Made by a program: the position numbers and the translations under genes. Shown here one piece after another: positions 1-64,000 of a stretch of 64,000 nt of DNA; the stretch's first letter is position 1; each line of letters starts with the position of its first letter. The notes under the pieces were generated by a model. The model was not told the DNA's origin, made no database searches, and was given only the letters and a program-made list of their open reading frames with translations. The stretch comes from an uncultured Ilumatobacter sp. Its GTDB lineage: Bacteria; Actinomycetota; Acidimicrobiia; Acidimicrobiales; Ilumatobacteraceae. The stretch covers positions 1 through 64,000 of the forward strand of contig CALFRK010000046.1 in NCBI GenBank assembly GCA_937919625.1. The letters are read 5' to 3'.

Positions 1-88
1 CCACCACGCCAACAATCACGACAGCTACCCCAAGACGCCAGACGGTGGATTCAGGTTGAGTGCCAGCGTGATGCGCTGCATCACGCAA
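1..88 (-). CDS. Start of an ABC-2 type transporter permease (partial, cut by window edge)
   Basis: A reading frame stays open from a TTG at 88 to the window edge and begins MRDAAHHAGTQ, then enters a valine-rich stretch (about residues 20-29) that looks like the start of a membrane helix. The TTG overlaps the stop of the DrrA-type ATPase by 8 bases, the usual arrangement for DrrA-DrrB pairs. The other two frames stop within 20 codons. Only 29 residues are visible, so the permease call rests on context. Confidence 0.4.
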   Translation of the reverse strand, partial: MRDAAHHAGTQPESTVWRLGVAVVIVGVV

Positions 89-1055
89 CCTGCTCGTGAT
101 CCTGCTCGTCGGTGACCGCACGGCCCGTGAGGGTGAGGAACACGTCGTCGAGCGTTGGTCGCCGAACCTCGACATCGAGCACATCGATCCCAGCGTCGTC
201 GAGCGCCCGAATCACCGCCGGCACGACACGGTCACCGGCTCGGATCGGCGCCGAGAACGACAACCCGTCGTGCGAAGTGTCGATATCTCCCGTACACAAC
301 GGTCGCAGGGTCGCCAGCGCCGCTTCGCGATTCTCGGCGCGGGCGATCGACACCCGGAGACGATCCCCGCCGATGCGGTCTTTCAACTCGTCGGAGGTGC
401 CTTCGGCGATGACGCGCCCGAGGTCGATCACGATGATTCGCTCGGCGAGCCGGTCGGCCTCGTCGAGGTATTGGGTGGTCAGCAAGACGGTGGTGCCGTC
501 TGCCTCGAGCTCTTCGATCAGGCCCCACATCGCCAACCGGCTACGCGGATCGAGACCGGTCGTCGGCTCGTCGAGGAACAATACCGACGGCCGAGCGATC
601 AGGCTCATGGCGATGTCGAGCCGTCGCCGCATGCCACCCGAATACCCTTTGACCACACGATTGGCGGCATCGACGAGATCGAAACGCTCGAGCAGCTCGC
701 CTGCGCGGACCTTCACCTCGGGTTTGGAAAGATGAAACAGGCGGCCGACGAACTCCATGTTCTCGCGGCCCGTCAGGCGTTCTTCGACGGCCGCGTACTG
801 ACCGGTCAGGCCGATCCGCTGGCGTACACCATTGGGGTTGCTCACGACGTCGATGCCGTCGATCAACGCCTGACCGGCATCCGGCCGCAGCAGCGTCGTT
901 AGCACCCGTACAGCAGTGGTCTTGCCAGCACCATTGGGGCCCAGCAGACCGTAGATCGCACCGCGCGGGACCCGAAGGTCGACGCCGTCTAGGGCGACCG
1001 CGTCGCCAAACCGTTTCACGAGGCCGCGCGCGTCGACGGCAAGGTCACCAGACAT
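81..1055 (-). CDS. DrrA-type ABC transporter ATP-binding protein
   Basis: ATPase subunit (324 aa) of an ABC-2 type exporter of the daunorubicin-resistance (DrrA) family, expected to power efflux of a hydrophobic compound or lipid together with the permease that begins at 88. Visible motifs are Walker A GPNGAGKT (residues 39-46), the family signature YSGGMRRR (138-145) instead of the plain LSGGQ, Walker B VLFLDEP (158-164), and a C-terminal DUF4162-like tail ending in TLDDVFLTLTG, typical of DrrA. All catalytic residues are present. The ATG start at 1055 gives the expected N terminus. Substrate cannot be told from sequence. Confidence 0.9.
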   Translation of the reverse strand: MSGDLAVDARGLVKRFGDAVALDGVDLRVPRGAIYGLLGPNGAGKTTAVRVLTTLLRPDAGQALIDGIDVVSNPNGVRQRIGLTGQYAAVEERLTGRENMEFVGRLFHLSKPEVKVRAGELLERFDLVDAANRVVKGYSGGMRRRLDIAMSLIARPSVLFLDEPTTGLDPRSRLAMWGLIEELEADGTTVLLTTQYLDEADRLAERIIVIDLGRVIAEGTSDELKDRIGGDRLRVSIARAENREAALATLRPLCTGDIDTSHDGLSFSAPIRAGDRVVPAVIRALDDAGIDVLDVEVRRPTLDDVFLTLTGRAVTDEQDHEQVA

Positions 1056-1106
1056 GTCAGCCAGTCTGCCGTCGGGGTGAGACGATCCAACCTGACGGGC
1101 TGGTTG

Positions 1107-2525
1107 TTACACGCTTCGAGCGGCGTTATCGAAACGTGTGTACTGGCCGAGGAAAACCAGGCGCTTGGTGCCGATCGGGCCAGAGCGGTGCTTGGCGACG
1201 ATCACCTCGGCTGAGCCCTTGTCGGGAGAATCTTGGTGGTACACCTCGTCGCGATACAGAAACATGACGACGTCGGCGTCCTGTTCGAGCGACCCCGACT
1301 CGCGCAGGTCGGAGAGCATCGGGCGTTTGTCGCTGCGGGCCTCGAGGTTACGGCTGAGCTGGCTGAGGGCGACGATCGGAACCTCGAGCTCACGAGCCAG
1401 AATTTTGAGGCTGCGGCTGATCTCGCTGACCTCGAGTTGGCGGTTTTCGGAGTTGGTGTTGCCGCCCATCAGCTGCAGGTAATCGATAACGATCAGGCCG
1501 ATCCCGCCATAGCGAGCCTTGAGGCGGCGGGCCTTGGCGCGGATCTCCATCACCGTGACGCGCGGGTTGTCGTCGAGAAACAATGGCACCTCGAGGCGGC
1601 CGATCGCCTTGCCGATCTTGGCCCAGTCGGCCTCGGCCAGCTTGCCGGTGCGGATCTTGGTGCTATCGACACGCGCCTCGCTGGACAGGATCCGCTGAGT
1701 CAGCTCTTGATGGCCCATCTCGAGTGAGAAGACGAGCACTGGCTTGGTGGAGTGCTGCGCCACGTGGGCGGCCATCCCCAACCCGAACGCCGTCTTTCCC
1801 ATGGCTGGCCTGGCGCCGACGATGTAAAGGGCGCTGGGTTGTAGACCCGACAGCAGCTCGTCGAGGTCTTGGTAGCCGGTCGGGACGCCGGTGATGATGT
1901 CGCCGCGGTCGTAGGTTTCCTGCAGGTGATCCATCACCTCCGGCAACAACTCTTCGATCGTGCGGGTCGAGTCGGTAACCCGTTGTTCGGCGACATTGAA
2001 GATCTTGGTCTCGGCCTGATCGAGCGCCTTGATGACATCGTCGGGTTCGCTGTACGCCAGTTCGGCGATGTCACCGGCGGCATAAATCAGCTGCCGTAGG
2101 AGCGCCGTTTCCTGAACGATCTTGGCGTAATGGCCGGCCGACGAGATCGCCGGCGTGGCGTTTTGTAACTCATGCAGCGCCTCGGGGCCCCCGACCTCGA
2201 CCAGCAGACCAGCTCGACGCAGCTCGTCGGCGACGGTGACGGTGTCAGCAGGTGAGGCACTTGAATACAGCGCACGGATGGCGTCGAAGATGTGGCGGTT
2301 GGCGGGGCGATAGAAGTCTTGTGGATTGAGCCCCATCTCGCTGACGACACCGATCGCTTCGCGCGACAACAGCATCGCGCCAAGCACCGACTCTTCGGCG
2401 TCGATGTTGTGAGGAGGCACGCGACCGCGACTCGATGACGAACGGCCGCCCTGCGAGCCGCGTTCATCACGTCGAGAGCCGCCGCCACCGCCAGTTTCGA
2501 TAGGGAAATACTCGTCGCCGCTCAT
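1107..2525 (-). CDS. dnaB: Replicative DNA helicase DnaB
   Basis: Hexameric helicase that unwinds DNA at the fork (472 aa). The N-terminal primase-interacting domain begins after a glycine/serine/arginine-rich leader (residues 11-35) with PPHNIDAEESVLGAML (37-52). The RecA-like motor has Walker A GARPAMGKT (237-245) and Walker B LIVIDYLQLM near 345. No intein interrupts the Walker A region, unlike many mycobacterial dnaB genes. It lies downstream of rplI on the same strand but is separated by a terminator and its own upstream region holding a DnaA box, so it is probably transcribed separately. A weak 5-bp hairpin follows the stop. Confidence 0.97.
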   Translation of the reverse strand: MSGDEYFPIETGGGGGSRRDERGSQGGRSSSSRGRVPPHNIDAEESVLGAMLLSREAIGVVSEMGLNPQDFYRPANRHIFDAIRALYSSASPADTVTVADELRRAGLLVEVGGPEALHELQNATPAISSAGHYAKIVQETALLRQLIYAAGDIAELAYSEPDDVIKALDQAETKIFNVAEQRVTDSTRTIEELLPEVMDHLQETYDRGDIITGVPTGYQDLDELLSGLQPSALYIVGARPAMGKTAFGLGMAAHVAQHSTKPVLVFSLEMGHQELTQRILSSEARVDSTKIRTGKLAEADWAKIGKAIGRLEVPLFLDDNPRVTVMEIRAKARRLKARYGGIGLIVIDYLQLMGGNTNSENRQLEVSEISRSLKILARELEVPIVALSQLSRNLEARSDKRPMLSDLRESGSLEQDADVVMFLYRDEVYHQDSPDKGSAEVIVAKHRSGPIGTKRLVFLGQYTRFDNAARSV

Positions 2526-2700
2526 GGGGACTCAACCCTGCCTCAGATCGGCTGTGTGGAGGAAGGGGTACAAGTCGATGAATGTCGGGGATAACCCCCC
2601 GGTACAAACCTGTGGACGGCCGGTGGAGACATGTGGACAAGTGTGAACGAAGGGTGTGTCAGCTACGACTTATGGGAGCATCAACGCTGGCCTGAACGCG
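2526..2700 (-). promoter_or_regulatory. dnaB upstream region with a DnaA box
   Basis: Gap of about 175 bases ahead of dnaB. It contains TGTGGACAA at 2632-2640, the complement of the DnaA box TTGTCCACA that also occurs in oriC and before dnaA in this window, and a looser copy TGTGGACGG at 2610-2618. DnaA control of dnaB is inferred; no clear -10/-35 pair was recognised. Confidence 0.5.
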
Positions 2701-2734
2701 GATCGACCCCACATCTCGCGATGCGGGGTCGATC
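2701..2734 (-). terminator. Hairpin terminator of the rpsF-rplI operon
   Basis: Perfect 10-bp arms, GATCGACCCC and GGGGTCGATC, with two further pairs beyond an A.C mismatch and a small loop. It lies 35 bases past the rplI stop. No T run follows on the minus strand, as is common for actinobacterial terminators. Confidence 0.75.
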
Positions 2735-2768
2735 AGATGTTGTGTCGGTTGGACGAGCCAGCCAACGA

Positions 2769-3221
2769 TCAGGAGTCGGAGACGACCTCGATCGTGATCG
2801 GGAACGACACGTCGGCGTGCAGCGCAGCCGTGACGGTGTGCTGACCCGTGGTCTTGATCTGCTCGTCGATGTGGACCACCTTGCGGTCGAGCACGATGCC
2901 GGTCTGCTCCTCGATTGCAGCGACGATGTCGCTCGAGGTGACCGAGCCGAACAGCTTGCCTTCGGCGCCGGCCTTGGCCGGTATCGAAAACACCTTGGGC
3001 ACCAGGGTCGAGGCCACCGTGGTGGCAGCATCGCGGTCGCTGGCATCGCGCAGGTCGCGGGAACGGCGCATCTTGGCCGCTTGCGCAACAGCACCGGCTG
3101 TGGCCTTCATTGCCTTGCCCTTGGGCAGCAAGAAGTTGCGAGCATGACCGTCGGATACTTCGACGATGTCACCGCGCTTGCCGAGACCAACGACGTCGGA
3201 ACGGAGAATCACCTGGATCAT
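2769..3221 (-). CDS. rplI: 50S ribosomal protein bL9
   Basis: Large-subunit protein bL9 (150 aa, normal length). The N-terminal rRNA-binding domain shows [20 protein letters not shown] and the glycine/asparagine motif [10 protein letters not shown] around residues 26-35, followed by the helix and the C-terminal domain. Its ATG overlaps the rpsR stop (ATGA), so the two are translationally coupled. Last gene of rpsF-ssb-rpsR-rplI. Confidence 0.97.
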
Positions 3222-3655
3222 GAGGCGTCGCTCCCCTCGGTCACGGTCTCGACGACATCATCGGCAACTGGCGCGTCTTGGGCGGTGGCCGACGTGGCAT
3301 CGACCTTGCTGTCAGTGCCCTCGTCACGCGGCGGACGACGATCGCGGTCGCCGTCACGCCCACCGTCGCGGCCACGACCGGGACGGCCCGATGACGCCAC
3401 GCGCTTGGCATACGGCAGCAGCGCCATCTCGCGGGAGATCTTGATCGCCTTGGCGATGTCGAGCTGCTGCTGACGGTTGTTTCCGCTGACCTTCATATTG
3501 CGGATCTTGGCGCGGTCGCTCATGAACCGGCTGAGCAGGTCGACGTCTTTGTAGTCGACATACTCCACCTTCTCGATCAAGAGCGGGCTGGTCTTCTTCT
3601 TGTATTTGCGGGGGTTTTCAGGCTTCCCGCGGCCCCGTTGGGGTTTCTTCGCCAT
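3218..3655 (-). CDS. rpsR: 30S ribosomal protein bS18 with a long charged C-terminal tail
   Basis: Small-subunit protein bS18 (145 aa). The core, to about residue 88, carries the standard [19 protein letters not shown] and [10 protein letters not shown] segments. The family is normally about 75-90 aa; here another 57 or so residues follow, first Arg/Gly/Asp-rich ([18 protein letters not shown]) and then acidic and alanine-rich, probably disordered and exposed. There is no frameshift: the tail runs straight into the ATGA overlap with rplI. Confidence 0.93.
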
Positions 3656-3718
3656 AGTAAATCAGGTCCTTCCTGGACGATTCGGTCAAAAAACGACCGG
3701 AATCAGGGTTTCAACAAA

Positions 3719-4174
3719 TCAGAACGGCTCTTCGTCGCCGTAGACGGGATCGGATGGGCGAGCTGCGGGAGCGGGAGCGGCAGCAGAACCGCCACCGGAA
3801 CCGCCACCGGAACGCTCGGTGCGCTCGATGCGGGCCTGCGCCCACCTCAGGCTCGGAGAGCACTCATCGACATCGATCTCGATCGAGGTGCGCTTGTTGC
3901 CATCGCGGTCTTCCCAGTCACGCGAGCGGACCGAGCCGGTTACGACGACACGATTGCCCTTGTTGATCGAGGCGGCGATGTTCTCTCCGAGATCACGCCA
4001 CGCGGAACAGTTGAAGAACGATGTGTCGCCGTCCTCCCACTCACCGTTGGGATTGCGGCGGCGGGGTGTCCACGCAATACCGAACGAGCACACTGCTGCG
4101 CCGCTGGTCGTGAATCGCAACTCTGGGTCGCGGGTGACGTTTCCGATGATCTGTATGTAGTTGTCCGTAGCCAT
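3719..4174 (-). CDS. ssb: Single-stranded DNA-binding protein
   Basis: SSB (151 aa) coats single-stranded DNA during replication and repair. The OB fold starts MATDNYIQIIGNVTRDPELRF and includes the FFNCSAWRDLGENIA segment. A glycine/alanine/proline linker leads to the acidic tip DEEPF, the docking peptide for partner proteins. The ATG at 4174 was chosen over an in-frame upstream start because GAAGGGAG precedes it at good spacing and the fold begins here. It sits between rpsF and rpsR as in most bacteria. Confidence 0.96.
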   Translation of the reverse strand: MATDNYIQIIGNVTRDPELRFTTSGAAVCSFGIAWTPRRRNPNGEWEDGDTSFFNCSAWRDLGENIAASINKGNRVVVTGSVRSRDWEDRDGNKRTSIEIDVDECSPSLRWAQARIERTERSGGGSGGGSAAAPAPAARPSDPVYGDEEPF

Positions 4175-4209
4175 GCCTGGCTCCCTTCGTGGGTGCTGCT
4201 CGACCGAGG

Positions 4210-4542
4210 TCAGGCAGCGGGGACCACCATGCCACGGCGCTCGGCCTCGGCATCTGGTAGTCGGATGAGCTTGTGGCGAACGATGTCGTCCGCGAGGCGG
4301 AGCTGGCGCTCGAGCTCGTCGAGGGCGCCGCCGTTGGCGAGGCACTCCACCACGAGGTAGTAGCCGGAATCCTTCTTGTTGATCTGGTAAGCAAACGGGC
4401 GCTTACCCCACCAATCGGGCTTGCCGTGGACCGAACCCTCGACCTTGGCGATCTCGTCAGTGACGAATTTGATCCAAGACTGGGCTTTGGGATCTTCGAC
4501 GTCACCGTCGACGATCACCATCAACTCGTAAGCACGCATCAT
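4210..4542 (-). CDS. rpsF: 30S ribosomal protein bS6
   Basis: Small-subunit protein bS6 (110 aa), partner of bS18 on the platform. It starts MMRAYELMVIVDGDVEDP and has the family's KRPFAYQINKKDSGYYLVVE core. The ATG at 4542 is preferred because GAAGGGAG ends ten bases upstream; the adjacent ATG at 4539 is the alternative. First gene of the operon, so its promoter should lie in the divergent gap 4543-4796. Confidence 0.95.
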   Translation of the reverse strand: MMRAYELMVIVDGDVEDPKAQSWIKFVTDEIAKVEGSVHGKPDWWGKRPFAYQINKKDSGYYLVVECLANGGALDELERQLRLADDIVRHKLIRLPDAEAERRGMVVPAA

Positions 4543-4796
4543 GCGTGTTGCACTCCCTTCGGACTGCGGCAGACGCTCGGGGAGAGCACCGGCCTGAGGC
4601 CCCATCCATGTGATGGGGCAGGGTGAATATGACCCGGCAAGTGTAGCGGCGCCCCGACAAACATGCTCTCAGCGTGCACGAGGGGTGTGACAGCCATGAT
4701 GGTGAGCAGATCACTGTCATCGATACGTGATCGGTGTCGGGCCGGTTACCGTAAACCGCCAGCCCGTTTGGGCGACCGTACTGGTAGAAACGTTGC

Positions 4797-6602
4797 GTGC
4801 ACTCGGATACCCCGGAACCGCCCTTCGCACGCGGGAGGCAATACGTTCGGTTTGTTCGTCGACTCACCTCCCTGCACCCCCGGCTGTTCGTCACGGCAGT
4901 GTCCGGAGCTTTCTTGTTCGGCGTGTGCACTGTGGCCTCCAGCGTCGCCGTGCAGTGGGTGATCGACCGGGTCGTGGTGCCCCGGTTCGAAGTTGGCGAC
5001 GTCGCAACATCCACCATTGTGGCCGGCTGCGCACTGATCATCGGGATCGGCATCCTGCGCGCTACAGGCGTCGTGATCCGACGCTCCTTCGCAGGGATGA
5101 CCCAATGGCGGATCGCCGAGTCACTCACGAACGAGGTGACCGAGCGCTATATCGAGCAACCGGCCAGTTGGCACCGCCGCCAGAGCGAAGGCCAGCTCGT
5201 CGCTCGAGCGGGCGTAGACGTCGACACGACCGTCGGCGTGATGGCTCCGATTCCGTTCGCACTCGGCACGATCCTGATGGTGGTCGTAGCCGCCATCTGG
5301 CTGATCGCCACCGACGTCGTGATGGGTGTAGCGGCGGTAGCCGTGTTTCCGGTGCTGATGGTCGCCAACGTCATGTATCAGCACCGGGTCGACCGCCACT
5401 TCGACGATGCCCAGCAAGCGCTTGGCACCTTCGCGGGCGCTGTGCACGAAAGCTTCGAGGCGGTTCAGCTCGTGAAGGCCTACGGGGCCGGCCAACGCGA
5501 AACTGAGCGGCTGAGCCACCTCGCGGGAGTCATCCGCGACGCCCGCGTCAGGGCCGTGCACCTGCGCGGCACGTTCGAGTCACTGCTCGAGATGATCCCT
5601 TCGCTCACGAACATCGGTCTGGTGGTGCTTGGCGCCAGCCGGGTGCAGTCGGGAAACGTGACCATCGGCGAGCTGTCGGGCTTTATCTACATGTTCACGC
5701 TGCTCGTGTTCCCACTGCGGCTCGTCGGCTATGCGCTGTCTGAGTTGCCGCACTCGTACGCCGGCTACGCCCGGTTACGCGAGACCCTCGACGATCCGTT
5801 CGACCCCGACCCAGTCGCCGCGATCGGCACCACCACCGGCGACGTCGCCGTGCGCGTCGCACATGTGTCGTTCGCCCACACCGGCGAACCCGGACCGGTC
5901 GTGATCGATGCCTCCGTCGAGATCCTCACTGGCTCGGTGACCGCATTCGTAGGCCCAACCGGGTCGGGCAAGTCGACCCTGATCGACCTGCTGGCCGGGC
6001 TGCTGAAACCCACGGCGGGTTCGATCGATCTCGTCGACGGCCAACGCACCGTGGTCTTCCAGGAGGCCTTCCTGTTTGGGGGCAGCGTCCGCGACAACGT
6101 GCGCGTCAGCGAACATCTCGACGACGCACAGGTGTGGGAGGCGCTGCGATTGGCGTGCGCCGCCGACTTCGTCAGCGAACTCCCCGACGCGCTCGACACG
6201 CTTGTTGGCGAGCGCGGTGTCACGCTGAGCGGCGGTCAGCGACAGCGGATCGCACTCGCTCGTGCGCTCGCCCGTCGGCCCGACCTACTGCTGCTCGACG
6301 ACACCACATCGGCGCTCGACCCGGCGACCGAACTTGCCGTGCTCGCCAATCTCCGATCGTCGTTAACCAAGACGACGGTGGTGATGGTCGCCTCACGACC
6401 GTCGACGATCGCCCTTGCCGACGACGTGTTGTTCGTTGAGCAGGGCCGCATCGTGGCACACGGGCCGCACGAGCAGCTGATGAGCGAGGTAGACGCGTAT
6501 CGCCACCTCGTCGAGGCGTTCGAGACCGACCGCAGCCGGCTTCCCGGCACGGGCGACGAGTTCGGATCGGCCACTCGCCCGAATCTCGGAGGTGTCTCAT
6601 GA
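4797..6602 (+). CDS. ABC exporter half-transporter, degenerate-site subunit
   Basis: Fused membrane-ATPase half exporter (601 aa, GTG start) of the type I (MsbA/MDR) family. The N-terminal membrane domain has about six helices (to near residue 330); the nucleotide-binding domain has Walker A GPTGSGKST, signature LSGGQRQR and Walker B LLLLDDTTSALD. The catalytic glutamate after Walker B is replaced by aspartate, while the signature is canonical. The next gene shows the complementary pattern, so the two almost certainly form a heterodimer with one active and one degenerate ATP site, as in TM287/288 or TmrAB. Substrate unknown. Confidence 0.93.
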   Translation: MHSDTPEPPFARGRQYVRFVRRLTSLHPRLFVTAVSGAFLFGVCTVASSVAVQWVIDRVVVPRFEVGDVATSTIVAGCALIIGIGILRATGVVIRRSFAGMTQWRIAESLTNEVTERYIEQPASWHRRQSEGQLVARAGVDVDTTVGVMAPIPFALGTILMVVVAAIWLIATDVVMGVAAVAVFPVLMVANVMYQHRVDRHFDDAQQALGTFAGAVHESFEAVQLVKAYGAGQRETERLSHLAGVIRDARVRAVHLRGTFESLLEMIPSLTNIGLVVLGASRVQSGNVTIGELSGFIYMFTLLVFPLRLVGYALSELPHSYAGYARLRETLDDPFDPDPVAAIGTTTGDVAVRVAHVSFAHTGEPGPVVIDASVEILTGSVTAFVGPTGSGKSTLIDLLAGLLKPTAGSIDLVDGQRTVVFQEAFLFGGSVRDNVRVSEHLDDAQVWEALRLACAADFVSELPDALDTLVGERGVTLSGGQRQRIALARALARRPDLLLLDDTTSALDPATELAVLANLRSSLTKTTVVMVASRPSTIALADDVLFVEQGRIVAHGPHEQLMSEVDAYRHLVEAFETDRSRLPGTGDEFGSATRPNLGGVS

Positions 6603-8398
6603 CCGAGCCGATGGGTCGATTCTCGGCGACAAGCACGATCAGCCGCGGACTCGAAGAGGCACCCGTTCTTCGCCAAGGCCTGGGCCTGACGTGGCTGCTC
6701 GCGGCATGCGGCGCCGGAGGACGAGTGGTCGTTCCGATCGTGGTGCAGCAGGCGATCGACCGTGGCATAGTCGGCTCCGATGACAGCATCGACGTCCATA
6801 TGCGATTCGTGGTGTGGTGCGCGCTGATCGGTGTCGCTGCCCAGCTGGCCGCTGCGGTGTGCCAGCGAGCGGCGATCGTGCGCCTCGGTACCCGCAGTGA
6901 GCAGGCGCTCAACGATCTGCGGGCCCGCCTGATAGGCCACATCCACCGCATCAGCCTTGCCGACCACAACGAAGAGCGCCGCGGTGCGCTGGTGGCCCGC
7001 GTCACGAGCGACATCGAGACGCTCGCTGATTTCTTCCGATGGGGCGGCCTCGCATGGCTGATCGACGGCACCTTGATGATCATCGTGGCCGCTGTCATGT
7101 TGGCCTACAACTGGCTGCTGGCCCTGATCGCGATCGGCATCTCGATCCCCCTGTTCTTTGTCCTGCGGGTAGTTCAGCGTTACTTGGTCGCCGCCTACGA
7201 CCGCTCCCGCGAGCGCAACGGCAACATGCTGGCAACCGTGACCGAGCTCGTCAGCGGTGCCGAGACGATCCGGGCCTACGACGCCGGCGACATGTTCGCT
7301 GGCCGCACCCAGCTTGCGGTGAAAGGCCGCGCCGACAGCCAGATCCACGCCAACATCATCGGAGCATTCCTGTTTCCTCTCGGCGAGGTGTTCTCGGTGG
7401 TGACGATCGCCACGATCGTCACCGTCGGAGTCGCTATCGGGCCAACCGGCGGACTCACCGCCGGTGCCCTCGTCGGGTTCATTTTCCTCACATACCGATT
7501 CCTCGAACCAATCGCCGAGTTCACCGAAGTGCTCGATCAGACCCAAACAGCTGTGGCCGGCCTGCGCCGGGTGCTGACCGTTCTCGACATTCCCGTCGGC
7601 CCACCCCCACCCGAGACACCGCGCCCGCTGCCGCCCGGTCGGTTCGATATCGACATCGACGATGTGACGTTCTCGTATCGCAGCCGTTCGGACAGCAGCA
7701 CCAGCGACGACATCGTGCTCGATCGCGTATCTGTCCATATTCCCGCAGGTCAGCAGGTGGCGATGGTGGGTGCCACCGGTTCGGGGAAAACTACCCTCGG
7801 CCGTTTGATCGCCCGCCTCGCCGATCCGATCGCCGGCGACATCCGCCTAGGCGGCGTGCCGTTGGTGCTCGTCGACGATGCCGAGCTGCGGCACCGGTTG
7901 GTCGTCGTGGCTCAAGAGCCGTTTTTGTTCGACGACACAGTGCTCGCCAACATCCAGTTTGCCCGACCTGGCGCCACCCGCGCCGAGGTCGACCGCATCA
8001 TCGACGAGATCGAGGTACGCGACTGGATCGACTCGCTGCCAGACGGCCTCGACACTCGTGTCGGCGAGCGGGGCGACTCGCTGTCGGCCGGCGAGCGTCA
8101 GCTGGTCGCCCTCCTGCGGGCCGGCGTCGCCGACCCCGATGTGCTAGTGCTCGATGAGGCAACCTCATCGGTCGACGCGCTCACCGAGGTGCGCACGTCG
8201 AGGGCGCTTGCCAAGCTGGCGGCCGGGCGCACCACGATCGCGATCGCCCACCGACTTTCAACGGCGGCGCGCGCCGACCGGGTGCTCGTGCTCGAAGGCG
8301 GTCGACTGGTAGAGGACGGCCACCACGACGATCTCGTGCAGGCGGGTGGCACCTATCAGCGACTGTTCGACGCCTGGCTGTCGGCAACGTCAACCTGA
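6599..8398 (+). CDS. ABC exporter half-transporter, catalytic-site partner
   Basis: Second half of the heterodimeric exporter (599 aa); its ATG overlaps the previous stop by four bases (ATGA). About six membrane helices precede an ATPase domain with Walker A GATGSGKTT and Walker B LVLDEATSSVD, retaining the catalytic glutamate. The signature is altered to LSAGERQ. The canonical site of the pair would therefore use this Walker A/B plus the LSGGQ of the first subunit. The gene ends convergently, overlapping the DUF192 gene by nine bases. Confidence 0.93.
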   Translation: MTEPMGRFSATSTISRGLEEAPVLRQGLGLTWLLAACGAGGRVVVPIVVQQAIDRGIVGSDDSIDVHMRFVVWCALIGVAAQLAAAVCQRAAIVRLGTRSEQALNDLRARLIGHIHRISLADHNEERRGALVARVTSDIETLADFFRWGGLAWLIDGTLMIIVAAVMLAYNWLLALIAIGISIPLFFVLRVVQRYLVAAYDRSRERNGNMLATVTELVSGAETIRAYDAGDMFAGRTQLAVKGRADSQIHANIIGAFLFPLGEVFSVVTIATIVTVGVAIGPTGGLTAGALVGFIFLTYRFLEPIAEFTEVLDQTQTAVAGLRRVLTVLDIPVGPPPPETPRPLPPGRFDIDIDDVTFSYRSRSDSSTSDDIVLDRVSVHIPAGQQVAMVGATGSGKTTLGRLIARLADPIAGDIRLGGVPLVLVDDAELRHRLVVVAQEPFLFDDTVLANIQFARPGATRAEVDRIIDEIEVRDWIDSLPDGLDTRVGERGDSLSAGERQLVALLRAGVADPDVLVLDEATSSVDALTEVRTSRALAKLAAGRTTIAIAHRLSTAARADRVLVLEGGRLVEDGHHDDLVQAGGTYQRLFDAWLSATST

Positions 8399-9001
8399 GT
8401 TGGGAGTTGTGAGGTTGGGAGTTGTGCCCAACCGACACGGCACGTCGAGCAGTTCCAGCGTGCTGCCCGCCAACATGCCAAGCCCACCCAGCCCCCCTTG
8501 ATTACTCTCGACGGCGATCAAAAAATCGAACGGTGTCGGATACCTCAGGCAGTCATTCGTGACGCACGGCTCCATGTCGAACGATTCCATGAACTCGCCG
8601 CTGGGATCGTAGAACGCGATCGACAACGCAAGCACGGTGTTCTTCATCCAAAAACGCGTGATGTGAGGGGTGGGATACAGAAACGCCATGCCGTCGGCCC
8701 GCCCGAGATCGGTCACACCCATCAGGCCCCGACTGCGCTGTTCGGCCGACTCGGCCAACCACAAACACAGCTCGCACACGGTGCCATCGGCGGCGGTAAC
8801 TGTGGCAGTCGTCAACTCGAATCCGACAGGTAGCACATCCTCCGCGACCAAATCGTCTGATGTCGTCGTGCTGACGTCGCTCACGCTCGAGGAGGGCGCA
8901 GCATTCCGGTCGATCGACACCTGTGGGGTCGTCGGATCGGTCGAGGGCGAACCGGCACATGCCCCGGTGATCAAAACCACCACGAGTAACGACCGCCACA
9001 T
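8390..9001 (-). CDS. DUF192 family protein, probable lipoprotein
   Basis: Exported protein (203 aa). The N terminus MWRSLLVVVLITGACAGS is a short signal with a lipobox-like Cys at 15, followed by a Ser/Thr-rich spacer. The DUF192 domain occupies roughly residues 65-190 and carries RSRGLMG, GMAFLYP and FWMKNT, the family hallmarks. Function of DUF192 is not established. The 3' end contains a 13-base direct repeat (GTTGGGAGTTGTG at about 8400 and 8413) coding for the repeated LTTPN-type tail and overlapping the ABC gene's end. Confidence 0.85.
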   Translation of the reverse strand: MWRSLLVVVLITGACAGSPSTDPTTPQVSIDRNAAPSSSVSDVSTTTSDDLVAEDVLPVGFELTTATVTAADGTVCELCLWLAESAEQRSRGLMGVTDLGRADGMAFLYPTPHITRFWMKNTVLALSIAFYDPSGEFMESFDMEPCVTNDCLRYPTPFDFLIAVESNQGGLGGLGMLAGSTLELLDVPCRLGTTPNLTTPNSG

Positions 9002-9045
9002 ATCCGGAAGGCTAGACCGACCAAGTCGTCGCGTAAGGTGTGGCC

Positions 9046-9210
9046 ATGACGTGTGAGTCGTGCGGGGCTGAGGTCGCCGGCGTCGAGCCAGTGCATCGCA
9101 AGTACGTCACGGTCGCGGCAGCCGACCGGGAACCGGCCGAACGTGTGCTGGCCGAGGTTGAGAACTGGTGTTTCGCCTGCCTCACCCTCTATCCACACGA
9201 ACCGGCCTGA
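9046..9210 (+). CDS. Small CxxC...CxxC protein (54 aa)
   Basis: A 54-residue reading frame starting MTCESCGAEVAGVEP and ending WCFACLTLYPHEPA. The two CxxC pairs (Cys3/Cys6 and Cys43/Cys46) suggest a one-zinc ribbon, similar to small zinc-binding actinobacterial proteins. It ends ten bases before the MFS gene and probably shares its transcript. No partner or role can be named. Support comes from the paired CxxC motifs, the tight spacing and the absence of any competing frame. Confidence 0.7.
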   Translation: MTCESCGAEVAGVEPVHRKYVTVAAADREPAERVLAEVENWCFACLTLYPHEPA

Positions 9211-9219
9211 GGCCTCACC

Positions 9220-10434
9220 GTGCAACTGCTCCCCAAGGGTGCCACGCACGACGCGACCGTGCTGCTCGAGACTCGCGGTATCCGCGCCTTCGGTGATGGG
9301 CTGATCAGCGTCGTCTTATCTGCCTATCTGGTGGCACTCGGCTTCTCGAGTGCCCGGATCGGCATCCTCGTGTCGGTCACATTGCTCGGCTCGGCGGCGC
9401 TGACGTTGATCGTCGGCCTGCGGGCCAACGCTTACCCGCGGCGGCGGCTGCTCAGGCTGGTGTCGCTTTTGATGCTGACCACCGGCATCGGGTTCGCCGT
9501 CTTCACCGGATTCTGGTGGCTGGCGCTGGTGGGAATGATCGGCACGCTCAACCCCAGCAGTGGCGATGTCAGCGTGTTCCTACCTACCGAGCAGGCGTTG
9601 TTACCGGCCACAGTGTCCGATGCCGACCGCACGGCTCTGTTCGCCCGATACGCCCTGATCGGGTCATTGTTGGCCGCCTTTGGATCGCTGTGCGCCGGCG
9701 TGCCGGAGTGGCTGGGCGAGCGCTGGGGATGGACAAGCGCCGCATCGCTGCGCATGACATTCGTGCTGTACGCCTGCCTGGCGCTGATCGTCTTCATGAG
9801 ATACCGCTCGCTTTCGAGTGACGTCGAACCCACCAATCTGGCCCCCTCCACCCCGCTCGGGCCCTCGAAGTCGGTCGTGTACCGCCTCGCCGTGCTTTTC
9901 AGCCTCGACGCATTCGGTGGCGGTTTCGTCATCACGGCGATGCTCGTGTTGTGGCTGCACAACCGCTTCGATCTCTCCGTCGCGGTCAGCGGCGCCGTAT
10001 TCTTCTGGGCCGGTGTGTTCTCGGCGTTCTCGGCGCTGGTGGCCGTACGCGTCGCCAAGCGGATCGGGCTCGTGCGAACGATGGTGTTCACGCACCTTCC
10101 CGCCAACGGGTTCTTGATCCTGACCGCGTTCATGCCGAACGCGCCCCTCGCGATTGCCTGTCTGCTCGCACGCTCGGCGTTGTCGCAGATGGACGTACCG
10201 GCGCGCACGTCGTACGTGATGGCTGTCGTGTCGCCCGAGGAACGGCCGGCGGCGGCAAGTGTCACGAACGTGCCACGCAGCCTGGCCGCAGCGCTGCCAC
10301 CGTTTGTCGCAGGCTGGCTATTGCATCTCACCACCTTCGGGTGGCCACTCGTGATCGGCGGTGGCGTGAAGGCGATCTATGACCTACTGCTGTTGCAGCA
10401 GTTCCGCGACCATCGACCGCCCGAGGAGATGTGA
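9220..10434 (+). CDS. Major facilitator superfamily transporter
   Basis: Integral membrane carrier (404 aa, GTG start) with about twelve hydrophobic segments. The N-half begins LLETRGIRAFGDGLISVVLSAYL; the C-half includes DVPARTSYVMAVVSPEERPAA, the conserved loop of the drug/metabolite-efflux branch of the MFS. Substrate unknown. The gene follows the CxxC mini-gene directly. Confidence 0.88.
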   Translation: MQLLPKGATHDATVLLETRGIRAFGDGLISVVLSAYLVALGFSSARIGILVSVTLLGSAALTLIVGLRANAYPRRRLLRLVSLLMLTTGIGFAVFTGFWWLALVGMIGTLNPSSGDVSVFLPTEQALLPATVSDADRTALFARYALIGSLLAAFGSLCAGVPEWLGERWGWTSAASLRMTFVLYACLALIVFMRYRSLSSDVEPTNLAPSTPLGPSKSVVYRLAVLFSLDAFGGGFVITAMLVLWLHNRFDLSVAVSGAVFFWAGVFSAFSALVAVRVAKRIGLVRTMVFTHLPANGFLILTAFMPNAPLAIACLLARSALSQMDVPARTSYVMAVVSPEERPAAASVTNVPRSLAAALPPFVAGWLLHLTTFGWPLVIGGGVKAIYDLLLLQQFRDHRPPEEM

Positions 10435-10491
10435 GCGAACGGGTGTGAACGCGTTGCGGTCGAGTGCGGTTGAGGTCGTAGGTTTTACCGC

Positions 10492-11436
10492 ATGAGGTTT
10501 CGTTATCTCGATTACGAAGCCAGCCGCCAGATCCCCAACATCGTCGTCGACGGCTCACCGAACGAAGCATCGGTGCTGGCACTCTCGCACTGGCCCGGGA
10601 TCGCCTCCCCGCCAGGCCTCGCTCGGGATCTTTCGGCTGAGATGGCATTCGCCTACCTCGCCGATCCGGCCCGGCACGAACCAGCCGAGGTCGTCACCAA
10701 CAACCACTTCGATCAAGACGGCCTGGTGTCGATCCACGCCCTCGTCGAGCCGGAGCAATCGCTCGCCCAGCGCGAGCTGCTGATCGACGTGGCCGCCGCC
10801 GGTGATTTTGCGACCTACCGCGATCGACGAGCGGCCCGCGCATCGATGGTGCTGTCGAAACTCGCCGAGGCCGAGACGACGTGCACCTACAGCGAGTTCA
10901 CGGACCAGCTCTACGCCGAGCTGCTGCCCCAGCTGATGACCATCGTGCTCGACAACGACCGGTACCGCGAGCTGTGGGCCGACGAGGACGACCAGTTGAC
11001 AGCCAGCGAGCAGGCAATCACGTCGCGGGCCGTGATGATCGCCGAGCAACCTCAGATCGATTTGGCGGTGGTCACGATCGACCCCGATCAACCGGTGCGG
11101 CACGGCCACCGGTTCGGCGGCGACAGCTTCGAAGGCTTGCACCCGATGGCGATCCACAATGCCACCGACCGGTTTCGGTTGCTGGTCGTGCATGGCCGCC
11201 GCTACCGGTACGTCGACCGCTACGAGACCTGGGTCCAGTACCGGTCGCGGCCCGTGCTGGCCAGGGTCGACATGCGCCCATTGGCCGAGCAACTCACGGC
11301 GCTGGAAACCGGCGGCGTCAGCTGGACGGCCGGCGACCCCGGTGGCCTGTCACCCGAACTGAGCCACGACGGCGAATCGACGATCGACGCGACCGAGCTA
11401 CTGCAGCTCGTCACGACCACGTTGTTCAGAGCTTGA
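10492..11436 (+). CDS. Conserved hypothetical protein, DUF6687-like
   Basis: Soluble protein (314 aa) starting MRFRYLDYEASRQIPNIVVD. The NIVVDGSPNEASVLALSHWPG stretch and a DQDGLVSIHAL motif near residue 75 recall the DUF6687 family of actinobacterial and other proteins; the acidic DxDG pattern is reminiscent of phosphoesterase-like folds, but no enzyme activity is known to me. ATG start with no competing upstream start. Its 3' end overlaps the convergent reductase gene by 11 bases. Confidence 0.7.
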   Translation: MRFRYLDYEASRQIPNIVVDGSPNEASVLALSHWPGIASPPGLARDLSAEMAFAYLADPARHEPAEVVTNNHFDQDGLVSIHALVEPEQSLAQRELLIDVAAAGDFATYRDRRAARASMVLSKLAEAETTCTYSEFTDQLYAELLPQLMTIVLDNDRYRELWADEDDQLTASEQAITSRAVMIAEQPQIDLAVVTIDPDQPVRHGHRFGGDSFEGLHPMAIHNATDRFRLLVVHGRRYRYVDRYETWVQYRSRPVLARVDMRPLAEQLTALETGGVSWTAGDPGGLSPELSHDGESTIDATELLQLVTTTLFRA

Positions 11437-12415
11437 CGACACTGCGGCCGATTGCGTTGCCGGCGAGGATGTCGGTCAGCACCGTGTCGAGGTCGTCGAG
11501 CGTGACGTCGTGGCCGATCTGATCGAGATTGCTCGGCTTGAGATCGTTCGCGATCCGAGCCCAGGCAGCGCGGCGGCGTTCCATCGGCATTTCCACAGAA
11601 TCGATACCGAGCAGGTTGACTCCACGCAAGATGAACGGCAACACCGTGGTCGGCAAGCCGGGGCCACCGGTCAAGCCGCTGGCGGCGACCGATCCGCCGT
11701 AGTGGATCTGCTTCAAGACGTTCGCAAGCGTGACCCCTCCAACACAGTCGACGGCTCCGGCCCACAGGGTCTTTTCGAGCGGGCGGCGGCCCTCCTCGGA
11801 CAGAACGTTGCGGTCGATGATCGAGCTGGCGCCAAGGGCGGTTAGGAAATCGGCCTGTTCCGGTTTGCCGGTGCTGGCGATGACCTCATAGCCGAGGTTG
11901 GAGAGGATGTCGACCGCCGTCGAACCGACGCCACCGGTCGCACCGGTGACCAGGATCGGGCCAGAATCTGGCGTGATGCCGTGGTCTTGGAGGGCGATCA
12001 CCGACAGTGCGGCAGTGAAGCCACCCGTGCCAACCACCATCGCTTCACGGGACGACAAGCCGTCGGGCAAGGCGACCAGCCACTCGGCCGGCACCCTGGC
12101 ATACTCGGCATAGCCGCCATGCCGGGCGACGCCGATCGCGTTTCCGTGGGCGATCACCTCGGTACCGGCGGGCATACTCGGGGTGTCCTCGGCGAGTACG
12201 CCGGCCAGATCGACGCCAGGAACGATCGGTGAGATGCGTGCGACGCGTCCGGCCGGCGTGGAGGCGAGCCCGTCCTTGTAGTTGACGCTGGACCACTGCA
12301 CCTTGACGAGCACACCATCGGAGGGCAGGTCGTCAGCCGACATGGTGACGACTCCCCGTTCGACGGCTTCGCCCTCGGTGACGGCCTGGAACGCGCGAAA
12401 CGATGCTGCAGTCAT
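11426..12415 (-). CDS. Acrylyl-CoA reductase/quinone oxidoreductase, YhdH/AcuI type
   Basis: Zinc-free medium-chain dehydrogenase (329 aa). The N-terminal GroES-like domain shows WSSVNYKDGLA and PGVDLAGVL; the NADPH-binding Rossmann motif is VTGATGGVGSTA near residue 155. These match the YhdH/AcuI branch, whose members reduce acrylyl-CoA or quinone-like enones with NADPH. The ATG at 12415 (MTAASFRAFQ) was chosen because it fits the family N terminus; an upstream extension would be arginine-rich and unlike the family. No DMSP genes lie nearby, so the physiological substrate is uncertain. Confidence 0.85.
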   Translation of the reverse strand: MTAASFRAFQAVTEGEAVERGVVTMSADDLPSDGVLVKVQWSSVNYKDGLASTPAGRVARISPIVPGVDLAGVLAEDTPSMPAGTEVIAHGNAIGVARHGGYAEYARVPAEWLVALPDGLSSREAMVVGTGGFTAALSVIALQDHGITPDSGPILVTGATGGVGSTAVDILSNLGYEVIASTGKPEQADFLTALGASSIIDRNVLSEEGRRPLEKTLWAGAVDCVGGVTLANVLKQIHYGGSVAASGLTGGPGLPTTVLPFILRGVNLLGIDSVEMPMERRRAAWARIANDLKPSNLDQIGHDVTLDDLDTVLTDILAGNAIGRSVVKL

Positions 12416-12478
12416 GGTCTGCGACGCTACCGGTCGCGCCAGCTCGGTGACGTGGCGGGCAGCGCCGACCACCCGCGG

Positions 12479-12514
12479 CAGGGTCAGCGGCAGGGTCAGG
12501 GTCAGGGTCAGCGG
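12479..12514. repeat. Short tandem CAGGGT/GGGTCA repeat
   Basis: The hexamer CAGGGT recurs at 12479, 12491, 12497 and 12503, the first copy separated by CAGCGG. The array spans the stop codon of the MftD-like gene. No hairpin role is obvious. Confidence 0.7.
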
Positions 12515-13668
12515 ACGAAGTTGTCGGGGATGATCAGGTCGTCGGGGCTCAACTCGTCGATCGACGACTTGCCAAGACCGAGCAGGTTCGAGTCGATGCC
12601 GCTGCGAAGAACGTCGAGCACGTTCTCGACTCCGGCCTGCCCATTGGCAGCCAAACCCCACAGATAGGCGCGCCCGATCATCACAGCCTTGGCGCCCAAT
12701 GCGAGCGCCTTCACGACGTCGCTGCCGCGACGAACTCCGCCGTCCATCACGACCTCGATCTGGTCGCCGACCGCTTCGGCGATCGCCGGCAGCAAACGAA
12801 TCGGGGCAGGTGTGCCATCGAGATTGTTACCACCATGGTTCGAGACCGAGATCGCCGTGGCCCCGGAGTCGACCGCCCTACGTGCCTCGTCGACTCGACC
12901 GATGCCCTTCACCATCAGCGGACCATCCCACTGCTCAGCGACCCAAGCGACGTCTTTCCAGGTGGCCGGAGTTGTGCCCCACCACGTGCCGTAGGCATCG
13001 AAGAAGTGCGGCGCCGACTCGCCGATCGCGGTGAAGTTGGGCACATCGAGAGCGGGAATCTGACCCGATCGCAACCACTCCAATAACCATGCTGGACGCA
13101 TCAGCGTTTCGGGTGCATGTTTGATCAGCGTCGTCAGCTTCGTGTCTTGGGGAATTTGTGGACTGCCCCAATCGCGACTGTGCACAAACGACCAGTCGAG
13201 GGTGAGGATCAGGCCGCACGCCCCAGCCGACTTGGCGCGCTCGATGCGGGTGATTATCGAGTCGCGGTCACCGGCCCAGTAGATCTGGAAGAACGTCTGG
13301 GGATTGGCGGCGATGACGTCTTCGATCGGCTTGCTGGCGAACGAACTGAGACCCATCACGACCCCGCGAGCTGCCGCCGCCCGCGCTACCGCGATCTCAC
13401 CGTCGGGATGTACGGCCTGAACGCCGGTCGGTGAGATGAGAACGGGCATCGCCATCGACTGGCCCATTACTTCGGTGGTCATGTTGCGGGTCGGCGACTG
13501 ACCGGCCGTGATCGGCCGCACCCCGAGTTCGGCGAACGCCGCCTCGTTATCGCTCATCGACTGCCCCCGCTCGGTACCGGCAATCAACGCGCCATAGACC
13601 GACTTGGGGAGCTTTCGTTTGGCCCGCTGTTGTGCAACCGCGACCGATTCAAACCATGAGTTCGCCAC
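12508..13668 (-). CDS. FMN-dependent alpha-hydroxy-acid dehydrogenase, MftD-like
   Basis: Flavoenzyme of the lactate dehydrogenase/glycolate oxidase fold (386 aa, GTG start). It contains the FMN and substrate motifs SPTGVQAVHPDGE, SVSNHGGNNLDGT, DGGVRRGSDVVKALALGA and IGRAYLWGL. The N-terminal WFESVAVAQQRAKRKLPKSVY and the C-terminal NGQAGVENVLD and LSPDDLIIP closely follow pre-mycofactocin synthase MftD, which oxidatively matures the mycofactocin precursor. No mftA, mftB, mftC, mftE or mftF is present in the window, so it may be a stand-alone paralogue on another substrate. Confidence 0.8.
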   Translation of the reverse strand: MANSWFESVAVAQQRAKRKLPKSVYGALIAGTERGQSMSDNEAAFAELGVRPITAGQSPTRNMTTEVMGQSMAMPVLISPTGVQAVHPDGEIAVARAAAARGVVMGLSSFASKPIEDVIAANPQTFFQIYWAGDRDSIITRIERAKSAGACGLILTLDWSFVHSRDWGSPQIPQDTKLTTLIKHAPETLMRPAWLLEWLRSGQIPALDVPNFTAIGESAPHFFDAYGTWWGTTPATWKDVAWVAEQWDGPLMVKGIGRVDEARRAVDSGATAISVSNHGGNNLDGTPAPIRLLPAIAEAVGDQIEVVMDGGVRRGSDVVKALALGAKAVMIGRAYLWGLAANGQAGVENVLDVLRSGIDSNLLGLGKSSIDELSPDDLIIPDNFVR

Positions 13669-13696
13669 ACGGCAAGGTTACGTGTCGAGCGCTCCC

Positions 13697-13760
13697 CCCA
13701 CCCGAACGCGTGAACAAGTTGCGCACATAGTCCGCAGTCTGTTCACGCATTGCGGGTGGG
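13697..13760 (-). terminator. Long palindromic terminator-like repeat, copy 1
   Basis: Nested inverted repeat: outer CCCACCCG/CGGGTGGG, middle GCGTGAACA/TGTTCACGC, inner TGCGCAC against GTCCGCA around ATA. It begins eight bases after the stop of the AbiEi/DUF559-type gene. The middle and inner parts recur at 14806-14852, again directly after a minus-strand stop. Confidence 0.75.
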
Positions 13761-13768
13761 TCTGGCTG

Positions 13769-14704
13769 TCAGGCGACGAAGCTGCGAGTCCGCATCGCGA
13801 TCAGATCGACGATCTCGTCGATCGTTTCATCGAATCGTGCATCGAGCTCGACATCGGTGACGCGATCGACCTGCCAGCCGACGCGACGAAGCCCCCGGTC
13901 CCTTCCTTTGTCACGCTGAGCATCGAGACGGCCGCCGTGCCATGTGACGTGGTCGATCTCGAGCGCCCAACGAACCTCTGGCAACGCCGCGTCGGGATGA
14001 ATGACGATGCCGTTCGCCAAGCGGACCGGGAACTGACGAACCAGCCCGACAACACCGCGCCGCTCCAAGCCCTGCAGGGCGCGAAGCTCGAGTCCTGATC
14101 CGGCAGGACGTTGCCAAACCTGACGCTGGCTCAACACCCGATTTACCCGGGCCAGACCCGGACGACCACGAGAGCTCATCCGACGCCGCATCCGCCACAG
14201 TGTGGGTACCGAGGCGTGATGGTCGAGTACCCACTCGGTCAGCATCTCGAACCGTTCGTCGTTGAGGTCGCGAGCGCAATCGAACCAAGCCCTGGCCGGA
14301 CTGGCGACACGAATCCCATCCGGTCGGACCGACCAGTCGTCGGCTTCGAGCACGTTGGTCCGCCTGAGCTCGACCCCCCGGGTGAGCGGTGTCCGGTCGT
14401 GTTCGACCAACACAACCGGTTGCAGTGGCCGGAACACGTGACGGAAACCCCACAGCCGAGCAGCGGCCGGTCCCGTTACCACGGCCCGCGAATCAGCGAG
14501 GCAGGCAGCAACGCATCGAGCCTCGAAGCTGTCGGTGGCGACAGCGTGGCGATACACCCCCTTGTGGACCCGGATCAGCACCTCCTGGGTCACCATCCGC
14601 CGAATCGAGTGTTGCGTGAAACCATCGACAAGCAACTGTTCGGTGGTGACCACGCCGTAACGGGTCGTGACGACACGGGCAAGTGTCGCTGATAGCTGGG
14701 GCAT
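13769..14704 (-). CDS. AbiEi-type antitoxin domain/DUF559-like protein
   Basis: Protein of 311 aa. The N-terminal part (about 1-60) is a winged-helix AbiEi-type domain with GVVTTEQLLVDGFTQHSIRR and LIRVHKGVYR. The C-terminal part (about 210-311) resembles the DUF559/Vsr-like nuclease fold: HPDAALPEVRWALEIDHVTWH carries the D and E-x-D pattern and DKGRDRGLRRVGWQVDRVT completes it. Such proteins are common and multicopy in Actinobacteria; neither nuclease nor antitoxin activity is proven. No AbiEii toxin gene is adjacent. It is bounded on both sides by copies of the same palindrome. Confidence 0.75.
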   Translation of the reverse strand: MPQLSATLARVVTTRYGVVTTEQLLVDGFTQHSIRRMVTQEVLIRVHKGVYRHAVATDSFEARCVAACLADSRAVVTGPAAARLWGFRHVFRPLQPVVLVEHDRTPLTRGVELRRTNVLEADDWSVRPDGIRVASPARAWFDCARDLNDERFEMLTEWVLDHHASVPTLWRMRRRMSSRGRPGLARVNRVLSQRQVWQRPAGSGLELRALQGLERRGVVGLVRQFPVRLANGIVIHPDAALPEVRWALEIDHVTWHGGRLDAQRDKGRDRGLRRVGWQVDRVTDVELDARFDETIDEIVDLIAMRTRSFVA

Positions 14705-14805
14705 GGGCCTCTCCCTGTCGAGTCATCGAGGGGACCGAGATCCGAGGCCGGTGGTGCAGCGCCCCCAACGTACCCTTCACCGTCGCAAACCCAACCCACC
14801 ACCGG

Positions 14806-14852
14806 AACGCGTGATGAGTTTGCGCACATAGTGCGCAAGTTGTTCACGCGTT
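14806..14852 (-). terminator. Long palindromic terminator-like repeat, copy 2
   Basis: Perfect outer arms AACGCGTGA/TCACGCGTT and perfect inner arms TGCGCAC/GTGCGCA around ATA, with an imperfect middle. It starts at the stop of the DUF5318 gene. About 37 of the central 44 bases agree with copy 1 at 13697-13760, in the same orientation. Confidence 0.75.
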
Positions 14853-15241
14853 CAGATCGGGAGGATTCGCAGGAGGTGGTGCCAGCGACACTCGGTGCAC
14901 GCCTCGACGACATACGCCGTCAGCTCGCCGCCGGCATTCGCCCCAAGTTTGCGGAGCTCCTTCTTGGTGGTCACACACCGGCCCGAAGCGGGCAGCCGAT
15001 GGCCGAACACATAGGTCACGATCCGCAGCTTGCCGTCGTCGCAGATCGGGCAATCAGCAGTTGTCTCGGTGCCGACATTGCGCGCAGCACGGATCAGTTC
15101 GGGGTGCGCATCGCACACCTCTGTGCGGCTGATCCGACCCAACCGGACCTGGTTGATCAACATCCGCCTCGCCAGCCGGTGATCGACGATGCCGCGCCGT
15201 TCTGATCCATGGCGCAGCACCCCGACCGAGAAACCCATCAC
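14852..15241 (-). CDS. DUF5318 family zinc-ribbon-like protein
   Basis: Small protein (129 aa) of the actinobacterial DUF5318 family. It shows RRMLINQVRLGRISRTEVCD, then CPICDDG and EACTECRWHH, giving two CxxC pairs likely to hold zinc. RAARNVG and VTYVFGHRLPASGR also fit the family. Function unknown. The start could be 15241 or 15238 (MM); mycobacterial relatives begin a few residues further in. It is divergent from the methyltransferase gene with only 31 bases between, so the two promoters must overlap. Confidence 0.8.
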   Translation of the reverse strand: MMGFSVGVLRHGSERRGIVDHRLARRMLINQVRLGRISRTEVCDAHPELIRAARNVGTETTADCPICDDGKLRIVTYVFGHRLPASGRCVTTKKELRKLGANAGGELTAYVVEACTECRWHHLLRILPI

Positions 15242-15272
15242 TTCAGGCTAGCGATACGCCAGACTAGACCTC

Positions 15273-15866
15273 GTGACGACCACCGCCATCTCCTTCGGCC
15301 GCGATATCCCCGACGATCTCGAGCTTCGCCTGTGCGGCGATATCAGCGACGGTAAACGCGCGCTCGAGCTCGGTATCAGTCGCCAGTCGAACGCAGTCGC
15401 CTTCGCTCTGGCCGGCGCAAAGTCGATCGCTGTCGACCCCGACGCAGCCGCCGTCGAACGGCTTCGCCAGGCGGCCGCCGGCGCCGAGGTCACCGTCGAG
15501 TGTCACGTCAGCGATCTGGCCGACCTCGGCTTCGCCACCAGCGGTTCGTTCTCGCTGGTCGTCGCCAACCACACCCTCGTCGGCGTCGATGATCTCGGCC
15601 GTCAACTGCGTCAGGTGCACCGGCTACTGAAGGCCAGTCACCCGTTCGTGATCGCCGTCCCGCACCCGTTCGCCGGCGTGCACACGACCGATCAATACGG
15701 ATCAAAGGTGCACCCTTACGGAACGGTTGGTCGCACGATCGGCGACTGGCATCTGCAACTCGGCCGCGCCAACTTCCGTGTTGACCACATTGTCGAACTC
15801 GGCGTTAGCGAGATCTCGCCCGTGCCGACCACGCTCGTGATTCGGGCCCGTAAAGAGGGCGACTGA
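15273..15866 (+). CDS. SAM-dependent methyltransferase (class I, UbiE-like)
   Basis: Methyltransferase-fold protein (197 aa, GTG start). Motif I is KRALELGISRQSNAVAFAL, with ALELG replacing the usual VLDLG-C-G; the acidic motif II is AVDPD; FSLVVANHTLVGVDDL is motif IV; LKASHPFVIAVPHPF follows. The glycine-rich loop is weakened (one Gly) but the SAM acidic residue is kept. Substrate unknown. Confidence 0.75.
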   Translation: MTTTAISFGRDIPDDLELRLCGDISDGKRALELGISRQSNAVAFALAGAKSIAVDPDAAAVERLRQAAAGAEVTVECHVSDLADLGFATSGSFSLVVANHTLVGVDDLGRQLRQVHRLLKASHPFVIAVPHPFAGVHTTDQYGSKVHPYGTVGRTIGDWHLQLGRANFRVDHIVELGVSEISPVPTTLVIRARKEGD

Positions 15867-15902
15867 GAAACGGCGCGTCATATACGCCGGCTGCGATGTT
15901 GA

Positions 15903-18062
15903 TCAGACTCCGGCGCGTTCGGCCTCGACCAGCGCCGCTGGGCGAGGGCGGCCGAACAGATAACCCTGTCCCCGATCGCAACCGAGTTCACGCAAACGGC
16001 TGAGCTGCAACGGCGACTCGATGCCTTCCGCCACGACGTGCAGCCCAAGCGACTGACCGAGTCGCACGACGGCCTCGACGATCGTCGAGTCCTCCTGCTC
16101 GATGCCGAGACCCGCTACGAACGACCTGTCGACCTTGATCGCCTCGACCGGAAACCGCTTCAGATAAGTCAGCGACGAGTACCCGGTGCCGAAGTCGTCG
16201 ACGGAGAGGTGCAGGCCCAGGCTGCGCAACTCACGGAGAGCGACCGTGGCAGCCTTCACATCGGCGAGGAGGGCGGTCTCGGTGATCTCCAACCACAACG
16301 AGTCAGCATCGATCCCGGTCTGCGCCAGAGCGTCGGTGACGGTGTCGTAGAAGTTGGGGTCGACCAGCTGCCGCGTGCCGACGTTGACCGACACCGTGCA
16401 ATTTGCAAAACGGTGACCGGAGGCACGCCATTGGGCAAGTTGCGCCAGCGAGTCGAACAACATCTGAGCGCCGAGGCCGACCAACAGCCCCGTCTCTTCG
16501 GCCAGCGGCAGAAACTCGCTCGGCGGCAACAAGCCCCGTTCGGGGTGCAACCACCGCGCCAACACCTCGTATCCGAGCACCCGCCCCGATTCGAGATCGA
16601 CGATCGGCTGAAAGTACGGAACGATCTCGCCTCGCTCGATGCCGTGCCGCAGCTCACCCGCCGTACGCAGCGCCTGGACACCCGTCTCGTGACCGCCCAC
16701 TTCAAACGCCTCGACACAGTCGCGCCCGCGCGCCTTGGCGCGGTACATCGCGGCGTCGGCGTCGCGCAACAAGTCGTTGGGCGACATTCCGGCCTCGTGG
16801 TTTGACGAGTACCCGATCGAGGCCGTGACGAACAGCTCATGTTCGCCAAGCACCACAGGCGGGTGTATCGCACGTCGAAGACGATCTGCGACATCGAGCG
16901 GCTCGCCGGTTAGCACGACGATGAACTCGTCGCCGCCGAACCGCGCCAACACATCGTCTTCGCGCAATGCCGACTTAAGGCGATCGGACACGATTTGAAT
17001 CAACTGATCGCCGGCCTCGTGACCAAGGCTGTCGTTGACGACCTTGAACTGATCGAGGTCGACGAACAACACGACGACCGAATCGATCTCGGCGGTCGCC
17101 AGGCGGTCTTCGAGGAGGTGCATCAAATAGGCGCGGTTTGGCAATCCCGTCAGCTCGTCGTGTCGGGCGGCGTAGCGAAGTTGCTCGGCTGCGCGACGCT
17201 GTTCGGTTACGTCTTCGATATGGGTGATCGCCAGCATCACACCGTCGTCCTCGGTCGTTGACACCCTGGTGCGGGCCCAGATGAACTCACCGTCGCGGCG
17301 GCGGTAACGCTGGTCTATCCGGAACGAATCGACGATCCCCAACTCGAGTCGGGCACGGTGTGACTGGGCGGCACGCACGTCATCTGGATGGGTGAACTCG
17401 CGCAGCGTGCAGCCCACCAACTCGTTCACATCGCGGCGCAACATCTCAGCCAGCGATTGGTTGGCATCGACGATCCGGCCATCATCCAACCGCACCAACG
17501 CCATTCCGGTCGGAGCCGACTGGAACGCCTGGTGGAAGCGGCGCCGCGCCTGATCGAGCGCCCGGCTCTGCTGCTCACGCTCTGACACGTCTCGCAGTCT
17601 CACCACCAGCCGGCGCTCCTGGTCGAAGACCGGGCTGTGCCGAGGGAGATGGAACGAAGCTTCGACGACAACCCGCCGGGTCGCACCTCCGAGTACCTCA
17701 ATCTGGATCGGCTCGACCTCGTCGCCCTCGAAAGCGCGTTGGATCGCCGCCGCCAACTGCACCTGCTCGTCGCCATCGGTGTGTTCGAGCAGGCTGCTGG
17801 TGACCAGATCACTGCGTGACAGATCGAACAAGCCCAGGGCGGCCGCGTTGGTGCTGCGCACGACATGATCGGCATCGACCAGCAATACCGCCTCCGGCAG
17901 CTCGTCGAGCAGGCGCCGCACCTCGCTTTCTGCAGCCTCGACCGCGTCGAGTTGGCGATGCATACGTTCGCCTTGGCGATGGCTGTTCCAGATGCTGGCA
18001 GCGAGAACGATCAATGAGACCGCCCCAAATCCGATCACCAGCATGTTCTCGCTACCGTTCAC
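15903..18062 (-). CDS. PAS-PAS-GGDEF-EAL cyclic-di-GMP turnover protein
   Basis: Signalling protein of 719 aa. One membrane helix (about residues 8-24) is followed by two PAS domains (about 45-160 and 170-290), a GGDEF cyclase domain with intact ARFGGDEF (near 380), and an EAL phosphodiesterase domain (about 460-715). The EAL motif reads EVL in GYEVLARW; the metal-binding [10 protein letters not shown] and the E of VVAEGIE are present. Both making and breaking of c-di-GMP are possible. GTG start at 18062; an ATG at 18044 is an alternative. Nothing nearby indicates the signal sensed. Confidence 0.92.
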
Positions 18063-18131
18063 GCGAAGAGGTTAGGTCCGCGCCACCGGTGAGATGGGCG
18101 ATACACGTTGTCTCACACAACGAACAACCGA

Positions 18132-19556
18132 TCAGCTTCCTCGCTGCGCCCACCAGGCATCAAGGCGATCCTTCGACTCGGCTTCGCCGATCAACCCCTG
18201 TTCGAGACGAATCTCGAGCAGGAAGTTGAGCGCTTCGCCGATTTCACGTCCGGGCGCCAACCCGAGGTGATCCATCACCGCCTGGCCGTCGAGTTCGGGG
18301 CGGATCGCCGCCAGTTCCTCTGCTTCGGCGAGCGCCTCGATCCGTTCCTCCAGATCATCCATCCGCTTCGACAGGTGCCTCGCCTTACGTTCGTTGCGGG
18401 TGGTGCAATCGCAGCGCGTCAGCACGTTCAACTCGTGCAAGAGATCATCGGCGTCACGCACATAGCGACGAACGGCCGAGTCCGACCACCCCAACCGGTA
18501 TGTGTGGAATCGCAGATGAAGGGCAACCAGCGCGGTGACCTTGGCAACATCGTCGTTCGAGTACCGCAGGGCGGTCATCCGTTTCTTGGTCATCCGAGCG
18601 CCGACCGCGTCGTGATGGTGAAATGTGGTGCCCTTGCCCTCCTGGTGATCACGTGTGCGCGGCTTTCCCACATCGTGAAACAAAGCTGCCAGCCGCACCA
18701 CCCTGTAGTCGAAAGAAGGGTGCCCTTCCGGCTGTTCAATTGCGGGCCGCACGTTCTCGACGACAGCGATCGTGTGGGAGAGGACGTCTTTGTGACGATG
18801 AATCGGATCGTGTTCCAAGCGCATAGCCGCTAGCTCCGGAAGGAACTGGTCCGACAAGCCGGTGTCGTAAAGGAACCACAAGCCGGTGGCAGGGTGATCG
18901 ACCGTGATCAATTTGTCGAACTCGTCGCGAATCCGTTCGGCCGAGACAATCTCGAGGCGCGTCGCCATGTCCTTGACGGCGGCGACCAGCTGATCCGTCG
19001 GTCGTAGCTGATAACCGGCGATAAAGCGCGCCGCCCGCAACATCCGCAACGGGTCATCGCTAAAGCTGACGTCTGGTCCGAGTGGAGTTCGCAGCACCTT
19101 GTTGATCAGGTCGACAGCGCCACCGTGCGGATCGACCAACACCGGGGTGTCGCCGCTGGTGAGTTCGAGCGCCATCGCATTGACCGTGAAGTCACGACGG
19201 CCGAGATCGGTCTCGACGTCGTCGGCATAGGTGACGTGTGGCTTGCGCGAATCGTCCGTGTACGACTCGGCGCGGAACGTCGTGATTTCGTAGGTGCGTT
19301 CACCAAATTTGGCGCCGATCGTGCCGAACCGCTCGCCCTGCGTCCAGATCGCGTGGGCCCACCCGGCGAGGCATGCCTTGATTTCCGGCGGTCGGGCATC
19401 GGTAGTGAGGTCGAGGTCGTAGTCGCTTCGCTGCGAACCGACCATCAGATCACGTACCGTGCCACCGACCAGGTACAAACGGTGTCCGGCCTTGCCAAAG
19501 CGAGCCGCCAGGGGGGCCAGTTCGGCAAGCACGGGAGCGAAGCGGTCCGGAATCAT
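18132..19556 (-). CDS. cca: CCA tRNA nucleotidyltransferase
   Basis: Adds or repairs the 3' CCA of tRNAs (474 aa). The nucleotidyltransferase head shows LVGGTVRDLMVG and the DYDLDLTTDA metal site (about residues 28-55), then RRDFTVNAMAL and RMLRAARF. The C-terminal HD domain has AALFHDVGKPRTR. The order fits the actinobacterial pcnA/cca locus, which sits just before the DUF6049-sigma-trx block on the opposite strand, exactly as here. Confidence 0.95.
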   Translation of the reverse strand: MIPDRFAPVLAELAPLAARFGKAGHRLYLVGGTVRDLMVGSQRSDYDLDLTTDARPPEIKACLAGWAHAIWTQGERFGTIGAKFGERTYEITTFRAESYTDDSRKPHVTYADDVETDLGRRDFTVNAMALELTSGDTPVLVDPHGGAVDLINKVLRTPLGPDVSFSDDPLRMLRAARFIAGYQLRPTDQLVAAVKDMATRLEIVSAERIRDEFDKLITVDHPATGLWFLYDTGLSDQFLPELAAMRLEHDPIHRHKDVLSHTIAVVENVRPAIEQPEGHPSFDYRVVRLAALFHDVGKPRTRDHQEGKGTTFHHHDAVGARMTKKRMTALRYSNDDVAKVTALVALHLRFHTYRLGWSDSAVRRYVRDADDLLHELNVLTRCDCTTRNERKARHLSKRMDDLEERIEALAEAEELAAIRPELDGQAVMDHLGLAPGREIGEALNFLLEIRLEQGLIGEAESKDRLDAWWAQRGS

Positions 19557-19682
19557 GGCCCCTCCAGGCTAGTGCCGCAACCGCCGAGGTTGGACCTGGA
19601 GAGCGAGCCGCCAGACGAACGCGGCCAGTCGTTACGAAGGAACGCCAGGTGAATCGGCGGCCACCCGGCTACCGTCGCGCGC

Positions 19683-20408
19683 GTGAACGGGTCGGCTGTG
19701 AGGACGCAAGACGAAGCATCGCGCATGTGGCGCCTGCGGCGTTGGCCCAACGACCCGACGGTGGCCCATCTGATCTTCGTCGATCACCTCAACTTGCCCT
19801 CAGCCGCTTCCGTCGAAACAGCCGTCGAGCGGGCACGTCGCACCGGCGCCCACTCCGTTCGTACCTCGGCCCTTTTCCCACGGGTCGCTGACGTGCTCGA
19901 CTCGGTCGGATTCGAAACGATCGATCGACTCGTTCTGCTGCGTCGCGGCCTCGACGCACCAATCACACCTGACGTCACCGACGTTGTCAACCGTGCCCGC
20001 CCGTTTCGGGCATGGCACCTACCGCGCGCCGCAATTGTCGATCAGGACGCGTTCGGGAAGATGTGGGGCAACGACACCTCCAGCTTGCGCGAGATCCGCC
20101 GCGCGACACCGCACAATCGTGCCCGGTTAGTGCGCCGTGGTCGCGACATTGCCGGATTTGCTATCTCGGGGGCAGCACTCGACAGTGGATATCTGCAGCG
20201 GCTCTCGGTCGGCTCGGCACACCGCCGACAGCGGATCGCCCACCACCTGGTAATCGACTCGCTGCAGTGGATGTACGGCCGCGGACTGACGGCGGCGTTC
20301 GTCAACACCGGCGTAACCAATCAGCCCGCCCTCCAGCTGTATGACCGGCTCGGCTTCGTCTCCATCGACGACGAACTAGTGATCGCCGAGCGCCGGCTCA
20401 CAGGGTGA
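19683..20408 (+). CDS. GNAT family N-acetyltransferase
   Basis: Acetyl-CoA dependent acetyltransferase (241 aa, GTG start). The C-terminal GNAT core contains LQRLSVGSAHRRQRIAHHLV, the pyrophosphate-binding R/Q-x-x-G/A loop (here QRIAHH), and VNTGVTNQPALQLYDRLGF. The N-terminal half is a diverged repeat of the fold. It occupies the position held by mutT4 in mycobacteria, between the CCA enzyme and the DUF6049 protein. Substrate unknown. Confidence 0.83.
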   Translation: MNGSAVRTQDEASRMWRLRRWPNDPTVAHLIFVDHLNLPSAASVETAVERARRTGAHSVRTSALFPRVADVLDSVGFETIDRLVLLRRGLDAPITPDVTDVVNRARPFRAWHLPRAAIVDQDAFGKMWGNDTSSLREIRRATPHNRARLVRRGRDIAGFAISGAALDSGYLQRLSVGSAHRRQRIAHHLVIDSLQWMYGRGLTAAFVNTGVTNQPALQLYDRLGFVSIDDELVIAERRLTG

Positions 20409-20443
20409 GGCATCGACCATGAGAACGAGATGGTGACGCGATC

Positions 20444-22714
20444 GTGAGGCGAATCCTGCTTCTGACGGCGATCGCGCTACTGATCGGCGTGGTTGGAGCA
20501 ACCGCGAGCGACAACCCGGTCACCTCGCGGGCCACGCCAGGCGACGGACTCGTAGTGCAGGCGCAGAGCTACGCCGTTACCAGCGGATCGATGGCGCATT
20601 TCGAGCTGCTCGTAAACGCCAACGTTCCCGAAATCGCGCCGACCACCACCACGACCACCACCACCACGACCACCACCACCACCACGACCACCACCACCAC
20701 CACCACAACCGTGCCTGATGCTGGGGTCGTTTCGCCCAGCTCGACCGAGCCCCCTGGCGTGACGATCGTCGAGCCGCCCACCGTCACAACACTTCCGGCG
20801 CCAACAACCACCGTCGATCCCGGTCCGGAGATGACCGTTCAGATCCGCGCCCATCGCCGGCTCACCAGCCGAGCTGCCGTCGAGCTTTCGCTCGGGGACT
20901 CGGTCGGCCCGGTGATTGACATTCTCGAGTTCGAACTCAGCAAGGTGAGTCGTTTTGACAGCGCCACCGGACAACGACTACTCGAGCTCGACGTGCCGAT
21001 CACGGGCGGCATCGCTGACGTAAATCGGCTCGACCTGCTCGAGCCCGGCGTTTATCCGATCACGATCCAGATCCGCCGCGATTCAGCGCTCGTCACCGCC
21101 CACACGACCTTCCTTGAAATTGTCGATGCCGCCGGCATCGGGCGCGGCCCGTTTCAGTTCAGCGTGTTGGCGACGATTGACGATCCCGGTCCCGCCCCCG
21201 ACTCGACCGAGCTGGAGGCCGTCGCTGCCGGCCTGCGCGAGATCGCCGATCTGGCATCGGCTACGGGTGCTCCGATCGCGGTCGCCTTACCTCCTGGTGT
21301 CACCAAGGATGTGTTCAGCAAAGATCTCGAGGTGGCCGACCAGCTGACCGCCGCGCTCGACGCCAACGACGTGCTGATTGCCCTTCCCGATCACCCACTC
21401 GATCCCTCTGCTGCGGCTGAGAACGACCTGAACAAACTGTTCCAGACACTGCTCGACGAAGGTCAAGCAACGTTGTCTGAACTGTTTCCGATTCGCCCGG
21501 TGACACGCGGCGCCTGGCCCACACACGACCAGCTCACGCCGGAGGGTGCCGCCTTGCTCCGCGATGTCGGCTTTCCGATGCTTGTGGTGCCCTTCGACCG
21601 ATACCTCGGCTACCAAGGCAGCCTCGTCGACCTGACCGACACCTCACTGCTATTGAGCGCCCGCCTGCCCGATCGGACGGTGATCCGGATGCTCGTCGTC
21701 GATCCGATCACCGAACTACTCGAGCCCGACAGCAACACCGGCAACTCACCCGCCGAAGCTGCTGTTTTGCTGATGGCCACCACGAGCGCCATGCGATACC
21801 AGCTCGATCCCGATCTGCGCTCGATGGTGCTCACCACCGCCGACCTGACCGCCCCCGACCCAGAGGTACTGGCCCACCTCGAACAATTCGTGGCCGAGCA
21901 CCCCGCCTATTCGTTCCAACCGCTCGACCGGATCGCTGACATCACCAACATGTTTTTCGTCGACGGTCTTCCGGTCACCGTCGAGCTCGATACGCGAGCC
22001 TCGGTATCGCTGAAGGGCAGGGTTCAACGCCTCGACGAGACCAGGTTGCGGATGGCTGATGTCGAGTCGATGTTGCCAGACTCAGACGACCGACCAGATG
22101 GCTGGGAATCGACGCTGCTAACGGCTCTGTCCACCGGCCTGAGTGCCCAGCAAGCGAACCTTCTGGTCGATCAAGTGCTCGCCGACCTTGAACAGATCCG
22201 TCAGGCCGTTCGACAACCAGAAACATTCCCGTTCACGATCACCGGGCGCAACGCTGACATCCCGGTGCGAATCCCAAACACCAGCGATACGCCGCTGCGT
22301 GTCGTCGTGCGTCTCGCCGCCGAGAAGCTCACTTTCGCTGCGGAAGGGGTCGAGGCGGTTTTGCTTCCGAACTCGATCACCGCCGTTCCAGTGCCGGTAA
22401 CCACCCGATCAAACGGTGTCTTTCCTGTACTTGTCGAGGTCGTCACTCCGGCCGGGAATCGGCTCACCGAGCCAGTCGAGTTGACTGCCCGGGTCAGCAC
22501 GCTGACGGGCCTTGGCCGCGTTTTTACGGTCGGAGCCCTGCTGGTGCTGGCCACATGGTGGTTCAGTTACTTTCGTCGCCGGCGTAGGGCCGAGCGCGTC
22601 CGCGACGTCGAGATGACCCGCTCACGGCACCCGGCTCAACCGGAACATCCAGAACCCGAGACCACGCACGACGAGAACGACACCCACGGCGACACGGGGC
22701 GTTCCGAGGAGTAA
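20444..22714 (+). CDS. Large exported single-pass membrane protein, DUF6049-like
   Basis: Predicted envelope protein of 756 aa. A signal peptide (about 1-22) is followed by a large extracytoplasmic part and a single C-terminal helix near residues 690-710 with an arginine-rich cytoplasmic stop (RRRRRAERVR). Residues 67-89 are 23 consecutive threonines inside a Thr/Pro linker. Position and architecture correspond to mycobacterial Rv3909 (DUF6049), which precedes MurJ; a role with peptidoglycan lipid II export is only inferred from that. Start: GTG at 20444, 36 bases after the GNAT stop. The downstream DegV start lies 12 bases past its stop, suggesting one transcript. Confidence 0.8.
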   Translation: MRRILLLTAIALLIGVVGATASDNPVTSRATPGDGLVVQAQSYAVTSGSMAHFELLVNANVPEIAPTTTTTTTTTTTTTTTTTTTTTTTVPDAGVVSPSSTEPPGVTIVEPPTVTTLPAPTTTVDPGPEMTVQIRAHRRLTSRAAVELSLGDSVGPVIDILEFELSKVSRFDSATGQRLLELDVPITGGIADVNRLDLLEPGVYPITIQIRRDSALVTAHTTFLEIVDAAGIGRGPFQFSVLATIDDPGPAPDSTELEAVAAGLREIADLASATGAPIAVALPPGVTKDVFSKDLEVADQLTAALDANDVLIALPDHPLDPSAAAENDLNKLFQTLLDEGQATLSELFPIRPVTRGAWPTHDQLTPEGAALLRDVGFPMLVVPFDRYLGYQGSLVDLTDTSLLLSARLPDRTVIRMLVVDPITELLEPDSNTGNSPAEAAVLLMATTSAMRYQLDPDLRSMVLTTADLTAPDPEVLAHLEQFVAEHPAYSFQPLDRIADITNMFFVDGLPVTVELDTRASVSLKGRVQRLDETRLRMADVESMLPDSDDRPDGWESTLLTALSTGLSAQQANLLVDQVLADLEQIRQAVRQPETFPFTITGRNADIPVRIPNTSDTPLRVVVRLAAEKLTFAAEGVEAVLLPNSITAVPVPVTTRSNGVFPVLVEVVTPAGNRLTEPVELTARVSTLTGLGRVFTVGALLVLATWWFSYFRRRRRAERVRDVEMTRSRHPAQPEHPEPETTHDENDTHGDTGRSEE
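20642..20710 (+). repeat. ACC-rich triplet repeat coding for 23 threonines
   Basis: Sixty-nine bases of ACC with scattered ACG and one ACA, all threonine. The interspersed synonymous codons argue for selection on the protein rather than pure slippage. Such polythreonine linkers are frequent in exported proteins of Acidimicrobiia. Confidence 0.9.
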
Positions 22715-22726
22715 GCTCGAATCTCC

Positions 22727-23566
22727 GTGAGCATCCGTATCGTCACCGACTCTTCCTGCGACCTGCCCGAATCGGTCGTGACTGCCAACGACGTCCGCGT
22801 CGTGCCTCTCTCGATTCGCTTCGGAGACGAAGAGTTCATCGATCGTGAGCAGCTTTCCACCAGCGAGTTCTGGGCTCGCTGCGCGCAACAAGACACGCTG
22901 CCAGAGACCGCCGCGCCGGCACCCGGCCAGTTCGAAGTGGCATATCGCGAACTTTCCGCAGACGGCGCCACCGGAATCGTCGTCGTCTCCCTGTCGGGTG
23001 CGCTGTCGGCCACTATGCAGAGCGCTGAACTGGCCGCCCGCTCGGTTACCGACACGGTTCCGGTCCGCGTCGTCGACAGCCGTACGGTCAGCCTTGGCGT
23101 CGGATCGATCGTTGTGGCCTGCGCCCGACTGGCCGCAGCCGGTGGTTCACTCGACGAGGTCGAGGCGCTCGCCCGCGACCGTGCCGCGCGTACCCATGTG
23201 TTCGGTGCCCTCGACACGCTCGACAACCTCAAGAAGGGTGGTCGGATCGGCAACGCCAAGGCACTGCTCGCCACAGCATTGGCGATCAAGCCGATCATCG
23301 AGGTGGTCGATGGGCAAGTCGAGCAGGGGGGCAAGCAACGAACCCGTTCGAAAGCCCTCAAGTTCCTGGTCGAGAAAGTCCGCGAATACGAGGGCCGGAT
23401 CGGCGACCTCGCCGTACTCCAGGCTGACTGCAGCGATGTCGACCAGTTCGTCGAGATGTTGCGACCACTCCACAATGGCGAGATCATCATTGGTGATATC
23501 GGTCCCGTGATCGGTACCCACGCCGGCCGTGGCACGATCGGCATCGCCTTCGACGTCATCGACTGA
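22727..23566 (+). CDS. DegV family fatty-acid-binding protein
   Basis: DegV-fold protein (279 aa, GTG start). It starts SIRIVTDSSCDLPESVV, the family's N-terminal TDSSCDLP motif, and has SQPAP-like TAAPAPGQFE, VSLSGALSATMQSA, VVDSRTVSLGVG and FGALDTLDNLKKGGRIGNAKAL, which line the fatty-acid pocket. DegV/FakB proteins present fatty acids to a FakA kinase for phospholipid synthesis; no fakA is visible here. Confidence 0.92.
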   Translation: MSIRIVTDSSCDLPESVVTANDVRVVPLSIRFGDEEFIDREQLSTSEFWARCAQQDTLPETAAPAPGQFEVAYRELSADGATGIVVVSLSGALSATMQSAELAARSVTDTVPVRVVDSRTVSLGVGSIVVACARLAAAGGSLDEVEALARDRAARTHVFGALDTLDNLKKGGRIGNAKALLATALAIKPIIEVVDGQVEQGGKQRTRSKALKFLVEKVREYEGRIGDLAVLQADCSDVDQFVEMLRPLHNGEIIIGDIGPVIGTHAGRGTIGIAFDVID

Positions 23567-23650
23567 CGACGTCGCTGTCCCGCTGCGCATCCGCCAGCTA
23601 GAGCAATGACGGTTTCCGCCCGTCCAACACCACTAGCGTGACGTTCGATC

Positions 23651-25447
23651 ATGCCCATGAGTGCCGCACCTCCCCCGCACGCGCCAGCAGGTGAACTGTT
23701 GGCCGGCCGATACCGGCTCGAGCGCCGGATCGGGCAGGGCGGGATGGCCGAGGTGTGGGTGGCGACCGACAACGATCTCGATCGCAAGGTCGCAATCAAG
23801 TGGCTCAAGACGAATCTTGCCGGCGACCCGGTGGTGGCCGAACGATTCCGGCGCGAAGCGATCGCCGTCGCACGCCTCAGCCATCCGAACATCGTCGCCG
23901 TACACGATGTCGTCATCCACGAAGGTCGCCAAGCGGTGGTAATGCAGCTCGTCGACGGCAAGAGCCTGCGCCAGCTGCTCGATTCGCAAAAGCGGCTCGG
24001 CCCCGAGCTCACGATTCACATCGGCGCCGCTATCGCCGGCGCCCTCGACGAGGCCCATCGCGCCGGCTTCGTGCATCGCGACGTCAAGCCGGGCAACATT
24101 CTCGTCACTTCAGACGGCCGCGTACTGTTGACCGACTTCGGGATCGCCAAGGGCCTGCAGGCCGGCGACGAAGACCTCACCAGCGACAACGTGATGATGG
24201 GTACGGCCAAGTACCTTTCGCCCGAGCAGGTGCGCGGACGCCGCCTCGACGGGCGGGCCGACCTGTATTCGCTCGGACTCGTGCTGTACGAGTGCCTCGC
24301 TGGGCGGGTGCCGTTCCTTGGCGAAAGCGATGCGGACACGGCGCTGGCCCGCCTCCAGCGCGATCCGACCGACCTCGGCCATCTGCGCCCGACACTGCCG
24401 ATCGGGCTGGTAAACCTGATCCACAAGACGCTTGCCCGCAATCCGGCGCACCGCCCGCAGAGCGGAACCGATCTGCGCAGTTCCCTACTCTCGGTCGACA
24501 CCACCCCACCCCGTATCGACGGAACCCCAGCCGATCCGCCACCGCGTATCGCCAACCCGCCGACGCGTGCGTTGGGCGCCGGGCCCGGCATACCAGGCGA
24601 TCCCCACGTCAGCGCCGCCGTGCCGGTCACCCGCAAGTACGAGCCGCGCCACCAGCGAGCGACACCGACATCGCTGCCCCGCCGCGACAACACGCCGCCG
24701 TCACCATTGCCCATCCGCGGCATGCCGGCCCGCCAATATCAGCAACGTTGGACCCCATCGCTGGTCGTCGTCAGCTCGCTGCTTATCGCTGCGCTACTGG
24801 TGGCCGGCGTACTCTTCGTACGCGTCAATCGCGGAGATGACGGAAGCGACTTCACCGGCGGCACCGTGGCTCCGAGCGTCACCTTGAATCCCGGCGATCA
24901 GGCTTTGGTCGACCCGGCCGCCCAGGTCGATGCCAACCCGCCGATCGATGCCAGCCCACCAAATGCTGATGGCACCGTCGCGGCACCCAGCGATGTGCGG
25001 ATCATGGGCGTGCAGGCCTGGGATCCCGATAGCTCCACCGGTGAAGAAAACAATGCCCAGGCGGCTCTTGCGCTCGCAGACGGCAGCGCCAGCACCTCAT
25101 GGCCGACCGAGTGTTACCAAGACCGCTATCTCGGCGGCAAACGCGGAGTTGGATTGATCCTCGATCTTTCGGCGGCTTCGCCTGGCACCCTCACGCTCGA
25201 AACGCTCAACGCCCCGTACCAGATCGATGTCTACACCGCCACCACAGCGGGCTCGCCGGCCGACCTCGATGCGTGGAGCAAGGTCGGCGCCACCCAGTTC
25301 GGAGAACAGCCAGGGCAAGTCACCGTGGCGGTCGATGTTTCCGCAACCCACCTGCTTGTTTGGCTCAAAGAGCTCGGCCCTGACGCGGCCTGCACGAACG
25401 CCCACCCGTATCGGGGTCGGCTCGGAGAGATCTCCTACCAGCCGTGA
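23651..25447 (+). CDS. Membrane Ser/Thr protein kinase with MurJ-type discoidin-like outer domain
   Basis: Receptor-like kinase of 598 aa. The kinase domain (about 20-282) has all catalytic elements: GQGGMAEV loop (28-35), VAIK Lys50, helix-C Glu69, HRDVKPGN (142-149, Asp144), DFG (162-164) and SPE (190-192). A Pro-rich juxtamembrane segment leads to one helix (about 370-391) and an outer part whose last 150 residues (IMGVQAWDP to YRGRLGEISY) resemble the carbohydrate-binding-like tail of mycobacterial MviN/MurJ. It lies where MurJ-pseudokinase is usually found, between the DUF6049-like gene and the sigM-like gene, but there is no flippase domain. Its stop overlaps the sigma gene (GTGA). Confidence 0.88.
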   Translation: MPMSAAPPPHAPAGELLAGRYRLERRIGQGGMAEVWVATDNDLDRKVAIKWLKTNLAGDPVVAERFRREAIAVARLSHPNIVAVHDVVIHEGRQAVVMQLVDGKSLRQLLDSQKRLGPELTIHIGAAIAGALDEAHRAGFVHRDVKPGNILVTSDGRVLLTDFGIAKGLQAGDEDLTSDNVMMGTAKYLSPEQVRGRRLDGRADLYSLGLVLYECLAGRVPFLGESDADTALARLQRDPTDLGHLRPTLPIGLVNLIHKTLARNPAHRPQSGTDLRSSLLSVDTTPPRIDGTPADPPPRIANPPTRALGAGPGIPGDPHVSAAVPVTRKYEPRHQRATPTSLPRRDNTPPSPLPIRGMPARQYQQRWTPSLVVVSSLLIAALLVAGVLFVRVNRGDDGSDFTGGTVAPSVTLNPGDQALVDPAAQVDANPPIDASPPNADGTVAAPSDVRIMGVQAWDPDSSTGEENNAQAALALADGSASTSWPTECYQDRYLGGKRGVGLILDLSAASPGTLTLETLNAPYQIDVYTATTAGSPADLDAWSKVGATQFGEQPGQVTVAVDVSATHLLVWLKELGPDAACTNAHPYRGRLGEISYQP

Positions 25448-26052
25448 CCACGATCGATCGGTCCGACAGCGATCTTGTTGCAGCCGCTCAGGGTGGTGAC
25501 ACGGCAGCGATGGACCAACTGCTCAGGCGACACTACGGCCGTGTTCACGCCGTGTGCCGTCGCATCGCCGGCAGCACCCGTGACGCCGACGACGCCGCCC
25601 AGGAGGCCATGATTCGGGTCGTTCGCAACCTGGACCGCTTCGACGGCCGTGCCGCTTTCGGAACCTGGGTGTATCGGATCGCAACCAACACTGCACTCGA
25701 CGAACTGCGCAAACGAAAGCGACAACCACAGCTCCACATCGTCGACGACGACGACCTTCGTGCGTCCAACGAGCCGGTCGACGATCTCGCTCACCGCCAT
25801 ATCGATAGCGTCGTCGATCGCATAACGATCGACCAGGCGCTTGCCGAGTTGCCCGAAGAATTTCGGACAGCTGTCGTCATGCGCGATGTCGGCGATCTCG
25901 ACTATGCCGAAATCGCGGCCGCTCTCGATCTGCCGATCGGTACGGTCAAATCGCGGATCGCCCGCGGGCGTCGTGTACTGATCGAAAAACTCGGGAACCG
26001 CGACGACCCCGACGAACGTCCAAACAGCAACCCCATACAACGCCATGAATGA
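25444..26052 (+). CDS. ECF RNA polymerase sigma factor, SigM-like
   Basis: Extracytoplasmic-function sigma factor (202 aa). Region 2 spans HYGRVHAVCRRIAGSTRDADDAAQEAMIRVVRNLDRFDGRAAFGTWVYRIATNTALDELRKRKR in general pattern (about 23-90); region 4 has LPEEFRTAVVMRDVGDLDYAEIA and GTVKSRIARGR. The position between a kinase/MurJ-type gene and an anti-sigma gene, with trxB next, is that of sigM in mycobacteria. GTG start overlapping the kinase stop; eight-base overlap with the anti-sigma gene. The three are likely co-translated. Confidence 0.92.
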   Translation: MTTIDRSDSDLVAAAQGGDTAAMDQLLRRHYGRVHAVCRRIAGSTRDADDAAQEAMIRVVRNLDRFDGRAAFGTWVYRIATNTALDELRKRKRQPQLHIVDDDDLRASNEPVDDLAHRHIDSVVDRITIDQALAELPEEFRTAVVMRDVGDLDYAEIAAALDLPIGTVKSRIARGRRVLIEKLGNRDDPDERPNSNPIQRHE

Positions 26053-26929
26053 CGAGCAGTACCTCCTTGCGAGCGCGTATCTCGACGGTGAACTCACCAA
26101 CGAGCAACGTGTAGTCGCCGAAGCCGACCCGGACGTGATGTCCGAGGTCGATCAGATGCTCGCCGTACAGGCACAGCTTCGATCGGTCGAACCGCCATCG
26201 GACGCAGCCCGCGAGGCAGCCATAGGTGCCGCCATGGCCGCCTTTTCGGGCGCAGCGGTACGCCCCGCTCCGCCTGTCAACGCTGTCACGCGAACAGTCG
26301 CTTTTCGGCCTCGGCCGTCGTATACCATGTATCTCGGCGTTGCCGCATCCCTTGTGGCGATCGGTTTGCTTGGGCTGGTCGTGGCAACAGGTCTGAGAAG
26401 CAGCGACGACGACGCCTTCTTATCTCGTGTCGGCAATGATCAGACCGCCGACGAGCCAGCCGCAGAGTCCCTTGACACGGCGGCCGAGGCCGGCGATGGT
26501 CCCAGTTTTGCCGAGTCCGCCGAGTCCGAACTTGCCGACGCGGCCAGTAGCGCGGCGACTGCCCAAGAGTTGCCCGCCTCTGCCGGCGGCGATGCTGAAC
26601 CAGCTTCAGACCCCGCCGTGGCGGCGGCCGAACCCGCAGCCGACAGCGAAGCCAACGTTTTGCCATCGGGGATCGACCCAACCAAGCCACTCACGACATC
26701 CGACGAGCTTGGCGCCTTTGGTTCGTATCTCATTGATCTCCGGGTCGCCCGTGCTTTGCCGGCGACACCCGAATCCCGCTGTCCGCAACAGGTCATCTTG
26801 GGGTCGACCCAGTACATCTTGGACGGTCTGACGCTCGACGTCTTGGTGGCGGTCGACGAACAGCAACGCACCGTCACGGCGATCGATCCAGACACCTGTG
26901 TGGCGCTCGTGGTCGGTCCACTGTTCTAG
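26045..26929 (+). CDS. Membrane anti-sigma factor
   Basis: Likely regulator of the preceding sigma factor (294 aa). The N terminus has the anti-sigma pattern LASAYLDGELTNEQRVVAEA (8-27) but no zinc HxxxCxxC motif. One membrane helix lies at about 97-117 (LGVAASLVAIGLLGLVVATG); a long Ala/Ser/Glu-rich outer linker follows, then a small C-terminal domain with two cysteines. The eight-base overlap with the sigma gene supports paired function. Confidence 0.8.
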   Translation: MNDEQYLLASAYLDGELTNEQRVVAEADPDVMSEVDQMLAVQAQLRSVEPPSDAAREAAIGAAMAAFSGAAVRPAPPVNAVTRTVAFRPRPSYTMYLGVAASLVAIGLLGLVVATGLRSSDDDAFLSRVGNDQTADEPAAESLDTAAEAGDGPSFAESAESELADAASSAATAQELPASAGGDAEPASDPAVAAAEPAADSEANVLPSGIDPTKPLTTSDELGAFGSYLIDLRVARALPATPESRCPQQVILGSTQYILDGLTLDVLVAVDEQQRTVTAIDPDTCVALVVGPLF

Positions 26930-26958
26930 TTTGTCGTTCCGGCACTACAGTCTTGGGC

Positions 26959-27282
26959 ATGCCTGGCAATCCTTTTACCGATCCCAACTGGGCTCCCGAC
27001 CTGACGGCACAGATCACGACGCTTGTCGGCAACGTTCGCGACAAAACCACCAACAACGCGATCAAGGCAGTTCGTGCCGTGGTGTTCGGACTGCTCGGAC
27101 TATTCCTCGGTCTCGTCACGCTCGTGTTGCTGCTGATCATTGCCACACGAGCGATGCAATCGTTGCTCGACATCTGGTTCGAGTGGGACAAGTCCGTTTA
27201 CCTCAGCTATTTCATCGTCGGGGGAATCCTCACACTGGCGGGGATGTTCTTGATGTCAAAGCGGCATAGCGCCGAAGCCTGA
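26959..27282 (+). CDS. Small two-helix membrane protein, phage-holin-like family
   Basis: Protein of 107 aa with two membrane segments (about 38-61 and 77-96) and a short basic tail. It resembles the actinobacterial holin-X-type family found between sigM/anti-sigma and trxB genes. The ATG at 26959 is preferred to a TTG two codons earlier. Role unknown; the context suggests envelope function. Confidence 0.65.
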   Translation: MPGNPFTDPNWAPDLTAQITTLVGNVRDKTTNNAIKAVRAVVFGLLGLFLGLVTLVLLLIIATRAMQSLLDIWFEWDKSVYLSYFIVGGILTLAGMFLMSKRHSAEA

Positions 27283-27315
27283 TCCACACCCCTGCACCAC
27301 GTCCGGAGAGTTTCC

Positions 27316-28266
27316 ATGGCCGACAACGTCCGCAATGTCATCATTATCGGATCGGGTCCAGCCGGCCTGACGGCGTCGATTTACTGTGCTCGCGCAAATC
27401 TCGTGCCGCTTGTGATCGAGGGCGAGCCGTCATCCACATCTGATCAGCCTGGTGGACAGCTGATGCTGACCACCGAGGTCGAGAACTTTCCAGGATTTCC
27501 TGACGGGATCATGGGCCCAGAGTTGATGATGAACTTTCGCTCTCAGGCCGTTCGGTTCGGTGCCGAGTTCGTTACCGCCAAGGTGACTCGTGTCGACTTC
27601 TCGCAGCGCCCGTTCAAGGTGTGGGTCGGCGACGACGAATACCAGGCCCATTCAATAATCGTGTCGACTGGCGCCCGTTCGTTGATGCTCGGCCTCGAAT
27701 CCGAAGCCCGTCTGCTCGGTCACGGTGTGTCGACCTGCGCGACCTGCGACGGGTTTTTCTTTCGTGGCCACAACATCGCCGTGATAGGTGGCGGCGATTC
27801 GGCGATCGAGGAGGCCACATTCCTCACCAAGTTCGCCGACAGGGTCACCCTGATTCATCGCCGTGACGAGTTGCGCGCCAGCAAGATCATGCGTGACCGG
27901 GCGGTCGCCAACCCCAAGATCGATTTCCTGTGGAACCATACGGTTACCGAAATTCACGGCACTGACAAGGTTGAGGGTATTCAGGTCACCTCCACGGTCG
28001 ATGGCAGGGTCCACGATCTCGACGTCACCGGAGTGTTCGTCGCGATTGGTCATCGCCCGAACACCGATCTATTCACTGATGTGCTCGACATGGAAGACAG
28101 CGGATACCTCAGCACTCAGCCCGACTCGAGCTATACCAACGTCGAGGGTGTCTTCGCCTGCGGTGACGTGCAGGATCACACATACCGACAGGCGATCACC
28201 GCTGCGGGCAGCGGATGTATGGCGGCGATCGACGCCGAGCGCTGGCTCGAATCTCAGCACGGCTGA
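27316..28266 (+). CDS. trxB: Thioredoxin reductase
   Basis: NADPH-dependent flavoprotein that reduces thioredoxin (316 aa). FAD motif IIGSGPAGLTASIY near residue 10, redox-active CATC (about 139-142), NADPH motif GGGDSAIEEA and C-terminal FAD motif VFACGDVQD are all intact. In most Actinobacteria trxA follows directly; here an antitoxin-like gene and 250 bases separate them. A GGAGAG ribosome site precedes the ATG. Confidence 0.96.
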   Translation: MADNVRNVIIIGSGPAGLTASIYCARANLVPLVIEGEPSSTSDQPGGQLMLTTEVENFPGFPDGIMGPELMMNFRSQAVRFGAEFVTAKVTRVDFSQRPFKVWVGDDEYQAHSIIVSTGARSLMLGLESEARLLGHGVSTCATCDGFFFRGHNIAVIGGGDSAIEEATFLTKFADRVTLIHRRDELRASKIMRDRAVANPKIDFLWNHTVTEIHGTDKVEGIQVTSTVDGRVHDLDVTGVFVAIGHRPNTDLFTDVLDMEDSGYLSTQPDSSYTNVEGVFACGDVQDHTYRQAITAAGSGCMAAIDAERWLESQHG

Positions 28267-28352
28267 GGTTCCAACAGGGCGCCTGGCCGGCGACGTTGGC
28301 CCAGATCAGTTTCAGCTGATCCCGTCGTTAAACCCTCCAAACGGTTGCGTTC

Positions 28353-28512
28353 TATACTTGTAACACGTTGTTGCACAGATACTGCCTTGGGTATCCGTAG
28401 ACCCACCCATAGTTTGTTTCGGCTCGACGGTTGATCACCGTGGCGAACAGGGACCGATCGATGTCGGTCTGTGACTGGTTGGCGAGCGATGTCTGTGGTA
28501 CGTTGTGTTACA
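28353..28512 (+). promoter_or_regulatory. AT-richer control region before the RHH-Phd gene
   Basis: The gap 28267-28518 is richer in A/T than its surroundings. It has a -10-like TATACT at 28353-28358 without a clear -35, TGTAACAC at 28359-28366 and its inverse GTGTTACA at 28505-28512 just ahead of the ATG. These could be autoregulatory operators for the adjacent DNA-binding protein; evidence is pattern only. Confidence 0.3.
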
Positions 28513-28518
28513 TCGTCC

Positions 28519-28959
28519 ATGAGTGAGTCTACTAGAGCCCAAGACTTCGGCCGCCGGGCCGCCGTAGGGTCACGGCATGTCTCGATGCGCATTCCAATAG
28601 TGCTGTACGAGCGGCTGGAGGCGCTGGCCGGCAACAGCAACGAGACTGTGTCGCAATGTGCTCGACGACTGTTGTCAAACGGGCTGGAGTCTTCAGATCG
28701 GGATGCCATTGACGATGCCATTTCGGCACTGTTGCTGATGCGTAGTCAGCAAACGCAACACCGTCACGTCGAGCGACCCGACACTCCGATCGAGTCCAGA
28801 ACGGTCAACGTCCTCAACGCCAAGACCGACCTGCAGCACCTGCTCGCCGACGTCGAACGCGGCGTCGAAATCATCATCACCCACGCCGGCACACAACGCG
28901 CCAGGCTCGTTCAGGTCGCCGGCTCTCTGCCGCCCAATCAACCAGCCCGGAATAGTTGA
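28519..28959 (+). CDS. Orphan antitoxin-like protein: RHH domain plus Phd/YefM domain
   Basis: Protein of 146 aa combining two antitoxin-type DNA-binding modules. Residues about 20-60 (MRIPIVLYERLEALA, ETVSQCARRLLSNGL) fit a ribbon-helix-helix. Residues about 95-135 (VNVLNAKTDLQHLLADVERG, IIITHAGTQRARLVQV) fit Phd/YefM. No toxin gene is adjacent: trxA follows after 77 bases. The ATG at 28519 is taken because the RHH part begins after it; a longer frame to 28471 exists. Confidence 0.7.
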   Translation: MSESTRAQDFGRRAAVGSRHVSMRIPIVLYERLEALAGNSNETVSQCARRLLSNGLESSDRDAIDDAISALLLMRSQQTQHRHVERPDTPIESRTVNVLNAKTDLQHLLADVERGVEIIITHAGTQRARLVQVAGSLPPNQPARNS

Positions 28960-29036
28960 CCACGGCGATCGGTTTCCGGTCGGTACACTTCCACCAGCCG
29001 ATCAAAGCGGCGCTACTTTGCAAAGGAAACAGATCG

Positions 29037-29375
29037 ATGGCCAACGGGATCACCAACCTCACCAGCTCCACTTTCGACGAGACGGTGGCTGCTTCATCGA
29101 CACCCGTGCTGGTCGACTTTTGGGCTGAGTGGTGTGGCCCGTGCAAGCAGATCGCCCCGCTTCTCGAAGAGATCGCGGGCGAGTACCCCGACCAGATCCG
29201 AATCACCAAGCTCAATGTCGACGAAAGCCCAGACATCGCCATCCGATACAGCGTCATGAGCATCCCCACCCTGCTCGTGATTCAGAACGGCGACGTCAAA
29301 AAGAAGATCGTCGGCGCCAAGGGCAAGGGTGCACTTCTCCAGGAGCTCAACGAATTTCTCGCTATTTCCCGCTGA
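29037..29375 (+). CDS. trxA: Thioredoxin
   Basis: Classical thioredoxin (112 aa): VDFWAEWCGPCKQIAPLLEE with the WCGPC active site (about 30-34), the cis-proline loop SIPTLLVIQNG and the C-terminal helix. ATG at 29037 preceded by AAAGGAA. Works with TrxB. The 3' end carries the likely ribosome site and start of the CwlM-like gene (overlap of 22 bases). Confidence 0.95.
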   Translation: MANGITNLTSSTFDETVAASSTPVLVDFWAEWCGPCKQIAPLLEEIAGEYPDQIRITKLNVDESPDIAIRYSVMSIPTLLVIQNGDVKKKIVGAKGKGALLQELNEFLAISR

Positions 29376-30343
29376 CTCCCGGTCAGCGCGGCGAGGCGAT
29401 CCGTGATCTACAACGCCGCCTCGTTGCCGCCGGGTACATGCCCGCCGGTGCCGAAGCGGGCCTCTTTTGCGATGCGACTCAAGCGTCGCTGCGACAGTTC
29501 CAACAAGACCGCGGCCTGCACCTGACCGGGATCTGTGACGAGGACACCTGGCGGGCGATTGTCGAGGCATCGTGGAAGCTGGGTGACCGGCTGTTGGTGC
29601 TGTTGGCACCAAATCTTCGCGGCGACGATGTCGGTGAGTTGCAGTCGTCACTGGCCCGAATCGGATTTGATTCCGGTCGCGTCGACGGCATCTTTGGGCC
29701 CGCCACCGAGCGTGCGCTCGAGGATTTCCAAAACAACTGCGGTCTGTACGTCGATGGCGTGTGTGGGGCGGCCACCGTACGCGCACTTCAAGTACTTGCC
29801 CGGCAAACTGGCAGCGGACCGGGAATCACGGCCGTACGGGAACTGCATGCCCTCACAGCTTCTGCCAGGTCGTTGGCTGAACTGCGGATCGTGATCGGCC
29901 AGTTTGGAGGCCTGAGCACCATCTCGCGCCAGCTTGTTCGATCGTTACGGCAACGCAGCGCTGCTGTCATCGCATCCGACGAGCCAGACTCGGCGGCCCA
30001 GGCGGCGGCCGCCAATCGATTCGCAGCCAACGTCTATGTCGGCTTCGAAACCAGCGGCAGCTCGGTCGCCACGATCCACTATTACGCGGTGCCACAGTTC
30101 GAGTCGGCCGGCGGCCGGGCGCTGGCGGTTGCAATCTCCGACTCGTGTCGATCAGCATCGATCGGCACGCAACCCGTGGTTCAGGGGATGCGACTACCTG
30201 TGTTGCGAGAGACCCGGATGCCCGCTGTGCTGCTCAGTGTCGGACCTGTCCAACAAGCCCTCGACGAGGCCACTGAGCTGGTGAAATCAATCGTTGATGC
30301 GCTTGAAGTCTGGGCCGCTGGATCAACGTTATCCACAGGTTGA
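29354..30343 (+). CDS. cwlM: CwlM-like peptidoglycan-binding protein with degenerate amidase domain
   Basis: Homologue, by synteny and layout, of mycobacterial CwlM, the regulator of MurA (329 aa). Two peptidoglycan-binding repeats (about 8-68, with DLQRRLVAAGY and QASLRQFQQDRGL; about 85-145, with LQSSLARIGF and RALEDFQNNCGL) are followed by an amidase_3-like domain (about 160-320). Zinc ligands are missing: the DPGHGG position reads IGQFGG and the SIHAN position reads VGFET. No ATG, GTG or TTG lies in frame near the N terminus. AGGAG at 29341-29345 stands eight bases before an ATT (29354), the probable start; CTG at 29372 is the alternative. Confidence 0.72.
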   Translation: MSRYFPLTPGQRGEAIRDLQRRLVAAGYMPAGAEAGLFCDATQASLRQFQQDRGLHLTGICDEDTWRAIVEASWKLGDRLLVLLAPNLRGDDVGELQSSLARIGFDSGRVDGIFGPATERALEDFQNNCGLYVDGVCGAATVRALQVLARQTGSGPGITAVRELHALTASARSLAELRIVIGQFGGLSTISRQLVRSLRQRSAAVIASDEPDSAAQAAAANRFAANVYVGFETSGSSVATIHYYAVPQFESAGGRALAVAISDSCRSASIGTQPVVQGMRLPVLRETRMPAVLLSVGPVQQALDEATELVKSIVDALEVWAAGSTLSTG

Positions 30344-30378
30344 CATCGTCTCACCCGTGAGTCGACTGTTTATCCACA
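30329..30378 (+). promoter_or_regulatory. Two perfect TTATCCACA DnaA boxes
   Basis: TTATCCACA occurs at 30329-30337 (over the end of the CwlM-like gene) and at 30370-30378, in the same orientation, 41 bases apart (about four helical turns). They lie between the convergent cwlM and parB genes, 7 kb from oriC. A titration or regulatory role is inferred. Confidence 0.6.
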
Positions 30379-30466
30379 GATTTCTCCCCATCCTGTGACT
30401 CAAGGTCCAGCGCGGGTTCAGACTTTTGCCTCGCTCTGAAGTAGTTCGGTAGAGTTGATGTCCAAA

Positions 30467-31381
30467 CTATTCGCCCGTCATCCGCCGATAGATCCGCTCG
30501 AGATCTTCCAAATCAGCGAAATCGATCGCTATCCGACCTCGCTTGGCGCCCACCTGAACATTTACGCGTGTCGCTAGATGTTCGGCCAATAATTGCTCGA
30601 GTTCGAGCAGACCCGGCGGACGCAGTCGCGTCGTCGGCGCAATGCCGGCTCCGTCGTGGCTGGGAGCCGGCACCTCGACCTCGATCGGAGAGGCAGGCGG
30701 CACCGGACTGCCGCCATTCTTGACCGCCTCCTCGACCATACGGACTGTCCAACCCTGCTCGACAGCGATCTGGGCGAGATTCTCTTGGAGCGCACGGTCG
30801 GGGGTACCGAGCAGGGCGCGTGCGTGGCCGGCCGTAAGGCGCCCATCCGCCAGTAGCCGTTGAATCGCAGGCGGCAGCCCAAGCAATCGTAGCGTATTGG
30901 TGACCGCAGACCGGCTCTTGCCAACTCGGTCGGCAACCTGTACGTGGGTGAACTCGAAATCCTCGATCAGTTGCTGGAAGGCAGCGGCTTCCTCGAGAGC
31001 GGTGAGGTCCTGACGGTGCAGGTTTTCGACGAGCGCCTGTTCGATCGATGCCAGGTTGTCGGCGGACCGCACGATCGCCGGGATTGTCACCAACCCAGCT
31101 CGTCCGGCAGCACGCAATCGTCGTTCGCCTGCGATCAGCTCAAACCCGGACTCGGTCGGGCGCACGAGAATCGGCTGCAACACCCCGATCTGCTGGATCG
31201 ATGCAGTCAGTTCAGCCAACGATTCCTCGTCAAAGTGCAAACGCGGCTGGTTCGGGTTCGGAGAAACGTCAGAAACGCTGACCTCTTGCAGGAATGCACC
31301 GTCGTTTGTCCCACCCGGCTCGGCCTCGCCCGGTGGAATAAGTGAACTGAGACCCTTACCAAGCCCGCTACGCCGAGCCAT
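30467..31381 (-). CDS. parB: Chromosome partitioning protein ParB
   Basis: CTP-dependent parS-binding clamp (304 aa). MARRSGLGKGLSSLIP is the usual N terminus. The CTP/ParB motifs LRPILVR-like GVLQPILVRP, GERRLRAAG and ENLHRQDL are present, followed by the helix-turn-helix TVTHVQVADRVGKSRSAVTNTLRLL-type segment, here starting FTHVQVADRVGKSRSAV. ATG at 31381 follows a strong AAGGAGG. It overlaps parA by 14 bases. Parts with ParA and the parS at 32326. Confidence 0.96.
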   Translation of the reverse strand: MARRSGLGKGLSSLIPPGEAEPGGTNDGAFLQEVSVSDVSPNPNQPRLHFDEESLAELTASIQQIGVLQPILVRPTESGFELIAGERRLRAAGRAGLVTIPAIVRSADNLASIEQALVENLHRQDLTALEEAAAFQQLIEDFEFTHVQVADRVGKSRSAVTNTLRLLGLPPAIQRLLADGRLTAGHARALLGTPDRALQENLAQIAVEQGWTVRMVEEAVKNGGSPVPPASPIEVEVPAPSHDGAGIAPTTRLRPPGLLELEQLLAEHLATRVNVQVGAKRGRIAIDFADLEDLERIYRRMTGE

Positions 31382-32189
31382 AGTGCACCTCCTTGGCGAC
31401 ATCGCGATACGCGATCGCGCCTCGTGATCGTGGATCGAACGTGATGATCGGCTGACCAAACGAGGGTGCCTCGGACAGCCTGACCGAGCGCGGCACCACT
31501 GAGCGGACCACCTTGTCGCCAAAATGGGCTCGCACCTCCTCCACCACTTGGCCCGACAGTTTGGTGCGGGCGTCGTACATCACGCACACGATCGTCGTCA
31601 CCTCAAGTTCGGGATTCAGATTGCGTTTGACGAGATCGACATTGCGCAGTAATTGACCGAGGCCCTCGAGTGCGTAGTACTCGGTCTGGATCGGAACCAG
31701 CACCTCCTTGGCGGCGGCGAGGCCATTGACGGTCAAGAGTCCCAATGTTGGCGGACAATCAATCAGCACATAATCGTAGTCATCGAGAACGGCCTCGATC
31801 GCCCTTCGGAGGCGAGTCTCGCGGCTGAATGCGGGTACCAACTCGATCTCGGCGCCGGCCAAATCCAGACTGGCGGGTGCCACGAAGAGATTGCGGACAT
31901 CTGTCGGCTCGATGCAGTTCTCGAGCGGAACCTCATGCATAAGCACGTGATACATCGAGGTTTCGAGTCCTCGATTCTCGATGCCAAGCCCCGTCGAGGC
32001 GTTGCCTTGGGGGTCAAGGTCGACCACGAGCGTCCGGAGTCCGAGTTCGGCCAGGCATGCCCCGGTGTTGATGGTCGTGGTGGTTTTGCCGACACCGCCC
32101 TTTTGGTTGGCCACGGCAATCACGCGGGGAAGAGGGCGCACGGGGGGGCGTGCGTCAGCGGCTGCGTCCATGTCGACATTCTGGTCCAT
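31368..32189 (-). CDS. parA: Chromosome partitioning ATPase ParA (Soj)
   Basis: Walker-type ATPase of chromosome segregation (273 aa from ATG 32189; a TTG at 32219 would add ten residues). The deviant Walker A is ANQKGGVGKTTTTIN, with DLDPQGNAS and YDYVLIDCPPTLGLLT downstream. Coupled to parB by overlap. parS lies in its upstream region, between parA and rsmG, as in many Actinobacteria. Confidence 0.95.
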   Translation of the reverse strand: MDQNVDMDAAADARPPVRPLPRVIAVANQKGGVGKTTTTINTGACLAELGLRTLVVDLDPQGNASTGLGIENRGLETSMYHVLMHEVPLENCIEPTDVRNLFVAPASLDLAGAEIELVPAFSRETRLRRAIEAVLDDYDYVLIDCPPTLGLLTVNGLAAAKEVLVPIQTEYYALEGLGQLLRNVDLVKRNLNPELEVTTIVCVMYDARTKLSGQVVEEVRAHFGDKVVRSVVPRSVRLSEAPSFGQPIITFDPRSRGAIAYRDVAKEVHYGSA

Positions 32190-32240
32190 CAAAGTTCCAA
32201 TCGCGCGGATCCTCGACAAGATCTTGGCCGTTGCGTGAGA

Positions 32241-32256
32241 GGTTTCACGGGAACCA
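32241..32256. promoter_or_regulatory. Degenerate parS-like site
   Basis: GGTTTCACGGGAACCA differs from the TGTTTCACGTGAAACA consensus at three positions. It lies 85 bases from the perfect parS, upstream of parA, and could be a weak ParB site. Confidence 0.4.
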
Positions 32257-32325
32257 ATCGCGGCGATCTACGACCGCCGGATGACGTCGGTGCGGCTCGA
32301 GTGCGAACGCTGAGTGATCGAATGA

Positions 32326-32341
32326 TGTTCCACGTGAAACA
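32326..32341. promoter_or_regulatory. parS centromere site
   Basis: TGTTCCACGTGAAACA is a complete match to the bacterial parS consensus TGTTNCACGTGAAACA. It sits in the 155-base gap between parA and rsmG, about 5 kb from oriC, and is the expected ParB nucleation point. Confidence 0.92.
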
Positions 32342-32344
32342 TTC

Positions 32345-32902
32345 TCAACCGTGGTCGGTGAGACGCCGAAAGACCTGCACGGCGCCCACTCTCTCACCAC
32401 GAACGCCCAGTTCAGCCAGTAGGTCGACGGGCCAGCGGTCACCTTCCGGGGGTTCGCTAATCAGGATCCGCCCACCGGCTCCGAGCACTCGCATGGCACT
32501 CCGTAAGGTGAACTCTGGAGGCCCGAAACCGCGAGCTGTAACCACGTCGAACTTGGCCACCGACGAGGTTAGAACCAGACGGCTCAACTCGGATACGTCT
32601 GCACACATCACGGTCACGTTGATCCACCCGAGCCCGATCACCGCTCGCTCCAGAAAGTCGGTGCGCTTCTGACGGCGGTCGAGCAGGAGCACGTCAATGT
32701 CGGGACGTGCGTCGGCGATCACCAGTCCGGGCAGGCCACCACCGCTCCCAAGGTCGAGCAGGCGAGCCGGGGCGGCCACATCAGCGATACCACGTACAAA
32801 CTCCATCGAGTGCTCAACGGCTTGCTCGATTACGCGTTCCCCGAAAAACCCGAAACGCTGCGCTGAGCGCAGCGTTTCGAGCAGAACTGGATTCACGGTC
32901 AT
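32345..32902 (-). CDS. rsmG: 16S rRNA (guanine-N7)-methyltransferase G
   Basis: GidB/RsmG (185 aa) methylates N7 of G527 in 16S rRNA. SAM motif LLDLGSGGGLPGLV near residue 47, VLLLDRRQKRTDFLERA motif II and VTARGFGPPEFTLRSA are all present. Stands between jag (2-base gap) and parA, the standard order. Confidence 0.94.
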   Translation of the reverse strand: MTVNPVLLETLRSAQRFGFFGERVIEQAVEHSMEFVRGIADVAAPARLLDLGSGGGLPGLVIADARPDIDVLLLDRRQKRTDFLERAVIGLGWINVTVMCADVSELSRLVLTSSVAKFDVVTARGFGPPEFTLRSAMRVLGAGGRILISEPPEGDRWPVDLLAELGVRGERVGAVQVFRRLTDHG

Positions 32903-32904
32903 GT

Positions 32905-33837
32905 CTATGCCGGCGTGATGACCACCCGACGAGTCGGGTCATCCCCCTCCGAATGGCTGTCGACGCCGTCGATTCCGACGATCGCGTCATGCACGGTCTT
33001 GCGATCAGCCGACGACATCGGCTCGAGCGCCTTGGCGCTGCCAGACTCGATCACCGATTTGGCAACCGCAGAAGCGAACTGATCGAGAGCCTGGCGGCGC
33101 TTTTCGCGATAGCCGCCCACGTCGATTCGAAGCCGGGTGTCGTGGTCGCCAAGCCTACGCTGCGAGGCAACCCGCGCCAGATCCTGGATTGCCAGCAAAG
33201 TGCGGCCGGCTGGTCCAACCAGCAGGCCGAGTTCAGAGCCGACCACGCGCACCTCGAGATTTGTGTCGTCGACGTCGAGTTCTGTCGTTGCCTCGGCCCC
33301 AAATGCGGTTGCCAATCCACCCATAAAAGCCACAGCTGCGTCTCCGACCTCCTGGGGCGACACGGGCGATTCGTTGTGCTCGTCCTGACCATCCATGCGC
33401 TTGCTCTCCTTGTGTTGCTTCGATCGTTGCGGACGCTCGGCTCGTTTGTCGGAGCCACCACCATGTTGTGTGTCGTGCTCTGACACTTGCTCCGGTGAAG
33501 ATCCACCAGATGCCTCTCCGCCGGCCTGACGGGGTTGGCGATCGGCGGGCTTCTTCTTGCCGGCGCTCTTTGTCCCCCGCGTTCCTTTGCCCTCAGCCTT
33601 CGCGTCGCGAGTCTTGCCCTCGCTGCGTCCACGCGGGCGGCGCTCCTGCTTATGCCGCACGGCGGCAGGCATCACCCGAACGCGAACCCGAGCTTCACCA
33701 CGCATACGCCCGAACAGTCCGCTACGAGGCTCTTCGAGAACCTCGAATTCTGCCTCGTCGGCGGCGACGCCAAGCCGGTCCAGCGCCAGGTCCTTTGCCT
33801 CGTCGAGTGTCTTTGCAGTCGTTTCGACCCATTCCAT
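32905..33837 (-). CDS. jag: RNA-binding protein Jag/KhpB
   Basis: Jag (310 aa from ATG 33837). The Jag-N domain starts MEWVETTAKTLDEAKDLALDRLG. A long, very basic Lys/Arg/Gly/Ser linker (about 75-160) separates it from the KH domain (GLLVGPAGRTLLAIQDLARV, about 205-225) and the C-terminal R3H domain (KTVHDAIVGIDGVDSHSEG). In other bacteria KhpB works with KhpA in cell-wall and division control. The linker is longer than typical. Between yidC and rsmG. Confidence 0.92.
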   Translation of the reverse strand: MEWVETTAKTLDEAKDLALDRLGVAADEAEFEVLEEPRSGLFGRMRGEARVRVRVMPAAVRHKQERRPRGRSEGKTRDAKAEGKGTRGTKSAGKKKPADRQPRQAGGEASGGSSPEQVSEHDTQHGGGSDKRAERPQRSKQHKESKRMDGQDEHNESPVSPQEVGDAAVAFMGGLATAFGAEATTELDVDDTNLEVRVVGSELGLLVGPAGRTLLAIQDLARVASQRRLGDHDTRLRIDVGGYREKRRQALDQFASAVAKSVIESGSAKALEPMSSADRKTVHDAIVGIDGVDSHSEGDDPTRRVVITPA

Positions 33838-33856
33838 CGGGTGGTCTCTCTTTCGT

Positions 33857-34969
33857 CTATTTGCGCTTGCGCTTGTTCGGCGAGCTCGGGCGGCCTGCCG
33901 ACCGATTACTCGATCGATCCGAACTGCGCTGAGCGCTGGGGGTCGGCCGATTCTTGGGGGCCGTCGTACGCTTCGACGGGCTAACGGCTGCCGGGGGAGC
34001 AGCACGGTCCTTTGACCGAGGCTTGGGTTTAGGGGCCTTTTTGGCCTCCGCTAGATCGCGTCGGGCCTTGGCCAGCGGACCGCCGCCGGTGGCCCCGCTC
34101 CCACCATCCTGCTTGGATATCTCGCGGGCACGCTCGCTGGCGGCCTGCGCCTGACGGCCCAGCGATTGATCATGGCCATAGAAGCGCTTTGTGATGTACA
34201 GCTGTTGCAAAATCCGCAACAGCGACTGAACGATGTAGTAGACGACCAAACCGAGCAGGAAGAACACCTGAAACACGGCGAACACAACGGGTAGGTACTG
34301 CATCAACTTCTGTTGTGACTCCGACATAGTCGGACTGACGGCGGCGCGGGCAGCGACCATACGTTGCTGGAAGAAATACAGCCCACCAAGGAACACGACC
34401 AGCGCTGCGTAGATCATGCCTCGGGCGAAATCCTGGCCAAGCATTTCGGCCGGCGACAGCGAAAGGTCAAGCCCGAATGAGCTCATATGGTCCATGCGCA
34501 CCAACGACAGGTACATCTCGGAGCTCTTCGAGACATAGCGCGGGAGGAAGCCGATTTCGACTCCAGGATCGACATTGCCGGCGTTCAGCACAGCTCGTGC
34601 CACAAGCTCGTTGCCGCCGATCGGCCGATAGGTCAGTCCACGCAGGATCCGATACATAATGATGAATACCGGCATCTGCGCCACCATCGGCAGACACGAG
34701 GCCATCGGATTGACCTTGTGCTCCTGGTAGAGCTTCATCATCTCTTCGTTCAGCTTCTGGCGGTCGCTGCGGTACTCGTTTTGGAGCTTGCGCATCTCCG
34801 GGGCCAGACGCTGCATCTCGAGCATGCCCTTGGTGCTCTTGAGGATCAGCGGCGTGACCATCAGCATCACGATGCCTGCAATCAGGGCGATCGAGGCCGC
34901 ATAACTATGGGTGATTGAGTACAGCCAGTCCAGCAGGGCGGCGGGAACTTCGAAGACACCAGCGATCAT
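33857..34969 (-). CDS. yidC: Membrane protein insertase YidC/Oxa1
   Basis: YidC (370 aa) inserts proteins into the cell membrane. Core helices include ASIALIAGIVMLMVTPLIL, the hydrophilic-groove segment, MASCLPMVAQMPVFIIMYRILRG and LPVVFAVFQVFFLLGLVVYYIVQ. The C-terminal 100 residues are a basic Lys/Arg/Pro/Ser-rich ribosome-binding tail. It starts two bases after the yidD stop. Confidence 0.95.
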   Translation of the reverse strand: MIAGVFEVPAALLDWLYSITHSYAASIALIAGIVMLMVTPLILKSTKGMLEMQRLAPEMRKLQNEYRSDRQKLNEEMMKLYQEHKVNPMASCLPMVAQMPVFIIMYRILRGLTYRPIGGNELVARAVLNAGNVDPGVEIGFLPRYVSKSSEMYLSLVRMDHMSSFGLDLSLSPAEMLGQDFARGMIYAALVVFLGGLYFFQQRMVAARAAVSPTMSESQQKLMQYLPVVFAVFQVFFLLGLVVYYIVQSLLRILQQLYITKRFYGHDQSLGRQAQAASERAREISKQDGGSGATGGGPLAKARRDLAEAKKAPKPKPRSKDRAAPPAAVSPSKRTTAPKNRPTPSAQRSSDRSSNRSAGRPSSPNKRKRK

Positions 34970-34971
34970 GG

Positions 34972-35181
34972 TCAGTTTTCCTCACGAAGCGGAACAGGGT
35001 CGAAACCGGACGGCCCGAAAGGACGGCAACGCACCAGCCGCCGAACGGTCAACCACAGACCGCGCCCCGGGCCGTAGGCAGAAATCGCTTCGTGACCGTA
35101 TTCGGAACACGAAGGGAAAAATCGGCACGGGGATGGCCGACCTTCGGCACCTCTCTGGTACCAAACAATCGCCCGCAACAT
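34972..35181 (-). CDS. yidD: YidD membrane protein insertion efficiency factor
   Basis: Small amphipathic membrane-associated protein (69 aa) with the family core [16 protein letters not shown] and a basic tail. Its ATG overlaps the rnpA stop (TGATG), so it is coupled to rnpA and runs on to yidC. Confidence 0.92.
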
Positions 35182-35567
35182 CAGGCTCTGAACCCGTGCG
35201 CCGGGAGCTGTACCGGCCGAGACTCCACCTGGGCGAGCTGACTGCGGATCTGCTGGATCAATGCAACCATTTCGTGTCGCACCTGATCGAACGTCAGTTC
35301 GATCTGTTGTGGGCGAGAACCTATCAACAACAGGATCGGTGGAAGTAGTTCGGTTCGATCGAGCTCGCGCAGGATCGATCGCAGTCGACGACGCAGTCGA
35401 TTCCGGGCGACAGCAGGACCGTAGGCGCGACCTATCGCGAACGCCACGGACGTCGCTGTCGAATCGGGGTCGGGACACCAGGAGCACCATAGGGCAGAAC
35501 GGCGGATCCGCGTGCCCTCACGCCCCAGTCGGACAAAGGCGTGGTGTTCGCGGACTCGACCGATCAA
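35181..35567 (-). CDS. rnpA: Ribonuclease P protein component
   Basis: Protein subunit of RNase P (128 aa). The RNR motif is present as [17 protein letters not shown], and the N-terminal part has [16 protein letters not shown]. The start is taken as the TTG at 35567, which overlaps the rpmH stop (TTGA); no ATG or GTG is in frame nearby and longer frames would run through rpmH. Confidence 0.88.
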
Positions 35568-35698
35568 GCGGAGAGTCGGGCGCGGCCCTTGGCGCGGCGG
35601 TTCTTGAGTACGGCGCGCCCGGCGCGGGTGCTCATGCGTGAGCGGAACCCGTGCTTTTTCGCACGTCGGTGAGTATTGGGTTGAAATGTACGCTTCAC
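35564..35698 (-). CDS. rpmH: 50S ribosomal protein bL34
   Basis: bL34 (44 aa): [18 protein letters not shown] through [12 protein letters not shown], the invariant pattern. GTG start with GAGGAGG seven bases upstream. First gene of the minus-strand run rpmH-rnpA-yidD-yidC-jag-rsmG. Confidence 0.95.
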
Positions 35699-36097
35699 GT
35701 CGTCCTCCTCGAGAACCCGACCGGATGCAATGCCAGGTTGACACGATCTGATGCAGTGCCGTGATGGGCGACTCATCGCACATCTCGACCTGACAAGGCT
35801 ACGGGCACCGTACCGCCCACCGCAACCAGGGACCGACATCACCAACAAGCCCACAGATCACACGGCATGCCCAGGTCAAGGCAGTGCGCCCACGATCTGT
35901 GTGATCAATCGGGTTACCCCGCCTTTCGGTGATGACCTGATTTTGATAAATGGCGACAACAGAATCGCTAGACAAGCGAGTTTTGGAGCACCGTTCGGGC
36001 GTGCTAGGTTGCAACGCCTGACCACGCCGAACGGGTTGTCCACACCTGTGGACAATCGTGTGGAAGTGTGTGGTTACGGTATTTCCCGGAGGTTCGA
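35699..36097. promoter_or_regulatory. Divergent rpmH-dnaA control region with paired DnaA boxes
   Basis: About 400 bases without a gene. At 36036-36055 two DnaA boxes face each other, TTGTCCACA-CC-TGTGGACAA, 42 bases before the dnaA start; this fits autorepression of dnaA. A/T-richer DNA lies at 35938-35985. No other feature was recognised. Confidence 0.75.
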
Positions 36098-37483
36098 GTG
36101 AGTGATCAACTGGAGGTGTGGGCAGCGGTAGCGCAGCTGCTCCGTGCCCAGCTCACAGAATCGGTGTGGTACTCCACCTTTTCCGAAGTCGTGCCGCAGG
36201 TCAACGACGACCACAGCATGCTCATTATTCAGGTCCCCAGCACGCTGGCCAGGGACCGAATCCTCACCAGGTATCAGCCTCTGATAACCGATGCGATGGA
36301 TCAGACCGGTGCCGGCGACCGTGTTTTCGACATCATCATCGGCGGATCAGAGCACACGGCCGAGGCAGGTACCGTCGGCGGCGTCGTTAGTTCAGAAGGC
36401 CGAACGGTGGCCTCTGTTGATCCGAGCGCCACCACTGCACGCCTCGACGACGCACTCGACGACGCCGGACTGAATCCCCGATACACCTTCGAAACCTTCG
36501 TCAAGGGTGCCTCCAACCAGTTCGCCCTGGCCGCTGCACTCCGCGTCGCCGAAACACCGGCACGCAGCTACAACCCTCTGTTTATCTACGGCTCTGCAGG
36601 ACTCGGCAAGACCCATCTGTTGCACGCAATCGGGCACTATGTGCACAGCAACTATCAACATCACGTGGTTCGATATGTATCGACCGAGACCTTCATGAAC
36701 GAGTACGTCGACGCGATTCGTTCCAACTCGATGGCCGGGTTGCGCCGCAAATACCGCGAGATCGATGTCCTACTGATCGATGACGTTCAATTCTTAGAGG
36801 GCAAGGAAGGGCTGCAGGAGGAGTTCTTCCATACGTTCAACTCCCTGCACGGAGCCAACAAACAGATCGTGCTCTCGTCCGATCGGATGCCCGACGCGAT
36901 CCCAACACTCGAAGAGCGACTGCGCGGCCGTTTCAAATGGGGACTGATCACCGACATCCAGCCGCCCGACCTCGAGACCCGCCTGGCGATTCTGCGCAAC
37001 AAGGCCGAACGTGAACGTGTCGAGGTCCCTGCCGAGACTCTCGAGTTCATCGCTTCAAAGGTCTCGACCAACATCCGTGAGCTCGAGGGCGCCCTGATCC
37101 GGGTCACCGCCTACGCCAGTCTGAGTGGAGCGCCGATCACCACAGAACTCGCTCAACAGCAGCTGGCCGACCTGCTGATGGATATCGAACCGAAACCTCG
37201 CACCGACGCCCAACTGCTAGACGAGATCGCCGGCATTCTCGGTTTCGAGGTCGAAGCACTCAAGGGCAAGAGCCGGCAGCGTCCACTCGTGACAGGTCGC
37301 CAGATCGCGATGTATGTCTTCCGTGAGCAGACCGATCTCAGCTATCCCAGCATCGCTCGTCTGTTTGGTGGGCGTGACCACACCACGGTAATCCACTCCG
37401 TCGAAAAGATCGGCCGTCAGATGGGTGAGCGTAAAGCGATCTACGAGCAGGTCACCGATGTTCTCCAGAAGTTGAAGTTGTGA
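36098..37483 (+). CDS. dnaA: Chromosomal replication initiator DnaA
   Basis: Initiator ATPase (461 aa). Domain I starts SDQLEVWAAVAQLL; a short linker leads to the AAA+ domain with Walker A GSAGLGKTH, Walker B LLIDDVQFLEG and the arginine-finger region RLRGRFKWGL. Domain IV ends with the DNA-binding signature GRDHTTVIHSVEKI. GTG at 36098 is preceded by GGAGG at five bases; an upstream ATG at 36068 lacks this. The domain II linker is short for an actinobacterium. Confidence 0.97.
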   Translation: MSDQLEVWAAVAQLLRAQLTESVWYSTFSEVVPQVNDDHSMLIIQVPSTLARDRILTRYQPLITDAMDQTGAGDRVFDIIIGGSEHTAEAGTVGGVVSSEGRTVASVDPSATTARLDDALDDAGLNPRYTFETFVKGASNQFALAAALRVAETPARSYNPLFIYGSAGLGKTHLLHAIGHYVHSNYQHHVVRYVSTETFMNEYVDAIRSNSMAGLRRKYREIDVLLIDDVQFLEGKEGLQEEFFHTFNSLHGANKQIVLSSDRMPDAIPTLEERLRGRFKWGLITDIQPPDLETRLAILRNKAERERVEVPAETLEFIASKVSTNIRELEGALIRVTAYASLSGAPITTELAQQQLADLLMDIEPKPRTDAQLLDEIAGILGFEVEALKGKSRQRPLVTGRQIAMYVFREQTDLSYPSIARLFGGRDHTTVIHSVEKIGRQMGERKAIYEQVTDVLQKLKL

Positions 37484-37772
37484 GCACCGTGATCACGGCC
37501 AGCGACGCTTACGTTCGGCCGAGCGATCCACACGTTGACGCGTGCGCCCGGCGTGTGGACAACAGCTGGACAAGCTGGTGGCAATCGGGGGACAAAAGCT
37601 GGTCTTCCACAGAACGACATCCATGTCATCCGCAATCTGTGGATCATGGTGGACAACAGCGCGCGGCGTCGCGAACCCTCTACGCTGGACAAATATTCGG
37701 TTGTCCACAATCCACAGCACCTACTACTACTTCTAATTCGATACATCAGACAATGGGGAGAAGGGCGGCACT
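37484..37772 (+). promoter_or_regulatory. oriC: Replication origin oriC (dnaA-dnaN intergenic region)
   Basis: DnaA boxes occur in both orientations: TGTGGACAA 37554-37562, TGTGGATCA 37638-37646, GGTGGACAA 37648-37656, TTGTCCACA 37701-37709 and a weaker CAATCCACA at 37708-37716. After the last pair come CAC and a run CTA-CTA-CTA-CTT-CTA (37721-37735), then A/T-rich DNA to dnaN. Read on the minus strand 3'-5' this is GAT-GAT-GAT-GAA-GAT, the DnaA-trio pattern on which DnaA forms the opening filament. Confidence 0.88.
37721..37735 (-). promoter_or_regulatory. DnaA-trio tract of the origin unwinding element
   Basis: Five consecutive trinucleotides fitting 3'-(G/A)A(T/A)-5', starting four bases after the last DnaA-box-like sequence and running into A/T-rich DNA. 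This is the same order (boxes, short spacer, trios, unwinding element) as described for Bacillus subtilis. Confidence 0.7.
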
Positions 37773-38867
37773 GTGAAGTTCCGTTGTGAACGAGAAATCC
37801 TGGCCGAAGCACTGGCCACCGCTGGACGCGCAGCGACGAGCCGAAGCGGAACGTTGCCGGTGCTATCGGGCGTTCGACTTGACGTCAAAGATGGAGACCT
37901 CACGGTCACCGGTACCGACCTCGAGTTGACGATCCGACTGTCGGTGCATGTCCACAGCGATCAGAACGGGTCGGCTGTTGTGCCGGCACGATTGGTCGCC
38001 GACATCGTGAAGGCACTGCCGGCCGGTGCCGTCGAGGTCAGCATTGCCGACGACGAAATGTCGATCAGCGCCGGCCGGTCGCAGTTCTCGGTTCGACCGC
38101 TGTCGCTCAGCGACTACCCGGCACAGGTCGAGCCCGGTGGTGAACCAGTGACGCTGGCCAGTGCAGAGGTCGGCAATGCGCTACGTCAGGTTGTCCGAGC
38201 CGCATCGACCGACGATGCGCGGGCGGTATTGACCGGTGTACTGATTGCCTCCGAGGATGACGGCCTCAAAATGGTCGCCACCGACTCATATCGATTGGCG
38301 GTTCGCAATCTTCCCCAATCGTCAATCCTGGCGACCGGACAGAAAGTACTGGTTCCCGGGCGTGCCCTCGCTGAGTTGCAGCGAATCCTGTCGGGTGACG
38401 ACGAGTTGACCGTTCGTCTCGGCACCCGCGAAGCAGTGTTTGAGGTGGGAGCAACCCGTCTCACGACCCGCCTGATCGAGGGCGAATACCCGAACTACCG
38501 CAACCTGCTGCCGTCGTCGCACCCGAACATCCTCACTGTCGGCCGTGAAGCGCTGCTCGAGGCGCTGCGTCGTGTGAAGATACTCGCCCAAGATTCGACA
38601 CCGGTAAGACTCACTCTGGGCGGGGACACGCTGCAGCTAACGGCAATCACTCAGGATGTCGGTAACGCCGCTGAAGAGATCGACGCCAGCTATGACGGTG
38701 CCGAGATGACAGTGGCGTTCAATCCCGACTATCTCGCCGCAGGCATCGATGCGATCGACGGCGACGAGATCACGCTCGCCACCATGGACCCAATGAAACC
38801 AGCCGTGTTGCGCGGCGTTGGTCACGACGAGTACCTGTACCTCCTGATGCCCGTCCGCGTCCCGTGA
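37773..38867 (+). CDS. dnaN: DNA polymerase III sliding clamp (beta subunit)
   Basis: Beta clamp (364 aa, GTG start) with three repeated domains: KFRCEREILAEALATAGRA at the N terminus, the middle domain around LRQVVRAASTDDARAVLTGV, and the C-terminal YLYLLMPVRVP ending. It holds polymerase on DNA. First gene right of oriC. Its stop codon lies inside a long nested inverted repeat. Confidence 0.97.
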   Translation: MKFRCEREILAEALATAGRAATSRSGTLPVLSGVRLDVKDGDLTVTGTDLELTIRLSVHVHSDQNGSAVVPARLVADIVKALPAGAVEVSIADDEMSISAGRSQFSVRPLSLSDYPAQVEPGGEPVTLASAEVGNALRQVVRAASTDDARAVLTGVLIASEDDGLKMVATDSYRLAVRNLPQSSILATGQKVLVPGRALAELQRILSGDDELTVRLGTREAVFEVGATRLTTRLIEGEYPNYRNLLPSSHPNILTVGREALLEALRRVKILAQDSTPVRLTLGGDTLQLTAITQDVGNAAEEIDASYDGAEMTVAFNPDYLAAGIDAIDGDEITLATMDPMKPAVLRGVGHDEYLYLLMPVRVP

Positions 38868-38980
38868 GCGAGGCTGGTTGCGGTCCTCGCTACGTTGCCC
38901 ATCGGACTCGTTGACCGAAGTTGACCGAAGTCAACGTCGTCCTCGGCGCCTTGCGAGGACCACACCCATTCCTCGCTCAC
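38864..38980 (+). repeat. Nested inverted repeat/large hairpin after dnaN
   Basis: Outer arms GTGAGCGAGG (38864-38873) and CCTCGCTCAC (38971-38980), middle arms GGTCCTCGC (38882-38890) and GCGAGGACC (38953-38961), and inner CGTTGAC/GTCAACG (38909-38915, 38930-38936) with GGAC/GTCC outside it. GTTGACCGAA is also directly repeated. All are perfect and nested, forming one 117-base structure from the dnaN stop; probably a terminator or structured RNA. The rest of the gap to recF (38981-39102) shows nothing further. Confidence 0.65.
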
Positions 38981-39102
38981 CAAGCTGATGCGCGACTAGG
39001 ACTGCGGATTGGTGGGGCGGTCACGGTTGTGCGCCACGCGGTGAGCTGGTGATGGTTGACTTCCGCGTCGGCTCGTTGCCCGGGCCGTAGGGTTGCCGAG
39101 TC

Positions 39103-40206
39103 ATGATCATCGAGCGGATCGAACTCGTCGACTATCGCAACTACGCCTCGGCTTCGTTCGTGCTGACCGGTGGTATCACCGCCGTGTTGGGTCGCAACGG
39201 GCAGGGTAAGACCAATCTTGCCGAGGCGCTTGCCTACCTGGCAACACTGACGAGTTTCCGTGGGGCTCCACCGGACGCGCTGGTTCGGGTCGGTGCCGAC
39301 AACGGTGTGATCCGGGCCACGATCCGTGAGGACGACGGCCGCGAGGTGTTGATCGAAGCGGAGTTGTCAAGGGTCGGACGCAACCGGGTACAGATAAATC
39401 GTCAAAAACTGGGCCGTACTCGTGATCTGCTGGGGGTGATGCGGGTCAGTGTGTTCGCACCCGACGACCTGATCATCGTCAAAGGCGGACCGGCAGAGCG
39501 ACGACGGTTCCTCGACGATGCCCTGGTGGCACTCAAGACCAGCTATGACGCGATGCGCCTCGAGCTCGATCGGATTGTCCGCCAGCGCAACAGCCTGTTG
39601 AAGCAGGCCGGTGGGCGCATGTCCGAGGAGATCGGGATCACACTCGATGTTTGGGATGCACGGCTGGCCGACGTTGGCGAGCAACTCGGATACGCCAGGG
39701 CGACGCTGGTCGCCCGGTGTCAGCCGATGGTATCCGAGGCGTATGAGCAACTCGCTGGGGAGGCCGTGCCGGTCGAGTTGGTCTACGAACCGGAGTGGCG
39801 CCGCATCGGTCTGGCCAAGGCGTTGGGCGAGTCTCGCCAACTCGACATTCGTCGCGGCGTATCGACGGTCGGACCACAGCGCGATGAGCTGACGATCAGC
39901 TTGAACGGCTTGCCGGCGCGTAGCCATGCTTCTCAAGGGGAGCAGCGCACGTTGGCGCTGGCGATGCGGTTGGCGACCCATCGGCTCGTCGCTGAACGCA
40001 CAGGTTCGACGCCGGTGCTCGTGCTCGACGACGTGCTATCCGAACTTGACCCCGAGCGGGCGACGGCACTGCTGGCAAACCTGCCACTCGGGCAGGTGGT
40101 GATCACGTCAGCGTCGCCGCTGCCGGCCGCTGCACATCCTGAACGGATCATCCGGATCCGGTCGGGTACGATCCTCGACGACAGGACATCCGATGGCCAG
40201 CCGTGA
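39103..40206 (+). CDS. recF: DNA replication and repair protein RecF
   Basis: SMC-like ATPase (367 aa) that loads RecA at gaps. N-terminal IIERIELVDYRNYASASF, Walker A GRNGQGKTN (about 33-41), signature SQGEQRTLALAMRLA and Walker B VLVLDDVLSELDPER are intact. Overlaps the DciA-like gene by 14 bases. Confidence 0.95.
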   Translation: MIIERIELVDYRNYASASFVLTGGITAVLGRNGQGKTNLAEALAYLATLTSFRGAPPDALVRVGADNGVIRATIREDDGREVLIEAELSRVGRNRVQINRQKLGRTRDLLGVMRVSVFAPDDLIIVKGGPAERRRFLDDALVALKTSYDAMRLELDRIVRQRNSLLKQAGGRMSEEIGITLDVWDARLADVGEQLGYARATLVARCQPMVSEAYEQLAGEAVPVELVYEPEWRRIGLAKALGESRQLDIRRGVSTVGPQRDELTISLNGLPARSHASQGEQRTLALAMRLATHRLVAERTGSTPVLVLDDVLSELDPERATALLANLPLGQVVITSASPLPAAAHPERIIRIRSGTILDDRTSDGQP

Positions 40207-40516
40207 CCCCGTTCCAATCTCGAGTTCACTCGACGGTGTGATGCGGTCGCTGCGAGGCCCGACCCGGCAGGCGGTCGGCGGTCTGTTCGGGCGTTGGAAC
40301 GAGGCGGTTGGCGACCAGGTCGCTCAACACGTGAAACCAGTCAAGCTCGATGGTGGCGTGTTGGTGGTTGAGGTTGATGATCCGGCGTGGGCGACCCAGG
40401 TCAAGTTCCTGAGCGTCATGATCACCGAGCGGTTGCAAACGGTTGCCAATGTCGCTGTCGAACGGATCGAGGTTCGAGTTGAACGTCGTGGTGCTCGTGG
40501 CGCGCGGCTGACCTAG
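40193..40516 (+). CDS. dciA: DciA-like (DUF721) helicase-loading factor
   Basis: Protein of 107 aa with the DUF721 pattern FGRWNEAVGDQVAQHVKPVKLDGGVLVVEVDDPAWATQVKF. DUF721 proteins are DciA, the widespread operator of the replicative helicase in bacteria lacking DnaC/DnaI; in Mycobacterium the gene also follows recF (Rv0004). Coupled to recF. A 7-bp inverted repeat (TAGAAAC/GTTTCTA, 40514-40557) lies across its convergent end. Confidence 0.85.
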   Translation: MASRDPVPISSSLDGVMRSLRGPTRQAVGGLFGRWNEAVGDQVAQHVKPVKLDGGVLVVEVDDPAWATQVKFLSVMITERLQTVANVAVERIEVRVERRGARGARLT

Positions 40517-40540
40517 AAACGTTACAGATGCCCCGCTAGA

Positions 40541-41095
40541 TCATTTGGTTGTTTCTACGACCGTGGTGGTGTCGCCCGCCTCGTTGATGGCGTTGACCAG
40601 CCATTTGCCGAGCGGCGGCCCAACGACGGCTGTGAACACCATCATTCCGGCGATCATGCCGACCTTTACCTTCTTTGACTTCGCCTTCTGAGCTGCTCGG
40701 ATCTCGGCCGCCCGGCGGCCTGCCTCGGTGGGCCTCGACTTGGCTGGCATCAGATGCGCCATGGGATGTTCGGGCTCGGCCGCACTGTCGTCGCTATGCG
40801 ACGCCAGTGGCTCGGTTGCGTTCGGGAGCAATCGCGCGTTCGGGAGCAATGGCGCGGTCGGTGAGCTGAGCACGGGGGAGACGACCGGCAACGTAGGCAC
40901 ACCGGCCAACAGCACAGGCGAGGTGGGGCCGGTGGTGGTCATTCGTTCCGACGCCGGGGCGCCGATGGTCGGTGCGGCGCCCAGTCGCGGCGCTTCGCCG
41001 TCGAGGAAGAATCCGGTCGCGTCGGCGGAGACGCCGCTGGTGGGAGAGTCGTTGACGACCGTGTCACTCATGCATGGCTCATCGGTATCGGACAC
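40541..41095 (-). CDS. Hypothetical single-pass membrane protein with Pro/Ala/Ser-rich domain
   Basis: Unrecognised protein of 184 aa. Residues 1-105 are low-complexity (Pro, Ala, Thr, Ser) with a doubled LLPNA; about 118-142 is a Lys/Arg/Ala-rich segment; one helix at about 145-162 (VGMIAGMMVFTAVVGPPLG) precedes a short Thr-rich end. The orientation is probably N-in. GTG start at 41095, with ATG 41071 as alternative. It is opposite in direction to its neighbours, between dciA and yqeY. Confidence 0.6.
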   Translation of the reverse strand: MSDTDEPCMSDTVVNDSPTSGVSADATGFFLDGEAPRLGAAPTIGAPASERMTTTGPTSPVLLAGVPTLPVVSPVLSSPTAPLLPNARLLPNATEPLASHSDDSAAEPEHPMAHLMPAKSRPTEAGRRAAEIRAAQKAKSKKVKVGMIAGMMVFTAVVGPPLGKWLVNAINEAGDTTTVVETTK

Positions 41096-41170
41096 CCCTC
41101 ACTTGAGCGGGATTTGACACATGCGAAATCATGGCGTGGCAGGCCGGGGTATTACCGGCATGATGGGAAC

Positions 41171-41647
41171 ATGTCGAACACCGAGGACTCCGTCAAGGCC
41201 CGGTTGCAAAGCGATCTCACCACCGCGATGAAGGCGCGTGACGAACTCGCCACGTCGACGATCCGAATGGTGCGGGCGGCGATCATGAATGCCGAGGTCG
41301 CTGGAAGCGAGGCGGTCGAACTCACCGACGAGCAAACTGTTGCCGTGCTGCGTTCGGAGGCAAAGAAGCGTTCCGAGTCGGCGGAGGTGTACGAACAGAA
41401 CGACCGCCCTGAGTCGGCGGCCAAGGAAAGGGCGGAACTCGAGATCATCCAGCGCTACCTCCCGGCTGCGATCGGCGACGATCAGTTGGCCTCGATTGTC
41501 GATGAGGAGGTCGCTAACGCCGCTGCCAACGGCGCTGAGGGCGGCAAGGCAATGGGGATGGTGATGAAGGCGGTCCGCGAACGTGCCGGTGACAGTGCCG
41601 AAGGCGGACGAATTGCGGCGCTCGTGAAGGCGCGCCTCGCTGGCTGA
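41171..41647 (+). CDS. yqeY: GatB/YqeY domain protein
   Basis: YqeY-type protein (158 aa): KARLQSDLTTAMKARDELATSTIRMVRAAI at the N terminus, KERAELEIIQRYLP in the middle and GGKAMGMVMKAVRERAG at the C terminus. Related to the tail domain of GatB that contacts tRNA; stand-alone function unclear. ATG at 41171 chosen at the family start. Confidence 0.9.
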   Translation: MSNTEDSVKARLQSDLTTAMKARDELATSTIRMVRAAIMNAEVAGSEAVELTDEQTVAVLRSEAKKRSESAEVYEQNDRPESAAKERAELEIIQRYLPAAIGDDQLASIVDEEVANAAANGAEGGKAMGMVMKAVRERAGDSAEGGRIAALVKARLAG

Positions 41648-41683
41648 GGCCGGTCGCTGGCCGCCTTGGCCACCACCTTTACG

Positions 41684-41700
41684 AAGACGATGATCGTCTT
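41684..41700 (+). terminator. Short palindrome, possible yqeY terminator
   Basis: AAGACGAT-G-ATCGTCTT, eight-base arms, 37 bases past the yqeY stop. No strong T run follows. Confidence 0.4.
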
Positions 41701-41817
41701 TGATCGGTCAGTAGCGGCAGATCGGGCGATTCTTCGCTGGTTGCATCCCAGAGATCGTTTTTTCGTTGATTCTTGGGCATTTCAGGACCGAATGCGTCCA
41801 CCTCTGCGGCACCCCGC

Positions 41818-41826
41818 TGGTACAAT
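41818..41826 (+). promoter_or_regulatory. Candidate gyrB promoter, extended -10
   Basis: TGGTACAAT matches the extended -10 pattern TGnTAnnnT, 112 bases before the gyrB start. No good -35 lies at the expected distance, as is usual for extended -10 promoters. Confidence 0.4.
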
Positions 41827-41938
41827 GACATGATTGCAACTTGGCTCCTGGTCGAACGGATGATCGACACGAATTTCAGGGTTGGGTCGCCACTCGAACG
41901 AGTCGTTCGCATACAGTCAACGTGATCTGAGGTACTGC

Positions 41939-43921
41939 GTGTCTGCTGACACCACACAAGCCACACCACCCACCAACCCAAAGTCCGGCGGAGCCAGCTA
42001 TGACGCCAAGGACATCCAGGTTCTCGAGGGCCTTGATCCGGTTCGCAAGCGGCCCGGCATGTACATCGGATCGACAGGCCTGGCCGGTCTTCACCACCTG
42101 ATATGGGAGGTCGTCGACAACTCGGTCGACGAGGCGATGGCCGGTTATTGCGACCGGATTGGGATCACTCTCCAGGCCGACGGCGGTTGTCGCGTCGACG
42201 ACAATGGTCGCGGCGTACCGGTCGATCCATATCCGTCGGGCCCGCACAAGGGCAAGAGCGCAGCCGAGGTCGTACTCACCGTGTTGCATGCCGGCGGCAA
42301 GTTTGGCGGCGAGGGCTACAAGGTGTCGGGTGGGCTGCACGGCGTCGGTGTGTCGGTCGTCAATGCCCTCTCCGAACGGCTTACGATCGAGGTCGACCGC
42401 GGTGGCAACCACTACTTCCAAGAGTACGCCAAGGGCGGCAGGCCACAGGGCAAGATGAAGGTCGTCGGTGACACGCCCAAGCGCGGTCGCCAAAGTGGCA
42501 CCACGATCGTGTTCTACCCCGACGTCGTGATCTTCCAGGCAGAGGGTACCGAGTTCGTTGCCCGCACCGTGCTCGAGCGTCTACAGACAATGGCATTCCT
42601 CAACAAGGGCCTCGAGATCGTCTTCACCGACGAGCGAGCCGAGAAGGAGCAAACCCAGACCTTCCAGTACGACGGCGGGTTGGTCGACTTCGTTAAGCAC
42701 ATGAATGCCTCGAAGGATCCACTGTTCTCGAAGGTCTGCAACTTCGAGGACAACGACGACGACGGCCAGATGCTCGACATCGCGTTGCAGTGGAATACGG
42801 GCTACCACGAGGGCATCCACGGCTATGCCAACGGCATTTCCACGATCGAGGGTGGCATGCACGTCGAGGGGTTTCGTACCGCCCTCACGAGCGTCGTCAA
42901 CAAGTACGCCCGCGAAAAAAACCTGCTCAAAGAGAAAGACGACAACCTCACGGGTGAAGACATCCGCGAGGGCCTCACGGCGATCATCTCAGTCAAGCTC
43001 CGCGAGCCCCAGTTCGAGGGGCAAACCAAGGCCAAGCTCGGCAACGTGCCGATGCGCTCGTTCGTGCAGAAGGCCACCTACGAGCGGATGGGCGAATGGC
43101 TGGCCGAGAACCCACCCGAGGCCAACAAGGTCGTCAAGAAGGGCCTTGCGGCTGCCCAGGCCCGCGTCGCCGCCAAGAATGCGCGCAACGCGATTCGGCG
43201 CAAAACGGCGCTGTCGGGCGCCGGCATGCCAGACAAGCTGAAAGACTGTTCATCGAAGAACGCCTGGGAGTCCGAGCTGTTCATCGTCGAGGGTGACTCT
43301 GCCGGCGGCACGGCGCTCGATGCTCGCGATCCGCACGTTCAGGCGATCCTGCCGATTCGTGGCAAGATCCTCAACGTCGAGCGGTCCCGAATCGACAAGA
43401 TGATGAAGAACAACGAGATCCAGGCGCTGATCACCGCCATCGGCGCAGGCGTTGGCGAAGAGTACGAGGTCGGCAAGGCCCGATACCACAAGATCATCGC
43501 CCTGTGTGATGCCGACGTCGATGGCAGCCACATCCGCACCCTGCTACTCACGTTCTTCTTCCGCCAGATGCGTGAGATGGTCGAGGCCGGTTACGTGTAC
43601 ATCGCCCAGCCGCCGCTGTACTCCACCGAGATAGGCAAAGAGAAGGTGTACCTCAAAGACGATGCCGCCAAGGCGAGGTTTCTTGTCGACCGCCCCAACC
43701 ACAAGAAGGAATTTGCACGTCTGAAGGGGCTCGGAGAGATGGACTGGGAAGAGCTCAAGTCCACCACGATGGATCCTGATACCCGCACCCTGTTGCAGGT
43801 CACCGTCGACGAGGCGGCCGAGGCCGACACGATCATGAGTGTGCTGATGGGCGACGACGTCGAGTCGCGTCGCAACTTCATCGTCACCAATGCCCGCGAC
43901 GTCCGCAACCTCGACTTCTGA
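41939..43921 (+). CDS. gyrB: DNA gyrase subunit B
   Basis: ATPase subunit of gyrase (660 aa). GHKL ATP site: EVVDNSVDEAMAGY, DNGRGVPVD and GLHGVGVSVVNALS. TOPRIM domain: EGDSAGG and the DADVDGSHI metal site. The C-terminal end NARDVRNLDF is normal. GTG at 41939 follows TGAGG at six bases; an upstream TTG at 41882 would add 19 unrelated residues. Fifteen bases before gyrA. Confidence 0.97.
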   Translation: MSADTTQATPPTNPKSGGASYDAKDIQVLEGLDPVRKRPGMYIGSTGLAGLHHLIWEVVDNSVDEAMAGYCDRIGITLQADGGCRVDDNGRGVPVDPYPSGPHKGKSAAEVVLTVLHAGGKFGGEGYKVSGGLHGVGVSVVNALSERLTIEVDRGGNHYFQEYAKGGRPQGKMKVVGDTPKRGRQSGTTIVFYPDVVIFQAEGTEFVARTVLERLQTMAFLNKGLEIVFTDERAEKEQTQTFQYDGGLVDFVKHMNASKDPLFSKVCNFEDNDDDGQMLDIALQWNTGYHEGIHGYANGISTIEGGMHVEGFRTALTSVVNKYAREKNLLKEKDDNLTGEDIREGLTAIISVKLREPQFEGQTKAKLGNVPMRSFVQKATYERMGEWLAENPPEANKVVKKGLAAAQARVAAKNARNAIRRKTALSGAGMPDKLKDCSSKNAWESELFIVEGDSAGGTALDARDPHVQAILPIRGKILNVERSRIDKMMKNNEIQALITAIGAGVGEEYEVGKARYHKIIALCDADVDGSHIRTLLLTFFFRQMREMVEAGYVYIAQPPLYSTEIGKEKVYLKDDAAKARFLVDRPNHKKEFARLKGLGEMDWEELKSTTMDPDTRTLLQVTVDEAAEADTIMSVLMGDDVESRRNFIVTNARDVRNLDF

Positions 43922-43935
43922 GACAGAGGTAACAC

Positions 43936-46419
43936 GTGTCTGATACCCCCACCCCACCCACTGACGTCGACAACGACGGCACCGAAGGCGATGGCCCGAT
44001 CCAACCGATCCCGCTGCAAGAGGAGATGGAGAACTCCTTCCTCGACTACGCCATGTCGGTGATCATGTCGCGCGCCCTGCCAGACGTGCGCGATGGGCTC
44101 AAACCGGTCCACCGTCGGATCATCTGGGACATGGAACAGCAAGGTTTCCGCCCCGACCGCCCATTCGTAAAGTGCGCCCGCGTTACCGGCGACACAATGG
44201 CCCGCTTCCACCCCCATGGTGACTCGGCGATCTATGACGCATTGGTCCGCATGGCCCAGCCGTTCTCGCTTCGCCACCCACTGATCGACTTCCACGGCAA
44301 CTACGGCTCTCCAGACTTTGGTCCGGCCGCCGCCCGCTACACCGAGTGTCGCCTGCACCCGTTGGCGATGCAGTTGTTGGCCGACATCGACGAAGACACC
44401 GTCGACATGATCCCCAACTATGACGGCACGACCGAGCAACCGGCGGCGCTGCCGGCACGGTTCCCGAACCTGCTGGTAAATGGCAGCCAGGGCATCGCTG
44501 TCGGCATGGCCACCAACATCCCTCCCCACAACCTGGGTGAGGTGATCGACGCCACGATCCATCTGCTCGGCGATCCCGACGGCACCACTGTCGAAGACCT
44601 GATGGAATACATCAAGGGTCCCGACTTCCCGACCGGTGGGCAGATCCTCGGACGGGCCGGCATCATCGACGCCTATCGCACCGGCCGCGGCAGTGTGAAG
44701 ACACGCGCCAAGGCCTCGATCGAAGAGGGCAAGAACGGTCGCTACGAGATCATCGTCACGGCCTTGCCGTATCAAACGAGCTGCTCGTCGATCGCCGGAC
44801 GCATCGAAGAGCTAGTCACAGCTGGTGACCTCGATGGCATCGCCGACGTCAACGATGGTTCGGCGGGTGGCAAGACCAAGCTCGTGGTCACCCTCAAGCG
44901 CGACGCCAACGCCAACGTGGTGCTCAACAACCTCTACAAGATGACCCAGCTGCAAAGCAGCTTCTCGGTCAACATGGTCGCCCTCGTCGACGGTGTGCCC
45001 CGCACGCTCAACCTGCTGACAGCGCTGCAGGGATACATGCGCCACCAGATCGAGGTGGTGACCCGCCGATCCGAGTACAGGCTGGCCAAGGCCCAGCGCC
45101 GCGAGCATATTCTCGAGGGGCGCATCAAGGCACTCGACGTGATCGACGCGATCATCGCCCTGATCAGGGCCAGCGACGACGCAGCGACCGCCAAGGAAGC
45201 GCTGATGATCGAGCCGTTCGAGTTCAGCGAGGTGCAGGCGGTCGACATCCTCGACATGCAACTGCGCCAGCTCACTCGACTCAGCCGAATCGATCTTGAA
45301 ACACAGATCGAAGACGAGCGCAACACGATCACGGAGCTGCAGGCGATCCTGGGCGACGACGTGTTGCTGCGCCAGGTGATCCGCGAGGAAATGCTGGCAA
45401 TCAAAGCCAGCTTCGCCACGCCGCGTGTGTGTGAGCTCACCTACGACTCTGGTGATATGTCGATCGAGGACCTGGTTGACGACAAAGAGCTCGTGATCGT
45501 CATGACCGAGGCGCAGTACGTCAAGTCGGTGCCGGCGACCTCGTTCAAGTCGCAGGGCCGCGGCGGCCGCGGTGTCAGCGGCGGCAAGCTCAAGTCCGAC
45601 GACATCGTCCGGCACGTGATCTTCACCACAGCTCACGCCCATCTGCTGTTCTTTTCCAACCGCGGCAAGGTGTACCGGCTCAGGGCGCTCGACATCCCCG
45701 AGCGCGAACGAACCGCCAAGGGCATGCCGATCGTCAACCTGCTGCCGTTGCAGGCCAACGAGCAGATCCAGGCGATCATCGACACCCGCGACTTCGCCGG
45801 AGAACGTTTCTTGTTCTTCGCGACCAAGCTGGGAACGGTCAAGAAAACCGTCTTTGACGCCTACGACTCAAGCCGGCGCGATGGCATTATTGCGATCAAC
45901 CTGCGCGACAACGACGAACTGGTGAAGGTGATCGAGACCAGTGGCAGCGACGAGATCTTCATGGTCTCGAAGGGCGGCATGACGATTCGTTTCAACGAAG
46001 GCGATGTACGCCCGATGGGGCGTGGCGCCGGCGGAGTGCGCGGTATGAAGCTCAAGAGCACCGACGACGCCGTGGTTTCGTGCGACGTCGCTCGTGACGA
46101 TACGGCGATCCTCGTGATGACCGAGGCTGGTTACGGCAAGCGCACCCAGCTCGACAAGTTCAACGTTCAGGGTCGTGGTGGTCAGGGTGTGCGCGGCATC
46201 AAGCTGACCGGCAAGAAGGGCTTCGTCGTGGCGGCCTTCATGGTCGGTATCGACGACGAGATCGTCGCCGTGGCGTCGGGGGGTGTCACAATTCGCATGG
46301 AAGTGCGCGGCATCTCGTCTCAGGGCCGCGACGCCACCGGCGTTCGTATCATGAACCTAGACGACGGCCAGACTGTGGCCTCGGTTGCGCCGATCATTGC
46401 CGAAGATGGTCCTGAGTGA
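43936..46419 (+). CDS. gyrA: DNA gyrase subunit A
   Basis: Breakage-reunion subunit (827 aa, GTG start). Catalytic Tyr135 in AAARYTE; the quinolone-determining stretch HPHGDSAIYDALVRMAQPF keeps Ser97 and Asp101 (E. coli Ser83 and Asp87), the sensitive-type residues, whereas mycobacteria have Ala at the first. The C-terminal beta-pinwheel has the GyrA-box-like SQGRGGRGVSG and QGRGGQGVRG. No intein. Confidence 0.97.
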   Translation: MSDTPTPPTDVDNDGTEGDGPIQPIPLQEEMENSFLDYAMSVIMSRALPDVRDGLKPVHRRIIWDMEQQGFRPDRPFVKCARVTGDTMARFHPHGDSAIYDALVRMAQPFSLRHPLIDFHGNYGSPDFGPAAARYTECRLHPLAMQLLADIDEDTVDMIPNYDGTTEQPAALPARFPNLLVNGSQGIAVGMATNIPPHNLGEVIDATIHLLGDPDGTTVEDLMEYIKGPDFPTGGQILGRAGIIDAYRTGRGSVKTRAKASIEEGKNGRYEIIVTALPYQTSCSSIAGRIEELVTAGDLDGIADVNDGSAGGKTKLVVTLKRDANANVVLNNLYKMTQLQSSFSVNMVALVDGVPRTLNLLTALQGYMRHQIEVVTRRSEYRLAKAQRREHILEGRIKALDVIDAIIALIRASDDAATAKEALMIEPFEFSEVQAVDILDMQLRQLTRLSRIDLETQIEDERNTITELQAILGDDVLLRQVIREEMLAIKASFATPRVCELTYDSGDMSIEDLVDDKELVIVMTEAQYVKSVPATSFKSQGRGGRGVSGGKLKSDDIVRHVIFTTAHAHLLFFSNRGKVYRLRALDIPERERTAKGMPIVNLLPLQANEQIQAIIDTRDFAGERFLFFATKLGTVKKTVFDAYDSSRRDGIIAINLRDNDELVKVIETSGSDEIFMVSKGGMTIRFNEGDVRPMGRGAGGVRGMKLKSTDDAVVSCDVARDDTAILVMTEAGYGKRTQLDKFNVQGRGGQGVRGIKLTGKKGFVVAAFMVGIDDEIVAVASGGVTIRMEVRGISSQGRDATGVRIMNLDDGQTVASVAPIIAEDGPE

Positions 46420-46546
46420 ACATCTGGTGCTGATCATCGCGGCTTGATATTCAGGCCAAGATGATCAGGGCCTGAACATCGAACTGGCGGTGCCGGTTTC
46501 GCTCGCGGTACTACACCGCCGACATCTCGACTGAGAGGGGGAGGTC

Positions 46547-46843
46547 GTGCGCGATCGGGGTTCGATGTTGGTTTTGGTCATGTTGGTCGCCTTGGCGTTC
46601 ACGGCGATGGTCACGATCGCCTTGGTGCCGGTGGTGGGCGATCTGGTTGACCGTCAGCAGGCAAGGTCGGCCGCCGATGCTGCTGCGCTGGCCGGTGTCA
46701 CGGGTGGTACCGAAGCGGCGGCGACCTTGGCCGAGCTCAATGGTGGCGAACTTGTCGACTGGTCGATCAGCGGGAGCCAGGTCACGGTGGTGGTACGCGT
46801 CGGTGATCAGGTCGCGACCGCTCGCGCAACCGATGGGCCTTGA
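46547..46843 (+). CDS. TadE/TadG-like pilus-assembly-type small membrane protein
   Basis: Protein of 98 aa. One N-terminal helix (LVLVMLVALAFTAMVTIALV, about 8-27) is followed by RQQARSAADAAALAGV, the hallmark of TadE/G-like and Rv3654c-type proteins made with Flp-type pilus systems. No other tad gene is in the window. GTG start after GGGGGAGG. Its stop overlaps the region just ahead of the DUF3566 gene. Confidence 0.75.
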   Translation: MRDRGSMLVLVMLVALAFTAMVTIALVPVVGDLVDRQQARSAADAAALAGVTGGTEAAATLAELNGGELVDWSISGSQVTVVVRVGDQVATARATDGP

Positions 46844-46890
46844 CCGCTCGCGCCGCCGACGCGGTGCGGCGGGTGCCTACACTCGACTCG

Positions 46891-47877
46891 ATGAGCAACG
46901 CCGACGACGCCGCATCGCGCCTGTCGAGCGCGCTCGACGAGGTGTTCTCGCGTGGCGAGCCCAAGCTGCCGCCGACCAACGAACCCACGGCCACCGATCC
47001 GAACGTCAACGACGAGCCCGCCCTCGATGACATCGGCGAGGTCGAGTCTTTGGCGTTGCCAGAGATCGTGCCGGCCACAGCGGATTGGGCACCGACCGAA
47101 CAGATTCCGGTCATCCAGCCCGCGCTTCCGGTCGAACAGGTCGCGCCGGTCGCCCGCCTGGCGCCGCCGGTCACGCCGATCCCATACGAGCCGACCCCGT
47201 CCGTGGTGGCGCCGACACCTGCGCCGACCCGCCCAGCGACCGGCTGGGGCGACCACATGGCGACAACTCAATCGGCGCCACAGACATCCAATCTGCGCTC
47301 GCCGGGTCGCCGCCCGCGCGTGCGGCGGGTCACCCGTGTACTGCGTCACATCGATCCCTGGAGCACCTTCAAGGTTGCCGTGGTGTTCAGCGCCGTCGGC
47401 TATGTGGTGATGCTTACCTCTGGCGTGTTGCTGTGGAGGGTGGCCGCCAGTACGGGCACACTCGACAATATCGAGCGCTGGTTTACCCAGTTCGGTTGGG
47501 AGACATTCGAACTGAAGGGTGACGAGATGTTTCACAACGCGTGGATCATCGGCCTGTTCGCTGCGGTCGGTGTGACCGGTGGGCTGGTTTTGCTGGCGAC
47601 TTTGTTCAACCTTGTCAGCGACATCGTCGGAGGCGTCCGAGTCACCGTGCTCGAAGAAGAGGTGGTCGAGCGAACCGTTTCGTCGACACGCCGCTATGTC
47701 GTGCGCCGCCCACCGATCGGGGGCGACCCCGCCGGTGCAGCGGCGGCGACCGACTGGAATGTCGACGGTGACGACGAATCGACGTCCACTAGGCCAGCCG
47801 CTCAGTCATCCACAACGTCGCCCGTTTCCGACCCGGGTGTGGGCTCGGTCGCTGACTGGAGCGTTGACGACGACTGA
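46891..47877 (+). CDS. DUF3566 transmembrane protein
   Basis: Protein of 328 aa of the family that follows gyrA in most Actinobacteria (Rv0007 type). About 140 Pro/Ala/Glu-rich residues precede the DUF3566 domain (VLRHIDPWSTFKVAVVFSA to NLVSDIVGGVRVTVLEEE) with two membrane helices (about 162-182 and 212-240). Beyond it come about 80 acidic residues ending with two copies of DWNVD/DWSVD. ATG 46891 chosen; a TTG at 46840 would add 17 residues. Family links to division and envelope are only suggestive. Confidence 0.85.
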   Translation: MSNADDAASRLSSALDEVFSRGEPKLPPTNEPTATDPNVNDEPALDDIGEVESLALPEIVPATADWAPTEQIPVIQPALPVEQVAPVARLAPPVTPIPYEPTPSVVAPTPAPTRPATGWGDHMATTQSAPQTSNLRSPGRRPRVRRVTRVLRHIDPWSTFKVAVVFSAVGYVVMLTSGVLLWRVAASTGTLDNIERWFTQFGWETFELKGDEMFHNAWIIGLFAAVGVTGGLVLLATLFNLVSDIVGGVRVTVLEEEVVERTVSSTRRYVVRRPPIGGDPAGAAAATDWNVDGDDESTSTRPAAQSSTTSPVSDPGVGSVADWSVDDD

Positions 47878-47935
47878 ATCGTGGATGCAAGCGGTTGAGG
47901 ATCGTCGCCCGCGGCGGTAGCCTCGCGTCCTTGCT

Positions 47936-48012
47936 GGGGCTATAGCTCAGTCGGTTAGAGCGCTGCCCTGATAAGGCAGAGGTCACAAGTTCGATTCTTG
48001 TTAGCCCCACCA
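47936..48012 (+). tRNA. tRNA-Ile (GAT)
   Basis: Complete cloverleaf of 77 bases including an encoded CCA: acceptor GGGGCTA/TAGCCCC with discriminator A, D arm AGCTCAGTCGGTTAGAGC, anticodon loop CTGATAA (anticodon GAT), and T arm with TTCGATT. tRNA-Ile after gyrA and DUF3566 is standard for Actinobacteria; the usual tRNA-Ala partner does not follow here. Confidence 0.97.
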
Positions 48013-48035
48013 AAAAACACCTGGTAGATGAGTTG

Positions 48036-48057
48036 CGAGGCGCCGAAAGGCGCCTCG
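48036..48057 (+). terminator. tRNA-Ile terminator
   Basis: Perfect nine-base stem CGAGGCGCC/GGCGCCTCG with a GAAA tetraloop, followed by TTCTCGTTT, 24 bases after the tRNA. Confidence 0.9.
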
Positions 48058-48561
48058 TTCTCGTTTCCAGGTCCGCGTCAGGTACGCGCGAGAACAGCTC
48101 GAGGACTCCCCGCGGTACGAGACCCACGGCCGACGGCTCACCAATCCGGAGCAGTCCGCGGTCCTTGTGTGTGTCGGAGCCAGATGTTTGGAATCGAACC
48201 GACGACCCGTGTGGTGTTGGCTCGCAGCATCCCCGTAGTGGAAAGCCCGTTGGCATGACCGTTTCGCCAAGCTGTTCGGCTTGGACAGAATGACTCGGGG
48301 CGACGCAGATCCGATGGCGCGCCGTCCGCGCCGTGCCGGCACGGCGCACGACATCGCGACAGATCGCCTAATACACGGGTGATAATCGTCGGTTTCGCTG
48401 TGGTGTCGGCGGGTGCTGTGAGCATTCTGCGCTGCTAGTGATTCTTGAAGGAGATCACCGCCGCGGGGCGTCGGTCGTTGCCACGCCGCAACTGCGCTTC
48501 GTAGCGCCGTCGACATGAGTGGCCGTGCAGTCCTTCATGGCGGCGACACGCTGCCCCGAGA
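48058..48561. other. Gene-free stretch right of tRNA-Ile with a 20-bp perfect palindrome
   Basis: No convincing gene in either strand. It contains the perfect palindrome GCGCCGTGCCGGCACGGCGC at 48328-48347. This is where the conserved core ends and the accessory part begins. Confidence 0.6.
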
Positions 48562-48960
48562 TCACTGCTTCGATGCTGGATGCAGCTGCAGATCGGTATG
48601 CCTCGCCATGACCGCGAAGTCGGCGTCGGCGTGCAGTACCTCGGCTTCAGCTCTGATCGCCACTGCGGCGATGAGACAGTCGATCAACTTCCGGACGGTT
48701 TCGCCGCGCACCCTGCAGGCGCGATACAGCGCCGCTGCGGCGTCATAGTCGCCCGGCGTGGTGGGCAGCATCGTGGCCCGCCCGAGCAACCCACGCAGCT
48801 GGGCGAGGTGATGCTCGTCGCGGGCTCCGGCAAGTACTTCCATCGCGACCGGATCACAGATGGCGAGGTCGTTAGCGAGGAGGCGATCGACGGCCTCGCA
48901 CGTCGATGAACCGGTATCGCGGAGGAACTCGATCCAGGCCGATGTATCGACGAGGATCAC
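48562..48960 (-). CDS. vapC: VapC-type PIN-domain toxin ribonuclease
   Basis: PIN-domain RNase (132 aa), the toxin of the vapBC pair. All four acidic residues are visible: Asp5 in [12 protein letters not shown], Glu in [10 protein letters not shown] (near 41), Asp in [11 protein letters not shown] (near 94) and Asp in [13 protein letters not shown] start overlapping the vapB stop by four bases. The pair appears functional. Confidence 0.92.
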
Positions 48961-49157
48961 GCTCTGCTCGCACGCATCTCATCGAGATCGCCATCCCAGC
49001 CAGATCCACGCAACGAGCGCGCTTCGTCGACTCCGAGAGGTTCTCCGGCCAGCCGGCTCAGCGCGAGATTGACGGCGTCCCGCTTGGTCACAAGGTGATA
49101 GCGGTCCATCACCCGCTGACAGAGCTCATCGTCGATGTCGATGTTGGTGCGTGACAT
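48957..49157 (-). CDS. vapB: VapB-type antitoxin
   Basis: Antitoxin of 66 aa. The N-terminal ribbon-helix-helix is [20 protein letters not shown] with [14 protein letters not shown]; the C-terminal [15 protein letters not shown] is the toxin-binding tail typical of actinobacterial VapB. ATG 49157 chosen over a longer frame to 49175 because the domain starts here. Confidence 0.92.
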
Positions 49158-49173
49158 ACACCAAACATACACC
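49154..49173 (-). promoter_or_regulatory. Direct repeats at the vapB start, likely operator
   Basis: ACATACACC occurs at 49154-49162 and 49165-49173 (plus strand), spanning the vapB start. Repeats here are typical VapBC autoregulatory sites. Confidence 0.5.
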
Positions 49174-49377
49174 ACATCATCAAGGTGCCGACGCGGAAGC
49201 TGCGATGTCGAGCGGAGCCGCCCAGATCAATCGCATAGATTCGCGGGCACCGACAACCGCGTGACGCTCACCGATCGGCGCGTCGGCGTCCGCACTTCTG
49301 TAGTCGAGTGAACGCTTGCGTTCTTGCTCCCGACCGGGCATTCGGGGCAGGGAGTGGGCATCGGCAACAATGACGCG

Positions 49378-49935
49378 ATGAGGACTGTTGTACTCATTGG
49401 GCCGCCCGCTGCGGGGAAGTCCACGGTCGGACCCTTGCTCGCGGCTTCGGTTGGTGCGAGTTTCGTCGATGTTGACGAAGTCGGTGACTCGTACTACACA
49501 GCGTCCGCACAGCCGCTGACTTCCTTCGAGGAGAAGATCGAATGTGAGGGTTTCGTTCGTGCTCACCGGTGGTGGCAACCAGCAAGGGTGGCCGCCGGAC
49601 TTGGCGTCGTGCGCGATCACCCAGGTGCAATCGTCGCTTTCGGCGCTGGTCATTCGCACTTCGAGGATGTGTCCTTCTTCGAATCGATCCAGTCGGCGCT
49701 CGCTGGCTGCACGGTCGTCTTGCTGCTGCCCGACGCCGACACAACGAGGTCTCTCAGCATCCTGCGCGTCCGTTGTCTTGGCACGAAAGGTCACGACTGG
49801 AGCCTGGAAGGCCATGACTTCCTCGCAGATTGGGTAGCGAGCGAACAGAATCATCAGCTTGCCGACTTCGTCGCGTACTCCGCTTACCTGACGGCCGAGC
49901 AGTACGCCGAGATGATCGCTGCGCGCAGCGGTTGA
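49378..49935 (+). CDS. P-loop kinase-like protein
   Basis: Protein of 185 aa with Walker A GPPAAGKSTVG (residues 8-18) and FVDVDEVGD, the layout of shikimate/gluconate-kinase-like enzymes. The acceptor-site residues of shikimate kinase are not seen, and a KCLGTKG-like RVRCLGTKGHDWS segment follows. Substrate unknown. ATG at 49378; a longer frame to 49324 has no family match. Solitary. Confidence 0.7.
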   Translation: MRTVVLIGPPAAGKSTVGPLLAASVGASFVDVDEVGDSYYTASAQPLTSFEEKIECEGFVRAHRWWQPARVAAGLGVVRDHPGAIVAFGAGHSHFEDVSFFESIQSALAGCTVVLLLPDADTTRSLSILRVRCLGTKGHDWSLEGHDFLADWVASEQNHQLADFVAYSAYLTAEQYAEMIAARSG

Positions 49936-50295
49936 CACACGAGCACCGAACTGTAGATTTGCATCACCTCACGAATACGCGATCCGCACATAACGCGCGC
50001 ACAGAACGATGTTCACCGGAACATCGCCGAGGCGCCCATATGGGCGCATCGGGCGCATTGCGCCTGCCAGGGGTTTGGTGACACTCCTGTCGCGTCGATC
50101 CAGTGGGTCATGCGATGTGTGGCGTGGGCCGCAATGCGGCGCGAGTTTCACGGCCGGCCAACGGACTATCGAGCGCCAGTCTGTGCGATCAGCGTCGGCC
50201 AGCCAGCGAGGAGTCTGCCGGTTCCAGAGCGTGTCGGGACGTGGCGGGGTGCTGGCGCTCTTCGCGTCAGCGGGTCGTGAACGACGCGGGCACAG
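49936..50295. other. Gene-free stretch with small palindromes
   Basis: About 360 bases with no credible gene. Contains GATGTTC-ACCG-GAACATC (50008-50025) and the 16-bp palindrome GCGCCCATATGGGCGC (50032-50047), either of which may end transcription of the P-loop gene. Confidence 0.5.
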
Positions 50296-50893
50296 TCACG
50301 CTGACGCAGCCTTCGGGTCGACCAGCCACGCCTGGAGGTCGGTTTCGCCACCCGCTGGTGGGTCGAAGCCGAGGCTGCCAGGTCCCTCCAGCGGCGTGAT
50401 GATCCCTTGGTCGGGATCGGCAAGTACCCAGCCCTGCGGGGTCGTGAAGAACCATGTGGGGCCTTCGCGCACGTTGAAGAAGTTCTCGTCGCGGGGATCG
50501 TTGTTCGGCTTCAGGTAGATCACACTTGACGCGCCGAGCGGCATCGCCGATCGCAGCTCGTCGACCGACATGTAGACGGGTCGCGATAGCTCCACGTAGT
50601 AGCGGTCACCGGTGGCGGTCTCGAAGATCAGGTTGACGGAGTGGTTCGCTGAATCGTCCTCCGGTGAGGAGCCGAATATCGCACCGTCTTCGATGTCGAT
50701 GAGCTGCGCCTCGGTCGCCACGGTCGAACGGGCAGACAGGTCCGACAGCGATGACGCCGGGTCGTAGTCGGTGATGAACGACCCTACATACTCCTCGAAG
50801 GTGACCGGTTCAGTCTCGTCACCCGCTCGATCCGCAACCGGGCATCGATAGGACGAGCACACCGCTTGCCAGAAACAGCGCTGATCGATTCAC
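50296..50893 (-). pseudogene. Lipoprotein gene broken by a one-base frameshift
   Basis: A GTG at 50893 with GGAGG at five bases starts a lipoprotein signal MNRSALFLASGVLVLSMPGC (lipobox Cys at residue 20) that hits a stop after GSSG. The mature domain, DETEPVTFEEYVG onward, about 170 aa, continues in another frame to 50296. Removing one base of the GGGT at about 50821 joins them perfectly. Either a recent mutation or a sequencing error. The mature domain has no family I recognise. Confidence 0.75.
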
Positions 50894-51070
50894 GCCGACC
50901 TCCGGGGTTCGAGCCGCTTGCACAACTTAGACGCTGCGACGACTGCCGTGGTTCCCGACACGGTGAACTCATGCGACTCGCGTCGCCGCGCACAGAATGC
51001 GCAGGTGGTCGAGCACGTTGCCGTGCGCGCTATCGACACGTTCGATCGCTCGGTCGGCAACGATCACCCA

Positions 51071-51260
51071 CTAGGGAATCGCGACCCCGAACGCTCCTGG
51101 CCGCGCCGCAGAACCGGCGATATAGCCGAGCGAGTCGGTCGCCGTGATATAGATCTGGTTGTACAACGAGTGTGTCACCTCTGCGTACTGCTGCGAGAGC
51201 TTGGTCGAGGCCGGGACGCTCGCGTTTGGTGCCGCTGGGTTTGGATTCTGTGCGTCGAAG
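51071..51260 (-). pseudogene. Serine recombinase (resolvase/invertase) relic
   Basis: The minus strand encodes SGTKRERPGLDQALAAVR then RGDTLVV (51162-51239), nearly identical to the conserved N-terminal part of actinobacterial resolvases (TGTNRxRPGLDQALAAVRAGDTLVV). After it come a short insertion, DRLAR, and a disordered remainder. The catalytic serine segment (YxRVS) and the C-terminal HTH are missing. The rest of the gap 50894-51449 holds nothing else recognisable. Confidence 0.65.
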
Positions 51261-51449
51261 TGTGCTGGTGCTGGACGTCCGGAAGCCTTCTCGAGCTGAG
51301 CGGGTGAGTTCAGTCTGGAACCAGCGCGGGGGTGGCAACGTCTACCGTGCATGGCAATGCGTAGGACGTTGGGGTGTCTTGTTTACGGTGTCGCTCGCCG
51401 CCAAATCGGAGTGGTCGATCTCGACGGTGATCGCCTTTCCTCCACTCGG

Positions 51450-52121
51450 TCATCGGGGCGGAGCGCCGGGTTGCACAACACCGGTCTCGTAGGCGAGCAC
51501 GACGGCTTGCACTCGGTCGCGCACCCCAAGTTTGGTGAGTAGTCGGCTGACGTGGGTTTTGGCGGTTGCTTCGCCCACAAACATGGCCTCCGCGATTTCG
51601 CGGTTGCTGAGCCCCTGAGCGAGCAGTTCGAGTGCCTCGTGTTCTCGTTCGGTGAGATCGGTCGGCAGTGAGGCAGTCGACGCCTCTGGTTCGGGTTTGC
51701 GAGCGAATTCCTCGATCAGGCGTTTCGTCACGGATGGCGAGAGCAGTGCGTCGCCGGCGGCGATCACGCGAACGGCGGCAACGAGTTCTTTTGCCGGTGT
51801 GTCCTTCAGCAGATATCCGCTGGCGCCGGCGCGCATCGCTCCGTACACGTATTCGTCTAGGTCGAACGTGGTCAACACGAGCACTTTCGTGGTGTAATCC
51901 TCGTCGGCGGCGATCAACTTCGTGGCCTCGATCCCGTCCAGCACGGGCATCCGGATGTCCATCAGCACCACGTCGGGTCTGGTGCGTTGACACAGTTCGA
52001 CGCCGAGCCGGCCGTTCTCGGCGTCGCCGACGACGTCGATGTCGGGTTGGGCGTCGAGGATCATGGTGAAGCCGTCGCGCATCAATGCCTGGTCGTCGAC
52101 GATTGCGACTCTGATGGTCAT
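51450..52121 (-). CDS. NarL/LuxR-type response regulator
   Basis: Two-component regulator (223 aa). Receiver domain with the acidic pair VDDQ (9-10), phosphoacceptor Asp in VVLMDIRMP (near 54), Thr in VLTTFD and Lys in YLLKDTP. C-terminal LuxR helix-turn-helix LTEREHEALELLAQGLSNREIAEAMF and TAKTHVSRLLTKLG. Its start overlaps the kinase gene (ATGA). It is the only response regulator for two kinases. Confidence 0.95.
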   Translation of the reverse strand: MTIRVAIVDDQALMRDGFTMILDAQPDIDVVGDAENGRLGVELCQRTRPDVVLMDIRMPVLDGIEATKLIAADEDYTTKVLVLTTFDLDEYVYGAMRAGASGYLLKDTPAKELVAAVRVIAAGDALLSPSVTKRLIEEFARKPEPEASTASLPTDLTEREHEALELLAQGLSNREIAEAMFVGEATAKTHVSRLLTKLGVRDRVQAVVLAYETGVVQPGAPPR

Positions 52122-53404
52122 GAGATTTCCTTGGGGGTTGTTGAGGCGGCCGATGCCACGCTCGGTCGATGATCGGTGTCGGCGACGGGCAGCGTGGCGC
52201 GGACCGAATAGCCGCCGCCGTGTCGGGCGCCTGCGGCCAGCTCGCCGCCATAGATCGCGACCCGCTCGCGCATCCCAAGCAGGCCGTTGCCGGCCCCGGT
52301 CGTGGCGAGTGATGACATGGCGCCCACCCCGTCATCGGTGACCTCGATCGTGATCGAATCGTCGAGGTACGAGAGGCACACGGTCGCCGACGCCGAATCT
52401 CCAGCGTGCTTGCGGGCGTTGGTGAGCGCTTCCTGCGCGATGCGGTAGGCGGCAAGTTCGATGCCTGCCGGCAGAGGGCGTTGGCGGCCGTTGATGACGA
52501 GCTGCGTCGGAAGACCGGCGCCCATCGACTGGGCGACGGCGCCGGCCAGGTCGTCGAGGCTCGGTTGCGGGGCGAGTGAGGACCCGGGCTGGTGGGTGTC
52601 GCGAAGCACGCCGAGCATCCGGCGCAGTTCGTTGAGCGAATCGCGCCCGACCGTTTCGATGTTCGCCAGTACTTCGACCGTCTTGTCTGGATCCGTTCTG
52701 GCGATCTCCTGGGCGGCGGCTGCCTGCACGGCGATCACGCTCATGCCGTGGGCCACGACATCGTGCATCTCGCGGGCGATCCGTTGACGTTCGTCGGCGA
52801 CGGCCATGTGGGCTCGAAGTTCGAGGTTTTCTTCGGCTTGAATCGCTCGCTGCTCGAGATCAGCGATGCGTTGGCGGCGTTGATACACGACCTCGCCAAG
52901 CAGCGCTGCCGCAAGGTGCACGGCGGCGAATGCAAAGGCGACGATCGCCCCGTCGTCTTGTTGCCCGCGAAACCACGGGATCAGGCCGAGTGCGGTCACC
53001 GTCGCGATCGCGATAGTGATGTGTTTCCACGTACGGCGACGGGCGAGACCGTAGGCAGCGCCGCTGTAGATGGCAATCACTGCGGCGCCATCGAACCCGA
53101 GCGGATAGTCGAGAACCCAATACAGCCCGATCGAGACACACACCGTGTACATCGATCCCAAGGGGTATCGACGTCGAAACGCCAGGGGAAGCGTCTGCCC
53201 GAACAACAGCACGTAGGCGAAGACGTCAGCGTGGCGACCACGGTCGCCTGCATTGAACAAGACGTCGCTGACCGACAACAGACAGAGCACGCTGAAGACC
53301 GACGCGTTGATCGCAAACGAGTGCGTCGCAACCCAGCGTTTGACCGCTCGCCAACGGCCAACGATGGTTGTGGTTCTGACCTCCGACGCGCCTTGGCGGC
53401 TCAT
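52118..53404 (-). CDS. Sensor histidine kinase (HisKA_3 type), first copy next to the regulator
   Basis: Membrane kinase of 428 aa with about five to six helices in the first 180 residues, a coiled-coil, then the dimerisation box REMHDVVAHGMSVIAVQAAAAQEI with phospho-His, and an ATPase domain with DDGVGAM and GNGLLGMRERV. It is an obvious paralogue of the next kinase gene upstream (same H-box wording and ending). Overlaps both neighbours by four bases. Confidence 0.94.
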   Translation of the reverse strand: MSRQGASEVRTTTIVGRWRAVKRWVATHSFAINASVFSVLCLLSVSDVLFNAGDRGRHADVFAYVLLFGQTLPLAFRRRYPLGSMYTVCVSIGLYWVLDYPLGFDGAAVIAIYSGAAYGLARRRTWKHITIAIATVTALGLIPWFRGQQDDGAIVAFAFAAVHLAAALLGEVVYQRRQRIADLEQRAIQAEENLELRAHMAVADERQRIAREMHDVVAHGMSVIAVQAAAAQEIARTDPDKTVEVLANIETVGRDSLNELRRMLGVLRDTHQPGSSLAPQPSLDDLAGAVAQSMGAGLPTQLVINGRQRPLPAGIELAAYRIAQEALTNARKHAGDSASATVCLSYLDDSITIEVTDDGVGAMSSLATTGAGNGLLGMRERVAIYGGELAAGARHGGGYSVRATLPVADTDHRPSVASAASTTPKEIS

Positions 53405-54672
53405 TTGTTCGGGTCACGACTCTGCGAGGGCGACGTGGTGGTCGAGGCGACGCTTGGTCGCCCCTCGGTGTCGTCGGTGGGGAGCACGGCTCGGACCGTG
53501 TACCCGCCTCCGGTTCGAGGCCCAGCAGACAGTTCTCCGCCATAGATCTCGACTCGCTCGCGCATCCCGATCAATCCGTTGCCGCCGCCGGCATTTGTGA
53601 GCGAGGAGACCGCCCCTCGCCCGTCGTCGTTGATCTCGATCGTGACGGCGTCCGAGGCGTAGCTGATGGTCACGGTGGCAGACGCCCTCTGCCCGGCGTG
53701 TTTCAACACATTGGTCAGGGCTTCCTGCACGATCCGGAATGCCGCGAGTTCGATGCCTGGTGCGAGTTCGCGCCGCTGGCCGTTGACAACGAGCTTCGTC
53801 GCGATACCGGCGTCCGCCGAGTGCGCCACCGCCGAATCGACGTCGGCGAGGCTGGGTTGTGGCGCCAGCGACGCTGTCGTGTCCTCGTCGCCGTTGCGGA
53901 GCACGCCGAGCATCCGCCGCATTTCGTTGAGCGATTGGCGGCCGACGTTCTCGATTCGACCGAGGACTACGGCGGCCTTGTCGGGGTCGGTGTGGACGAT
54001 TTCCTGGGCCGCCGCGGCTTGTACTGCGATGATGCTCATGCCATGGGCGACGACATCGTGCATCTCGCGGGCGATCCGGCTGCGTTCTTGAGCGACCGCT
54101 CGTTGCGCGCTGGCCTGGCGGTCAGCCTCCGCGGCAGCCGCCCGCTCCTCCGAGTCGGCGAAGATCGCCTGCCGATTACGGACGAGGACACCGAACACGG
54201 AGACACCCGCGATGAACGCGCACATGCTGGCGGCGCTGCTGATGTCGTAGCCGTCGGGTCGATCGAGAACGCTGATACTGGCGGCTGCAAAGAGCGCCGG
54301 CCCCGCCACGAGCAACGCGATCCACGCCCGCCGCCGCTGGTTGCTGTGGGCGGCGACCGCATAGAACGGAGCGATACCGAGCATGGAGAGGAAGTCGCCG
54401 CCATCGCGGAGATAGAAGGTCGCCAACACCGTCGACACGATCACGAGCACCGCGATCGACATGTGGCGCCGAATGATCAAGCTGGCGGCGGCGATCACGA
54501 TGGTGACGTACGCGAACGTATCTGCGCCGGCCGACGTCGAAATCTCGGGCGACGAGGCTTCGACGACGGAGATGACACCGACCAATCCTGCGAACAAAAC
54601 GTCGGCCATCATGGTCGGCTCTTTCAGCCACCCCCTGATCGTGCTCGACGACGTTGCCAGCTTTCGGCTCAT
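53401..54672 (-). CDS. Sensor histidine kinase (HisKA_3 type), second copy
   Basis: Membrane kinase of 423 aa from ATG 54672. About five helices, then REMHDVVAHGMSIIAVQAAAAQEIVHTDPDK in general pattern and an ATPase domain with NDDGRGAV and GNGLIGMRERVEIYGGEL. The catalytic halves of the two kinases are close; the membrane halves differ, suggesting two inputs to one regulator or a heterodimer. First gene of the three-gene minus-strand operon. Confidence 0.93.
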   Translation of the reverse strand: MSRKLATSSSTIRGWLKEPTMMADVLFAGLVGVISVVEASSPEISTSAGADTFAYVTIVIAAASLIIRRHMSIAVLVIVSTVLATFYLRDGGDFLSMLGIAPFYAVAAHSNQRRRAWIALLVAGPALFAAASISVLDRPDGYDISSAASMCAFIAGVSVFGVLVRNRQAIFADSEERAAAAEADRQASAQRAVAQERSRIAREMHDVVAHGMSIIAVQAAAAQEIVHTDPDKAAVVLGRIENVGRQSLNEMRRMLGVLRNGDEDTTASLAPQPSLADVDSAVAHSADAGIATKLVVNGQRRELAPGIELAAFRIVQEALTNVLKHAGQRASATVTISYASDAVTIEINDDGRGAVSSLTNAGGGNGLIGMRERVEIYGGELSAGPRTGGGYTVRAVLPTDDTEGRPSVASTTTSPSQSRDPNK

Positions 54673-54827
54673 GCTCCGACCGTAGTGTGCGGAGCGCTCG
54701 AGGCCATCCGGCATCCGGTTGATGGTGCTTCCGTCAATGTGATGAATCCCGACCCCGCGAATCGGGTCACCCTCACCGTGTTGAGTGAGTCGGGCCTTCG
54801 TCACGGTCGCCCCAAGTGAGGAGCCAC

Positions 54828-54875
54828 GATCACGCCTTCGGTGGACGACCCGGCTGCCTCGATTTCTTACCGTTG
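54828..54875 (+). promoter_or_regulatory. 48-bp upstream element, copy 1 (before PAP2 gene)
   Basis: Starts GATCACGCCTTCG and ends CTCGATTTCTTACCGTTG. Aligned without gaps to 56295-56342, 42 of 48 bases agree. Both end exactly 47 bases before an ATG, while flanking DNA is unrelated. Candidate binding site of the adjacent response regulator or a shared promoter (TACCGT fits a loose -10). Confidence 0.6.
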
Positions 54876-54922
54876 GGGTATCCGCTTGGCCCGGTCAAGC
54901 CCGGTCAACAAGGCATATCAAC

Positions 54923-55966
54923 ATGACGCTCACCCTCGATTCACACATCGCTCCCGCCCGACATGCGGCGACCAGCTCAATCGTGCGCTTTCGGCTGCGC
55001 CACATCGATGCGCCTGCCAATGTGCTCGTTCTTGCCGCCCTGTGGTTCGTCTACGCCACCGTCCGAAATCTCACGAGCGACACGCAACAAGCAGCGATCG
55101 GCAACGCATCACGGCTGCTCGACGTGGAATCGGCGCTCGGTATCGACATCGAGGGCGCCCTGCAATCAGCCATCGACTGGCCGCAGGCGTTCGTGGTCGC
55201 GAACACCTACTACCTGCTGCACTTCCCGCTCACGCTGACCGTGATCGCGTTGGCTTTCTGGCGCCGTCGGGCGACCGTGTTCGCCGTCGTGCGGAACTCA
55301 CTCATCGGATGCAGCGCAGTCGCGCTCGTCATCCATCTGATCGTGCCGATGGCCCCGCCGCGCATGCTGCCCGGGTTTGTCGATGCCGGTGCCACGTTCG
55401 GGCCAGACCCGTATGCGATCGCCGGAAGCGAAAGCGCCAATCAGTTCGCGGCTATGCCATCGATGCATGTCGCTTGGGCAATCCTTGTCGGGTACGCCAT
55501 CTGGCATCTGTCGGCCCATCGAATCGTCAGGATCGTTGGCATCGTCCACCCGGTCCTGACGAGCCTCGTCGTCATCGTCACGGGCCACCATTTCGTTTTC
55601 GACGTCGCGATCGGCGCCGGCTTGGCGTTCGCGCTCTTGTTCCTCACGACCCGCCTCTCCAATCGCCGACATCGTCGACCATCGTTCGGGGGAGTCGAGG
55701 CGCATGAGGACATGACCATCGGCGGAGCCGCGATCACACGTCGGCCGGACGACCGGACGCATTCTGTGTTTCACACTGAAACGACAACCACTCGAATCCA
55801 CAAAGAGAGAACTCCCACGAACTACGTCCACCCACAACACCAACTGATGCTCCACGAACAGCGTCACCGTCAGCTCGAGGCGGCGGCCGCCGTCCATCGA
55901 GCAATCGGCGAAAGACTGCAACCACGCAGGCGCGTTGCTCGGCGTCAAACTGCTGACCACCGTTGA
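54923..55966 (+). CDS. PAP2-superfamily membrane phosphatase/transferase
   Basis: Membrane enzyme of 347 aa with about six helices. Active-site motifs of the inositol-phosphotransferase/Aur1-like PAP2 branch: AMPSMHVAWA and TGHHFVFDVAIG, with both histidines and the Asp. An earlier MAPPRMLPG matches the family's C1-type loop. After residue 255 follows a 90-residue basic, His/Arg-rich cytoplasmic tail unlike the family. Possible roles: lipid phosphate removal or headgroup transfer. ATG at 54923 fits the 47-base spacing to the upstream element. Confidence 0.82.
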   Translation: MTLTLDSHIAPARHAATSSIVRFRLRHIDAPANVLVLAALWFVYATVRNLTSDTQQAAIGNASRLLDVESALGIDIEGALQSAIDWPQAFVVANTYYLLHFPLTLTVIALAFWRRRATVFAVVRNSLIGCSAVALVIHLIVPMAPPRMLPGFVDAGATFGPDPYAIAGSESANQFAAMPSMHVAWAILVGYAIWHLSAHRIVRIVGIVHPVLTSLVVIVTGHHFVFDVAIGAGLAFALLFLTTRLSNRRHRRPSFGGVEAHEDMTIGGAAITRRPDDRTHSVFHTETTTTRIHKERTPTNYVHPQHQLMLHEQRHRQLEAAAAVHRAIGERLQPRRRVARRQTADHR

Positions 55967-56294
55967 CACGCGGTCGACATCACAGCACCTGCGTCCTGAC
56001 TTACCTGGCCCATCGGCCCGGATCGGTGAGGCCCTTCTCGAACGTTTCGATCCTCCGACCGGATCACCGAGCGAGAGGGGCCTTGTCCGCGTCCGTGTGG
56101 CGTCGGAAGTCGTCCGTGAGTTGGGCCATGTGGAACGAGCACCGGCAGCGGGCCCGGATCCGTTCCCCAATTTGGATGACGGCCGTTCGCTCCGAGTCCT
56201 CAATTGGTCATACACGGGGCGCTCAGAACGACCGCGCCGCCCTCCCTTCTGGGGACCGGAGGTGGGCTGATGTCGAGACTTTGTGCGGAGTCAG
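55967..56294. other. Gap between PAP2 and ABC genes
   Basis: About 330 bases before the second copy of the shared element. A plus-strand frame 55935-56270 is open but has no good start or recognisable sequence, so no gene is called. Confidence 0.5.
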
Positions 56295-56342
56295 GATCAC
56301 GCCTTCGCCGGACGATCTGGAGGCCTCGATTTCTTACCGTTG
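56295..56342 (+). promoter_or_regulatory. 48-bp upstream element, copy 2 (before ABC gene)
   Basis: Same element as at 54828-54875 (six differences, no gaps), ending 47 bases before the ATG of the ABC ATPase gene. Confidence 0.6.
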
Positions 56343-56389
56343 AAAGCGTCACAACAACCGCTCGTTATCAACACGAAAGAGACACTCCA

Positions 56390-57154
56390 ATGACACTCCT
56401 CCTCGATCCACCCAACGTTTCCGGAACCACCGTTGCCGCCGCATCCGCTCGTGGCGCCACCAAGGTCTACGGCAAGGGCGACACCGAAGTACTCGCACTC
56501 GACAACGTCGACGTCGACTTCGCCGCCGGCCAGTTTACCGCAATCATGGGCCCCTCGGGCTCAGGCAAGTCGACCCTGATGCATTGCATGGCCGGGCTCG
56601 ACCGCCTGAGCGGCGGCTCGGCCACCGTTGGCGATGTCGACATCTCCACCGCCAGCGAGAAGCAGCTGACCCTGTTGCGCCGCGACCGGCTCGGCTTCAT
56701 CTTCCAAGCGTTCAACCTGGTGCCGACATTGACGGCGATCGAGAACATCACGCTCCCGATGGACCTGGCCGGCACCAAGCCCGACAAGGCCTGGGTCGAC
56801 AACGTGATCGACACCGTCGGCCTCACGAACCGCCTCAAGCATCGCCCAAGCGAACTGTCCGGCGGTCAGCAGCAGCGTGTCGCCGTCGCCAGAGCGTTGG
56901 CGTCGCGCCCCCAGATCATCTTCGCCGACGAGCCGACCGGCAACCTCGACAGCACCACCGGCTCAGAAATTCTGGCATTCATGCGCCACGCAGTTCGAGA
57001 CCTCGGACAGACGATCGTGATGGTCACCCACGACCCCGTCGCTGCCAGCTACTCCGACCGGGTCGTCTTCCTCGCTGATGGTCGGATCACCGATCAGCTC
57101 ATCAATCCGACCCCCGATGCTGTACTCGACCAAATGCGTCGACTCAGCAACTGA
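56390..57154 (+). CDS. ABC transporter ATPase, MacB/LolD type
   Basis: ATPase of 254 aa: Walker A GPSGSGKST, Q-loop region LGFIFQAFNLVPTLTA, signature LSGGQQQRVAVARAL, Walker B IIFADEPTGNLDS, and H-loop VTHDP. This is the MacB/LolD/FtsE-like family that pairs with FtsX-type permeases. ATG 56390 chosen (MTLLLDPPN). The permease follows after 32 bases. Confidence 0.94.
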   Translation: MTLLLDPPNVSGTTVAAASARGATKVYGKGDTEVLALDNVDVDFAAGQFTAIMGPSGSGKSTLMHCMAGLDRLSGGSATVGDVDISTASEKQLTLLRRDRLGFIFQAFNLVPTLTAIENITLPMDLAGTKPDKAWVDNVIDTVGLTNRLKHRPSELSGGQQQRVAVARALASRPQIIFADEPTGNLDSTTGSEILAFMRHAVRDLGQTIVMVTHDPVAASYSDRVVFLADGRITDQLINPTPDAVLDQMRRLSN

Positions 57155-57186
57155 ACCACCCACGACACGCAGATAGGACCCCGGTC

Positions 57187-59712
57187 ATGTTTCGACTCAC
57201 CATCAAGAACCTCCTGGCGAACAAGGTACGTTTCGCCCTCACCACCTTCGGCGTGATGCTCGCCGTCAGCTTCGTCGTGTCGGCATTCGTGCTCGGCGAC
57301 GGGCTGCGCAGCAGCTTCACTACCGTGTCCGAAGACATCACCGCCGGCGTCGACATCGAAGTCCGCAACGTTGCAGATTTCGGCGACGCCGCACCGTTGC
57401 CGATGTCGACGGTTACCGCTGTCTCCACTGTCGACGGTGTCGCCGACGCTGTCGCCGTCATCGAAGCCGCAGACGACGCTGTCCGCCCGATCAAAGCAAA
57501 CGGCGACTACATCACGACCGAAGGGCCGCCACAGTTGGCGTTCAACTGGATCGACAACGAACAGCTGAGTGCGTTCACCTTGATCGACGGCGCAGCGCCC
57601 GATGTCGGCGAATTCACGATCGATCTCGACTCGGCTGCCAAGCACGGGTTCGTGATCGGTGACAGCTACGAGCTGTTCGTTCCTGATGGTCGGGTCAATC
57701 TGACCTTGTCGGGCACGTCCTCGTTCGGCGCCGACAACTCGACGCTCGGCGCCGTGTTGATGCAGATGAACACCGCCGAAGCGAGCGAGCTGTTCGGGCT
57801 CGACGGGATCACCAACGTCAGCGTCGAAGTCGCCGAAGGGGCCGATGCCGTCGATGTGCAGGCCGCGATCGCCGCTGCGATTCCGACCGCCTCCGTGATT
57901 GACCACGCCGCCGTGCTGGCCGAGACCACCGCCGAATTCACCGACGACATCAACATCATCGGCAACATCTTGCTGGGCTTCGGGTTCGTCGCACTGTTCG
58001 TGTCGATCTTCATCATCTACAACACCTTCGCGATCGTGCTCAGTCAGCGGATCCGTGAGCTGGCGTTGCTGCGCACGGTCGGAGCCGATCCACGGCAAAT
58101 CCGGCGGTCGGTGCTGGGTGAAGCATTCGTGGTCGGTGTGCTCGCCTCGGCGGGTGGTATCGGTGGCGGCATCCTGGTCGCCAAGGGCCTCGACGCCCTG
58201 TTCGGCCTGATGGGTGCCGATCTTCCCGCTTACCCACTGATTCTCGCCACCCGCACCCTCGTCGTCGCAGTCGCCATCGGGATCGGTGTCACGATGCTGG
58301 CAGCCGTCGGCCCGGCACGCCGGGCCGCCACAGTGCCGCCGATCACCGCCCTCAACGGCGGTGCCGAAGCCGGTGCTGCCGGTTCCCGAACCCGCAAGAT
58401 CAGCGGTTTCGGCCTGTTCGGTCTCGGCGTGCTCGCCGGCGCCGCCGGACTGTCCGGTGTCGGATCGACCACGGCGACCGTCGCCACGATGGCGTTCGGT
58501 GTGATCGCCATGTTCCTCGGTGTCACGCTGCTCAGCCCGCTCGCCGTCGGTGCTGTCACCGGCGTGTTGGGTTGGCCGATGCGCAAGACGGCCGGCGTCG
58601 CCGGTCACATGGCCCAAAGGAACGCAGCCCGCAACTCGCGTCGCACCGCAACCACGGCGGCGGCACTGATGATCGGGCTGGCGCTGGTGTCGACAGCCCT
58701 CGTCGTCGGTGAGTCGATCAAGAAAACGATCGGGTCGACCTTCGAACAGACAGCCAAAGCCGAGTACTACCTGACCGACGACCTCGAAGACGTCGAGTTC
58801 CCCGCCACGCTCGCCAGCGACATCCGCCACTCAGACGTGGTCACCGCAGCAACAGGGTTCACCCTGTTCGAGGCCCAAGTCGACGGCGTAGTTGCCGACG
58901 CGGTCGGGTTCGACTTCAACCAGATCGAATCGCTGCTCGACCTCGACATGCAAGACGGCTCGCTCGCCACCAACGTGGCGAACCCGATCCTCGTGCACGT
59001 CGACAAAGCCGAGCAGATCAACGCCACCGTCGGCGACGTCCTCACCACCGACTTCGCCAACGGCGCAACGATCGAGACGACGATCGTCGGGCTGTTCGAC
59101 GAAGGTGCGATCATGACCCAGGACTACCTGTATGACTACAGCGTGCTCACCGAAGCCGGTATACCCCAGACGGCCGAATGGCTCGCCGTGTCAGTCTCTG
59201 ACGGTGCGTCACCGGCAGCGATCGATGCCCTGGTCGCCGGCCTGAGCGACGAGTTCCCGGCTGCCAACATCGAGACCAGCGACGAGTTCCGGGCGCGAAT
59301 CGTCGGCATGATCGACGAGGTTCTCACCATGGTCAACGTGATGGTCGCCCTCGCCGTGATCATCGCTTTGATCGGGATCGCCAACACACTGGCCCTGTCG
59401 GTGTTCGAGCGCACCCGCGAGCTCGGCCTGGTTCGGGCAGTCGGCATGACCCGCCGCCAACTCCGCCGCATGGTCCGCCTCGAAGCAGCACTGGTCGCCA
59501 CATTCGGTGCCGTGCTCGGCGTCGGCCTCGGCCTGTTCTTCGGATGGGGCCTCGTGGTAGCCATGCCGCCGTCGTTCGCAGCAACGACCGCGATCCCATT
59601 CGTCAACATCATCGTGTTGATGATCGTCGCCGCCGCCGCCGGCGTGATAGCAGCCTGGCTACCGGCCCGCCGAGCCGGGAAGCTGAACGTGCTCGACGCA
59701 ATCGCCAGCTGA
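57187..59712 (+). CDS. FtsX/MacB-type ABC transporter permease
   Basis: Permease of 841 aa with two FtsX cores. An N-terminal helix (about 17-37) and large outer domain precede the first core (ILLGFGFVALFVSIFIIYN to AVGPARRAA, about 258-385). A second outer domain precedes the last core (VALAVIIALIGIANTLALSV, RELGLVRAVGMTRRQLRRM, ending AAWLPARRAGKLNVLDAIAS). Such transporters drive mechanotransmission or antibiotic/lipoprotein release rather than classical transport. Partner of the preceding ATPase. The stop codon lies in a 15-bp tandem duplication. Confidence 0.94.
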   Translation: MFRLTIKNLLANKVRFALTTFGVMLAVSFVVSAFVLGDGLRSSFTTVSEDITAGVDIEVRNVADFGDAAPLPMSTVTAVSTVDGVADAVAVIEAADDAVRPIKANGDYITTEGPPQLAFNWIDNEQLSAFTLIDGAAPDVGEFTIDLDSAAKHGFVIGDSYELFVPDGRVNLTLSGTSSFGADNSTLGAVLMQMNTAEASELFGLDGITNVSVEVAEGADAVDVQAAIAAAIPTASVIDHAAVLAETTAEFTDDINIIGNILLGFGFVALFVSIFIIYNTFAIVLSQRIRELALLRTVGADPRQIRRSVLGEAFVVGVLASAGGIGGGILVAKGLDALFGLMGADLPAYPLILATRTLVVAVAIGIGVTMLAAVGPARRAATVPPITALNGGAEAGAAGSRTRKISGFGLFGLGVLAGAAGLSGVGSTTATVATMAFGVIAMFLGVTLLSPLAVGAVTGVLGWPMRKTAGVAGHMAQRNAARNSRRTATTAAALMIGLALVSTALVVGESIKKTIGSTFEQTAKAEYYLTDDLEDVEFPATLASDIRHSDVVTAATGFTLFEAQVDGVVADAVGFDFNQIESLLDLDMQDGSLATNVANPILVHVDKAEQINATVGDVLTTDFANGATIETTIVGLFDEGAIMTQDYLYDYSVLTEAGIPQTAEWLAVSVSDGASPAAIDALVAGLSDEFPAANIETSDEFRARIVGMIDEVLTMVNVMVALAVIIALIGIANTLALSVFERTRELGLVRAVGMTRRQLRRMVRLEAALVATFGAVLGVGLGLFFGWGLVVAMPPSFAATTAIPFVNIIVLMIVAAAAGVIAAWLPARRAGKLNVLDAIAS

Positions 59713-59733
59713 TCCCCCGCCAGCTGATCCCCC
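59704..59733. repeat. 15-bp tandem duplication at the permease stop
   Basis: GCCAGCTGATCCCCC occurs twice head to tail; the first copy contains the stop codon. Confidence 0.9.
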
Positions 59734-59793
59734 GGGTGGCCGAAGTGCGCACAGCACTCCGGCCGCCCACCCCCTTCGCTTCGCACGGGCCCG

Positions 59794-59829
59794 CACATCT
59801 CACGGATTCCCCCCGGTTCGTGAGATGTG
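59794..59829 (+). terminator. Hairpin between permease and sensor-domain gene
   Basis: Perfect 11-base arms CACATCTCACG/CGTGAGATGTG with a 14-base loop, 82 bases after the permease stop and 39 before the next ATG. Could be a terminator or a leader structure of the next gene. Confidence 0.6.
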
Positions 59830-59867
59830 TGGCACCACTCGAATCACCACACCTCTCGGAGATCCAC

Positions 59868-60992
59868 ATGAATACCACCATCACGCAACTCGCGAGTCGC
59901 ACCCCGAACCTGCCGACCACGGCGATCGTTGACGGGCGTCGAGATCCCTCACGGCTCCGGCGAACCCTCGGTGTCGGCTCCGACCCACAGAGCTACCGCA
60001 ACATCGCCTACCTGCTGCTCGGCCTGCCGATGGGGATCCTCTGGTTCAGCCTGCTGGTCAGCGTTGTGTCGATCGGCATCAGCACACTGTTCATCGCCCT
60101 GCTCGGCATCCCTGCGCTGATCGGATGCTGGTACCTGACCCGCACGATCGCCAACATCGAGCGGGTGACCGCCAACACACTCCTCAGCCAACAGCTCTCC
60201 CCCGCTCGCTTCGATGCGCCCACCGGCAACCTGTGGAGTCGGCTACGGGCGATGAGCACCGACCGAGCACGGTGGCGCGAACTCGGTTTCGTACTGCTGC
60301 GATTCCCGGTTGGCGTCGCCACCTTCACCGCGGCAGTCGGCTTGCTGACAACGTCGGCAACGGTCGCATACGCCCCGTTCTACGTCCGCTACTCCGACGA
60401 CCACTCGTTCGGCGACTGGACATTGAGCTCGCGGCTCGAAGACATCACCAGCTCACCATGGGCGTGGCTGCTCGTACCCCTCGGAACGCTGTCATTAATC
60501 GCCTCGCTGCACCTGATGAGCAAGCTCGCCGAAGCCTGCGGTCGATGGACGTCGGCCTGGCTGGGCCCCGTCGAGAACTCCGCCGCCACGACTGCCACGG
60601 TGCAACCTGCTCGGGCGAGCGAGGGGTTCGCCCGATCGGCCCTGCTGCGCATCCATGCGTTGACGTTCGCAGCGGTTATGGCGGTACTTGCCCTGATTGA
60701 CGTCGCCGAAGGTGGAGCCACCTGGATCCAGTGGCCACTGATCACCTGGGGAGCTGCACTCGGACTCCATACTGCGCTCGCCCGGACTCGCTCGCAACGC
60801 ATGCGATCACCTCGGCACCCGATCCTGCGTACCCACGAAACCGTCTTCGCATCCACGATCACAATGCTCCTGCTGGTCGACGTCGCCGACGGCGACGGCA
60901 TCTGGTTTCATCGGCCGCTCGCCATATGGGGAACCCTGCTGCTCATCCATGAAGCCGCTGTACGGCGATACGGCTCGATCGCCGCGACCTGA
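59868..60992 (+). CDS. Membrane protein with actinobacterial sensor domain and 2TM repeats
   Basis: Protein of 374 aa. The N-terminal half (SYRNIAYLLLGLPMGILWF to SATVAYAPFYVRYSD) matches the 'putative sensor' domain normally found at the front of Streptomyces-type histidine kinases, with four helices, but no kinase follows. The C-terminal half has two copies of a two-helix unit (HALTFAAVMAVLALIDVAEGG and HETVFASTITMLLLVDVADGD), the 2TM-type domain. Likely a membrane partner of the neighbouring kinases or transporter. ATG 59868 is the start of the recognisable sequence, preceded by CTCGGAGA. Confidence 0.78.
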   Translation: MNTTITQLASRTPNLPTTAIVDGRRDPSRLRRTLGVGSDPQSYRNIAYLLLGLPMGILWFSLLVSVVSIGISTLFIALLGIPALIGCWYLTRTIANIERVTANTLLSQQLSPARFDAPTGNLWSRLRAMSTDRARWRELGFVLLRFPVGVATFTAAVGLLTTSATVAYAPFYVRYSDDHSFGDWTLSSRLEDITSSPWAWLLVPLGTLSLIASLHLMSKLAEACGRWTSAWLGPVENSAATTATVQPARASEGFARSALLRIHALTFAAVMAVLALIDVAEGGATWIQWPLITWGAALGLHTALARTRSQRMRSPRHPILRTHETVFASTITMLLLVDVADGDGIWFHRPLAIWGTLLLIHEAAVRRYGSIAAT

Positions 60993-61007
60993 GATCGCGG
61001 CGAGCCG
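60971..61007 (+). terminator. Terminator hairpin over the sensor-domain gene stop
   Basis: Perfect nine-base arms TCGCCGCGA/TCGCGGCGA around CCTGAGA (which includes the stop), with further CGGCTCG/CGAGCCG pairing outside. Confidence 0.75.
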
Positions 61008-61145
61008 CGCGACGTCGACCGGAAAGCCACGCCGAATCCTCGGCGCAACGGTCGTCGGCGCCGACGAAGGCGCAGATCGCTCCCAGCATCTTCGAACCCA
61101 GTGAAGTTGCAGCGGAAGGCACCCGCCCGGGCAGTCATCACGGGC

Positions 61146-61178
61146 GGTCATCTGTGACGTCGCTGGTCACGGATGACC
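61146..61178. terminator. Inverted repeat, possible bidirectional terminator
   Basis: GGTCATC/GATGACC (seven bases) enclosing GTGAC/GTCAC, loop of seven. It lies in the gene-free gap 61008-61236, which shows nothing else. Confidence 0.45.
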
Positions 61179-61236
61179 TCGAGGCGCAAAGTCCAGCGAC
61201 TCAAGGAACTTACCGCCCCATGAGCATCGAGCATGA

Positions 61237-61536
61237 GGCGCGGATCTAGCCGTCGACACGTCCACCGACGGGCCCTCCAAGGTGACGGTCTCCCGCCTCG
61301 AAGAGTGGGCTCACAACGACATCGACAACCAACACGAAGACACCCAGAACTACATGCTGGCCGTGCTGGGACTGATCTCGGTGTGCGTCATCATCGCCAT
61401 GATCAATGCCGCGGTCATCTCCGCTGCCGATCGCCGAGCCGAGTTCGCCACGGCGCGACTGACGGGTCTGACACGACGCCAAGTCATCCACATGGCCGTC
61501 TGGGAATCCCTGACCGTCGTGTTGGCCGGCGCTCAT
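61237..61536 (+). pseudogene. FtsX-type permease fragment
   Basis: Open frame without a proper start (TGA just upstream; first GTG at 61282) encoding YMLAVLGLISVCVIIAMINA, then AEFATARLTGLTRRQVIHM, the C-terminal helix and RELGLxRAxGxTRRQ-type motif of FtsX/MacB permeases. It ends abruptly after ESLTVVLAG. Both the N-terminal bulk and the last helices are missing; it resembles, but is not a copy of, the intact permease at 57187. Confidence 0.75.
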
Positions 61537-61870
61537 TCAGGAGGTCCGCTACTACGTAGGTCCCGTCGACGTTGACTGGGCCAAGCGGGCCGAACGTAAG
61601 GCCCTCATCGCCGAGCGACGGGAGGACGCCGAGTTCGTCGACGCGATCCCCGATTCCGAAGGCTCGAATTACCTCGATGACAGGTTCCACGAATTCGATG
61701 TCGAACTGCAGGTCGAAGCGATCGACGATCACCGGCAGCTGCATGTCCAACGCGAGGCGATGGTGATGGATACGTCAGGAGCCCTGAATCGAGGGCGTCT
61801 GGACCTGTCATCCATATTCGCCGGTCGCCACACGGCATCGCTGGCGCGATGCGCCACTGACCGCCCATGA
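61514..61870 (+). pseudogene. Truncated unknown gene joined to the permease fragment
   Basis: A frame opens after a TGA at 61511-61513 and runs 118 codons to a TGA at 61868-61870 with coding-like composition (VDVDWAKRAERKALIAERRE, then FHEFDVELQVEAIDDHRQLH) but no start codon until late. AGGAGG at 61539-61544 may be its old ribosome site, with GTA in frame 11 bases on. Family not recognised. It seems to be a gene that lost its start when it was fused to the permease remnant. Confidence 0.5.
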
Positions 61871-61897
61871 TTGCGGATCAGTTCGTCCGGCCAGAAC

Positions 61898-62176
61898 TCA
61901 GGGCGTTCGGTAGACGTCGCCGCGGTGGTCGACGCGGAGCACCGTCACTGTTCGCTCACTCTCGTCGATCCGATACAGGACGCGGTAGCTCCCCCGGCGT
62001 GCGCTGTGGATACCAGCGAGTTCGTTGCGCAACTCTCGACCGACGCGCCGGGGATTTTCGATCAGCGATCCGGTGATGAAGTCGATGACGGCGGCACTGA
62101 TCGCCTCGGGCAGAGTTTCGGCGATCGCCCGCACTGCTGGACGGGCAACGACGAGTTCGTACCGAGCTTCGGTCAT
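61898..62176 (-). CDS. RelE/ParE-family toxin
   Basis: Toxin of 92 aa: YELVVARPAVRAIAETLP, NPRRVGRELRNELAGIHSARRGSYRVLYRI and VTVLRVDHRGDVYR, the standard RelE pattern with the basic catalytic surface. ATG overlaps the antitoxin stop by four bases. Appears intact. Confidence 0.9.
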   Translation of the reverse strand: MTEARYELVVARPAVRAIAETLPEAISAAVIDFITGSLIENPRRVGRELRNELAGIHSARRGSYRVLYRIDESERTVTVLRVDHRGDVYRTP

Positions 62177-62451
62177 TGCCCTGGCGATGGGCGTAACGCT
62201 CGGACGGCATCCACGCCGCGGACCACATCGCCAGCGGCGACAGCCGCTTCAGCCGCGACGAGTTCCTTGATCGCGGCGTGGTCGCCGAGCAGTTCGAGGG
62301 TCTCCTCGAGACTGTCGAGGTCATCCGGGCTGATCAGAACGGCGGCGGGTCGACCGTTTCGGGTGACAACGATGCGCTCGTGCTCACGGTCGACTCGGTC
62401 AACGAACTCGGAGAACCGGTCCTTCACGTTCCGCAATGAATCAGTCGACAT
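62173..62451 (-). CDS. Phd/YefM-family antitoxin
   Basis: Antitoxin of 92 aa for the RelE toxin. N-terminal DNA-binding part SLRNVKDRFSEFVDRVDREHERIVVTRNGRPAAVLISPDDLDSLEETLE in family pattern, and a C-terminal toxin-binding helix. ATG 62451 chosen at the domain start. Its start lies two bases from the stop of the broken vapC gene. Confidence 0.9.
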   Translation of the reverse strand: MSTDSLRNVKDRFSEFVDRVDREHERIVVTRNGRPAAVLISPDDLDSLEETLELLGDHAAIKELVAAEAAVAAGDVVRGVDAVRALRPSPGQ

Positions 62452-62453
62452 GG

Positions 62454-63001
62454 TCACGATTGTGCCACGCGCGCGAATCTCTGACAACCCGCGCGTAATC
62501 GCGGTCCGACACGTCCCACTGGCGACTCGGCTTCTGGCGATATGCAGGTGTCGAGTACTCGGTATCGCTCGCCACAATCGCGAGCGGTCAGTCGTGAATC
62601 GGGATGGGGTACTTCTACGACCTCGAGCCTATCGATTCCGATAAAGTCGCTCGGATTGCAGGTGTACACCGGTAGTTCGGCTGCGACTGCGGTCGCAGCG
62701 ATCATCGCGTCGTAGGTCCGCGCTGTTGCTTTGCGGCCGCTGCGCCTCAACGACGTCGCGACACCGCCGAACGCTCTCGCGGCGGCAGCATCGAAAGGAA
62801 GCGGATCGAAGTCTGCTTCGGCGGCCTGGAGATGGGCTTGGCGTGCGACACGGTCTTCGTCGGTCGTGGCCACGAGCGGGCCGACAGACAGCTCCGCCAG
62901 GGTGACTGCAGTGATGAATGCTGAGTCGGGCAGAGCATCGATTGCCGTGATCCGCCCGAGAAGGATCAGCGTGTCGTGTCGAGAACGCCGGGCTTGTTCA
63001 C
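62454..63001 (-). pseudogene. VapC-type PIN toxin broken by a frameshift near codon 10
   Basis: A GTG at 63001, overlapping the antitoxin stop (GTGA), begins MNKPGVLDTT and then reaches TGA. One base later in phase the protein resumes as TLILLGRITAIDALPDSAFITAVTLAELSVG and continues through RTYDAMIAATAVAAELPVYTCNPSDF to the normal end of a PIN domain. One missing base at about 62970 explains the break. The frame also runs 40 residues past the usual C terminus. Confidence 0.85.
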
Positions 63002-63234
63002 AATGATGCGTCGATCACGGAATCGAGATCGCGGCGCAGCTCGTCAGGGTCAACCAGAGGAAGGTGGGCGCGCCGACGCATCAGCTCTGCGATGGGCACC
63101 GCGCCCGAGCGCAGGGGACGGAGTTCGGCTACCTGCTTACCGCGGCGCGTCACCGTCACGCGTTCACCACGGGCCACGCGATCAACGACGTCACCGCCGT
63201 GGTTGCGTAGCTCTCGAATCGACACATCAGCCAT
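62998..63234 (-). CDS. Phd-type (VapB) antitoxin, partner of the broken VapC
   Basis: Antitoxin of 78 aa: VSIRELRNHGGDVVDRVARGERVTVTRRGKQVAELRPL is the classic Phd/YefM N-terminal domain, followed by a VapC-binding tail (DPDELRRDLDSVIDASL). Intact although its toxin is frameshifted. ATG 63234 chosen; a longer frame begins at 63255. Confidence 0.9.
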   Translation of the reverse strand: MADVSIRELRNHGGDVVDRVARGERVTVTRRGKQVAELRPLRSGAVPIAELMRRRAHLPLVDPDELRRDLDSVIDASL

Positions 63235-63240
63235 GTCCTG

Positions 63241-63558
63241 TTGATCGTCAACCACCGGCTGTCGATCGCAGCGTCGGCGCTTGCGGAGCGTCTCGTCGGC
63301 CCGGCTCGGAGCGGGACGACGACAATCGAACTGGTCCGCACGGTGATAGATCGGCTGCCTGCGCCTGTCGTGGAACTGACCTCAGAGATCGCAACTCGGG
63401 CGCCTGTCCTTCGCGCAAGGCATCGGTCGTTGCGGTTGCCTGATGCATTGGTGATCGCGGCAGCAGCGATCTCGGGAGCTGATCGCCTCATCACGACCAA
63501 CAAGAAGTGGCCGACGACCAAGGCGATGAAGCTGAACGTCATAATCGAGCGGATCTGA
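63241..63558 (+). pseudogene. C-terminal half of a PIN-domain toxin
   Basis: Open frame of 105 codons from a TTG at 63241. It contains the C-terminal acidic motifs of a PIN domain (RLPDALVIAAAAISGADRLITTNKKW) and a helix-rich middle, but the N-terminal Asp strand (xVDTSxxI) is absent. It starts only seven bases from the divergent antitoxin, so the front of the gene was probably lost in a rearrangement. Confidence 0.7.
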
Positions 63559-63711
63559 GGCCCTGTGCCCGAGATCGGGAGGGCCCGGTGAAAGTTGGAC
63601 AGCAAGAAGTCCGGTGAAGGTCCGGACTTTCGACCCTAGTGGATCACTCGATCCCTCCCTACGCTGACGATGTCATGCCTGGCAATCGCCGCGACGGCAT
63701 GATAGAGAAAC

Positions 63712-64000
63712 ATGACCTTGACGAATCTCCAGCAAACACAGCGCGACGCCGTGCACTCAGAGCGTCTGACGGCAAGTCGATCTGGCGATGTCGAGACGCC
63801 TCAGCCTGCCATGCAACCGACGAAGCCTGCGAGCCGTTCAAGCAGCCAGCTTCGTAGGTATTTGCCTTTCGTTGGCGCCGCCGTCGTGCTACTGGCCGCC
63901 TTCTCGATTGCCATTTTTGTCGGCGGCGGCGGCGGCGGTGAGGGTGGAGAGGTGAAGGAGGTCTCCTCGCTCGACGCATTTCTGCAGCCAGCCGAGACAG
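63712..64000 (+). CDS. Membrane-anchored exported protein (partial, cut by window edge)
   Basis: ATG at 63712 starts a frame open to the window end (96 codons): a polar N-terminal part of about 50 residues, one helix (about 56-75, LPFVGAAVVLLAAFSIAIFV), a run of six glycines and an acidic outer segment. No family can be named from this part. Confidence 0.6.
   Translation, partial: MTLTNLQQTQRDAVHSERLTASRSGDVETPQPAMQPTKPASRSSSQLRRYLPFVGAAVVLLAAFSIAIFVGGGGGGEGGEVKEVSSLDAFLQPAET

Follow-up and report, generated by a model that had tools for sequence, protein, structure and literature searches.

A probable free-standing counterpart, complete in its catalytic motifs, of the regulatory arm of mycobacterial MurJ

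The protein discussed in this report has its closest described relative in the C-terminal arm of the Mycobacterium tuberculosis flippase MviN/MurJ (Rv3910; PDB IDs 3OTV, 3OUK, 3OUN, and 3UQC). In mycobacteria, according to the pertinent passages of PMC6180346 and PMC12599244, PknB phosphorylates the dead kinase domain of MviN, whereupon FhaA is recruited and peptidoglycan synthesis is lowered, and CwlM in its unphosphorylated state binds the MurJ linker. MviN belongs to the pseudokinase family ActPs3, which is defined by degraded motifs (O'Boyle et al. 2025, PMC12599244); the passages available from that paper describe the other members as lacking the carbohydrate-binding domain of MviN. The distributions given in PMC10166564 (2023) and PMC12599244 (2025) are narrower than the one found here, and the passages available from the two papers mention neither a separate nor an active form.

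Here we describe a gene at positions 23651-25447 of a 64,000-nucleotide stretch of DNA from an uncultured Ilumatobacter sp. (contig CALFRK010000046.1), referred to below as the window. We read its product, with a probability of about 0.72, as the arm that regulates mycobacterial MurJ in a version that stands alone and is complete in its catalytic motifs; taken by itself, the identity of the protein as an active counterpart of the MviN arm is very likely. The papers listed in our searches of the open literature included no description of an active MurJ-locus kinase; the search for MurJ together with discoidin gave no relevant paper, that on the evolution of the kinase gave nothing, and of the Streptomyces coelicolor tags for this locus only the one of the sigma factor was named in the papers listed. 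What appears to be new is that the arm exists free and with complete motifs, and how widely it does so, neither of which we met in those papers; the parts themselves are known.

The protein and its outer domain

The gene encodes a receptor-like protein with the following features.

23651..25447, + strand: MurJ-locus receptor-like Ser/Thr kinase, 598 residues (kinase, linker, one helix, outer domain)
23711..24460, + strand: kinase domain, residues 21-270, with Lys50, Glu69, Asp144, Asn149, and Asp162
24179..24181, + strand: activation-loop Thr177, a Thr in 99% of the 76 locus kinases that are complete in five catalytic residues
24461..24757, + strand: juxtamembrane linker on the cytosolic side, with many Pro and Thr residues
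24683..24697, + strand: juxtamembrane motif R-D-N-T-P (Thr348), a candidate autophosphorylation or FHA-docking site
24758..24826, + strand: single predicted transmembrane helix, residues ~370-392 (Kyte-Doolittle)
24986..25444, + strand: outer domain, residues 446-598, a homologue of the MviN tail with a predicted CBM32/discoidin fold

Residues 21-270 match the Pfam family Pkinase (PF00069) with 156 bits against a cut-off of 31.7, and the motifs, read directly and aligned, are all in place: the GQGGMAEV loop, the VAIK motif with Lys50, Glu69, HRDVKPGN (142-149), and DFG (162-164). By domain and motifs this appears to be a Hanks-type Ser/Thr kinase, and the word active is used here in the sense of sequence motifs. 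The protein has one hydrophobic stretch, where 19-residue windows with a mean Kyte-Doolittle value above 1.6 start at residues 366-377 (the best at 372, 2.9), and a helix is predicted between kinase and outer domain in 143 of the 144 surveyed proteins with a kinase match. A sequence-only reading of the window had described a kinase that looks active, with complete motifs (loop, VAIK, Glu69, HRD, and DFG), followed by one helix and an outer domain like the MviN tail; each element of that description was borne out, the activity as far as the motifs go. A scan of species genomes gave 155 loci, and among the 80 of them that were listed the nearest relatives with a name are for the most part metagenome bins assigned to Ilumatobacter, Ilumatobacteraceae, or Acidimicrobiaceae; the gene also occurs in a cultured relative, Desertimonas flava (L286).

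The homology of the outer domain (about residues 446-598) to the MviN tail was established with profiles; searches against Pfam and NCBIfam gave no match, and no Pfam family appeared up to E 5. The MviN tail, in the one protein scanned (L103:6500-10228), is likewise without a Pfam family, so that the domain awaits a model. The tail of the window kinase is found once each in 32 of 41 genomes (the window's own and 40 relatives). Profile A1, built from 29 outer domains, matches 134 of the 296 genomes that were drawn from the whole phylum; among its matches are reading frames of 1198-1523 residues, all of one family, that join MurJ, kinase, and outer domain in a single protein (seven were read). 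The fused protein is MviN, as the pseudokinase of one of the seven matches PDB 3OUN at E 9.6e-127. Aligned by hhalign, A1 matches the seven fused MviN tails with a probability of 99.7 (E 5.5e-26) and ten tails of inactive unfused locus kinases with a probability of 99.9 (E 4.5e-31). In the reverse direction, a profile of the MviN tail has a single match per genome in the seven genomes tested, which in the window's own genome is the kinase at 23651-25447 (E 2.5e-16).

Compared by sequence with the PDB, the outer domain by itself gave chance matches only, and its profile gave at best E 0.0098, for an F5/8 type C protein. AlphaFold2 models were confident both for the outer domain (pLDDT 95.2, pTM 0.90) and for the MviN tail (pLDDT 91.1, pTM 0.87, with related tails in its alignment). 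Searched separately against the PDB, the two models return the same fold as their best matches (CBM32, F5/8 type C, and DOC/IFT25-like), so the fold match on which the earlier reading had staked its comparison of the two tails was found. Three structures are tied as the best matches of the window model: IFT25 2yc4 (Z 14.6, rmsd 2.0, 121 residues aligned), CBM32 4a42 (Z 13.8, rmsd 2.2, 116 aligned), and the chitosan-binding module 4zxe (Z 13.7, rmsd 2.6, 124 aligned). The predicted model thus has the CBM32 or F5/8 type C fold in a sequence that no Pfam family matches. This fold would permit the binding of a glycan, although non-glycan domains of the same fold score equally. Two outer-domain cysteines, Cys488 (in TECY, 25112-25114) and Cys581 (in ACT, 25391-25393), may form a disulfide; they are common to most of the window's family and missing from rows L043-L050 of other families.

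The locus across the phylum

Stretches around the matches were compared at the level of the order (30 stretches; 31 other genomes matched) and of the phylum (120 stretches). A kinase was assigned to the MurJ locus where the fetched stretch included murJ or two or more of a set of seven marker genes; a stretch clipped by a contig end may be misfiled as lying elsewhere. The order that recurs across the phylum, with single genes missing, is cca, DUF6049, murJ, (degV), kinase with outer domain, sigM, trxB, trxA, cwlM, parB, parA, rsmG. The window kinase belongs to a locus of this type (cca, DUF6049, (murJ), (degV), kinase, sigM, trxB, trxA, cwlM, parB, parA) and lies in the characteristic position between DUF6049/murJ and sigM-trxB. 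The neighbors are listed below.

20444..22714, + strand: gene in the DUF6049 position, without a Pfam match; PF19516 is found at the same position in two relatives tested
22727..23566, + strand: degV-family gene, of the kind that lies between murJ (where present) and the kinase; here it lies between the DUF6049-like gene and the kinase
25444..26052, + strand: ECF sigma factor; SigM (NF007225) is its top NCBIfam match, with 140.9 bits, below the cut-off of 190
26045..26929, + strand: putative anti-sigma factor; zf-HC2 match below threshold; overlaps the sigma gene by 8 bases
27316..28266, + strand: trxB, named from the sequence-only reading and from synteny
29129..30343, + strand: CwlM-like gene; two stretches match PG_binding_1 and none matches Amidase_3; start of the reading frame approximate

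The claim that these are the neighbors of murJ stands overall, with reservations for two genes: the DUF6049-like gene owes its name to the PF19516 matches of the relatives, having no DUF6049 match of its own, and the anti-sigma assignment rests on a sub-threshold score. The protein in the DUF6049 position contains an unbroken run of 23 Thr from residue 67, likely an unstable repeat tract. The survey that had been called for, of the same split between flippase and kinase, found the unfused kinase with its outer domain across the phylum, in 107 unfused locus kinases that include those of the window's class.

The flippase had been called absent, which holds at the locus only. The window's own genome has one good, unfused murJ on another contig, the stand-alone gene that had been sought. 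A full MviN fusion elsewhere in this genome is rejected, since besides the unfused murJ there is only a second PF03023 match of 20.7 bits, below the cut-off of 27.4. The kinase at 23651-25447 itself has no MurJ flippase in the same polypeptide, as MviN proper does. Half of the unfused loci surveyed (53 of 106) have murJ within the fetched stretch, a figure that falls to 0 of 26 in the window's family; in the 11 genomes of this family that were examined, the main murJ is far off or on another contig. In a quick MurJ tree, from which the best MurJ of family f11 was dropped as too short, 14 displaced main murJ genes (families f1, f4, and f19) form one clade (SH-aLRT 99) that adjoins the locus murJ of four other families of the order (support 100). 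Because the displaced genes form a single clade beside locus murJ, the simplest reading is that murJ left the locus once in f1, f4, and f19 (for example in L001, where it would now be G000:C39:33407-34729) and that the kinase stayed. On the strength of the same placement we reject the idea that the window's family acquired a foreign murJ in place of its own.

The gene that follows the kinase raises the question of whether MurJ is the target at all, or a mere neighbor of a kinase whose true substrate is the SigM-type sigma factor or its anti-sigma factor. The GTG start of the sigma gene overlaps the kinase stop by 4 bases, and 40 of the 65 unfused loci in which the sigma frame is open at this place have a start codon in that frame no more than 12 bases ahead of the end of the kinase stop (40 of 100 when all loci are counted, fused ones included). 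The same measure in four neighboring stretches gives 4/57, 8/50, 13/82, and 12/86, or 7-16%. ECF groups under the control of Ser/Thr protein kinases are known, as passages of PMC8999054 describe, and in the window's family most loci have retained the sigma gene while murJ has moved away. However, the sigma gene of the window is followed by an anti-sigma gene, which the phosphorylation-controlled groups in those passages usually do not have, and the fused MviN retains its arm on the flippase. We regard a sigma system as the sole true target as rather unlikely, if the strongest of the alternatives. With the sigma start on the kinase stop in so many loci, a SigM output may be a rival to control of MurJ or a second branch of it.

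Catalytic residues and kinship of the kinase

All five catalytic residues are kept in 76 of the 107 unfused MurJ-locus kinases, the window included, and in none of the seven fused MviN proteins, in which four are replaced and the DFG Asp is aligned to a gap. For the 65 unfused locus kinases that come from other classes, the counts are 38 complete, 24 with a substitution, and 3 with gaps. The 31 incomplete unfused kinases include four with motif gaps (L051, L093, L138, and L184), and among the 103 that were fully read, 27 have a substitution. By family, again for fully read kinases, at least one complete locus kinase is found in 22 of 33; 11 families have only incomplete ones, and three are mixed. 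Catalytic motifs have been lost in f26 and f27, elsewhere in the class. In family f4, which belongs to the same order as the window, the locus kinase is degenerate, without DFG, and has kept its outer domain (L044:10249-11514). The kinase tree requires five or more switches of state, complete to incomplete or the reverse, the direction of which it does not give; the scatter of incomplete forms with differing substitutions would fit repeated loss. Between the two origins that had been offered, ancestral or re-activated, these counts favor the ancestral one.

Many families have lost catalytic residues while the outer domain and the locus persist, which could mean that even an intact catalytic domain works mainly as a scaffold in the manner of MviN, with the outer domain and a phosphorylated FHA dock conserved and catalysis dispensable. 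A juxtamembrane motif, R[DE]xTP, could be such a dock: it occurs in 9 of 28 genera of the window's order, against 0.3 expected from shuffling for a motif that was picked post hoc, and in 8 of the 9 carrier genera it lies 21-27 residues N-terminal of the helix. The other 19 genera of the order are without it, as are all 38 active kinases of the phylum outside the window's class. That 22 families have one or more members with all five residues, and that the activation-loop Thr is all but invariant among the complete kinases, argues that activity is selected there, and we consider a pure scaffold unlikely.

The relationship of the kinase domains was examined in a careful tree of 82 domains, a selection to which each family and state contributed between one and three rows. 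The tree splits into 45 rows (43 from the MurJ locus, including MviN, and two paralogues) and 37 rows of ordinary kinases and other paralogues, so that the active, inactive, and fused locus forms fall together, apart from PknA/PknB and the others, with moderate support (82/82). The branches of the pseudokinases are long. A constraint that joined five PknA/PknB-like rows to 14 kinases from the order of the window was rejected at p = 0.025, for a group named after the tree had been seen. The sequence-only reading had made its case depend on a phylogeny of the kinase against the MviN pseudokinases, and had named as fatal a grouping with PknB-type kinases together with a full MviN fusion elsewhere in the genome. 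The locus kinases fall, with this moderate support, on the MviN side of the split, and neither of the two was found.

Profile scores are less clear for the window kinase. The profile of the MviN pseudokinase gives it 38.5 bits and the PknB of its own genome 28.1, and gives three ordinary kinases of two other genomes (G281 and G077) 43-49. With the profile of the streptomycete-like pseudokinase, six locus kinases of other families score 108-136 bits and every ordinary kinase at most 99; the PknB of the window's own genome scores 82 and the window kinase 75. Here mycobacterial, for family f51, is a label inferred from its MviN and SigM matches, and streptomycete-like, for f46, is likewise inferred.

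The trees of kinase and MurJ agree on the nearest unfused relative of MviN, which is locus L129 in both: its kinase stands closest to MviN with support 95/84, and in the quick MurJ tree its unfused MurJ is the closest to fused MurJ, with support 91. L101 and L128 also group with L108 and L111 in both. At L129 (genome G239), an unfused locus, both the pseudokinase and MurJ are thus the nearest sampled relatives of the fused protein, and its state is perhaps the one that preceded the fusion. The trees conflict for family f13 (L049): its locus MurJ joins the MurJ of f52 and f59, a long way from the order to which f13 belongs, and its kinase groups with that order. The locus MurJ of f13, f59, and f52 (L049, L112, L124, and L104) forms a very divergent lineage with a branch of 2.67 and support of 100.

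The outer domain is also present on 37 proteins away from the MurJ locus, of which 33 have all five catalytic residues and three (L109, L115, and L126) have no kinase match; the carriers include L097, L099, L107, L110, L118, L123, L125, L133, L136, and L140, several of them adjoin a kinase on the opposite strand, and the tree places some of them close to PknB. It is improbable that an ordinary PknA/PknB-type kinase captured an MviN-type outer domain at the locus, the active kinase being a replacement and not a forerunner: the domain can evidently be shuffled, given its carriers outside the locus, most of them with a complete kinase, the support of the branch is moderate, and the streptomycete-like profile slightly favors the PknB of the genome over the window kinase, but the active locus kinases group with the pseudokinases and not with PknA/PknB, the two trees concur on the closest relatives of MviN, and complete and incomplete versions both occur at the locus in three families.

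A receptor circuit and its place among known systems

The best reading of the mycobacterial pseudokinase arm is that it descends from a free, active receptor kinase, of which catalysis was lost several times and which in mycobacteria was fused to MurJ. What the analysis shows is a kinase with complete motifs, a predicted helix, and an outer domain with a predicted fold of glycan-binding type, placed in a locus for the export of wall precursors, with PknB-PASTA, FhaA, and MurJ also in the genome. Control of lipid II export in Actinomycetota may originally have been the task of a dedicated active receptor kinase beside murJ, with a CBM32-like domain reading wall glycans or lipid II; catalysis would then have been lost repeatedly, PknB would have taken over the phosphorylation of the arm, and mycobacteria would have welded the dead kinase to MurJ, with the ancestral circuit kept in Acidimicrobiia and many other lineages. 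We put this history at somewhat less than even odds. Against the explanation as a whole stand a branch supported at only 82/82, the equivocal profile scores of the window kinase, the conflict of the f13 trees, the outer domain on the 37 non-locus proteins, and the departure of murJ from the locus in the window's family.

In the mechanism that we propose, which we advance tentatively in its present form, one helix would join a cytosolic Hanks-type kinase to an outer CBM32/discoidin-like domain, and the latter would bind a glycan-bearing ligand outside the membrane, such as lipid II or nascent or damaged peptidoglycan. Binding would alter dimerization and the phosphorylation of Thr177. The kinase would autophosphorylate its juxtamembrane linker to make an FHA dock, for which R[DE]xTP is a candidate, and would phosphorylate partners in its locus or network, namely MurJ, CwlM, FhaA, and possibly the overlapping ECF sigma factor or the anti-sigma factor. 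The outcome would be precursor export tuned to wall growth. Catalysis would have been lost in mycobacteria and in streptomycete-like lineages, the fusion to MurJ being an additional step in mycobacteria. Sensing of lipid II or wall glycans and signaling through CwlM or SigM, as suggested from the sequence at the outset, are at most plausible, given the outer-domain fold and the overlap of the kinase and sigma genes.

If the preferred reading is right, that the window kinase is a free and complete form of the MurJ arm, a mycobacterial oddity becomes a receptor-kinase family of the whole phylum; in the unfused loci examined, the outer domain is almost always carried by a separate kinase or pseudokinase gene. 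The family would provide a case of a kinase turned pseudokinase with its sensor retained, and the active relatives would allow a direct search for the substrate.

The comparison with known systems is as follows. With the arm of M. tuberculosis MviN, the window protein shares the locus, the kinase fold, the single helix, and a homologous outer domain; it differs in that its kinase is unfused to the flippase and has all the catalytic motifs. PknB, the Stk1-family PASTA kinase, has a similar catalytic domain and a similar receptor-like membrane layout, and its model NF033483 scores 331 bits with the window kinase. That score is below the cut-off of 450, however, the matched positions are 2-274 of 563, no PASTA part is matched, and the outer domain is different; with a true PknB elsewhere in the genome, we reject the identification of the window kinase as PknB. 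The window's own genome also carries both PknB-PASTA and FhaA, so the window kinase is additional to PknB. From ActPs3, compared by its description only, the window kinase differs, as it does from MviN proper, in keeping all five catalytic residues where degraded motifs are the rule, and the separate locus pseudokinases found here differ in carrying a domain like the MviN tail. CBM32 and F5/8 type C (discoidin) domains have their fold in common with the predicted outer domain, which is set apart from them by the lack of a Pfam match and by identities of 7-18% among the matches listed.
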